The position numbers and the translations under genes were made by a program. The notes under the pieces were generated by a model. It was not told where the DNA came from. It made no database searches and was given only the letters and a program-made list of their open reading frames with translations. DNA of 39,131 bases from Ignavibacteriales bacterium (GTDB lineage: Bacteria > Bacteroidota > Ignavibacteria > Ignavibacteriales > Ignavibacteriaceae): the NCBI GenBank assembly GCA_012517155.1, contig JAAYVN010000125.1, positions 1-39,131 on the forward strand, given 5' to 3'. Position 1 is the first letter of the stretch; each line of letters starts with the position of its first letter. Below are positions 1-39,131 of this stretch, piece after piece.

Positions 1-2
1 AT

Positions 3-137
3 CTGTTTAGTAAGGAACTGGACACCCTCGGAAAGTATAAAACCGGTGTGGGATGCCTCTATATTAAAAAACTTGAGGATGTTGACCTTAAGGTGCTGAA
101 GAATATGTTTATTAAAGCAGTAAAAGCTGTAAAATAA
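3..137 (+). CDS. DUF1801 family protein, C-terminal fragment
   Basis: Only the last 44 codons are inside the window; the 5' part lies to the left. The readable tail has the pattern GKYKTGVGCLYIKKLEDVD followed by a short helix rich in Lys and Val. This is the usual C-terminus of small DUF1801 (YdhG-like) proteins, in which a conserved Gly-Lys/Val-x-Cys-Leu-Tyr-Ile strand precedes 'L-x-D-V-D'. The biochemical role of the family is not established. The gene ends at a TAA and is followed by a repeat-rich spacer, so it probably is not in an operon with the next gene. The family call rests on a short stretch and is moderately sure. Confidence 0.65.
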   Translation: MFSKELDTLGKYKTGVGCLYIKKLEDVDLKVLKNMFIKAVKAVK

Positions 138-364
138 CCGCGAACTATATCCCGCTTCCCCTGTTGTGTTAAAATTATCCCGCGATGTTTAAAAATATAT
201 ACGACCCCGGTTATCACGATTGTTTTCTATTTTCTTCCGTCTTCATCCATTCAATCTAATGACAACTTAATGACTATAAATGACAGCGAAGCGTAATGAC
301 GGCGCAGCCATCTCAACAAATCACCTGTACCGCTTGCGAGAACAAATTAACCCTTTTTTTCTTT

Positions 365-408
365 ACGTTACAAACGTTACAAACGAATCAACAAATCAAC
401 AAATCAAC
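365..408. repeat. Short tandem repeats (ACGTTACAA x2, then ACAAATCA-type x3)
   Basis: Two perfect 9-base copies of ACGTTACAA (365-382) are followed directly by three 8-base units, ACGAATCA, ACAAATCA, ACAAATCA (383-406). A T-rich tract follows. The units are too short for CRISPR and have no spacers. They look like slippage-generated simple repeats of the kind scattered in intergenic DNA; no function can be assigned. Confidence 0.75.
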
Positions 409-486
409 CTTTTTTCCGTCTTCCGTCCTCCGATTTGTCGGATTCCTAACCCCTGACCCTTGTGATGCAAATGGCATGTTTCTTTG

Positions 487-515
487 TTTGTTCAAAAGTA
501 TGTTGTGTATCTTAG
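487..515 (+). promoter_or_regulatory. Possible Bacteroidota-type promoter before the PorD-like gene
   Basis: TTTG at 487-490 lies 17 bases before TATCTTAG at 508-515. The Bacteroidota housekeeping promoter has TTTG near -33 and TAnnTTTG near -7, and the second box here matches at all but one position. It lies about 45 bases before the chosen ATG at 559. In AT-rich DNA such matches occur by chance, so this is tentative. Confidence 0.3.
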
Positions 516-558
516 TCTAAATAATTATTTTAAGAAGTATTTTATAAAAAATTACGAG

Positions 559-1455
559 ATGATAATGAGTTTATTCAGGAACTTTGGATTGATGCTGATT
601 TTGGCTGTATCTTTATCCGGTTTTCTCCGCGGACAGGAACTGGATGCGGAGGTTACTGTGAGTCTTGAGAAACTGCCTGTTCAGAATCAGGAGATACTTG
701 TTGCCTTTAGAGATTTGGTCAGCGATTATCTTAACCAAAACCGGTTTTCCGGAGGGGATTGGAATGCCCCAAGGATTAAATGCTCTTTTAATATCTATTT
801 CCAGAGTGCCAGTGATGAAATGAATTATCAGGCTCAGATATTTATCGGTAGTCAGAGAGATATTTATAAACGGGATAAAAAGTCCCCTATGCTTACTATC
901 CTGGATAATGGCTGGAGTTTTCTGTTTGAAAGAGGGCAGACGCTTGTCTTTAATCCGATGCAGTTTCATTCAATTGCCAGTTTACTTGACTATTACGCAT
1001 TGATGATAATTGGAATGGATATGGATTCATGGGAGAAACTGGGAGGTACTCCTTTCTTTTCCAGGGCTTTTGATATTGTAAACCTCGCTGTTAACAGCAG
1101 GTATAACACTGGCTGGGACAGAAGAGGCGGCTCCTTTAACCGCCGCGATCTCGTCGAGGATCTGCTGGCTGAAAAGTACCGACCAATGCGCGAGGGCCTT
1201 TATGATCTTTATTATTTTGGACTGGATGTACAGTTTAAGGATGTTCCCCGCGGCCGGAATAAAATGGTTGATTTTGTTTTTCTGCTCGATAAACTGAGCG
1301 GAAAAATTGATGCCAGAAGTGTTTTTGTTAAATCATTTTTTGATGCTAAGCATGGCGAGATTATTGAAAATCTTAAAGAGCATGATAAATGGCAGGATAT
1401 GCTTAAGGTGCTCAGAACTGTTGATCCGCCGCATCAGGGGAAATACGAAAATTAA
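559..1455 (+). CDS. DUF4835 / PorD-like T9SS-associated protein
   Basis: The product is 298 residues with an N-terminal signal peptide: a hydrophobic run after MSLFRN, with probable cleavage near LRGQ. The mature part follows the DUF4835 pattern. It has a start of the type 'ELDAEVTVS', a helix around 'NQEILVAFRDLV', a 'PRIKCSFNIYF' strand, and a 'YALMIIGMDMDSWEKLGGTPFF' region followed by 'AFDIVNLA' and 'GWDRR'. Members of this family in Bacteroidota have been linked to the type IX secretion/gliding machinery under the name PorD; their molecular role is unclear. The start is set at ATG 559 because the signal peptide begins there; an ATG two codons later (565) is equally possible, and the upstream in-frame extension is low-complexity spacer. 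A T9SS sorting domain elsewhere in the window fits. The family call is fairly sure; the PorD role is inference. Confidence 0.75.
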   Translation: MIMSLFRNFGLMLILAVSLSGFLRGQELDAEVTVSLEKLPVQNQEILVAFRDLVSDYLNQNRFSGGDWNAPRIKCSFNIYFQSASDEMNYQAQIFIGSQRDIYKRDKKSPMLTILDNGWSFLFERGQTLVFNPMQFHSIASLLDYYALMIIGMDMDSWEKLGGTPFFSRAFDIVNLAVNSRYNTGWDRRGGSFNRRDLVEDLLAEKYRPMREGLYDLYYFGLDVQFKDVPRGRNKMVDFVFLLDKLSGKIDARSVFVKSFFDAKHGEIIENLKEHDKWQDMLKVLRTVDPPHQGKYEN

Positions 1456-1498
1456 GTTATGGTTGTTTTTCTTCAGGGGTGATTAATTTTGAGGTTGT

Positions 1499-2620
1499 AT
1501 GAGAGATGTTGTTGCTGTTATTGATACCGGAAATCTGAAGTTTAATTTTTTGAGTATCCGAAATAAGGTTGGGCCTGCCTCCAAGGTAATGGCTGTTGTT
1601 AAAGCGGATTCCTATGGTCATAATATAAATTATACTGTCCCGGCACTTTGTTCGCTCCAAAATCCACCCGACTACTTTGGAGTAGCTCTGGCTGACGAGG
1701 GGGCGGAAGTGCGGTCTGTTTTGCGTGGACTTGGTTCTGAGTTCCATTATATCCCGGTCCTGGTGTTTGAACCTTTATCCGAATCCAATATTGATACAAT
1801 TACCGAAAATGATCTCTGCGCAACAGTGTTTGCGCCTGAGCATCTTGAACTGCTTCGCAAATATCCCAAAAATGTGAAAGCGCATGTTAAGTGCGATACG
1901 GGAATGGGAAGGTTAGGAATTAACTTTAAAAATGCACCGGATTTTATTAATTTGGTGATGTTGATTAAAAATGTAATTTTGCAGGGGATTTATACCCATT
2001 TTGCCACTTCCGATGCCAAAGAGAAGTCTTTTGCCGATTTACAGTTGAAGAGATTCAAGGAAATCGTAAATGCTTTGAAGACAGCGGGAATTGATTACGG
2101 ATTGGCTCACTGCGCCAACAGCGGAGCAATATTTGATATGCCCGATTCCTATATGGATATGGTCAGACCCGGAATCTCGCTTTATGGTTATAAACCATCT
2201 CTCGAAGTCCGGGGAGAACTGCCCCTCAAACCGGTAATGAGTATAAGAGGGAAGGTTGCCTCGGTCCGAAAAGCCCATAAAGGAGAAAGCGTGGGGTATG
2301 GACAGCTTTATTTCCCTCAGGAAGGAGAAACGATCTTCTCCGTTGGAATGGGTTATGCAGACGGTTATCTGCGCAGAATGACAAATTTTGGGGAATGTCT
2401 TTGGAATGGTAAAAAGTGCAAACTGGTGGGAAGGGTAAGTATGGACAGGATCACTTTTAGCGGTGGAAATGAATCCGTAAAAACGGGGGATGAGGTGATT
2501 CTTTTGGGTATGGAAGGGGATTGGAGATTTGATGGTTGGGATTTCGCTAAACTGATGGGTACTATTCCTTACGAGGTTACCTGCGGTATTTCCAAGCGGG
2601 TTCCAAGGGTTAAATACTGA
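1499..2620 (+). CDS. alr: Alanine racemase
   Basis: PLP-dependent interconversion of L- and D-alanine, supplying D-Ala for peptidoglycan. The 373-residue length is normal for the family. The PLP lysine lies in AVVKADSYGH (Lys35, with the conserved Tyr39). The second catalytic residue is expected to be Tyr267 in SVGYGQLY, matching the Tyr265 region of the Bacillus enzyme. Further family landmarks are 'KCDTGMGRLG', 'HCANSGA', 'MVRPGISLYGY' and 'GRVSMDRITF'. In the last of these the usual Cys-Met-Asp is Ser-Met-Asp, which is common. ATG at 1499 has a GAGG eight bases upstream. The gene starts 43 bases after the PorD-like gene. Assignment is secure. Confidence 0.97.
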   Translation: MRDVVAVIDTGNLKFNFLSIRNKVGPASKVMAVVKADSYGHNINYTVPALCSLQNPPDYFGVALADEGAEVRSVLRGLGSEFHYIPVLVFEPLSESNIDTITENDLCATVFAPEHLELLRKYPKNVKAHVKCDTGMGRLGINFKNAPDFINLVMLIKNVILQGIYTHFATSDAKEKSFADLQLKRFKEIVNALKTAGIDYGLAHCANSGAIFDMPDSYMDMVRPGISLYGYKPSLEVRGELPLKPVMSIRGKVASVRKAHKGESVGYGQLYFPQEGETIFSVGMGYADGYLRRMTNFGECLWNGKKCKLVGRVSMDRITFSGGNESVKTGDEVILLGMEGDWRFDGWDFAKLMGTIPYEVTCGISKRVPRVKY

Positions 2621-2690
2621 TCTGCTTTGTGTTAAGCGGACTGTGTCGGAACTGGAGTGAATTAATTCATTAATTTTAACTTGATTTAAT

Positions 2691-3569
2691 ATGGATTTAG
2701 TAAGGTTGTATATCATTCAGTGTGTAACGCTGACGGCGAATAATCTCCGTTTGAGTTCCCAGAAGATTGAAATTGTGGGCTTGCTCAAGGACGCTATTTC
2801 TCATTCTAAGGATCTGCCGGCAACTATTTCCGATATGAAAAAAATAACCGTCCTTTCAAAACTTGCAATTCGAATCAACGAGATCTATTCCTATCTTGTC
2901 AGCGATAAACTTGATTTCCTGAGGGTGTCCGAGAAGTTCAGGGAACATTGCCAGCTGATACTCAGAGATCTTAATTATTTGCTCGATACCACCACTGTTA
3001 CTGAGTTCAAGGAAGTGGTCAGCTCTTTGCTTCATATTAAAAAAAACGTCGTTGAAGAGGAACAGCTTTCTCCGATTGAAGTTGACCTGGCTGCCGGAGA
3101 GATCAAGGAAACCGAAGTTTCCACAACCGCAGAAATGACCAATGAAGCAAGACTTCGTCAGAAGGAATTGTTCATACTGGAAGATGATGCGCCTAAAAAC
3201 GAGCATGACTTTTTCCAGAATTTTGAGGAGACTATCCTGAAACCGGTTAAAGAGCTGGATACATTTCTCGGAAGACTTGCAGATGGCGATGCGGTTGAGG
3301 CAGAGTTGGTTTATTATAGTGAAATTATGAAGAATCATGCAAATTTATCCAGGGACTTCGGAGCCACGCTGGTTGGGGATATGCATACCGCATTTCACAA
3401 GGGGCTGGAAAGGATAATCGCCGGCGAACTTCCTATGGATAAGGAGTCAGCCGAGAATTTGCGCGCCTGTTTGATAGTAATTGTGGCTTTGATTAAAAAC
3501 AAAGCGGTGGATATCAAACCTTTCCTGAACAGGGCAGAGGAGTTTGCTAGTGAATTGGGAATTAATTAA
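2691..3569 (+). CDS. Hypothetical helical protein, possibly Hpt-like C-terminus
   Basis: A 292-residue protein with no signal peptide or membrane segment, predicted mostly helical. Residues 1-120 form a helical N-terminal part. Residues 120-165 are an acidic, low-complexity linker. Residues 165-292 are again helical, beginning near 'HDFFQNFEETILKPV'. In the C-terminal part, 'MKNHANLSRDFG', then 'HTAFHKGLERII' and 'GELPMDKESAENLRA' resemble by eye the spacing of CheA-type Hpt domains (phospho-His helix, a second His about 20 residues later, then a 'GEL..D.E' turn). The Lys-Gly after the phospho-His of true Hpt domains is missing, so this may be a degenerate four-helix bundle or coincidence. 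ATG 2691 lacks a clear Shine-Dalgarno. It lies between alr and the GDP-mannose gene; the context gives no function. Confidence 0.7.
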   Translation: MDLVRLYIIQCVTLTANNLRLSSQKIEIVGLLKDAISHSKDLPATISDMKKITVLSKLAIRINEIYSYLVSDKLDFLRVSEKFREHCQLILRDLNYLLDTTTVTEFKEVVSSLLHIKKNVVEEEQLSPIEVDLAAGEIKETEVSTTAEMTNEARLRQKELFILEDDAPKNEHDFFQNFEETILKPVKELDTFLGRLADGDAVEAELVYYSEIMKNHANLSRDFGATLVGDMHTAFHKGLERIIAGELPMDKESAENLRACLIVIVALIKNKAVDIKPFLNRAEEFASELGIN

Positions 3570-3607
3570 CCAAAGTTTAATAATCAGTGGAATTAGTTTT
3601 ATACATA

Positions 3608-3613
3608 TATAAT
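3608..3613 (+). promoter_or_regulatory. Possible -10 box (TATAAT) before manC
   Basis: A perfect TATAAT lies about 33 bases before the manC ATG in the 76-base spacer. No recognisable TTGACA-like box occurs 16-18 bases upstream, so the match may be chance in AT-rich DNA. If real, manC and rpiB would form their own transcript. Confidence 0.25.
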
Positions 3614-3645
3614 ATTATGGCAATCAGATTACGGTAGGAGAGACA

Positions 3646-4713
3646 ATGAAAAAATACGCAGTTATAATGGCCGGGGGTGTTGGTTCAAGATTCTGGCCAA
3701 GAAGCAGGGAGAAATCACCTAAACAACTTTTGCAGATCGTTGGCGATTCCAGTATGATTTCCCAGACGGTCGCACGTCTTGAGGAAGTCACCGAAAAGGA
3801 AAATATTTTTATCGTTACTAACCGTTTGCAGAGGGAGGAGATCCAGAAACAACTTCCCGGTATTCCACACGATAATATTATTGAGGAACCTTTCGGCAGG
3901 AATACTGCTCCCTGTATCGGACTCGCTGCTTTATTCGTAGAGAAAAAAGATAAGGATGGAGTGATGATTGTGCTTCCGGCAGATCATCTTATTCCCGATA
4001 AGGAAGTCTTCAGTGAGACCTTGAACCTGGGTGCTGAATATGCCAATGAGGTTAAGGGTCTGGTTACTATTGGTATTCCCCCCACCAGACCGGAAACAGG
4101 TTACGGTTATATTCAGATTGACGAAAGGAAGGTTAAGGAAAACCTTTTTAAAGTTTATACTTTTGCGGAAAAACCGAATTTGACCACCGCAGAAAGATTT
4201 ATTGAAAGCGGGGACTTCCTTTGGAACAGCGGCATGTTCATCTGGCGTGCTGACACTATTCTGACCGAGATGCAGAAACTTATGCCTGAGTTGTATTTCG
4301 ATTTGATGAACTTGAAACCTCATCTGAGTACGGAAAAATTCTCTTCCGGATTGCAGACAATGTACGGCAAAATCAGGAGCATTTCCATTGATTACGGTAT
4401 TATGGAAAAATCGAATAAGGTTTATTTGATCAAGGGAAAATTTTCGTGGAGCGATGTGGGCAGCTGGGAAGAAGTTTATCACCTCTCAGACAAGGATGAA
4501 AACGGGAATGCCGTAACCGGGGATGTGTACCTGGAAGGTACAAATAATTCATACATTTACAATCCCGGTAAGTTCACTGCATTGCTTGGGGTGCAGGATC
4601 TGCTGGTTATCAATACTCCTGACGCCCTGCTTGTCTGTAAAAGGAGCATGAGTCAGGATGTGAAGAAAATAGTCGATCACCTTAAGATAAACAAAAAAAT
4701 TGAATATCTGTAA
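3646..4713 (+). CDS. manC: Mannose-1-phosphate guanylyltransferase
   Basis: Makes GDP-mannose from mannose-1-phosphate and GTP, a cytoplasmic precursor step for polysaccharide and lipopolysaccharide sugars. The N-terminal nucleotidyltransferase signature is clear: MAGGVGSRFWPRSR followed by 'KSPKQLL' (residues 8-27). Later landmarks are 'EPFGRNTAPCIGLAAL', 'VLPADHLI', 'PETGYGYI', 'FAEKPN', 'FLWNSGMFIW', 'SIDYGIMEKS' and 'FSWSDVGSW'. At 355 residues it is the monofunctional form and lacks the C-terminal cupin isomerase domain of long ManC/AlgA proteins. The start is supported by GGAGAG just before ATG. No other GDP-mannose gene is present in the window. Confidence 0.95.
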   Translation: MKKYAVIMAGGVGSRFWPRSREKSPKQLLQIVGDSSMISQTVARLEEVTEKENIFIVTNRLQREEIQKQLPGIPHDNIIEEPFGRNTAPCIGLAALFVEKKDKDGVMIVLPADHLIPDKEVFSETLNLGAEYANEVKGLVTIGIPPTRPETGYGYIQIDERKVKENLFKVYTFAEKPNLTTAERFIESGDFLWNSGMFIWRADTILTEMQKLMPELYFDLMNLKPHLSTEKFSSGLQTMYGKIRSISIDYGIMEKSNKVYLIKGKFSWSDVGSWEEVYHLSDKDENGNAVTGDVYLEGTNNSYIYNPGKFTALLGVQDLLVINTPDALLVCKRSMSQDVKKIVDHLKINKKIEYL

Positions 4714-4776
4714 AACAATGGTGTGCTTTAATGAAAAACCGTTTGTGCTTGAAAAGGAACATCAGAGGCTTGTCCG

Positions 4777-5415
4777 GTGAAAAAAGTTGTAACTGAAAGA
4801 GAGATAATTGAATTTGCCAGATCAGGCGGAAAAATATTTCCCCTTGCTAAAGGAATGTTGATAACTCCCCTTGCCCAGGACAGGATCAAATCACTTGGTA
4901 TAACCGTTACAACCGGGGAGGAGGCTAAATCCCTCCGGCAGAATAAAAAACCGGATTTCAGTATTATTGCACTCGGATGTGATCACACTGGTTTCAAAGT
5001 CAAGCAGATGATTATTAAATACTTGAAAGAGATAGGCTGCACAGTAAACGATACCGGTACTTATAACGAAGAACCGGCGAATTACCCTGAATTTGCTTCG
5101 AAGGTAGCAAGGCTTGTCCAGAAAGGGGAGGCCGATGTGGGTATATTAATTGACGCAACCGGCATACCCAGTGCGATTACAGCTAATAAATACAAGGGTA
5201 TTCGCGCTGCAACCTGCTATAATGAATTTTCTGTCAGAAGCGCCCGGGAACATAACGATGCGAATATTCTTGTTGTCGGCGCGGTTACTTTGGGGGAAGG
5301 CACTATAAAAGGTCTTGTTGAACTCTTCTTAAATGTCGAATTCTTAGCTGGAAGACATAAAACCAGATTGGAAATAATTGAAAAAATTGAGTCGGAACAG
5401 TTTTGTAATTCATAG
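4777..5415 (+). CDS. RpiB/LacAB-family sugar-phosphate isomerase with N-terminal extension and Cys-to-Asp change
   Basis: Residues 64-205 are an RpiB-type domain: 'IALGCDHTGFKVK' (canonical S/C-D-H-x-G at 68-72), 'YPEFASKVA', 'GIRAATCYNEFSVRSA' and 'REHNDANILVVGAVTLG'. Canonical RpiB interconverts ribose-5-phosphate and ribulose-5-phosphate using a cysteine in 'ICGTGIG'. Here that stretch reads ILIDATGIPSA, with Asp126 in the cysteine position. Residues 1-62 are an extra segment ending 'GMLITPLAQDRIKSLGITV'. It resembles the N-terminal motif of EutQ- and microcompartment-linked proteins, some of which are RpiB fusions with the same Asp. Start GTG 4777 has AGAGG eight bases upstream and gives the plausible N-terminus MKKVVTEREI. 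No microcompartment shell gene is nearby. The substrate is uncertain, so ordinary rpiB is not asserted. Confidence 0.85.
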   Translation: MKKVVTEREIIEFARSGGKIFPLAKGMLITPLAQDRIKSLGITVTTGEEAKSLRQNKKPDFSIIALGCDHTGFKVKQMIIKYLKEIGCTVNDTGTYNEEPANYPEFASKVARLVQKGEADVGILIDATGIPSAITANKYKGIRAATCYNEFSVRSAREHNDANILVVGAVTLGEGTIKGLVELFLNVEFLAGRHKTRLEIIEKIESEQFCNS

Positions 5416-5571
5416 TTATTTATTATTTTTCCAAAGTGAATTTTAATTTAAGGGACAGGGATATATTTATGGGGGCTGTTTTTATCTGTATAAGTTAAGA
5501 TTTTTGTAATTCCATATTCATATCGCTATTTCACATTTTGAGCTAAAAAAAATATTAAATGAGGATTTCTT

Positions 5572-6321
5572 TTGTTTTTAGCAGATGCTATAGTTAATAA
5601 GGTTTTTGAAGTAAAACCCGGTATTCATAAGATTGTAATAAACTTTCCCGGACTGCCTCTCAAATCTGAACCTGGTCAGTTTGTAAATGTAAGAGTATCA
5701 GAAACTCACTATCCCCTGCTTCGCCGGCCTTTCAGTATTTGTGATTCTGAGAAGGATACTATCTCACTTCTTTTCAATTTGATGGGAGAAGGGACCAGAA
5801 TGCTTGCCCATCTTAAGGAAGGTGATAAGATCAACCTGTTGGGACCCCTCGGAAATGGTTTCAGAATCAATAATTCGGTGAAGAAACATATCTTTGTTGC
5901 CGGTGGAATGGGTGTTGCCCCTTTTCCTTTCTTAAAAAGGAAACTTGATGGAAAGATAAGTACATTCCTGGGAGGAAGAAGCAGCAAAGAGATAATTGAA
6001 CTTGGACTACCGAATACAGAAATTGCCACCGATGACGGATCGTTGGGATTCAAGGGGAATGTTATTGAACTGATGGAAAGTCGTCTCTCCCCGGATGATC
6101 TGAATGCAGCAGTTATTTATGGATGCGGACCTACAGCGATGTTACGGGCATTGAAGAAATTCAGTATAAAAAATGATGCAGTTTGTCAGGTATCAACAGA
6201 ATGTGCCATGGCTTGTGGTTTCGGGATATGCCAGGGATGCCCGACAGAGTCTACTGAAGGTGGCTATAAACTGGTTTGCAAGGATGGTCCCGTCTTCGAC
6301 GTAAGGGAGATTGTCTTATGA
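5572..6321 (+). CDS. pyrK: Dihydroorotate dehydrogenase B, electron-transfer subunit
   Basis: The FAD and [2Fe-2S] subunit that passes electrons from class 1B dihydroorotate dehydrogenase to NAD+ in pyrimidine synthesis. The flavin-binding segment RRPFSICD is near residue 46, and a nucleotide-binding glycine-rich stretch 'VAGGMGVAPFPF' is near 110. The C-terminal cluster ligands are seen as MACGFGICQGC plus a later 'LVCKDGPVF', giving C-x4-C-x2-C...C as in the Bacillus protein. It starts with TTG at 5572, supported by GAGG seven bases upstream; no better in-frame ATG precedes the first strand. Its stop overlaps the pyrD start by four bases, so the two subunits are co-translated. The 156-base spacer before it shows no clear terminator. 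Confidence 0.95.
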   Translation: MFLADAIVNKVFEVKPGIHKIVINFPGLPLKSEPGQFVNVRVSETHYPLLRRPFSICDSEKDTISLLFNLMGEGTRMLAHLKEGDKINLLGPLGNGFRINNSVKKHIFVAGGMGVAPFPFLKRKLDGKISTFLGGRSSKEIIELGLPNTEIATDDGSLGFKGNVIELMESRLSPDDLNAAVIYGCGPTAMLRALKKFSIKNDAVCQVSTECAMACGFGICQGCPTESTEGGYKLVCKDGPVFDVREIVL

Positions 6322-7187
6322 ATCAGAACATTACGGTCGGCAGGCTTAATTTAAAGAATCCTGTCCTCCTTGCGTCGGGAACTGTTGGTTACGGAAATGA
6401 GATTGCAGAGTTTCTTGACCTGAATAAAATAGGAGGTATAGTCACCAAGTCAATAAGTCTTAAACCAAGGGCGGGCAATCCACCCCCGCGAATTGTGGAA
6501 ACTGCAAGCGGTATGCTGAATGCAATCGGTTTGGCTAATGTAGGTTTGGAAAAATTTATTACTGAAAAACTCCCTTATCTCGAGCAGTACGACACGGCCG
6601 TTATTTGCAATATCGCCGCATCCACTGTTGAGGAGTATGTGATTTGTACTGAGCAGCTTGCGCACCAGAAGCGGATTGATGCATTTGAGATTAATGTGAG
6701 TTGTCCGAACGTAAAGGAAGGTGGGCTTGTAATCGGAAATAATTTAGAGAAAGTTATTGAAGTAACGGAAAAAGTCAGAAAAGCCACGACTAAACCTCTT
6801 TTCATAAAACTTTCCCCTAATGTTCCCAACATTGCCGATTTTGCAAAAGGGGCTGTGGATGCCGGGGCAGATGCTGTTAGTGCGGTGAATACATTTGTTG
6901 GGGCTGCGATTGATTTAAGAACAAGAAAACCAAAACTCCACAATGTAACCGGTGGTTTATCCGGACCCGCAATTAAACCCCTTGCGGTTGCTAAGGTTTT
7001 GGAAATCAGCAGAAAACACCCCGAGATCGATATTATCGGAATTGGCGGGATAAGCAACTGGAAAGATGCCGTGGAATTCATACTGGCAGGTGCGAAGGCT
7101 GTTCAGATTGGCACCGTCAATTTCGTGGAACCGGCGGCAGGTATTGAGATAGCTGACGGAATAAGGGAGTATTTTAAGAATGAGTAA
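6318..7187 (+). CDS. pyrD: Dihydroorotate dehydrogenase B, catalytic subunit
   Basis: Oxidises dihydroorotate to orotate with FMN, the fourth step of UMP synthesis. It belongs to class 1B because it is paired with PyrK and carries the catalytic cysteine in INVSCPNVKEGG. Other landmarks are 'NPVLLASGTVGYG', 'KSISLKPRAGNPPPR', 'NAIGLANVG', 'FIKLSPNVPNI', 'GGLSGPAIKPLAV' and 'GIGGISNWKDAVEFILAGA'. The start is ATG 6318, inside the ATGA overlap with the pyrK stop. An earlier in-frame ATG at 6276 would add residues encoded by pyrK and is rejected. At 289 residues it is slightly short but complete. Confidence 0.96.
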   Translation: MNQNITVGRLNLKNPVLLASGTVGYGNEIAEFLDLNKIGGIVTKSISLKPRAGNPPPRIVETASGMLNAIGLANVGLEKFITEKLPYLEQYDTAVICNIAASTVEEYVICTEQLAHQKRIDAFEINVSCPNVKEGGLVIGNNLEKVIEVTEKVRKATTKPLFIKLSPNVPNIADFAKGAVDAGADAVSAVNTFVGAAIDLRTRKPKLHNVTGGLSGPAIKPLAVAKVLEISRKHPEIDIIGIGGISNWKDAVEFILAGAKAVQIGTVNFVEPAAGIEIADGIREYFKNE

Positions 7188-7256
7188 ATATCCCCATAAT
7201 ATATTTGACATTAGAAAAATTTTATTTGATTAAATGCAATCTGGTCTAAAGAAAAA

Positions 7257-8570
7257 ATGAGTGATTTTAAGACTATCGAAAAAAAGATATTTGAACTTCA
7301 TAAACTTGGTGTGAAGTTCGGGCTTGAAAATACCCTTAATTTCCTGAGACAAATCGGGAACCCTCACGAACGGCTTAAATGCTTTCATATTGCCGGTTCT
7401 AACGGAAAGGGAAGTACTGCCTCTTTTATTGCCTCCATACTCAGCGAGGAAGGGTATAAGACGGGGCTTTATATGTCCCCACATTTTATCAGGTTTAATG
7501 AGCGGATAAAAGTGGACGGAGTGGAAATTCCTGACAGTTATATTATGAATTTCTACAACGAGTTCGAAGAGTATGTTAATAACAACAAACTTACGTTTTT
7601 TGAGTTTACAACCGTCCTTGCTTTCAAGTACTTTGCCGATTTCCCGGTTGATTATGCGGTGATTGAAGCCGGACTTGGCGGACGACTCGATTCAACTAAT
7701 GTAATAAATCCACTTGCAGCAGTTATTACCTCGGTTAGTTTAGAGCATACAAATATTTTGGGAAATACAATAGAAGAAATAACCCGGGAAAAAGCAGCGA
7801 TTATTAAACCGGGCATTAAGGTGTTTTCGGGATTGATCCCTGAACCTGCCAGAAAAATAATTGAAGAAAAATGCGATGAGCTTAAAGTCGAATATTTCCC
7901 GGTAACGGATTTCACCATCAAACGCGAGACCTATCTGGAGTTATATACGGAAGAACTTAATATTGACAGACTGGATTCTCCCTTGAAGGGTTTTTATCAA
8001 AAGTATAATGCCGCAACAGCAGCACTTGTCCTAAACAAAATTCTGGATGTCCATAGTCTTACTTCAATACTAAGGGGCTTGAAATATGTAGTTACGAACA
8101 CATCCTTCCAGGGCAGATATGAGATCTATTCCGAAATCCCTAAGGTGATCATGGACTCTGCTCACAACCCCGAAGGGGTCTTCCATTTTATGAGTGAGTT
8201 TAAAAGCGAGTCGAAGCTTTACGCAAAAAAGAGTCTCCTCTTTTCCGCTCTTAGGGATAAGAATATTAAGGAAATGATAAAAAACCTTGCCGGTGTGTTC
8301 GATGAGATTTTTGTTACTGAGATTGACTTTGAGAGATCGAGTAAAATGGAAGACCTGGTGACTCTTTTCCGCGAGGACGAAGGCTATAAAGAGACTGAGA
8401 TAAAAACTGTGAGCGATCATACCGCACTGGTAAATGATTTTTTGAACAATGAAAAAAACAGGAAAAATTGTCTCGTGATTTTAGGAAGCATGTATTTGCT
8501 TGGAGAGGTTAAAAAACGTTTAATAAAGGATCAGGAAAAAATACACAATGAGGGAGATAAATTAAAGTGA
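7257..8570 (+). CDS. folC: Bifunctional folylpolyglutamate / dihydrofolate synthase
   Basis: Adds glutamate to dihydropteroate and to folates in an ATP-dependent Mur-ligase-like reaction in the cytoplasm. The ATP loop is HIAGSNGKGSTASF near residue 45, followed by 'GYKTGLYMSPHFIRFNERI'. 'VIEAGLGGRLDSTN' and 'ITSVSLEHTNILGNTIEEI' carry the metal-binding Glu and His typical of the family. The C-terminal domain has 'VIMDSAHNPEG' and ends 'CLVILGSMYLLGEVKK'. Length 437 matches the family. ATG 7257 is the first in-frame start and follows pyrD by 69 bases, with no terminator visible between them. Confidence 0.95.
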   Translation: MSDFKTIEKKIFELHKLGVKFGLENTLNFLRQIGNPHERLKCFHIAGSNGKGSTASFIASILSEEGYKTGLYMSPHFIRFNERIKVDGVEIPDSYIMNFYNEFEEYVNNNKLTFFEFTTVLAFKYFADFPVDYAVIEAGLGGRLDSTNVINPLAAVITSVSLEHTNILGNTIEEITREKAAIIKPGIKVFSGLIPEPARKIIEEKCDELKVEYFPVTDFTIKRETYLELYTEELNIDRLDSPLKGFYQKYNAATAALVLNKILDVHSLTSILRGLKYVVTNTSFQGRYEIYSEIPKVIMDSAHNPEGVFHFMSEFKSESKLYAKKSLLFSALRDKNIKEMIKNLAGVFDEIFVTEIDFERSSKMEDLVTLFREDEGYKETEIKTVSDHTALVNDFLNNEKNRKNCLVILGSMYLLGEVKKRLIKDQEKIHNEGDKLK

Positions 8571-8667
8571 GCGGATAGATTTAACATCAAAACAGCCGGT
8601 GCGAAACCCGGTTTTAACTTTGTAAATAATATATTAATTTTAAAAGAAAATAATAAGGAACAAAAAA

Positions 8668-9921
8668 ATGCCAATGGATATTTCGGAACTCAAATCGAAA
8701 AAAATCGTTGAGTTAAATTCAATCGCAAGAGATCTCGGTATTTCTGGATACAGTGATCTCAGAAAACAAGACCTGATTTTTCACATCCTCGAAGCCCAGT
8801 CTCAGAAAGATGGACAGACATTCTCCAAAGGAGTGCTTGAGGTACTTCCCGACGGATATGGATTTTTAAGGTCATCAGATTATAACTATCTCCCATCACC
8901 GGATGATATTTATGTCTCTCCTTCCCAGATAAAGAAATTTATGCTTAGGACGGGTGACCTTGTCAGTGGTCAGGTCAGACCACCAAAAGATGGCGAAAGG
9001 TTCTTTGCACTTCTGAGAGTTGAGGCTGTGAATAATCAGCACCCGGATACTATTAAGGAACGTACCCTGTTTGATAATCTGATACCGGTTTATCCCACCA
9101 GGAAACTGCAGCTTGAATCCTCTCCGGGTGAATACTCCATGCGCGTACTGGATTTGTTGTCCCCGATTGGCAAAGGTCAGAGAGGTCTTATTGTCTCCCC
9201 CCCAAAGAGCGGAAAAACTATTCTCCTGCAAAAGATTGCAAATTCAATTACCAGAAACCATCCGGAAGTTAAACTTATTATTCTTCTGATTGACGAGCGT
9301 CCGGAAGAAGTGACTGATATGGAAAGAAGTGTTAAGGCGGAAGTGATCAGTTCTACCTTCGACGAACCGGCTGACAGACACGTTCAGGTTGCAGACATGG
9401 TCATCGAGAAGGCAAAAAGACTCGTCGAGGCAAAAACAGATGTTGTGATTCTGCTTGACTCTATAACCAGATTAGCCAGGGCAAACAATATCGTTATTCC
9501 TCACAGCGGTAGAATCCTCTCGGGCGGTGTTGATAGTAATGCTCTTCACAAACCAAAACGTTTCTTTGGTGCCGCAAGGAATACTGAAGACGGTGGAAGC
9601 TTGACTATTATTGCTACGGCTCTTATTGACACTGGTTCTAGAATGGATGATGTGATCTTTGAGGAATTCAAAGGTACCGGTAATATGGAGGTTGTCCTCA
9701 ATAGAGAGTTGAGCGACAGAAGGGTATTCCCCGCTATTGAAGTTAACCGAAGTGGAACTCGTCGTGAAGAATTACTCCTTAAAGATGACGAATTACAGAA
9801 AATTTGGATACTAAGAAAGATACTTGCCGAATTAAGTCCTGTTGAATCAATGGAATTCCTCCTCGATAAGATGAAAGGTACCAGGAACAACAAAGACTTT
9901 TTAGGTAGTATGAACAGCTAA
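8668..9921 (+). CDS. rho: Transcription termination factor Rho
   Basis: The hexameric RNA-dependent helicase that ends transcription. The domains follow the normal order. Residues 1-50 are the Rho N-terminal helical domain ('[20 protein letters not shown]'). Residues 53-130 are the cold-shock-like RNA-binding domain ('[14 protein letters not shown]', '[12 protein letters not shown]', '[15 protein letters not shown]'). The ATPase follows, with P-loop [12 protein letters not shown] near 179 and '[14 protein letters not shown]', '[11 protein letters not shown]' and 'SGGVDSNAL' (Q-loop/R-loop region). The 417-residue length is standard, with no long insertion. AAGGA at 8655-8659 supports ATG 8668. 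The 97-base spacer holds an imperfect GC-rich hairpin (about 8589-8615), possibly a leader structure. Confidence 0.98.
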
Positions 9922-9941
9922 TAACAGAAAGAAAATACCGG

Positions 9942-12215
9942 ATGAGATTACACACAGCAATATTATTTCTACTGATATCGACCAGTATAAAACTTGTGGG
10001 ACAGACCGATACCGTTAAGTATCAATGGCCCATTAGTCCTTTGGGGGTTCAGAAGCAGGTAACGGGAACTTTTGCCGAATACCGAAGTACGAGCGCCAGC
10101 GGGCATTATCATAATGGAACAGATATTCCTGCCTCAGCCGGTACCCCCGTTTATGCCGTTCTCCCTGGAGTAGTTGCCGTTGCGTATGATGACGGGAGCA
10201 CGGGATACGACAGTTACGTAAGGGTGACCTCCACAATCAATGGGGTTTCCAAAAACCTTACTTATTATCATACCCGCCCTTCTGTCTCTGTTGGGCAGCA
10301 GGTGGTAATTGGTCAGCAGATCAGTACTATCGCCATTGACCATGTCCATCTGATAGATTATAATTTAGGTACTAGTCTTACCGATAGGCAAATAAATGCT
10401 TTACGGCAAAATGGCGGACTAACTCCTTATGTCGATACATGGAAACCTCGCATCCGATATATCAAATTCCTGCTGGACAACTCTACAACCTTTGTCCCCA
10501 TGGGAGGACTTGGGAGCAAGATAGATATCATTGTCCATATCGAGGAGGCAAACGGAACTTCATCATCGGCTCAGAATAACGGAGCATACCAGGTCGGCTA
10601 TAAGATCCTGAATGTTTTAGGTGATTCGGTGGTTTTTAATCCCCCGGATAATGGGAGCAGATACATTTACAATAATAAACCCAAAGACCAGTATGTGAAT
10701 ATTAATTTCTATCAACCGGAATCTAATACTAGTCAGCATGTTTATTCTATAACCAACGGAGGGGGAGCCAACTATGTTGCAAGTACGCAGGTCGTCGCAA
10801 ACAATTTCTGGGATGTGACTCAGCATCCTTACGGCAACTATAAACTCATGGTATGGACAACCGACTGTAGGGGAAATGCGGATACTCAATATGTTAATAT
10901 TACCACAACGGATATTGATCTCATCCCGCCTGGTCAGGCAAATCTAAGGTACGTTAAAATGGACTCCACCGGCTACTTTACCATTGGTTGGAGAAAACCG
11001 GCAGACCCCGACTTGAAAGGATACCGGCTTTTTTATAGTTCAAACGGCACTGGGTACTCTTTGCGCGAAGATGAGAATATCCTTAAGAAAGATGTACTCG
11101 AAAGAACATACAGTTATGGTTCTCAAAATCCACTTTACCTGAAAGTCAGTTCGGTTGATTCTGCCACTATGCCTAATTTAGGAATCCAGTCGGATGTCTA
11201 TGGTATCAGGATGAAAAATGACGGAAACAGGATTTTGATAGTTGACGGTTTTAACAGATATGGAGGAACCGGAAGCTGGGCAAATCCCTACCATGAATTT
11301 ATTCTCCGGTACGCAGATGCCTTTAGTTATAGTTTTGATAGTGCGCATAATAGCGAAGTTGAGAATGGCGGGATTAATCTTAGCACTTACAATGCTGTGA
11401 TTTGGTTTTTGGGTGATGAATCCACTGAGCACGAGACAATTTCGGATGCCGAGAAAGTTAAAATAGCTGATTACTTGGACAATGGTGGAAAGTTGTTTAT
11501 TTCCGGAAGTGAAATCGCTTACGATCTGGAAGGATCAGGGTCCGCTGCATCCGGCGATATTACGTTCTTGAGGAATTATCTCCGGGCAAAATATGTAATG
11601 GATAACAGCAACTCGAAAGTCGTTGCGGGAGCTGATGGAACTGTATTTAGTGGTTTGTCAAATATTGTTTACGGATTGACCGGATATGGTTCTCCTTATG
11701 TGGAAGACTACCCGGATGCTATCGATACCGTCAACGGTAGTCAGATAATGTTGAAGTATAGCACATTAACAAATGCCGGAATTGCTTATACAGGAGCTTT
11801 CGGTAATCCGAACAAAACCGGACAGGTGGTTTATTTCGCTTTTCCTTTTGAAACTGTCGGATATGCAACAGACAGGACAAATTTAATGAGCGCGGTTTTC
11901 AATTATTTTGGAATAAGCACGGATGTCGAGAATCATGTTCTAACCCCTGAAGTTGGATATAGTCTTGAACAGAACTATCCTAATCCCTTTAATCCAAGCA
12001 CCGTAATCAGCTACAGCTTGCCGCAAAAACAACACGTTACAATTAAAGTTTACGATATCATGGGTAAAGAAATCACAAAATTAGTCGATGAAGAAAAGGG
12101 TCCTGGAAAATTCCTGGTTGAATTTAATGCGGCTGATCTTGCTAGCGGAGTCTATTTCTATCAACTTACTACCAATGATTTCAGCAGTGTGCGTAAACTG
12201 ATTTTGATGAAATGA
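9942..12215 (+). CDS. Secreted M23-type peptidase-like protein with T9SS type A sorting domain
   Basis: A 757-residue exported protein. It has a signal peptide (hydrophobic 'AILFLLISTSI', cleavage near VGQ). Residues about 30-150 are an M23/LytM-like domain with zinc ligands visible as HNGTD (His57, Asp61) and HVH (His134, His136), so peptidoglycan or peptide hydrolysis is plausible. Residues about 325-400 look like a fibronectin-type III domain ('PPGQANLRYVKMDSTG'). Residues 415-590 form a ThuA/GATase-like alpha/beta module ('ILIVDGFNRYGG', 'YNAVIWFLGDE', 'YLDNGGKLFISGSEIA') often found in large secreted Bacteroidota enzymes. The last ~85 residues are a type A sorting domain (LEQNYPNPFNPSTVISYSLP, then 'GVYFYQL'), which directs T9SS export and surface attachment. 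It starts 20 bases after rho and overlaps the next gene by four bases. The substrate is unknown. Confidence 0.88.
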   Translation: MRLHTAILFLLISTSIKLVGQTDTVKYQWPISPLGVQKQVTGTFAEYRSTSASGHYHNGTDIPASAGTPVYAVLPGVVAVAYDDGSTGYDSYVRVTSTINGVSKNLTYYHTRPSVSVGQQVVIGQQISTIAIDHVHLIDYNLGTSLTDRQINALRQNGGLTPYVDTWKPRIRYIKFLLDNSTTFVPMGGLGSKIDIIVHIEEANGTSSSAQNNGAYQVGYKILNVLGDSVVFNPPDNGSRYIYNNKPKDQYVNINFYQPESNTSQHVYSITNGGGANYVASTQVVANNFWDVTQHPYGNYKLMVWTTDCRGNADTQYVNITTTDIDLIPPGQANLRYVKMDSTGYFTIGWRKPADPDLKGYRLFYSSNGTGYSLREDENILKKDVLERTYSYGSQNPLYLKVSSVDSATMPNLGIQSDVYGIRMKNDGNRILIVDGFNRYGGTGSWANPYHEFILRYADAFSYSFDSAHNSEVENGGINLSTYNAVIWFLGDESTEHETISDAEKVKIADYLDNGGKLFISGSEIAYDLEGSGSAASGDITFLRNYLRAKYVMDNSNSKVVAGADGTVFSGLSNIVYGLTGYGSPYVEDYPDAIDTVNGSQIMLKYSTLTNAGIAYTGAFGNPNKTGQVVYFAFPFETVGYATDRTNLMSAVFNYFGISTDVENHVLTPEVGYSLEQNYPNPFNPSTVISYSLPQKQHVTIKVYDIMGKEITKLVDEEKGPGKFLVEFNAADLASGVYFYQLTTNDFSSVRKLILMK

Positions 12216-13519
12216 AAAAGCTGCTTGATATAAAAATACTTGTCTTTAGAAAGCAGGCGATGGTTTTCAAAATGAGGTTTTTTTTAATTCTCATATTTTT
12301 GTTTAACATTTTTGGTTTCAGTCAGCATATGCACGATAACCCGGCTATGCCGAGAGGAGTCTTCGTTGAAACCCATATGAGCAGGGAAAAAGAGGGGAAG
12401 TTGCTCTATATATCCTTTAGAGTAAGTAATAATACTCTGGTCTTCAGGAAAGCGGGGGAAGGTTTCTCAGGTGAATATTCGGTTAGTGCGGAAGTAAGTG
12501 ACTCTAGTGGACGTGTATTAGTTAGGGAAAGCATAATAAAAGAGGTTTTTGCAGCCACTTTTGAAGAGAGCAACTCTACAAAGTTCTTCAGCCAGGGGGT
12601 AATGAGAATGAGTTTCCCCTTCGAAAAGTCCAGAGCAATAATCAAATTCAATGACCTGAACACAAAAAGGGAATTTATTCTTCCCGTTCAGAATTGGGAT
12701 TCCGTTAGTGATGAGTTTCTTAAACCTGTGGTTGTTACGGAAAGTCCGGATGGTTTTGAACTTGTTAATTTCGGAGGCAGGATATTGTTTACAAGTAATA
12801 AACAAACCATCCTTTTTCCCCTGGACGATACATCAAAATCAATGCTGCAAATTAAAATCAGGGAACGCAAAAATCCTGATGACGATGATACGAAAACATT
12901 GATGACCAAGACAGAAGAATTTATAGACGGTTCATTGGTGTTTGAGGAGAATAATGGTAAAATTAAAACAGCTCTGCATGAAGGAAAAAAGCGCTATTTT
13001 ATTTTAAGGGATTTTACGCAGAAGCTGAATGAAGGCTTCCTCCTTTTTGAAATCGAGACGGGCAGCTTGGTTAAAAGTGCGAAATACTTGCTCCCGGTTT
13101 ACTGGCACAACAAGCCTTTGTCCGCTAATAACGAAGATATTATAATGCAGTCATTGGCAGCTGTTGAAGAAGCAAATGTTTTGGAAGAGCTGAGCACCGG
13201 CAACAAGGAAGAACGGGAAAGAAAACTCAATGACTATTGGGAAAAAATAGACCCCACACCGGGAACCAGATTTAATGAATTGCAGGAAGAATTCTATTTG
13301 CGCGTGGACCATGCCATCCGTAATTTCTCTTCCTTAAGTAAGTTCAATGGTCATCTTACCGATAGGGGAAAGATATTTATCAGATACGGCACTCCCTCTG
13401 AAGTCATCAGGGGTGTGGATAAGTTTGGCAGGATTACTGAAAGCTGGTTCTATAAGGAAATCTATAAGGAGTTCATTTTTACGGACAGAACAGGAACAAA
13501 CAATTTTCAATTATTGTAA
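12212..13519 (+). CDS. GWxTD-domain protein, secreted
   Basis: A 435-residue protein with an N-terminal export signal (core 'MRFFLILIFLFNIFGFSQ' at residues 21-38). Translation could start at codon 1, 17 or 21; codon 1 is kept because its ATG overlaps the previous stop (ATGA). The middle is beta-rich with no recognised domain. Residues about 325-435 match the GWxTD domain seen in Bacteroidota, Calditrichota and Acidobacteriota: 'LNDYWEKIDPTPGTRFNE', 'EFYLRVDHAI', then 'DRGKIFIRYGTPSEV'. The diagnostic motif reads GHLTD (380-384), with His where Trp is usual. The family's function is unknown. Its stop shares one base with the pdxA start, so it lies inside the operon of rho, the M23 protein and pdxA. 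Confidence 0.82.
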   Translation: MKKLLDIKILVFRKQAMVFKMRFFLILIFLFNIFGFSQHMHDNPAMPRGVFVETHMSREKEGKLLYISFRVSNNTLVFRKAGEGFSGEYSVSAEVSDSSGRVLVRESIIKEVFAATFEESNSTKFFSQGVMRMSFPFEKSRAIIKFNDLNTKREFILPVQNWDSVSDEFLKPVVVTESPDGFELVNFGGRILFTSNKQTILFPLDDTSKSMLQIKIRERKNPDDDDTKTLMTKTEEFIDGSLVFEENNGKIKTALHEGKKRYFILRDFTQKLNEGFLLFEIETGSLVKSAKYLLPVYWHNKPLSANNEDIIMQSLAAVEEANVLEELSTGNKEERERKLNDYWEKIDPTPGTRFNELQEEFYLRVDHAIRNFSSLSKFNGHLTDRGKIFIRYGTPSEVIRGVDKFGRITESWFYKEIYKEFIFTDRTGTNNFQLL

Positions 13520-14529
13520 TGAAAGCGGTAATTTCAGTCGGTGACATAAATGGAATCAGTCCCGAAGTTGGGATTAAGGGATTGGAAAAGCTCTTCGGAA
13601 CTACTGAGGACAATTTCATATTTGTTACCCCTAAAAATATATTTGAGGAAGAATACACAAAGCAGAAATGTAAATTCTCATATACCGTCGTAAATGAACT
13701 GCATCGGTTAAACAAAATTGGGAGTGATAAATTCGTAACCCTGGTTGACATGGGAAATGCGGAACAGGAACAAGGGAAACCTACAAAAATTTCCGGGGAG
13801 ATTGCCTTCAAATCATTCAGGCAGGCATTCGAAATTACAGCTTCCGGAATCGCGGATTTTTTAATCACTCTCCCGCTTGCAAAAAATGCGATGAGCCTGG
13901 CGGGAATAAAAGCCAGCGGGCACACAGAGTTATTGGCAGAGTGGTGTGGAAGCAGGGATAATTTTGTAATGATGTTTCTTGGGGAAGGATTTAAGGCCGC
14001 TTTGACTACCATTCATATCCCTCTGAAGCAAACTTCGGAACTCCTTTCGGGAGAATTATTAACCAAAAAGATAAAACTTATTTTAGATTCTTTGAGAAGT
14101 GATTTCGGCATCGGGGAACCTAAGGTGGGAGTTCTTGGGCTTAATCCTCATGCCGGCGAAGGTGGATTAATCGGAGACGAGGAAAAGAATATAATTATAC
14201 CCGTATTAAATAAATTTAAGAAGAACACTGAAGGACCTTTTCCGGCTGATGCATATTTTGGAATGAAACTCCACAACAAATTTGATATTACTATTGGGAT
14301 GTATCACGACCAGGTCTTGATACCATTCAAGCTTACCTGTTTTGATAGTGGGGTTAACTACACTGCCGGATTGCCGGTCGTCAGGACAAGTCCTGATCAC
14401 GGAACAGCCTTCGACATCGCAGGAAAAGGAATTGCTAAAGCGGATAGTTTTTTAAGCGCTTATTATTACGCAAAGCAGATCCGGTTAAATCGTAATATCG
14501 CTGAAAAAAATAAAATGGTCATAAATTGA
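13519..14529 (+). CDS. pdxA: 4-hydroxythreonine-4-phosphate dehydrogenase
   Basis: NAD-dependent oxidation and decarboxylation of 4-phosphohydroxy-L-threonine in the DXP-dependent pyridoxal phosphate pathway. Family landmarks are 'SVGDINGISPEVGIK' at the N-terminus, 'ASGHTELLAEW' (metal-ligand His), 'LGLNPHAGEGGLIGDEE', 'ADAYFG', 'GMYHDQVLIPFK' (second metal His) and 'RTSPDHGTAFDIAGKG' (third). The 336-residue length is normal. ATG 13519 shares its A with the TAA of the GWxTD gene, and its stop overlaps the methyltransferase start. No other PLP-synthesis gene (pdxJ, serC) is in the window. Confidence 0.96.
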   Translation: MKAVISVGDINGISPEVGIKGLEKLFGTTEDNFIFVTPKNIFEEEYTKQKCKFSYTVVNELHRLNKIGSDKFVTLVDMGNAEQEQGKPTKISGEIAFKSFRQAFEITASGIADFLITLPLAKNAMSLAGIKASGHTELLAEWCGSRDNFVMMFLGEGFKAALTTIHIPLKQTSELLSGELLTKKIKLILDSLRSDFGIGEPKVGVLGLNPHAGEGGLIGDEEKNIIIPVLNKFKKNTEGPFPADAYFGMKLHNKFDITIGMYHDQVLIPFKLTCFDSGVNYTAGLPVVRTSPDHGTAFDIAGKGIAKADSFLSAYYYAKQIRLNRNIAEKNKMVIN

Positions 14530-15260
14530 GGAGCGAAAAGAAATATTCTAAAATTGCTGACATATATCAGCACTTGATGAGGAAAGTTAATTATGATATC
14601 TGGGCTGAGTATCTTTATATGATCCTGAAACCACACGTTCCTCCAAACCCGAATGTACTTGAAATCGCCGGCGGAGAAGGTAACATCGCTTTCTACCTGG
14701 AAAAAGAATACAACTCTTATCTCCTTACCGACCTCTCCCATGAGATGCTTCAGAGAAGTGAATCAAACTTACAAAAAACAGTATGCGATGTTAGAGCACT
14801 CCCTTTTAAGATGCAGTTCGATTTAGTTCTGATGATATTCGATTCAATTAATTACCTTCTGACAAAGAAAGATCTCGAAGCAGCTTTTCGAAACGCTGCG
14901 AAAGTACTTAAACCGGGAGGATTATTTGCATTTGATGCCAGTCTTGAAGAAAACAGTCTTAAGCATATTATCCCCGTAACTTGCGAAAGAAAATACGGTA
15001 AAATAAAGTATACTCATATAAGCGCATATAATCCCGTAACAAAGGTTCATAAGAACGAGTTCTTAATCCACGACTTGGATGGACGAACATACAGGGAGGT
15101 TCACAAGCAAAAAATTTATACTCAGGAAGACTTCTTTTTAGCAATTGAAAAGAGCGGTTTACATGTAATGCATTGTTATGACTGCTTTACTGTAAACAAA
15201 CCAAGGAAGAATTCCAAGAGGATCCAATTCATTTTAAGAAAGAGCTACAAACATGCTTGA
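14526..15260 (+). CDS. Class I SAM-dependent methyltransferase
   Basis: A 244-residue Rossmann-fold methyltransferase. Motif I is 'NVLEIAGGEGNIAFYL' around residue 42, where the usual D-x-G-x-G-x-G reads E-I-A-G-G-E-G. Post-I is 'YLLTDLSHEMLQRS', then 'VCDVRALPF' and motif II 'FDLVLMIFDSINYL', followed by 'AAKVLKPGGLFAFD'. The N-terminal 'KIADIYQHLMRKVNYDIWAEY' is a cap helix common in small-molecule methyltransferases of this group; the substrate cannot be told. TTG 14526 is chosen because it overlaps the pdxA stop and retains that cap; an ATG at 14577 would cut it. The stop overlaps the ftsE-like start by eight bases. Confidence 0.85.
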   Translation: MRSEKKYSKIADIYQHLMRKVNYDIWAEYLYMILKPHVPPNPNVLEIAGGEGNIAFYLEKEYNSYLLTDLSHEMLQRSESNLQKTVCDVRALPFKMQFDLVLMIFDSINYLLTKKDLEAAFRNAAKVLKPGGLFAFDASLEENSLKHIIPVTCERKYGKIKYTHISAYNPVTKVHKNEFLIHDLDGRTYREVHKQKIYTQEDFFLAIEKSGLHVMHCYDCFTVNKPRKNSKRIQFILRKSYKHA

Positions 15261-15921
15261 ATTCAAGGATGTTGAAGTATCCTTCAACAACCAAAAACTG
15301 TTCAACAAAATCTCCTTTGCAATGAATCATGGCGAATTCATTTTCCTTACCGGAAAAAGCGGATGCGGAAAAAGTTCTTTGTTGCAGATGGTCTACATGA
15401 ATTTAATTCCCCAGGCCGGTGTGATCCGCTTATTGAACTATAATTCCGGAAAGATCACAAAGCGGGAACTCCCCTTACTAAGAAGGAAACTAGGTATTGT
15501 ATTTCAGGATTTCAGACTGCTAAAGGACAGGAATGTCTATGATAATCTCGCATTTGTTCTGGAAACTACTAATGTAAAATCGAGGGAAATTAAAAGACGT
15601 ATAAATCATGTCCTTACGGAAGTGGGACTCACACACAGAAGAAAAAGTATGCCCGCTGAATTATCCGGCGGTGAGCAGCAGAGAATAGGAATAGCAAGAG
15701 CTATTATCAACGAACCTGTTTTAGTTCTCGCTGATGAACCAACCGGAAATCTTGATCCTGAAACTTCTTTGGAAATTCTGGATATCCTGAAAAAAATAAA
15801 TCAAAGGGGGACTGCTGTAATTTTTGCAACTCATAATTATGAATTAGTGAAAAGTTTTCAAACCAGAACCCTTCGGATTGAGGAAGGGCAAATCGTAAGC
15901 CTTGATTTTGGAGGGAAATAA
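15253..15921 (+). CDS. ftsE: FtsE-like ABC transporter ATP-binding protein
   Basis: A 222-residue ABC ATPase of the FtsE/LolD/MacB group. All catalytic motifs are present: Walker A GKSGCGKSSLL (34-44), Q-loop 'GIVFQDFRLL', signature 'LSGGEQQRIGIARAI', Walker B 'VLVLADEPTGNLD' and switch His in 'IFATHNYEL'. 'VFQDFRLLKDRNVYDNLAFVL' is the FtsE form. FtsE works with the membrane protein FtsX to activate peptidoglycan hydrolases at division. No FtsX-like permease is beside it, but in Bacteroidota the two genes are often apart. LolD-type function is the alternative. It overlaps the preceding methyltransferase by eight bases. Confidence 0.85.
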   Translation: MLEFKDVEVSFNNQKLFNKISFAMNHGEFIFLTGKSGCGKSSLLQMVYMNLIPQAGVIRLLNYNSGKITKRELPLLRRKLGIVFQDFRLLKDRNVYDNLAFVLETTNVKSREIKRRINHVLTEVGLTHRRKSMPAELSGGEQQRIGIARAIINEPVLVLADEPTGNLDPETSLEILDILKKINQRGTAVIFATHNYELVKSFQTRTLRIEEGQIVSLDFGGK

Positions 15922-15970
15922 AAATTCACTATTTTACAAAAGATATTTTAAAAATAAAGAGAACTTTCAA

Positions 15971-17596
15971 ATGGAAAAATTATTATTATTAGGAGCAGAA
16001 GCAATTGCTCAGGGAGCTATTGATGGGGGTGTTTCGGGAGTGTATGCTTATCCGGGCACTCCTTCAACGGAGATTACCGAATATGTACAATCATCCGGGA
16101 TTGCAAAGAGTAAAGGGATACACAGCAGATGGAGCACAAATGAAAAAACCGCAGTAGAAGCAGCATTAGGAATGTCATATGCTGGAAAACGTTCAATTGC
16201 CTGTATGAAACATGTTGGTTTGAACGTGGCTGCTGATCCGTTTATGAATTCAGCAATCACGGGAGTTAATGGAGGGATGTTAGTTGTTGCCGCGGACGAT
16301 CCATCCATGCACTCATCTCAGAATGAACAGGACTCCAGATATTACGGGAATTTTGCCCTAATGCCGGTTCTTGAACCTTCAAACCAACAGGAAGCTTACG
16401 ACATGGCCTATGATGGTTTGGAATTCTCCGAAAAATGCGAACTCCCGGTACTCTTGAGGCTTACTACAAGACTATCCCACTCAAGGGCATCCGTTATGCT
16501 GAAAACTCCTAAACCTGAGAATAGTGTTAAATTTCCTAAAGATCCCATACAGTTTGTTCTTTTACCTGCTAATGCAAGGAAAAGATATAAAATCCTTCTT
16601 CGTACTAATGCTGAGTTGGAAAATATTAGCGATGAATCAGTTTATAACCGGCTTTTCAATTTGCCTGAGAATGGTAAATCCGAACTGGGTATAATTGCAT
16701 GTGGAATAGCTTACAACTATTTGATGGAGAATCTGAACGATGAAAAGGTGAAATATCCAATTCTGAAGATTGGTCAGTATCCTTTGCCAAAAAAACTGAT
16801 TAATGAGTTGTATAATAAGTGTGATAAAATATTGGTCCTGGAAGATGGCTATCCCATTGTTGAAGAAAGTCTTAGGGGCTTGCTTAACCTTGAAAATAAA
16901 GTCAAAGGACGATTGGATGGGACAATTCCAAGAGACGGGGAATTAAATCCCGATATTGTGGCCACAGCCCTCGGGAAATCAACGAAAACTTTTTTCGAAG
17001 TCCCTAAAGTGGTGGTAGCAAGACCTCCCGAACTTTGCAATGGTTGCAGTCACAGGGATATTTATACAGCTTTGAATGTGTTGATTGAAGAGTATGGACA
17101 TCAGAAAGTATTCAGCGATATTGGGTGTTACACCCTTGGAGCTCTTCCTCCATTCAATTCAATCAATTCGTGTGTTGATATGGGCGCTTCTATCACTATG
17201 GCAAAAGGTGCTGCCGATGCAGGTCTTCACCCGGTATTTGCAGTTATTGGAGACTCGACTTTCGCCCATTCCGGAATAACTTCTCTCCTTGATGCGGTGA
17301 ATGAAAATTCCCCGATTACCGTCATAATCTCTGATAATGCAACGACTGGGATGACCGGGGGTCAGGAATCAGCAGCTACCGGAAAGATAGAAAATATTTG
17401 CCAGGGTATTGGTGTTGATCCCGAACATATTAGAATTGTTACTCCGCTGAGAAAGAATCATGATGAGTTAGTCAGCATTCTTAGAGAAGAAGTTAACTAT
17501 AAAGGGGTTTCGGTAATAATTGCCAGGAGAGAATGTATTCAGACCGCCGCAAGAGCTAAAAAAGCAGAAATCGCAAAAAACAAGGAGTCGAAATGA
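15971..17596 (+). CDS. iorA: Indolepyruvate:ferredoxin oxidoreductase, alpha subunit (lacking ferredoxin domain)
   Basis: The TPP-dependent subunit that oxidatively decarboxylates aryl-2-oxo acids from aromatic amino acids to acyl-CoA, or the reverse. N-terminal pyrimidine-binding domain: 'LLGAEAIAQGAIDGG', 'YAYPGTPSTEITEY', 'NEKTAVEAALGMSYAGKRS'. C-terminal TPP domain: 'ARPPELCNGCSHRDIYTAL', 'SDIGCYTLG', 'GDSTFAHSGI', 'ISDNATTGMTGGQE'. The protein stops at 'VIIARRECIQTAARAKKAEI', where archaeal IorA continues into a two-cluster ferredoxin domain; no CxxCxxC follows in any frame. ATG 15971 is used because the family N-terminus begins there; an upstream in-frame ATG at 15902 overlaps ftsE. It overlaps iorB by four bases. 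Confidence 0.93.
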   Translation: MEKLLLLGAEAIAQGAIDGGVSGVYAYPGTPSTEITEYVQSSGIAKSKGIHSRWSTNEKTAVEAALGMSYAGKRSIACMKHVGLNVAADPFMNSAITGVNGGMLVVAADDPSMHSSQNEQDSRYYGNFALMPVLEPSNQQEAYDMAYDGLEFSEKCELPVLLRLTTRLSHSRASVMLKTPKPENSVKFPKDPIQFVLLPANARKRYKILLRTNAELENISDESVYNRLFNLPENGKSELGIIACGIAYNYLMENLNDEKVKYPILKIGQYPLPKKLINELYNKCDKILVLEDGYPIVEESLRGLLNLENKVKGRLDGTIPRDGELNPDIVATALGKSTKTFFEVPKVVVARPPELCNGCSHRDIYTALNVLIEEYGHQKVFSDIGCYTLGALPPFNSINSCVDMGASITMAKGAADAGLHPVFAVIGDSTFAHSGITSLLDAVNENSPITVIISDNATTGMTGGQESAATGKIENICQGIGVDPEHIRIVTPLRKNHDELVSILREEVNYKGVSVIIARRECIQTAARAKKAEIAKNKESK

Positions 17597-18174
17597 AATA
17601 CGATATTATTTTAGCCGGTGTAGGTGGACAGGGTATCCTCTCAATAGCAGCAGCAATTGGCTGGGCGGCTTTGGATTCTAAACTTTTTATAAAGCAATCA
17701 GAAGTGCATGGTATGAGTCAGCGTGGTGGCGCTGTCCAGTCGAATCTTAGAATCTCAAGCGAGGAAATCGCTTCGGACCTTATATCTTTTGGGAGTGCTG
17801 ATTTAATTTTATCTGTAGAACCTATGGAATCCCTCCGTTACCTCCCGTTTCTTAGTGACAAGGGATGGTTAGTTTCCAATTCAAAACCATTCGTGAACAT
17901 CAACAATTACCCCCCTCTGGAAGATATATACAGTGAGATAAAAAAGATAAAAAACCATATCCTGATTGACGCGGAAAAAACAGCAAAAGAAATTGGGAAT
18001 TACAGAGCTTCAAATATAGTGATGCTTGGAGCTGCTTCTCCATTTATTGATATAACCTATGCAAGTCTGGAAAAAGGAATAAAAACTATATTTGCTAGGA
18101 AAGGGGAGGAGGTCGTTAGTCTGAACCTTCGGGCGCTGGAAGCAGGAAGGAAATTCGCCGAAGATACCAGATAA
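17593..18174 (+). CDS. iorB: Indolepyruvate oxidoreductase, beta subunit
   Basis: The gamma-type (2-oxoacid oxidoreductase, POR gamma) subunit, 193 residues. It starts 'DIILAGVGGQGILSIAAAIG', with the usual glycine-rich turn. 'IKQSEVHGMSQRGGAVQSNLRI' is nearly invariant in the family. It forms the heterodimer or heterotetramer with IorA and completes the CoA-binding site. The ATG overlaps the iorA stop (ATGA), so the subunits are translationally coupled. A 50-base gap follows before the large outer-membrane protein gene. Confidence 0.95.
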   Translation: MKYDIILAGVGGQGILSIAAAIGWAALDSKLFIKQSEVHGMSQRGGAVQSNLRISSEEIASDLISFGSADLILSVEPMESLRYLPFLSDKGWLVSNSKPFVNINNYPPLEDIYSEIKKIKNHILIDAEKTAKEIGNYRASNIVMLGAASPFIDITYASLEKGIKTIFARKGEEVVSLNLRALEAGRKFAEDTR

Positions 18175-18224
18175 CAAAAAGTAATTTAACTGGGTTTGAG
18201 AGACTGTTTCAAGGAAAAATAGAT

Positions 18225-21200
18225 ATGGGACAATTAAAGACTCCCGAACCCGATATTCTTTTGGGGAGTTTCAAAGAGAAAAAAAAACACGGGAATTTTA
18301 TTCTGTTTCCGTTGATTTGGTTTTTCTTTTTCGCTTTGACTATGTCAGCTCTTTGTCAGGAAACTCCAAATACATTAATCTCCCACGATACCATTTCGGT
18401 GAATATTCATAACAGATACGAATTATCTGCCTTTCACATAATACCAGGAAGCGAGATCGTGCGCGTTAAAGACCGGATACTCGTTCCGGGAGAATTCTTA
18501 ATTAACTACGAAGAATTATATCTCCGGTTATCAGATACATTATCTTATTCGATCTACGACACGGTTTTTATATCCTATCGATCCCTGAACATCCCGCTAA
18601 AAAAACACTATGTAAAACGAGAAATCATCAAAAGATTTGATGTGGAATCACGCGATACGATCACATCAGTAAGCAGAGGAAGAGATCTACTTTCAGAACA
18701 ATCAATATTTGGGGATGACATTGAGAAGAACGGAACAATAATTCGGGGATTCACTATCGGGACAAATAAAGATCTGGCATTACAAAGTGGCTTGAGGTTG
18801 CAGTTAAGCGGCAATTTGTCTGAAGAAATCGAAGTGGTTGCCGCATTAACAGATGAATCCACCCCAATTCAACCGGAAGGAAATACGGAATCTCTGGATG
18901 AACTCGACAAAGTATTTATTCAAATAAGACACAAGAACGCTATTGGTACTTTTGGAGATTATGAACTCAATCGGAAATTGGGGGAATTCGGAAAATTTAA
19001 CAAAAAACTTCAGGGACTTTTAGGTGAGTTCCAGTTTGAGAACCATTCAGGCTTTTTCTCTGTTGCAAGTGCAAAAGGGAAATTCAATACTTTGAATTTC
19101 AATGGTCAGGATGGAGTACAAGGACCATATATTCTTTACGGAATTAACAACGAAAAAGAAATAATAGTGATTGCCGGTTCTGAAAAGGTCTTCATTGACG
19201 GGGAGGAGATGAAACGGGGGGAACGGAATGACTATACAATTGATTACTCGAATTCTCAGATTACTTTCACCCCAAATAGATTAATAACATCCGCAAGCAG
19301 GATAAGTGTGGATTTTGAATATACGGATAAGAAATATATCCGTAATCTTTTCAGCATGGGTGGGGAGTCAAATTTTTTCGGCAACGACCTTAAAATCCAG
19401 TACAGCTTTTTAAGGGAAGGGGATGATCAGGATGCCCCGATTGATTTTTCTCTTTCGGAGGAGGATAAAAAAAGATTAGAACAGGCCGGGGATGATATCT
19501 CTAAAGGTGCTAAGTCAGGCGTAAGTATGGCAGAGCCTGATTCCTTGGGGAAAATCAAAGGAACATATGAACAAAAAGATACTACAATTAATGGACAAAA
19601 TTCCACTTATTATTTTTTCAATCCGGGATCAGACAGCGCAAAATATATTGTTACATTTTCATATGTGGGTCTTAATAAAGGGAGCTATGATAAAGAGAGC
19701 CTGGGACGATATCTTTATGTAGGCGAAAACAACGGCGATTACCTCCCCATAATTTTTCTCCCGTTACCCGAACTTAAGCAGTTCGCAAATTTGGTTATTG
19801 AATACAAACCCTTTAAAAACAGCAGCCTCCAGATTGAACTCGCAGGTAGTTCCTGGGATAAAAACCGTTTTTCAACCCGGGACGATAATAATAATCTTGG
19901 TTATGCAAGGAATATTCAATTTTCAATTAGTCCTTCCCAGATTAATGTTGGCGGAGTAGAATTAGGGCGTTTTGGTTTATCACTCCGGGAAAGATTCATA
20001 GAGGACCGGTTTACTTCCATTGAACGGTTTGGTGATGTTGAGTTTAACAGGGGTTATAATATAAATCTGTCTGATCAGGATGCAAGCGAAAGTTTGAGGG
20101 AAATCAATCTTAGCTACCTTCCAATGAGTAATCTTACAATACTTTCAAACTATGGAAATTTAACTAAGGGAGATAAATTTAATTCCAATAAATATCAGAC
20201 AAGTATTGACTTCAATTCCCCAAAGGCTTATCTGTTGAAATATAATTTCGAATATGTTAAGTCTGATTTTGGGTCTTTGTCAAGTAAATGGTTCAGGCAG
20301 AAGGGGAGAGGAGAATACTGGTTATGGAACTTAATGACCGAGATCAACTTCCTTGCGGAGGATAAAAAAGATCTTTATAATGGTGGTGATTCCTTGATAT
20401 ACGGAAGTCTTAAATACAACGAACTTAATCCTGGTTTACGGTTGGTAAATTTGTTTGGATTTACTGCCGGAGTAAAATATATTTTCCGGGAGGATAATAT
20501 TGTTGATAACGGCAGGCTGGTAAAAGAGTCGCAGTCAAGCGGTTACGAGTATGATATCGAGTTCGCAGGTATGAGGGAAATTACCTCTACATTTAAACTC
20601 ACCGTTAGAGATAAAAAATACTCTCAGTTGTTCAAAGAAAGAGGACTGCTGGACAATCAGTCTGTTCTGGTAAGATCACAATCCAAACTGCAGCTTTTTA
20701 ATAATTCCGTAACAGGAGATATTTTCTATGAGACCGGAACTCAAAAAACTGCAAAATTAGAGAGAATCTTTGTCCCGGTACCTGTGGGAACCGGTAATTA
20801 TAAGTACTTGGGCGATCTTAACGGAAATGGTATTGCTGAAGAAAATGAGTTCGAACCAACTCTTTTTGATGGTGATTATATTGTAACCACTATCCCGACA
20901 GATAAACTTTTCCCGATCATTGAACTCAAGGGAAGTACCAGATGGAAAGTTAATTTAAGGAACTTAAGCGGCAGTTCTTTTTTTGAAAAAGTAGCCTCTG
21001 CGTTGAGCACTGAGACATTTTTCAGAATTGAAGAAAACAGCAGCGAACAGGATATAAAAAAAATATATCTTCTCGACTTTGCCTCGTTTAGGAATGAGAA
21101 GACAACAATCAGAGGCAACTATCTTTTCCAGCAGGATATCTTTTTATTTGAAAATGACCAGGAACTTTCTTTTAGATTACGATACTCCCAGCAAAAATCA

Positions 21201-21758
21201 ATGAACCAGTTTGCTGGTGGTATAGAAAATGGCTACGGCAGAGAGAGAAGCATCCGAATTAGATTCAGATTGGTTAAGGAATTGAGCAACCAGACAGAAA
21301 TTATTTTGCTTGATGATGACCTTAATGCGGTGGTGAACTCAAATAGAAACAGAAAAATTGGTTCGACTACCTTACTTTCAGATTTTTCTTACCGTCCATT
21401 GAGAAATCTGGAGGTCGGTTTTGTTTTAAAAGCAGGAGAATCCACGGACTCTTTCCCCCTCAAACCAACGTCTGTTACATCGAATGGGCAATTGCTAAGG
21501 TTGAATTTATCATTTTCCGCAAGCGGGCGGCTTAGGTTGGAGGTAGAAAGAAACGAACTTGTGGCGAATACTTCGGAAAATTTCCTCCCTTATGAATTAA
21601 TTGGTGGAAATCAAATTGGAAAAAACTATTTTTGGAGGTTGAATTATGAATATAGATTTACTACAAATCTCCAGACTTCTGCATTTTATGAGGGAAGACA
21701 ACAAGGTGGTGGTAGAGTTATTCATTCCTTAAAAGCAGAAGCGCGGGCATTTTTCTAA
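18225..21758 (+). CDS. Large outer-membrane beta-barrel protein with SprA-like modules
   Basis: An 1177-residue protein with an unusually long n-region and then a hydrophobic export segment (about residues 25-46, ending ALCQ). The mature protein is beta-strand rich, with alternating polar and aromatic residues, and ends in Phe-Phe, as expected for BAM-assembled barrels. Two modules share the pattern 'GSE-V...DG..L...D/F-Y-I-x-Y...I-x-F': 'HIIPGSEIVRVKDRILVPG' near residue 74 and 'VIAGSEKVFIDGEEMKRG' near 316. The same pattern, and an EF-hand-like loop DLNGNGIAEENEFEP (from Asp864), are found in SprA, the T9SS translocon. It is half SprA's usual length, so it is better described as a SprA-related or SprA-like barrel of unknown role. 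It stands 50 bases after iorB. Confidence 0.78.
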   Translation: MGQLKTPEPDILLGSFKEKKKHGNFILFPLIWFFFFALTMSALCQETPNTLISHDTISVNIHNRYELSAFHIIPGSEIVRVKDRILVPGEFLINYEELYLRLSDTLSYSIYDTVFISYRSLNIPLKKHYVKREIIKRFDVESRDTITSVSRGRDLLSEQSIFGDDIEKNGTIIRGFTIGTNKDLALQSGLRLQLSGNLSEEIEVVAALTDESTPIQPEGNTESLDELDKVFIQIRHKNAIGTFGDYELNRKLGEFGKFNKKLQGLLGEFQFENHSGFFSVASAKGKFNTLNFNGQDGVQGPYILYGINNEKEIIVIAGSEKVFIDGEEMKRGERNDYTIDYSNSQITFTPNRLITSASRISVDFEYTDKKYIRNLFSMGGESNFFGNDLKIQYSFLREGDDQDAPIDFSLSEEDKKRLEQAGDDISKGAKSGVSMAEPDSLGKIKGTYEQKDTTINGQNSTYYFFNPGSDSAKYIVTFSYVGLNKGSYDKESLGRYLYVGENNGDYLPIIFLPLPELKQFANLVIEYKPFKNSSLQIELAGSSWDKNRFSTRDDNNNLGYARNIQFSISPSQINVGGVELGRFGLSLRERFIEDRFTSIERFGDVEFNRGYNINLSDQDASESLREINLSYLPMSNLTILSNYGNLTKGDKFNSNKYQTSIDFNSPKAYLLKYNFEYVKSDFGSLSSKWFRQKGRGEYWLWNLMTEINFLAEDKKDLYNGGDSLIYGSLKYNELNPGLRLVNLFGFTAGVKYIFREDNIVDNGRLVKESQSSGYEYDIEFAGMREITSTFKLTVRDKKYSQLFKERGLLDNQSVLVRSQSKLQLFNNSVTGDIFYETGTQKTAKLERIFVPVPVGTGNYKYLGDLNGNGIAEENEFEPTLFDGDYIVTTIPTDKLFPIIELKGSTRWKVNLRNLSGSSFFEKVASALSTETFFRIEENSSEQDIKKIYLLDFASFRNEKTTIRGNYLFQQDIFLFENDQELSFRLRYSQQKSMNQFAGGIENGYGRERSIRIRFRLVKELSNQTEIILLDDDLNAVVNSNRNRKIGSTTLLSDFSYRPLRNLEVGFVLKAGESTDSFPLKPTSVTSNGQLLRLNLSFSASGRLRLEVERNELVANTSENFLPYELIGGNQIGKNYFWRLNYEYRFTTNLQTSAFYEGRQQGGGRVIHSLKAEARAFF

Positions 21759-21784
21759 ATATTAAACGGATGTAAAAGGAAGAA

Positions 21785-22255
21785 ATGGAAATCGTAAGCA
21801 GGTATATTGAATGCCATATTGTCAGAAAAAAAAATACTAAACTGGAGTACCTTCTTTTGAAAAGGGCACAGGACAAAATTTATCCTGGTATATGGCAAAT
21901 GGTTTCGGGTAAAATTGAAAATGGCGAGAAGGCCACAGACGCTGCTTTAAGGGAGTTGTATGAGGAGACAGGGCTTCAACCTCAGGAATTTTTCTCTTTA
22001 CCTTTAATCAGTTCCTTTTATACTCCCGCTGATGATAAGGTTAACTTATTACCCGTTTTTTTAGCAATTGTAGAGAATGATAAGAAAGTAGTTATAAGCA
22101 ATGAGCACAGCGAATATATTTGGGTTGATTGGAAAGCAGCTAGGGAAATGCTCTTCTGGGATGGGCAGAAAAAGGGTGTTGACTTTATTTATGAAAACTT
22201 TGAAAAGCACCATAACTCGGAATTTATAAACAAAATCAGAATCACTTTCCCCTAA
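21785..22255 (+). CDS. Nudix hydrolase
   Basis: A 156-residue protein with an intact Nudix box: GKIENGEKATDAALRELYEE plus TGL (residues ~41-63), fitting G-x5-E-x7-R-E-U-x-E-E-x-G-U and so Mg2+-dependent hydrolysis of a nucleoside diphosphate linked to another group. It begins 'CHIVRKKNTKLEYLLLKRA' and ends with 'NEHSEYIWVDWKAAREML', a combination common in dihydroneopterin-triphosphate or dATP pyrophosphatase-like members. The substrate cannot be fixed, although folC lies 13 kb upstream. ATG 21785 follows the outer-membrane protein gene by 26 bases, with AAGGA upstream. Confidence 0.9.
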   Translation: MEIVSRYIECHIVRKKNTKLEYLLLKRAQDKIYPGIWQMVSGKIENGEKATDAALRELYEETGLQPQEFFSLPLISSFYTPADDKVNLLPVFLAIVENDKKVVISNEHSEYIWVDWKAAREMLFWDGQKKGVDFIYENFEKHHNSEFINKIRITFP

Positions 22256-22314
22256 AAGCAAATTTTAAAATATTAACTCATGCATAAAGTTTTTAATTAA
22301 GGATTCTGTTCAAT

Positions 22315-23190
22315 TTGGAAAAACATAGAAAAGGACTTCTCTTAATTTTTTTAGCAGCGCTTCTTTGGAGCACAGGCGGTGTTTTCATAAAACTCATTTC
22401 TCTGAATCCATTCCAGCTTTCTTTCTTCAGATCATTGTTTTCCGCTCTTACGATAGGCCTCCTTTTACGTAAGAAAGCAATCATCTTTAATTCAATGACT
22501 TTTTTCAATGCAATTCTGTACGCTGCGATATTAATACTTTTCGTTCTGGCTGCCAAGACCACAACAATCGCGAATGCAATTTTTCTACAATACACAGCTC
22601 CGATTTTTGTATTTATTTTTGAACCGATCATTTTGAAAACGAAATTTGAGAAGACCAATCTGATCACAATTATTATCGCTGTTATCGGACTTACACTATT
22701 TTTCTCGGGTGATCTCAAACCGGGCGACATTAGCGGCAACATAATTGCAGTTCTGAGTGGAATAGCATTCGCCGCTTTCTTGATTGGAATGAGAAAAAAT
22801 AAACCTGAGTACCAGTTTGCTACAATATTTTATGGTAACATTTTTATTGGTATTATTTGTTTCTACTCCATAATTTCCCTGGACTTTCTTGACTTTAATG
22901 ATTTTTTGATGGTTTCTTACTTAGGGATCTTTCAGATAGGTCTTGCATATATTATTTTTAGTATCGGGCTGAAATTAGTAAGTGCTACTGAAGCATCCCT
23001 CATAAGTATGATTGAACCGGTTCTTAATCCTGTCTGGACTTACTTCGGATATGGTGAAATCCCTTCGATAAATTCTATAATTGGCGGAATAATATTGATG
23101 CTTGGACTGGGTTACAAAACCATAACAGCCGATAGGAAACGCAATATTTCCAATATTGACTCTTCACGTTTCTCAAGCAAAAATTCATAG
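22315..23190 (+). CDS. EamA/DMT-superfamily membrane transporter
   Basis: A 291-residue inner-membrane protein with about ten transmembrane helices in two repeated EamA halves. The first half starts 'GLLLIFLAALLWSTGGVFIKLI' and contains 'FRSLFSAL'. The second starts 'GNIIAVLSGIAFAAFLIGMR' and ends with the family's 'SMIEPVLNPVWTYFGYGEIPS'. These proteins export amino acids, nucleotide precursors or other metabolites; substrate unknown. The start is TTG 22315, preceded by AAGGA at 22299-22303 (11 bases away). No earlier in-frame start is available. Confidence 0.88.
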   Translation: MEKHRKGLLLIFLAALLWSTGGVFIKLISLNPFQLSFFRSLFSALTIGLLLRKKAIIFNSMTFFNAILYAAILILFVLAAKTTTIANAIFLQYTAPIFVFIFEPIILKTKFEKTNLITIIIAVIGLTLFFSGDLKPGDISGNIIAVLSGIAFAAFLIGMRKNKPEYQFATIFYGNIFIGIICFYSIISLDFLDFNDFLMVSYLGIFQIGLAYIIFSIGLKLVSATEASLISMIEPVLNPVWTYFGYGEIPSINSIIGGIILMLGLGYKTITADRKRNISNIDSSRFSSKNS

Positions 23191-23280
23191 CCAAAAGCGT
23201 TAGTTTTTACCTTTTATGGCAGGTATTTTATCTTTAAATTGCAACATTAAAAATGTATTATTTATTTGATTTTACGGAAA

Positions 23281-25644
23281 ATGAAAGAAAACAGAGAAAA
23301 AAATTCAATTACAATAGATGATATCCCCCAGATAATGCCGGTGCTTCCTTTGAGGGATATAGTCATATTTCCATACATGATTTTTCCCGTTTTAGTAGGC
23401 AGGGAACAATCAATCAGGGCTGCTAATTATGCTATTGAAAATAGTAAATATATCTTCCTTGCAAGTCAGAAAAGCTCCAATGTTGATGATCCGCAGAAAA
23501 AGGATATTTATAAAGATGGAACGATCGCCAAAATTATGCAGATACTCAAACTCCCGAATGGTTTGATGAAAATTCTTGTTGACGGTGTTATTCAGGCTCG
23601 TATAGTTGAGTATTCCGATCGAAGGGATTTTTTTGAAGCAAAAGTGGAGATAGTTTTCCCGGAACCGGAGAATGACCATGAAATGAATGCCTTGATTAGG
23701 CAAATGAGCCAACTCTTTAAAGACTATGTTAGGGTAAATAAAAATATTCCTCCCGAAGCAGTTGCTTCATTTGAAAATATTGATCAACCGGACAGGAAGC
23801 TGTTTTATGCAGCTGCAAATGTTACCCAGTCAATTGAGGCTAAACAAGCTATTTTGGCAAAATCCCGTTTGAAGGACCAGTATTATGAAATTATTAAACT
23901 TCTTAACAACGAAATTGATATTTTACGGATCGAGAAAGAGATTGACGCGAAAGTTCAGGAAAATATCTCTAGAACTCAACGGAAGTTTATAATTCAGGAA
24001 CAAATTAAGATTTTACAAGATGAGTTGGGCGATGAAGATGATTTTGTGCCCGAGTTTAAGAAACTCAGAATGAAAATTAAGAAAGCTAAAATGCCTCCTT
24101 TAGCTTTGCAGAAAGCAAAAGAAGAATTGCAGAAGCTAAGAAAAATTCCCTCTACTTCTCCGGAATATACAGTTATTAGGAACTATCTTGACTGGATACT
24201 GGATATACCTTGGAGTAAAAAATCAGAAGACAATCTTGATATTAATCATTGCATGAGAATTCTCGATGAGGACCATTTTGGACTTGAAAAACCCAAAGAG
24301 AGAATAATTGAACATATTGCTGTCTTAAATCTTGTGAAGAGCATGAGAGGTCAGATCCTTTGTCTTACTGGACCTCCGGGTGTCGGCAAAACGTCACTTG
24401 GAAAATCTATTGCACGGGCTTTGGGCAGAGAGTTTGTCAGGATTAGTCTGGGGGGAATTCGTGATGAAGCAGAAATCAGAGGTCATAGGAAAACTTATAT
24501 TGGCTCCATGCCGGGAAAAATTATTCAGGCAATGAAGCGAGCTAAAACCATTAATCCGGTAATCCTTTTGGATGAGATCGATAAATTGAGTTCGGATTTT
24601 CGTGGGGATCCTTCCTCAGCTATGTTGGAAGTCCTTGATCCCGAGCAAAACCATACGTTTCAGGATCACTACATTGAAGTAGATTATGACCTTAGCCAGG
24701 TTATGTTCATCACTACTGCAAATGTACGCTATCTCATTCCTTTACCACTCCAGGACAGAATGGAAATAATTGAAATTCCGGGTTATCTTGAGTACGATAA
24801 ACTTGAGATTGCAAAACGGCACATTTTACCGAAACAGGTCAAAGCCCATGGTTTGGAAAAAATGAAAGTCCATTTTAAGGATGATTCAATTTTGAAAATT
24901 ATTAGGGAATATACTAAAGAAGCCGGTGTGAGAAATTTGGAAAGGGAACTTGCTCACATTTGCAGAAAAATTGCTAAAGATATAGTACTTGCCGATAAGA
25001 AAAGCAGAAATCGCGGAATTACTGTTGACAGGAAAAGAATCGAAAATTATCTTGGTGTGCCAAGATTTAGGGATCAGAAATTTACTTCGGGTTCAAAAGT
25101 CGGAAGCGTTTTTGGTCTTGCTTGGACTAGTGTGGGTGGTGAGATTCTTAAGATTGATGTCTCAGTTATGGAAGGGAACGAAAAGCTACTTCTTACAGGT
25201 CAATTGGGTGACGTTATGAAGGAATCTGCTCAGGCTGCACTCTCCTACATCCGTTCAAATTCTGAAAAATTGAAACTCAAAAAAGAATTTTTCAAAAATA
25301 AAGAGATTCACATTCACATTCCCGAAGGTTCCATTCCTAAAGATGGACCTTCCGCTGGTATTACAATGACTATCGCAATGATCTCTGCCTTAAGTTCTCT
25401 CCCTGCCTCAAGTCAAATAGCCATGACAGGCGAAATTACTCTGAGAGGTGAAGTGCTCCCCATTGGAGGACTTAATGAAAAATTACTTGCTGCAAAGAGA
25501 TATGGAATAAAAACCGTTTTGATTCCAAAGGGTAACGAAGTTGACCTTCGGGAAATTCAGGAAAAAGTAAAAAGCGATATCACCATTATACCTGTTGACA
25601 GTGTTGAACAGGTAATAAAACTTGTTTTCAAAAATGATAAATAA
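23281..25644 (+). CDS. lon: ATP-dependent protease Lon
   Basis: A cytoplasmic AAA+ serine protease for damaged and regulatory proteins, 787 residues, LonA type. Domain order: N-terminal substrate domain ('MPVLPLRDIVIFPYMIFPVLVG'), coiled helices ('RTQRKFIIQEQIKILQDELG'), AAA domain with Walker A GPPGVGKTSLGKSIARALGR near 364 and Walker B 'VILLDEIDKL', then the protease domain. The catalytic dyad is Ser691 in DGPSAGIT and Lys734 in 'GGLNEKLLAAKR'. ATG 23281 is used; a TTG five codons earlier is also open but lacks support. The 3' end overlaps the methionine sulfoxide reductase start by 11 bases, linking protein damage repair and removal. Confidence 0.98.
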   Translation: MKENREKNSITIDDIPQIMPVLPLRDIVIFPYMIFPVLVGREQSIRAANYAIENSKYIFLASQKSSNVDDPQKKDIYKDGTIAKIMQILKLPNGLMKILVDGVIQARIVEYSDRRDFFEAKVEIVFPEPENDHEMNALIRQMSQLFKDYVRVNKNIPPEAVASFENIDQPDRKLFYAAANVTQSIEAKQAILAKSRLKDQYYEIIKLLNNEIDILRIEKEIDAKVQENISRTQRKFIIQEQIKILQDELGDEDDFVPEFKKLRMKIKKAKMPPLALQKAKEELQKLRKIPSTSPEYTVIRNYLDWILDIPWSKKSEDNLDINHCMRILDEDHFGLEKPKERIIEHIAVLNLVKSMRGQILCLTGPPGVGKTSLGKSIARALGREFVRISLGGIRDEAEIRGHRKTYIGSMPGKIIQAMKRAKTINPVILLDEIDKLSSDFRGDPSSAMLEVLDPEQNHTFQDHYIEVDYDLSQVMFITTANVRYLIPLPLQDRMEIIEIPGYLEYDKLEIAKRHILPKQVKAHGLEKMKVHFKDDSILKIIREYTKEAGVRNLERELAHICRKIAKDIVLADKKSRNRGITVDRKRIENYLGVPRFRDQKFTSGSKVGSVFGLAWTSVGGEILKIDVSVMEGNEKLLLTGQLGDVMKESAQAALSYIRSNSEKLKLKKEFFKNKEIHIHIPEGSIPKDGPSAGITMTIAMISALSSLPASSQIAMTGEITLRGEVLPIGGLNEKLLAAKRYGIKTVLIPKGNEVDLREIQEKVKSDITIIPVDSVEQVIKLVFKNDK

Positions 25645-26161
25645 TAATCTTTTTGAATCATTAACAACAAAGGAAGAAAAATATTCTTACCTTTTGGATA
25701 ATATGTCTCTACTTTTCACGTTTGTTCAAACTAGTAACGAGGATGAGGGGATTGCTGATTTAAAGAGATTATCTCAGCTTGCTAATTTTACTGCAGTAAT
25801 GAAAGAACTATTTGATTCTTTTAGCTGGGTAGGTTTTTACGTTGCATCTGGGAACAAACTCTACCTTGGACCATTTCAGGGAAAAACAGCTTGTGAAATT
25901 ATTGACTTTGGGAAAGGGGTTTGTGGCACAGCAGCCTCTAAAAAAGAAACCATTGTGGTTAAAAATGTACATGAATTTAATGGTCATATTGCATGCGATA
26001 CCGGTTCCAATTCGGAAATTGTTCTCCCTCTCCTACGAAATAACGAATTATGGGGCCTTTTGGATATTGATAGTTATAACTTGAATAATTTTGATGAGAC
26101 AGATAAAAATTATCTTGAAAAAATTGTAAATTTATTTTTGGAAATCATAAAATTTAAATAA
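25634..26161 (+). CDS. msrC: Free methionine-R-sulfoxide reductase (GAF domain)
   Basis: Reduces free L-methionine-(R)-sulfoxide to methionine in the cytoplasm. It is a single GAF domain of 175 residues. All three redox cysteines are present: Cys87 in 'QGKTAC', Cys97 in 'GKGVCGTAA' and Cys121 in 'GHIACDTGSNSEI'. They have the same spacing as Cys84/94/118 of the E. coli enzyme. Active-site stretches 'WVGFYV' and 'LGPFQGK' are intact, as is 'GLLDIDS'. The start is placed at ATG 25634, overlapping the end of lon; a TTG four codons earlier is the alternative. It is followed by dnaX after three bases. Confidence 0.94.
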   Translation: MINNNLFESLTTKEEKYSYLLDNMSLLFTFVQTSNEDEGIADLKRLSQLANFTAVMKELFDSFSWVGFYVASGNKLYLGPFQGKTACEIIDFGKGVCGTAASKKETIVVKNVHEFNGHIACDTGSNSEIVLPLLRNNELWGLLDIDSYNLNNFDETDKNYLEKIVNLFLEIIKFK

Positions 26162-26164
26162 AGT

Positions 26165-27925
26165 ATGTCATTTGTAGTTACAGCAAGAAAATACAGACCT
26201 CAGCAATTCAGTGAAGTTATCGGGCAAGAGCACATTACAGAAACGCTTAAAAATGCTTTAATAACTGGAAGAATTGCTCATGCATATCTGATGACCGGAC
26301 CCAGAGGAGTGGGGAAAACAACTACTGCAAGAATTCTCGCAAAGGCGTTAAACTGTATGAATTTAAAGGATGGGGAGCCCTGCAATCTCTGCGAGGTCTG
26401 TCAGTCAATTCAAAATGGACAACTTATGGACATTATTGAGATGGATGCTGCCTCTAACAGAGGTATTGACGAGATACGTTCTCTTCGTGAATCAGTAAAA
26501 TATTCGCCGACTCAGGGGAAATACAAGGTTTATATTATTGATGAAGTTCATATGCTTACTCGCGAGTCATTTAATGCTTTCCTGAAAACCTTGGAAGAAC
26601 CACCATCTCACACTGTTTTTATTTTCGCAACTACAGATGTGCATAAAGTTCCTTCAACCATAATTTCTAGATGTCAGAGATATGATTTTAGAAGGATTCC
26701 TCTTAGCGATGCGAAAAAATTGCTTAAAGAAATCGCCACGAAAGAGGCGATAAATATTGATGATAAAACTTTAACGATGATTGCCAAAAAATCATTGGGT
26801 GGAATGAGGGATGCAGAGAGTTTCTTTGATCAGGCTGTTGCCTTTTGTGGCAATAAAATAGACTACGAGACAACTCGCAGGATTTTTAATATGATAGACG
26901 ATGCCGTTTATTTTAGAGTGTCGGATGCATTATTGGAAAAGAATTTCCAGGAAGCTTTTGAGTTATCAAAAACCATTTACCTAAATGGGTGGGATTTCCC
27001 GGATTTTATTGATGGACTTATAGAACACTTTAGAAATATTACTTCTGTTGTCGTTACGAATGATACTGAATTAATCGAAGCCGCAGATGACTACTTGAAA
27101 ATTTACAGCATCTATAAAGAAAAATTCTGCGAAAGTGACTTACTAAGGATACTCGCTTATCTCACAAAATTTTCTAATGAATTAAAATATTCCCAAAATC
27201 AAAAATTACGTACGGAAGTTGCTCTATTACATATTATTGGTTTAGAGAAAACCGAATCTATTTCAAACCTGATTAATAATCTCTCCGGATCAGGTTCTGA
27301 GGAGCTTAATCTCGGAACTAAAAAAGGTGAGGACATTCAAATTCTGTCATCTGGCAAAAGCGCATCTTCAATGATTAATGCAAATACTGCAAAAGCTGAT
27401 TTACCTGTTAAACCGGTGTTGAAGTCACAAAATGAGGCTAGAATTATTCTTGATCAGTCAGTTTCAAAACCGGGGAGCACAGTAATCACTCCTTCAACTA
27501 ATCATAATATTTCGATACAATTGTTCAAGGATAACTGGTCAGGGTTCATCTCATCTCTTTCCGGGGATGCCACAACTGTTTTTAGCCATTTGCTTGAAAG
27601 TATGAAACCGGTTTCTCTTAACAGTAACTTTGTCCAGGTGGAAATTCCCGATGAGTTAGGAAAAGGTTTGTTTGAAAAAAATAAAAACTTGCTTACTCAA
27701 AAATGCTTTGAATACTTTGGACACAAACTCAATTTTAATTGTATCGTCAAAGAAGAACCTAATGATACTTCAATGACCGTAAACCTGGTGGATAAAGAAC
27801 AAAAAAGCAAAACGGTTGATGAAAAAACTGTAAAAGTTAAATCAAAAAAAAATAGTGCCTCCAAGGATGATCCTTTCGTGAAATCAATTATGGATGACCT
27901 GGGGGGAGAAGAAATTTACTCTTAG
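26165..27925 (+). CDS. dnaX: DNA polymerase III subunit gamma/tau
   Basis: Clamp-loader ATPase and replisome organiser, 586 residues. N-terminal AAA+ part: 'RKYRPQQFSEVIGQEHI', Walker A GPRGVGKTTTARILAKALNC near residue 45, the four zinc-binding Cys as C-x9-C-x2-C-x2-C (first in 'ALNC', others in 'PCNLCEVC'), Walker B 'VYIIDEVHML', and sensor 'FIFATTDVHKVPSTIISRCQ'. The C-terminal region after about residue 390 is a low-complexity linker followed by a short folded segment, as in tau. No A-rich frameshift signal giving a separate gamma product was evident. It starts three bases after the msrC stop. Confidence 0.96.
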   Translation: MSFVVTARKYRPQQFSEVIGQEHITETLKNALITGRIAHAYLMTGPRGVGKTTTARILAKALNCMNLKDGEPCNLCEVCQSIQNGQLMDIIEMDAASNRGIDEIRSLRESVKYSPTQGKYKVYIIDEVHMLTRESFNAFLKTLEEPPSHTVFIFATTDVHKVPSTIISRCQRYDFRRIPLSDAKKLLKEIATKEAINIDDKTLTMIAKKSLGGMRDAESFFDQAVAFCGNKIDYETTRRIFNMIDDAVYFRVSDALLEKNFQEAFELSKTIYLNGWDFPDFIDGLIEHFRNITSVVVTNDTELIEAADDYLKIYSIYKEKFCESDLLRILAYLTKFSNELKYSQNQKLRTEVALLHIIGLEKTESISNLINNLSGSGSEELNLGTKKGEDIQILSSGKSASSMINANTAKADLPVKPVLKSQNEARIILDQSVSKPGSTVITPSTNHNISIQLFKDNWSGFISSLSGDATTVFSHLLESMKPVSLNSNFVQVEIPDELGKGLFEKNKNLLTQKCFEYFGHKLNFNCIVKEEPNDTSMTVNLVDKEQKSKTVDEKTVKVKSKKNSASKDDPFVKSIMDDLGGEEIYS

Positions 27926-27937
27926 TACTTTTATACA

Positions 27938-28672
27938 TTGAAAAACAAATTAATGAAATTATTCTTCTGGTTAATTGTATTATTGGGAAATGAATTTCTC
28001 ATTCCGAACAATATTTATATTCCGAAGATTTACCAGATTATTGATTCCTTGGTAATCTTAAGTATGGAATATCAATTGGTTGTATCTTTCCTCAGTACAA
28101 TAACCGTGACATATCTTGTTATTTCTGCCTTGTATTTTATTTTAATTGCAGTGCTGCCAAATCAAAAAGCAGTGAAATCAGTTCTTTATGCATTAGAAAA
28201 ATGCAAGTTCAATAACTACTTTACACTTCCTTTTCTTACATTAATTCTGGCTGTTTGGTTCCCGAAAAGTTATTTTGTACAATGGGGCATTTTAATATTT
28301 TTTGTTCTTCATGATTTGGTTTTTGAAATAATGAAGAAGTATCCCGGATTCCGCAGAAATAAAATTGAACCCGTATCAATAATTTTGAATAAATCTTCTG
28401 AATTAATAACTAAACTTAACAGAGAATTTATTATTGTGAATGGTTTTAATGTAATCAGAAAAAGACATACTCTTTATTTCTCACTATTAATTGTTATTGA
28501 GTTTTTCCTGTCGGATTCAAACTCCATTGGGCATCTGCTCAAAATCTCATACGAATACTGGAGTGTCCAATTTCTTACAGCAATTGTAGTTATTATAATA
28601 CTCCTTATTTGGCTGCTTGATTATCTCTTCAGTATTATTAAAGAAAGAGGGGGAATGAAGTATGAAAATTGA
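27938..28672 (+). CDS. Multi-pass membrane protein of unknown family, partner of ABC-like protein
   Basis: A 244-residue, strongly hydrophobic protein with about six transmembrane segments: around residues 6-24, 48-75 (possibly two), 92-110, 113-132, 178-193 and 211-235. A basic cytoplasmic-type stretch between 133 and 178 is rich in Lys, Arg and Asn ('KKYPGFRRNKIEP', 'VIRKRHTL'). I do not recognise the family and see no MlaE or other ABC permease signature. TTG 27938 gives a natural N-terminus (MKNKL); ATG 27953 is the alternative, and neither has a clear Shine-Dalgarno. It overlaps the following ABC-like gene by 11 bases, which is strong evidence that the two act together. Low GC compared with neighbours. 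Confidence 0.75.
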   Translation: MKNKLMKLFFWLIVLLGNEFLIPNNIYIPKIYQIIDSLVILSMEYQLVVSFLSTITVTYLVISALYFILIAVLPNQKAVKSVLYALEKCKFNNYFTLPFLTLILAVWFPKSYFVQWGILIFFVLHDLVFEIMKKYPGFRRNKIEPVSIILNKSSELITKLNREFIIVNGFNVIRKRHTLYFSLLIVIEFFLSDSNSIGHLLKISYEYWSVQFLTAIVVIIILLIWLLDYLFSIIKERGGMKYEN

Positions 28673-29285
28673 ATTTCAGAATATCAGCTACAAAGGCAAA
28701 TCTAATTCAGGAACTGGAAGAAGTATTCTCCGGAATTTCAATGCGGTTTGGGATCTTCATGATGATAACAAAGTTGTTTTTGTAAAATCCGTTGATAAAA
28801 TGATTACTGAGCTGCTTTTTCGTTTTATCACCGGCCTTGATAAACCGGATTCCGGAAAAATAATTTCTGGCAATCAGGAGGGTATCAGAGCTTATATTCC
28901 TGAGTCAAGTTCTCTTGTAACATCCATGACTACTTTGGAAAATATTTCTCTCCCCTTAATGATGCGCGAAAGTAGTAAAAATAATATTGAACAACTGAAT
29001 GATATTTTTGAGTTGACAGGTTTAACCGGTTATGAACAACATATCCCGCACCCGGATAGTCGAGGATATCATTTAAGAGTAGAAATCGCGAGATCAATAG
29101 CAGCAGGTGCCAAAAGCGTTTTTATTACAAATTCTTTCCTTCAAATCAAACCTGACTCCATACCACGTTTGCTAAGTATGATAAAAACTATCTCAACTGT
29201 TAAAGAGGTATATTTTTTCATTGGGATTCCCGGGTTAAATATTTCAGAGGCTTATCCCACCATAGATATTTCAGATTTTAACTGA
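28662..29285 (+). CDS. Degenerate ABC ATPase-like protein (predicted inactive)
   Basis: A 207-residue protein with the outline of an ABC ATP-binding subunit, MlaF-like. It starts 'KIEFQNISYKG', has 'FITGLDKPDSGKI' where Walker A would be followed by its helix, 'SLVTSMTTLENISLPL' after the Q-loop position, and 'VEIARSIAAGAKSVFI' near the signature and Walker B. Every catalytic motif is lost. The Walker A slot reads VKSVDKMIT (41-49), without GxxGxGK. The signature LSGGQ is DSRGY (132-136). Walker B D-E is Asn157-Ser158. The H-loop His is replaced in 'FFIGIPGL'. The frame is intact, with no stops, and is held in the same operon by an 11-base overlap with the membrane gene. It may be a pseudo-ATPase with a scaffolding role, or relaxed drift; no function can be assigned. 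Confidence 0.75.
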   Translation: MKIEFQNISYKGKSNSGTGRSILRNFNAVWDLHDDNKVVFVKSVDKMITELLFRFITGLDKPDSGKIISGNQEGIRAYIPESSSLVTSMTTLENISLPLMMRESSKNNIEQLNDIFELTGLTGYEQHIPHPDSRGYHLRVEIARSIAAGAKSVFITNSFLQIKPDSIPRLLSMIKTISTVKEVYFFIGIPGLNISEAYPTIDISDFN

Positions 29286-29308
29286 TTAGAACTTAAATAT
29301 TTTTTAAC

Positions 29309-29314
29309 TATAAT
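29309..29314 (+). promoter_or_regulatory. Possible -10 box (TATAAT) before the carboxylase gene
   Basis: Perfect TATAAT 10 bases before the ATG at 29325. A start at the usual distance would fall within a few bases of the ATG, giving an almost leaderless transcript; no Shine-Dalgarno is visible before this ATG, which would fit. The -35 region is poor (TTAGAA). Tentative. Confidence 0.25.
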
Positions 29315-29324
29315 ACATAACTTT

Positions 29325-30866
29325 ATGGAAGATAAATTAAAAAAACTCAACGAAATCAAGCAAAGTGCTTTATTTGGCGGTGGTGCAGACAAGATCGATG
29401 CTCAGCACAAAAAAGGTAAACTTACTGCCAGAGAAAGACTGGATCTGCTTTTAGATGAGGGGAGTTTTGAAGAAATAGACATGTTTGTCAAACATCAAAG
29501 TCATAATTATGGATTGCAGAATACTGTTACGTTAGGTGATGGAGTAGTGACAGGATTCGGAAAAATTGAGGGTCGTCCGGTAGCAATTTTTAGTCAGGAT
29601 TTCACTGTTTTAGGCGGGTCACTTTCTGCTTCAAATGCTAAGAAAATTTGCAAGCTTATGAACATGGCTATGAAAATAGGTATTCCTGTTATTGGATTAA
29701 ATGATTCGGGGGGGGCAAGAATTCAGGAAGGTGTCGATTCGCTTGGGGGATATGCTGATATTTTTCTTCTTAACACCCTCGCTAGTGGTGTAATTCCTCA
29801 AATATCTTTGGTTTTAGGTCCCTGTGCAGGGGGCGCTGTTTACTCACCTGCAATCACCGACTTTATTTTTATGGTTAAAAACACAAGCTACATGTTTGTT
29901 ACTGGTCCTAATGTTGTCAAGACAGTTACGCATGAGGATGTCTCATTTGATGAACTTGGAGGTGCGGAAACTCACGCTTCCAAGAGTGGAGTTGCTCATT
30001 CTATATTCGACAATGAAGTTGAACTTCTTCTTGCTGCAAGAAAACTGATGAGCTTCTTGCCGATGAACTATCTCGACAAACCTGCTACCAGCAACTTTGA
30101 TCTTGAAACACTGAAGCCTATCATTAAACTTAGAGAAATCGTTCCGAATGATCCCAATAAACCTTACGATATGAGGAATATTATCGAATTGATTATTGAC
30201 GAAGACTTTTTTGAAATTCATTCGAGTTATGGCGATAACCTGATTGTTGGTTTTGCCAGAATAGGCGGACATGCAGTTGGGATTGTGGCCAATCAACCTT
30301 CTGTCCTTGCTGGGGTTCTTGATATTAATGCTTCCGTTAAAGGAGCCAGGTTTGTTCGCTTTTGCGATGCATTTAACATTCCACTGGTGGTTTTGGAAGA
30401 TGTCCCCGGATTTATGCCGGGAACGGATCAGGAATGGAATGGAATAATTCGTCATGGAGCAAAACTTCTCTTTGCTTTCTGCGAAGCTACCGTACCGAAA
30501 ATAACGGTAATAATCAGAAAAGCATATGGAGGTGCCTATGATGTCATGAATTCAAAACATGTCAGGGGTGATTTTAATTTGGCTTGGCCTTCGGCTGAAA
30601 TTGCAGTAATGGGTCCGAAAGGAGCTGTAGAGATTATATTCAAAAAGGAAATCTCTTTGGCTGAAGACCCCGAGAAGAAATTAACTGAAAAATTGAATGA
30701 ATATGTTGAGAAATTTGCCAATCCCTATATTGCTGCCGAAAAGGGATTTATAGATGATGTTATAGATCCGGCAGTAACAAAAATAAAACTTATTAGCGCC
30801 CTTAATTTATTAACTACTAAGGTTGACAAAAATCCCAAGAAAAAACACAGTAATATACCTTTATAG
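29325..30866 (+). CDS. Acyl-CoA carboxylase beta subunit (propionyl-CoA carboxylase / methylmalonyl-CoA decarboxylase type)
   Basis: The 513-residue carboxyltransferase subunit, which transfers carboxyl between biotin and an acyl-CoA. N-terminal '[22 protein letters not shown]' and '[20 protein letters not shown]' are typical. The acyl-CoA oxyanion pocket is '[20 protein letters not shown]'. '[20 protein letters not shown]' and '[14 protein letters not shown]' follow. The second crotonase half has '[19 protein letters not shown]'-like residues ('[14 protein letters not shown]') and '[19 protein letters not shown]'. No biotin carboxylase or biotin carrier gene is adjacent in the window, so PccB cannot be separated from MmdA. 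The following spacer is 535 bases. Confidence 0.92.
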
Positions 30867-31139
30867 ACAAATAGACACAAAAAGCCTCTTGATAGGGGAA
30901 ATTTTCCACAACAAAATCTCCCCATTTGTATTAAACAAGTATATTTACTCTTTCCTTTGAATATCAGGAAATTCTGTAACTAATTAGCTCTTTATTTTTA
31001 CCCCTTTCCTGTCTGATCTCTTTACCCCGGAAACTATCTCCGTCTAAATCTCTGTCACAAAAATTAAGAACAAAAGCACAAATTAATCACTGAATTTTTT
31101 GAAAATTAATAATACGGAATCGAACTGTTCCATGCTTTA

Positions 31140-31194
31140 AAATAAGGTACAAATAGGGTATAAATAAGGTACAAATAAGGTATAAATAGGGTTT
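31140..31194. repeat. Five 11-bp tandem direct repeats, consensus AAATARGGTAY
   Basis: Units: AAATAAGGTAC (31140), AAATAGGGTAT (31151), AAATAAGGTAC (31162), AAATAAGGTAT (31173), AAATAGGGTTT (31184). They are contiguous with exact 11-base spacing, close to one helical turn, so each copy would face the same side of the DNA. The variable positions alternate A/G and C/T. They end about 147 bases before the -35 box of the mltD promoter. This could be a multi-site protein-binding element; a neutral microsatellite is the alternative. Confidence 0.85.
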
Positions 31195-31340
31195 AAACTT
31201 TATCCCCATTAGTCAATTAAAGACCTTAATTTGCGGAACCAATTATCAATACCGGGCAAATAGTTTTTAGATGATAGTGGGACTGCTTTTTGAAGTAAAC
31301 TCCCCTTAATATTTACAGCGAAAATTTACAAAAAAAGGCT

Positions 31341-31369
31341 TTGATTTAAAGCACAAAACCTGTTATATT
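31341..31369 (+). promoter_or_regulatory. sigma70-type promoter for the MltD-like gene
   Basis: TTGATT (31341-31346), a 17-base spacer, and TATATT (31364-31369). Transcription would start near 31376, leaving a leader of about 26 bases with AGGAG at 31392-31396 before ATG 31402. Spacing is ideal and each box differs from consensus at one or two positions. Confidence 0.6.
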
Positions 31370-31401
31370 GCAATGTTTGATAATATATATTAGGAGTAAA
31401 G

Positions 31402-34002
31402 ATGACGAAAAAGTTGACTCAGCTTTTTACTGTTTCTTTATTAGCTTTGCTTATCTCTTCATGCGGAGTTAATAAAGAAATAGTAAAAGAGGGCGAGGGT
31501 AATGAAAATGCGAATCTAAACCGTGGTGAAATCGTTTCTGAATTGCTTGAAGAAGCAAGGCAGCATTATGTTTCTGCTCTCTCAAAACAAGAGATGAACA
31601 GTGTGGAAGAAGCTATAAATAGCTATGAATCTGCACTTCGGCTTATTAACAACCTCAGTTACTACCCTGGAATTGAAGAAAATGAAGCCTATCTGGAGCT
31701 TTCAAATTCTTTAATTGAAGACTATAAGAAATACATTGACGGACTCCCTGAATTACCGGATAATGTAAGTTTTGCTGCTTTGGAAGAATGGATGGGCGTA
31801 TCCTTAAAAGATTTGGATATTGCTTCTGACGATTCTCAATCTCCCACAAAGATAATAATTCCTGCTGATATTCCCTTGGAAGTAAATTCAACTGTTGAGC
31901 AGTTTATTGAATTCTTTACCGGAAAAGGCAGGAAACAGATGACTGCTTGGCTTGAAAGATCGGGCAAATATTTCCCGCTCATGGACAGGATTTTTTCAGA
32001 AGAGCAAGTCCCTAGACAGTTAATATTTTTAAGTATGATAGAAAGCGGCCTGAACCCTACAGCTCGTTCTTGGGCTAGTGCAGTTGGTCTTTGGCAGTTT
32101 ATCAAAAGCACAGGGCACATGTATGGTCTGAAAACAGAATTCTATTATGATGAAAGGAGAGATCCTGAAAAATCAACTAGAGCTGCTGCCAGGCATCTGA
32201 GAGATCTTTACAACTCGCTGGGAGACTGGTATCTTGCACTTGCATCCTATAATGCGGGTGAGGGAAGAATTACCAGAGCAATTAAAAGAGCAGGCTCAAA
32301 CAATTTCTGGGAGATTTCTAGGTTCCTTCCTAAGGAAACCAGAAACTACGTCCCCCAGTATATCGCTGCTTCTATGATTGCTTTAGATCCTGAAAAATAT
32401 GGATTTGAAAATATTAAATACCAAAACCCATATTCCTATGAAACCGTCAAAGTCTCTGATGCAGTTGATTTTTCATTCCTGTCACAATGCGCTGGTATAT
32501 CTCAGGAAGCCCTTCAGGATCTGAATCCGGAGTTAACTCAAAACTGTACGCCAAATAATTTCCCGGGTGGTTATAACCTTAAAATACCTGTGGGAAGCTC
32601 CCAAACATTTGCAACAAATTATATTAATCTTCCTGAATCCGCTAAAAGACAATTTGTGTTTCATAGCGTTAAAAGAAGAGAGTCAATTTCCTCTATTGCT
32701 TCTATTTATGGAGTTACAAAAGAAGAATTAGCTGATGCTAATAACCTTTCTACGAAAAGTAAACTGAAAACTGGAATGCGCCTGCGAATTCCTTTTACAA
32801 ATGTTTCTGCTAAAAGTGATTTTGCATATAATTCCAATATTGAGGAAGCTAATGACAATGGTTCTTACGTTTCACCTTATGAAAACTTAAACAAAAATCC
32901 TAATAATCCGGAAACTAATAACTCTGGCACAGAGAACATTGTTTCAAACGAAGAGGAAATTTCCGATTCTGAAAACGAACCAACTGAAAATAAACCTCTC
33001 CCGGTTATAAATCCTGTCGGAAAAGTTTCTGTCGGTTATACGGTTAAAAAAGGTGAGTCTCTCCTCTCGATTTCCGATCTGTTTGATGTTCGTGTTAGTG
33101 ATATTCGTAACTGGAATAACATACCATATACAACTCAGATCAAAGTTGGTCAGAAATTAGTAATGTATGTTCCGGAAGAAAAGAAAGACTATTTTGTAAG
33201 TCTCGATAATCAATCCGCTAACGAAAAACTTACTCTGCAAATAGATAAAAATTCGGAAAAAAATATCGTCACAAAAAATATTCGCCATAAAGTTAAAAGA
33301 GGTGAAAATTTAGCCGGGATTTCAGCTAAATACGGCGTGACTATTGCTGATCTGAAAAACTGGAACAAACTCTCTTCAAACAAAATTATGAAGGGACAAT
33401 ATTTAACAATCAGAACCTCTTCAACTAATTATACACCACCCGAATATACTAAAAATGAACAAAAAACATTCAGGTATAAGGTTAAAAAAGGTGAGACTTT
33501 AGGTGGAATAGCTGAAAAGTTTCATGTTAGCGTCAAAGATTTACAAAGATGGAATAATATCTCCGGAACCAATATCAGAGCAAGTCAGTTACTTAGTATT
33601 CATGGAAATGATGTCTCGAATTCGATGGGAGACAATACTACGAAAATGCCCTCTAACTTATCCAATTATGTTGTAAAAAAGGGGGAAACCATTGGCGAGA
33701 TTGCAGAATTGTTTAAAACCTCCGTTGCTAATGTTAAGAAATGGAATGGACTTAAATCAAACCGTATAATTGCAGGGCAAAAGTTGAAAATCTATTCCAA
33801 CATATCAACTACTGACATAAAACCAAAGAATAATAAAGAAGTAGTCTCCCAAAAAACAAAAAAGAATGAATATTTAGTAAAAAGGGGTGATTCACTTGAT
33901 TCAATTTCAAAGAAATTTAAGATTTCTGTTCAGAAACTAAAAACACTGAATAAACTGACAGGTAATAGAATTGATGCCGGTCAGAAATTGGTCGTTAAAT
34001 AA
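31402..34002 (+). CDS. mltD: MltD-like lytic transglycosylase lipoprotein with six LysM repeats
   Basis: An 866-residue lipoprotein that cleaves peptidoglycan glycan strands. The lipobox ends at Cys21 (LLISSC). Residues ~190-330 are an SLT transglycosylase domain with catalytic Glu214 in SMIESGLNP, then '[19 protein letters not shown]' and '[12 protein letters not shown]'. A LysM-like '[15 protein letters not shown]' segment follows. Six LysM domains bind peptidoglycan: starts at '[13 protein letters not shown]', '[13 protein letters not shown]', '[13 protein letters not shown]', '[13 protein letters not shown]', '[13 protein letters not shown]' and '[13 protein letters not shown]', the last reaching the C-terminus. 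Typical MltD has two or three LysM units, so this is long. AGGAG supports ATG 31402; it has its own promoter and is followed by the thiamine riboswitch. Confidence 0.94.
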
Positions 34003-34040
34003 AATAGTTCTTTTATATTTTGCTATGATGAGCCGTTAAA

Positions 34041-34125
34041 CGTTCATCGTCGGGGTGCCACGCTCGTGGCTGAGAATATACCCTTAGAACCTGATCCAGG
34101 TAATTCTGGCGTAGGGAAATTAATT
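34041..34125 (+). ncRNA. TPP riboswitch (THI element) aptamer
   Basis: Conserved blocks are present in order: CGGGGTGCC (34051), a compact P3 hairpin GCCAC-gctc-GTGGC (34057-34070), CTGAGA (34070-34075), ACCCTT (34080-34085), GAACCTGATCCAGGTAAT (34088-34104) and CTGGCGTAGGGAA (34106-34118). P2 pairs GGGGT with ACCC(T); P5 pairs CCAG with CTGG. These match the thiamin-pyrophosphate aptamer consensus closely. The outer P1 stem is not obvious. It lies in the leader of the TonB-receptor/TPK/SSS operon, and an intrinsic terminator follows directly. Confidence 0.95.
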
Positions 34126-34130
34126 TTTTG

Positions 34131-34171
34131 CCGTTATTGAAATCCTACGCTTTCAATAACGGTTTTTTTTT
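34131..34171 (+). terminator. Riboswitch-controlled intrinsic terminator
   Basis: A perfect 12-base stem CCGTTATTGAAA (34131-34142) / TTTCAATAACGG (34151-34162), loop TCCTACGC and nine T residues (34163-34171), 13 bases before the TonB-receptor ATG. The loop contains CCTACGC, complementary to GCGTAGG at 34109-34115 inside the conserved 3' strand of the aptamer. That suggests ligand-dependent competition: with TPP bound, GCGTAGG is used by the aptamer and the terminator forms. Confidence 0.92.
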
Positions 34172-34184
34172 GACTGTATGAGAT

Positions 34185-36572
34185 ATGAAACAATTCTTAA
34201 TTCTGGTACTGATAACTTTTTCAGTACTTTTACATGGACAAAAAAATGCTAACTTGTCCATTGTAGTTTTTGCAGATTCAATAAATGCTCCGGTAGCTAA
34301 TGCTACGGTTATGATCCCGAAATTTAAGATTTTGAGGACTACAGATAAAGAAGGAAAATGCTTCTTGGAAAATCTTCCAATAGGACAGTTAGGCATTTCA
34401 ATTTCTTTTGTTGGTTTTGCTACAGTTCAAAAGACCATCGAACTTAAGGATGGGAATAATTATTTAGAATTTTTTCTGCAAAGCGAGGTTATTCCAATTG
34501 ATGAAATTACCGTTACTGCAACTCGGGGTATAGATCGGGAAACTCCTGTTACATTTTCCAATCTATCCGGCAAGGAGATTGGATACATCTCTAACAGCAG
34601 TGACATAACATCAGCCCTGACCACTCTTCCATCAGTTTCCTATCACAGCGAAAATGGCAATGGGCTTGGATATACATATATACGCTTAAGAGGCTTTGAT
34701 CAAAGAAGAATATCAGTGCTGATTAATGGAATCCCTCAAAATGATCCTGAAGAGCATAGTGTCTATTGGATTAACTTTTTCGATTTAGCTGGTTCTCTGC
34801 AGGATGCCCAAATTCAAAGAGGAGCCGGTGCTGCTTTTTATGGTCCCCCTTCAATTGGAGGTTCAATAAATCTGGTTACTAAAACCGGTGGCGATAATCC
34901 TTCATTAACTCTTGAAACAGGAGTTGGCAGTTTCAATACTAGACGATTTTCTCTCTCTTTAGGATCCGGAATTCTGTATAATAATTTTAGGCTCTTCTCA
35001 AGGTTATCAAGAGTTACTTCAGATGGTTATCGGGATTGGTCCTGGTCAAAATTCTGGAAGTATTTTCTGTCTGCAACCTATTCTGATCAAAGACAGTCGC
35101 TGAATATCAATTTTCATGGTGGTCCACAAAAAGACGGATTGGCTTTTTATGGTATCCCAAAGAGTTACAACTCAGATCCGGTTTTACGAAAGTTTAACTT
35201 TGGTATTGTCAATAGAGATAAGGAGTACTTGAATTCAGTACAATTTTCTCTTATACACGATTACTTGCTGTCAGAAAAAATCAATTTGCATAATACATTT
35301 TTCTATACTTCCGGTGACGGCTATTTTGATTTTGACGGGAGTTGGGGAACTCATGATTACTTCCGCTTGGATACATCTTTTTCTATTCCCCTGAATACTG
35401 TTATTCGGGCTTATGTCAACAATGACCAGTTTGGATGGTTGCCAAGGATGGAACTTTCATACAATAATGGAAAACTGATAACCGGTTTTGAAATCCGGAA
35501 TCATTCTTCATTACATTGGGGGAGGATTGAATCCGGAGATGGTTTACCACTTACAGGTGAAAAAGCTCAGAATTTTTACGAGTACAGGGGCAAAAAGAGT
35601 ATTTATTCTGTCTATCTGAATAATCTTATCTCCTTTTATAACCAACTGTTGCTTCTTTCTGATGTTCAGATTATTTATCAGCAATATCGCTTCTTTGGTG
35701 AGAAATACAGAAACCATGATTTTACTACCCCTTACTTGTTTGTTAATCCTAAACTTGGTCTCAATTTTAATATTAATGAATTTTCTAACCTCTATTTAAG
35801 CGCTGCTCTTACTTATCGTGAGCCGCCACTAAAAAATCTTTACGATGGTGAATCTGCTTCCTGGGGAGTAGATCCTCAATTCAATAAAAATCCTGATGGT
35901 ACGTATGATTATTCTGATCCTCTCGTTAAACCGGAAAGACTGCTGAATTTTGAACTAGGCCAAAGGATTACCGCTTCGAATTTTAGATTAAATGCAAATT
36001 TGTATTGGATGGAATTTCATAACGAAATCGTACCATCTGGTGGATTGGATGTTTATGGGCAACCTCGGGTTGGAAATGCCGAAAGGACTAGACATATTGG
36101 ATTGGAAATAGAAGGTGTCTTTAGACTCCTGACTGGATTGGATATTCGTGCAAATCTTAATCTTTCCAGGAACAGGTTTATTAATTTTATTGAATACAGC
36201 CCTGCTGGCGAATCTTTGGATCGGAAAGGAAACTATATTGCCAATGCGCCGGAGTTAATTATTAATTCTTCTTTAGTATATTCGTACTCGGACTATTTGC
36301 TTGCCTTGTATTTTAAGTATAATGGTAAGCATTATACAGATAATTCACAAAATCCGTCGAACACTAATGAGGATGCTGTAACAGTTGACCCTTTTTCGGT
36401 TTTTGATTTAAGAGCGGGTTACTCATTCAATGTTTTTGCTCTAAATATAAATATTCTGGGGGAAGTGATCAACATCTTCGATATAAAATACTTGATGACA
36501 GGTTTTGGATTAGACAATTTCTTTCCTGCAGCCGGAAGAGCTTATTATTTAACTGTTAAATTAAATTTATAA
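34185..36572 (+). CDS. TonB-dependent outer-membrane receptor, predicted thiamine uptake
   Basis: A 795-residue outer-membrane importer. It has a signal peptide ('ILVLITFSVLLHGQ'), then a carboxypeptidase-regulatory-like domain (about residues 22-100: 'SIVVFADSINAPVANATVMI', 'FVGFATVQKTIEL'). The plug follows, starting 'DEITVTATRGIDRETPVTF' and holding 'TYIRLRGFDQRRISVLINGI', 'QIQRGAGAAFYGPPSIGGSI' and 'NLVTKTGG'. A 22-strand-type barrel ends 'RAYYLTVKLNL'. The substrate is inferred from the TPP riboswitch directly upstream and the thiamine pyrophosphokinase starting on the next base after its stop. No strong Shine-Dalgarno precedes ATG 34185. Confidence 0.9.
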   Translation: MKQFLILVLITFSVLLHGQKNANLSIVVFADSINAPVANATVMIPKFKILRTTDKEGKCFLENLPIGQLGISISFVGFATVQKTIELKDGNNYLEFFLQSEVIPIDEITVTATRGIDRETPVTFSNLSGKEIGYISNSSDITSALTTLPSVSYHSENGNGLGYTYIRLRGFDQRRISVLINGIPQNDPEEHSVYWINFFDLAGSLQDAQIQRGAGAAFYGPPSIGGSINLVTKTGGDNPSLTLETGVGSFNTRRFSLSLGSGILYNNFRLFSRLSRVTSDGYRDWSWSKFWKYFLSATYSDQRQSLNINFHGGPQKDGLAFYGIPKSYNSDPVLRKFNFGIVNRDKEYLNSVQFSLIHDYLLSEKINLHNTFFYTSGDGYFDFDGSWGTHDYFRLDTSFSIPLNTVIRAYVNNDQFGWLPRMELSYNNGKLITGFEIRNHSSLHWGRIESGDGLPLTGEKAQNFYEYRGKKSIYSVYLNNLISFYNQLLLLSDVQIIYQQYRFFGEKYRNHDFTTPYLFVNPKLGLNFNINEFSNLYLSAALTYREPPLKNLYDGESASWGVDPQFNKNPDGTYDYSDPLVKPERLLNFELGQRITASNFRLNANLYWMEFHNEIVPSGGLDVYGQPRVGNAERTRHIGLEIEGVFRLLTGLDIRANLNLSRNRFINFIEYSPAGESLDRKGNYIANAPELIINSSLVYSYSDYLLALYFKYNGKHYTDNSQNPSNTNEDAVTVDPFSVFDLRAGYSFNVFALNINILGEVINIFDIKYLMTGFGLDNFFPAAGRAYYLTVKLNL

Positions 36573-37238
36573 ATGAAAAACAAAATACAAGTATGCTTGA
36601 TCATTGGGTCAGCAGACATTCCGAAAGCGAAGGATATTAATTTCTTTGTAAAAAGAAAAAATGATCTTGTAATAATTGCTGCTGATGGTGGTTTGAAAAA
36701 TGCTTCAAAACTGAAACTTATTCCCCACTTTTTAATTGGAGATTTTGATTCGGTTTCTCCTCATCAATTAAAACAATTGCCCTCTGAGACCAAAATAGTA
36801 AAATTCAGCGGTCAGGAAGATACAGATATTGAAAAATCCATAAAATATGCTCAGTCTAAAGGGTGCAAAGAATTTTTTATCACCGGTGTTTTAGGCAAAC
36901 GCATAGAACACACAATCGGAAATATCAGTATTCTTCATAAATACACTAATAAGCATACTAAAATCCGGATTATCGGGAAATACTCTTTACTTGAAGTAAT
37001 TAATAGTTCTTATAAGTTTCGTACTCATCCCGGAGAAAAAATCTCTTTTTTTTCTTTTAATAAAGAAACTCGGATTATTACAAATGGTCTGAAATATCCG
37101 TTAAATGATGAATCACTCTTTTTTGGTGAAAGAGAGAGCATAAGTAACGAAACGACAGGCGAAATGGCAAGCTTGGAAATCAGGAGTGGGGAACTATTAT
37201 TAATAAGAGATCTAAAAACGATAACTGCAAATGGTTAG
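36573..37238 (+). CDS. thiN: Thiamine pyrophosphokinase
   Basis: Converts thiamine plus ATP to TPP and AMP in the cytoplasm. The 221-residue family length is normal. Catalytic-domain motifs are 'IIAADGGLKNASKL', 'HFLIGDFDSV' (acidic metal-binding pair), 'GQEDTDIEKSIKYAQSKG' and 'GVLGKRIEHTIGNISIL', the last corresponding to the family's G-R-x-D-H-T-x-x-N-I-x-L with Glu in place of Asp. The C-terminal 'SFNKETRIITNGLKYPL' and 'SNETTG' form the thiamine-binding beta domain. The ATG immediately follows the receptor's stop, and its end overlaps the symporter by eight bases, so translation is coupled. Confidence 0.95.
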   Translation: MKNKIQVCLIIGSADIPKAKDINFFVKRKNDLVIIAADGGLKNASKLKLIPHFLIGDFDSVSPHQLKQLPSETKIVKFSGQEDTDIEKSIKYAQSKGCKEFFITGVLGKRIEHTIGNISILHKYTNKHTKIRIIGKYSLLEVINSSYKFRTHPGEKISFFSFNKETRIITNGLKYPLNDESLFFGERESISNETTGEMASLEIRSGELLLIRDLKTITANG

Positions 37239-38610
37239 TTTTTCAACTTTCGATCTGGTTGTTATTTGTCTTTTCGCCTTAATAACTTTACTTATCGGTT
37301 TTCTGAGCACAAGGAAAAGTATGGCAGATAACGAGGATTATCTCCTTGCAGGGCGGAAAGTTGGCTTAATTCCATTTATACTTATTAACGTTTCTACATG
37401 GTATGGTGGTATTCTTGGGGTAGGTGAGTTTACTTACCGCTATGGGTTACTTTCATGGTTCACTCAGGGGTTACCATATTATATATTCGCCATACTATTT
37501 GCGGTTTTTTTAGTCCCGAAGATTCGGGGAGGAAGTATTTTTACTATTCCGGAAAAAATATATAAGGAATTTGGAACTGCACTAAGTCTTTGGTCTGCTT
37601 TACTTGTTTTCATTCTCGTGACACCTGCCCCTTATTTGCTTATGATTGCAAATATTATTGACCTGGTATTCAATACCGGTATTTTTGTGGCCTTAATTAT
37701 TGGTGCAGTAATCTCAATTGTATATCTGTTCTTTGGGGGATTCAGGGCGAATGTATGGGTCGATTCATTTTTATTTTTTATAATGTTCGGCGGATTTATT
37801 TTAACTCTTTTTCTTCTGGTAGATAATTACGGTGGCTTGACCTTCTTAACAAATAACTTGCCTCCATCACATCTTAAACTTACGGGAGATGCCTCTCCCA
37901 TGTTTATAATTGTTTGGTTTATTATTGCTATATGGACTTTTACTGATCCCGGATTTCATCAAAGGACATCATCTGCATCTTCCATAAAAGTTGCGAAATG
38001 GGGGATTATTATTTCAGTCGTTTTCTGGGGTGGATTTGACTTCTTAACCACCAGCATTGGATTATTTTCGCGTGCATTATTGCCTGATTTGGTAAATCCT
38101 GTTCTGTCATATCCCTTGCTGGCTGAAAAAGTTCTGACCGATGGAATTAAAGGTATTTTTTATATAGCCATGTTTGCAACAATCCTGTCAACTCTGAATA
38201 GTTTCTTCTTTCTCTCGGCTACAACAATAAGTTTTGATTTTCTTGCGAAAATATTGAAATCGGGTAATACGGTAAAATTTAACTTGCCGATTATGACCTC
38301 AATTGGTCTGGTTCTTTCTGCAGCTTTGTCTGTTTTACTTGCCTACTTTGTCCCTTCTGTCATCCAAATATGGTATTCTGTTGGTTCGATTTTCATACCA
38401 TCGCTCCTGATCATAATAATGACCGCATACTTCCAGCAAATTCGCATTTCAAAACTATGGTTGTTTGGCGAAAGTCTGATATCAGCATTAATTAGTTTAA
38501 TCTTGTTCCTTGTTGGCTTTCAGGGTGAGCCAATGCTGATCGGACTTGGAACTGTTGCCTTGCTTCATGTAATTGGTCTGATTATTTATCGGCAAAAAAA
38601 ATATTGCTAA
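37231..38610 (+). CDS. SSS-family Na+/solute symporter, candidate thiamine permease
   Basis: A 459-residue inner-membrane protein of the sodium:solute symporter (SSS) family with about 12-13 helices. Landmarks: 'MADNEDYLLAGRKVGLIPF' (family signature near residue 30), 'STWYGGILGVGEFTYRYG', 'YLFFGGFRANVWVD', 'FTDPGFHQRTSSASS' and 'FATILSTLNSFFFLSATTIS', the last two holding the Na+-site region. It lies eight bases inside the end of thiN, downstream of a TPP riboswitch and the TonB receptor, so the likely cargo is thiamine or a precursor. Bacteroidota usually use PnuT in this position; SSS members (ThiV) have been proposed for thiamine in other organisms. The substrate is inference from context. 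Confidence 0.9.
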   Translation: MVSFSTFDLVVICLFALITLLIGFLSTRKSMADNEDYLLAGRKVGLIPFILINVSTWYGGILGVGEFTYRYGLLSWFTQGLPYYIFAILFAVFLVPKIRGGSIFTIPEKIYKEFGTALSLWSALLVFILVTPAPYLLMIANIIDLVFNTGIFVALIIGAVISIVYLFFGGFRANVWVDSFLFFIMFGGFILTLFLLVDNYGGLTFLTNNLPPSHLKLTGDASPMFIIVWFIIAIWTFTDPGFHQRTSSASSIKVAKWGIIISVVFWGGFDFLTTSIGLFSRALLPDLVNPVLSYPLLAEKVLTDGIKGIFYIAMFATILSTLNSFFFLSATTISFDFLAKILKSGNTVKFNLPIMTSIGLVLSAALSVLLAYFVPSVIQIWYSVGSIFIPSLLIIIMTAYFQQIRISKLWLFGESLISALISLILFLVGFQGEPMLIGLGTVALLHVIGLIIYRQKKYC

Positions 38611-38643
38611 CCTACTCAAAATATCTTTTATGAGTAAGTTAGC
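38606..38643 (-). terminator. Intrinsic terminator for the minus-strand gene, overlapping the symporter stop
   Basis: GCTAAC-c-TACTCA (38606-38618) pairs with TGAGTA-a-GTTAGC (38631-38643), 12 base pairs with one mismatch and a 12-base loop. Read on the minus strand the hairpin is followed by a T-tract (complement of the A-run at 38593-38601), making it a good terminator for the leftward gene. On the plus strand no U-tract follows, so stopping there is less certain. It contains the symporter's TAA. Confidence 0.75.
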
Positions 38644-38692
38644 ATTAATACAAAAACAGAATTACAATTAACTCTATTAATAAAATAGTTTT

Positions 38693-39131
38693 TTAGAAAA
38701 TTTTTACGTCTTGAGGAATCTCGAACAAATCCCGTTTTATTGCAATATTTGTCTCCAATTTTGTCGCCCGGGATTCGAATTCCATTCCGGCTGTGACCAG
38801 AATGAGTTTAAGAGTTATTCCTTCCCAGGTCCAGACTGTGCCTTTCATTTTCCCGCTTTCAAATGAGGTCACTTTGCATTTCTTGTTTAGGACTATTTCG
38901 TCTGGAAGCTCAGAGATTTGCCAGTTAGCAAGCATCTCTTTTGAGTATTTTGAGAAGTCGAATGAATTAAGATCTTGTATAGAATTAATCTTTATTTTGT
39001 TCCCCGTTTTCTTTATCATATCAATTGAAGAAATAAACCCATCCTTAACGATTTTTCTGGTATGAGTCTTGATTTTCTGTCCCATCACTTCCATTTCGCT
39101 TATTTCTTCTGACATTTCCAAATCACCATAC
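38693..39131 (-). CDS. Hypothetical protein, N-terminally truncated by window edge
   Basis: A leftward gene whose 5' end lies beyond the window; the frame stays open to the edge (Y-G-D-L-E before Met at 39121), so 39121 is probably not the true start. About 146 residues are visible. The end has the pattern 'WTWEGITLKLILVTAGMEFE', 'ATKLETNIAI', 'DLFEIPQDVKI', a beta-strand arrangement common in periplasmic or lipoprotein proteins of the LolA/DUF4412 type, where a substrate-like 'G-I-P/T-L-K' strand is followed by 'FEIP'. Not recognised with certainty. It is convergent with the symporter and followed by a terminator at 38606-38643. Confidence 0.65.
   Translation of the reverse strand, partial: YGDLEMSEEISEMEVMGQKIKTHTRKIVKDGFISSIDMIKKTGNKIKINSIQDLNSFDFSKYSKEMLANWQISELPDEIVLNKKCKVTSFESGKMKGTVWTWEGITLKLILVTAGMEFESRATKLETNIAIKRDLFEIPQDVKIF

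Follow-up and report, generated by a model that had tools for sequence, protein, structure and literature searches.

Genes and regulatory elements at the locus

The window studied here is the whole stretch of 39,131 nucleotides, an entire contig of a 3.29 Mb genome (99.65% complete) whose host, to judge from a Melioribacteraceae MAG as the one named close relative found, most likely falls in the Ignavibacteria, with Ignavibacteriota as its NCBI phylum; GTDB puts the Ignavibacteria inside the Bacteroidota. A TPP riboswitch and an intrinsic terminator are followed, all in plus-strand orientation, by genes for a TonB-dependent receptor, a thiamine pyrophosphokinase (TPK) and a symporter of the SSS family. 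The aptamer (34041-34135) scores 65.3 bits (E 8.9e-11) with Rfam model RF00059, against a gathering score of 54.3, and is the sole TPP riboswitch in the window and in the whole genome. The receptor gene (34185-36572) encodes 795 amino acids in which a domain search recognized Plug, barrel and CarboxypepD_reg-like domains (PF07715, PF00593). TonB-dependent receptor domains encoded immediately after a TPP riboswitch are the mark of the OMthi/OMR1 type, and the protein is predicted to be an outer-membrane thiamine receptor of that type; its homologues lie behind TPP riboswitches phylum-wide, even where the operon is split. The TPK gene (36573-37238), the ATG of which abuts the receptor stop codon, encodes 221 amino acids with both the catalytic and the B1-binding domain (PF04263, PF04265) and a TIGR01378 score of 157.1 bits against a cut-off of 76.4. 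It overlaps by 8 bases the symporter gene (37231-38610), whose product of 459 amino acids is the predicted Na+-coupled inner-membrane thiamine importer; this protein matches PF00474 with 84.1 bits against a gathering threshold of 22.8 and falls under the cut-off of TIGR00813, a narrower SSS model (111 vs 184). An initial annotation, made from the sequence letters, had described the four elements as contiguous or overlapping, and the Rfam, Pfam and TIGR searches agree with its coordinates and gene calls.

Behind the aptamer, the terminator (34130-34171) combines a 13-pair stem (34130-34163) with a T9 tract, and its loop, CCTACGC (34144-34150), was found by script to be the exact complement of GCGTAGG (34109-34115), a stretch of the conserved aptamer core that we regard as a candidate antiterminator strand. 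When 41 riboswitches of the order (that of the window and 40 from relatives) were surveyed up to 140 bases from the core, terminators comparable to the window's were present in 34, where shuffled sequences predict 1.75, and in 30 of the 41 a strand located after the core complements the 5' arm of the terminator, which is the usual antiterminator design. The window terminator is unusual in that its loop complements the aptamer core, the relatives having GCCGTTT/AAACGGC terminators; the antiterminator of the window thus seems to be of a different design from theirs. Within this leader region (34020-34171), the P1 stem of the window riboswitch is also weak. With such a terminator and a candidate antiterminator pairing, transcription attenuation driven by TPP is the likely mechanism of control.

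The flanks of the operon can be described briefly. Upstream, a gene for an MltD-like murein transglycosylase (31402-34002), whose product contains six LysM stretches, ends 38 bases 5' of the riboswitch, and this gap therefore leaves scant room for a promoter. Downstream, a minus-strand open reading frame (38693-39130) runs off the contig end and is without a Pfam or NCBIfam match.

Conservation in the order and thiamine metabolism of the host

Conservation was followed in a sample of 97 genomes of the order, the host included with its relatives. An orthologue of the symporter is encoded in 91 of them, with 43-58% identity in the relatives (49% between the window protein and its homologue in a Melioribacteraceae MAG), and TPK, which was searched across the genomes with a Pfam model, lies just 5' of it in 90 of these 91. 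Furthermore, each of the 80 orthologues that could be tested is preceded on its own strand by a TPP riboswitch, at a distance of 3.2-4.2 kb. The remaining 11 were rejected as true exceptions, each being too near a contig end. As all 80 testable relatives repeat this order, the arrangement of the locus is not a matter of chance, and the check named in the initial annotation, whether orthologues co-occur with TPP riboswitches, came out in its favour; within the order we did not see the pattern that would have spoken against it, with orthologues usually outside TPP-regulated operons. Control of the symporter gene by a TPP riboswitch is also one of the features by which ThiV/SSSP proteins are recognized, and it is shared by the same 80 orthologues. 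Among the six genomes without an orthologue, two (G014 and G051) have contigs that stop at or just past the TPK gene; neither the riboswitch nor TPK is present in the remaining four, which are 77-93% complete. In one of these four (G017, 93% complete) the searches found no TPP riboswitch, no TPK and no symporter orthologue, and either the assembly has missed the locus in one piece or this lineage obtains TPP differently.

The host genome encodes a single TPK, and genome profile searches detected neither ThiC nor ThiE; PF04973, the model for PnuC and PnuT, has no match anywhere in it. The initial annotation had named thiC, thiE and pnuT as genes to look for, and all three are thus absent. It had also named thiD, for which the sole candidate, the only PF08543 match in the genome, reads as an HldE-type sugar kinase and was rejected, so that no ThiD was found. 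In the order sample, ThiC together with full-length ThiE occurs in just two of the 97 genomes (G003 and G092), and both of these carry, besides the uptake operon, a second TPP riboswitch immediately 5' of thiC (G003:C53:89888-94144 and G092:C3:263449-267377). The substrate of TPK is free, unphosphorylated thiamine. As ThiE is absent, with ThiC and ThiD also not found, HMP would be useless to the host, and with a TPK that acts on free thiamine the operon must, judged from its gene content, serve intact thiamine rather than HMP.

Probable exchange of the symporter and PnuT across the phylum

In gut Bacteroidetes, the OMthi-pnuT-tnr3 systems similarly comprise a TPP riboswitch, an outer-membrane receptor, an inner-membrane carrier and TPK, in one operon or split, but their inner-membrane carrier is PnuT, of the PnuC family (PMC5613172); furthermore, Bacteroides thetaiotaomicron, unlike the host, also makes thiamine (PMC5613172). 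In a phylum sample of 247 genomes, the symporter (called at E <=1e-30) is present in 71 and PnuC/PnuT (PF04973 above cut-off, a family that takes in PnuC for nicotinamide riboside as well as PnuT) in 103, and no genome carries both. Counted by genus, the symporter is found in 49 and PnuC/PnuT in 58 of 121, again never together, where 23.5 co-occurrences would be expected; the corresponding exclusion p-values of about 1e-21 ignore shared ancestry and, because the genomes share it, overstate their independence. The proposal of the initial annotation that an SSS symporter stands in place of PnuT is thus upheld by the absence of PnuT from the host and by the mutual exclusion in all 247 genomes. 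On this comparative evidence, the SSS protein would take over the role played by PnuT elsewhere in the Bacteroidota, a non-orthologous replacement that belongs to an explanation which we consider, as a whole, to be very probable.

Three families (f6, f10 and f27) each contain both carrier states, in different genera, and therefore multiple replacements are likely. The family f10 gives the closest comparison, as one genus (G178) has the order riboswitch-receptor-TPK-PnuT and three other genera (G204, G275 and G313) have riboswitch-receptor-TPK-symporter. The G178 operon with PnuT in the symporter slot (L155, 8537-5165) has a weak TPP riboswitch of 45.5 bits. Among nine PnuC/PnuT loci that were examined, the receptor-TPK-PnuT operon was seen in G178 only; in another (G154), TPK is the convergent neighbour of the PnuC/PnuT gene, and the other loci of the nine may represent PnuC or a stand-alone PnuT. 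In five families (f15, f16, f26, f27 and f42) the riboswitch controls the receptor alone, and the symporter gene lies directly 3' of TPK at a separate site, where no riboswitch was found. Because these split-operon families keep the symporter beside TPK, the link to TPK outlasts that to the riboswitch.

To place the symporter within its superfamily, 59 sampled homologues from the phylum were put in a tree with Escherichia coli PutP, PanF, ActP and YidK, a Proteus protein of the SGLT type and other SSS proteins of Ignavibacteria. All 59 form one clade (bootstrap 100, SH-aLRT 99, stem length 1.23), which stands apart from all of these reference groups, the other SSS proteins of Ignavibacteria included, and the phylogeny proposed in the initial annotation thus sets the symporter outside the characterised groups that the tree contained. 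The proteins for pantothenate and proline were also considered by profile and rejected, with scores of 49 vs 328 bits for PanF (TIGR02119) and 48.5 vs 515.5 bits for PutP (TIGR02121), and the symporter protein has no match to PF04973. Within the clade, the 52 TPK-linked homologues group together with weak support (84/54), and the seven that are not linked to TPK (from f6, f7 and f11) form a separate group (100/99). The genomes of this sister group encode TPK elsewhere and lack PnuC/PnuT. Its members (L107, L108 and L109 from f7, L082, L084 and L085 from f11, and L086 from f6) have neighbours that include genes for RNase HII, a pyrimidine nucleoside phosphorylase and an epimerase, with no TPK or TPP riboswitch beside them. 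An SSS protein from a Clostridioides difficile plasmid (NZ_CP149720.1; L151, 2977-4371) is the neighbour of the thiamine-linked clade in the tree and has WYGG, Glu and DPxF in common with it; because no thiamine genes lie near it, the motif WYGG...E...DPxF is not specific for thiamine. None of the plasmid-record loci examined carried a thiamine-linked SSS gene, and a search for SiaT through nanA loci returned only MFS carriers.

Predicted pocket, substrate and significance

An AlphaFold2 model built from 53 sequences (mean pLDDT 94.6) has the LeuT-type fold that, with the PF00474 score, places the protein in the SSS family. The closest solved structures in a profile search were the high-affinity choline transporter 9rws (E 4.5e-28) and human CHT1 (6.5e-21); in a fold search, CHT1 with hemicholinium-3 came first (Z 45.9, rmsd 2.7 over 451 residues), followed by SiaT (Z 38.3) and SGLT1 (Z 37.1). 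The residues around choline in CHT1 are W62, Y67, Y91, W141, W254 and W406 (PMC11589582). By profile alignment and over the 52 TPK-linked sequences, W62 corresponds to W57 (51/52), Y91 to Y83 or Y84 (Y84 in 52/52), W406 to W381 (52/52) and E73, which contacts the outer ammonium of hemicholinium, to E66 (52/52), and the Ser-Thr pair of the Na2 site is retained as S320 and T321. Counterparts of W62, Y91, W406 and E73 are thus kept relative to CHT1 and the bacterial sfCHT (PMC11589582, PMC13220886). However, the full CHT cage of W62, Y91, W141 and W254 is matched only at W57 and Y83/Y84, W141 being replaced by Ser, Thr or Asn at position 131 and W254 by an invariant Asp239; in addition, the break in TM1 is two residues shorter, identity is 16% and the context is that of thiamine. 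In the unlinked sister group, W381 is replaced by I, F, M or L, and W235 by Q. We suggest, as a hypothesis, that the thiazolium of thiamine would be accommodated by such an incomplete cation cage supplemented with an acidic residue.

The proteins known as ThiV, SSSP and SSSQ, from SAR11, algae and others, are also SSS proteins under TPP-riboswitch control with a role in vitamin B1 (PMC11452348, PMC4260697), and ThiV has been listed among the B1 transporters (PMC6593275). The ThiV/SSSP signature comprises Y78, D139 and F254 in SiaT numbering (PMC11452348). On a provisional register to SiaT, an invariant Y84 in TM2, and F242 (51/52) with an H or Y after it in TM6, would fit it; in TM3 of the aligned homologues no invariant Asp was found. 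ThiV, to which the initial annotation pointed, is likewise a TPP-controlled SSS protein; the substrate here is predicted to be thiamine, whereas SAR11 ThiV is tied to the uptake of HMP. The organisms with SAR11 ThiV keep thiE and thiG (PMC10881298); the present host lacks ThiE, and its symporter is paired with TPK.

We therefore had to weigh what else such a protein might carry. The likeness to choline transporters, in the nearest solved structures and in the three cage aromatics retained, would suit a carrier of choline or another quaternary amine that merely sits in the operon while thiamine enters otherwise; we think this very unlikely, given that, out of four cation-pi residues, two have been substituted, that the linkage to TPK survives the splitting of the operon, that the gene excludes PnuC/PnuT and that a search of the host genome for PnuT found none. 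Import of thiamine phosphates, or export of surplus thiamine, seems less probable still. Excretion has been suggested for some secondary vitamin carriers, PanF and PnuT among them (PMC6593275), but an exporter would be of no gain to auxotrophs and its expression would be expected under TPP scarcity, and with regard to phosphates, TPK works on the unphosphorylated vitamin and the invariant acidic residues of the membrane region would suit a cation better. The least probable of these alternatives is import of HMP or another pyrimidine precursor, for which there is a precedent in ThiV, an SSS protein controlled by TPP and linked to the uptake of HMP (PMC11452348): the host and 95 of the 97 genomes of the order sample are without ThiC and full-length ThiE and could not convert HMP to thiamine, and the partner enzyme uses thiamine itself.

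Thus, it appears very probable, from gene content and comparative genomics, that the locus is a complete operon for the salvage of intact thiamine in a thiamine auxotroph, with the SSS protein as its inner-membrane step. At low TPP, transcription would run through the riboswitch, the TonB-dependent receptor would admit thiamine to the periplasm, from where the SSS protein would carry it with sodium across the inner membrane, and TPK would convert it to TPP; at high TPP, the aptamer would fold, free the terminator and switch the operon off. A wider proposal, to which we give about even chances, is that these proteins form a Na+-coupled thiamine transporter family, distinct from PnuT and possibly also from ThiV, in which a partial aromatic cage of the CHT1 type and the invariant D239 recognize the thiazolium, and that this family has swapped places with PnuT more than once in the Bacteroidota/Ignavibacteriota, at least once in the same operon slot.

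This kind of operon is already known as a prediction. The Caldithrix abyssi locus Cabys_3975-3977, reported in 2017 as a TPP-regulated predicted thiamine uptake locus, similarly brings together a TPP riboswitch, a TonB-dependent receptor, a sodium-solute symporter and TPK; however, it concerns a single genome of another phylum, and conservation, the logic of the substrate and the replacement of PnuT are not taken up in the available part of that report (PMC5317091). The full vitamin route with a less studied transporter, as envisaged in the initial annotation, is confirmed in its gene set and, in view of the Caldithrix locus, is less unusual than was supposed (PMC5317091). To this the present analysis adds conservation across the lineage, the argument against HMP, the finding that the symporter and PnuC/PnuT exclude each other, and a predicted pocket. 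Ignavibacteria-type heterotrophs live in anammox communities, where an exchange of B vitamins has been proposed (PMC5460018, PMC9530715). Many auxotrophs are without a known inner-membrane thiamine carrier; the SSS clade is predicted to provide this step in almost every genome sampled from the order, and thiamine biosynthesis is lacking in most of these genomes. This yields a gene that can now be annotated and a compact operon, together with a structural hypothesis on the way in which a cationic vitamin could be selected by an SSS protein.
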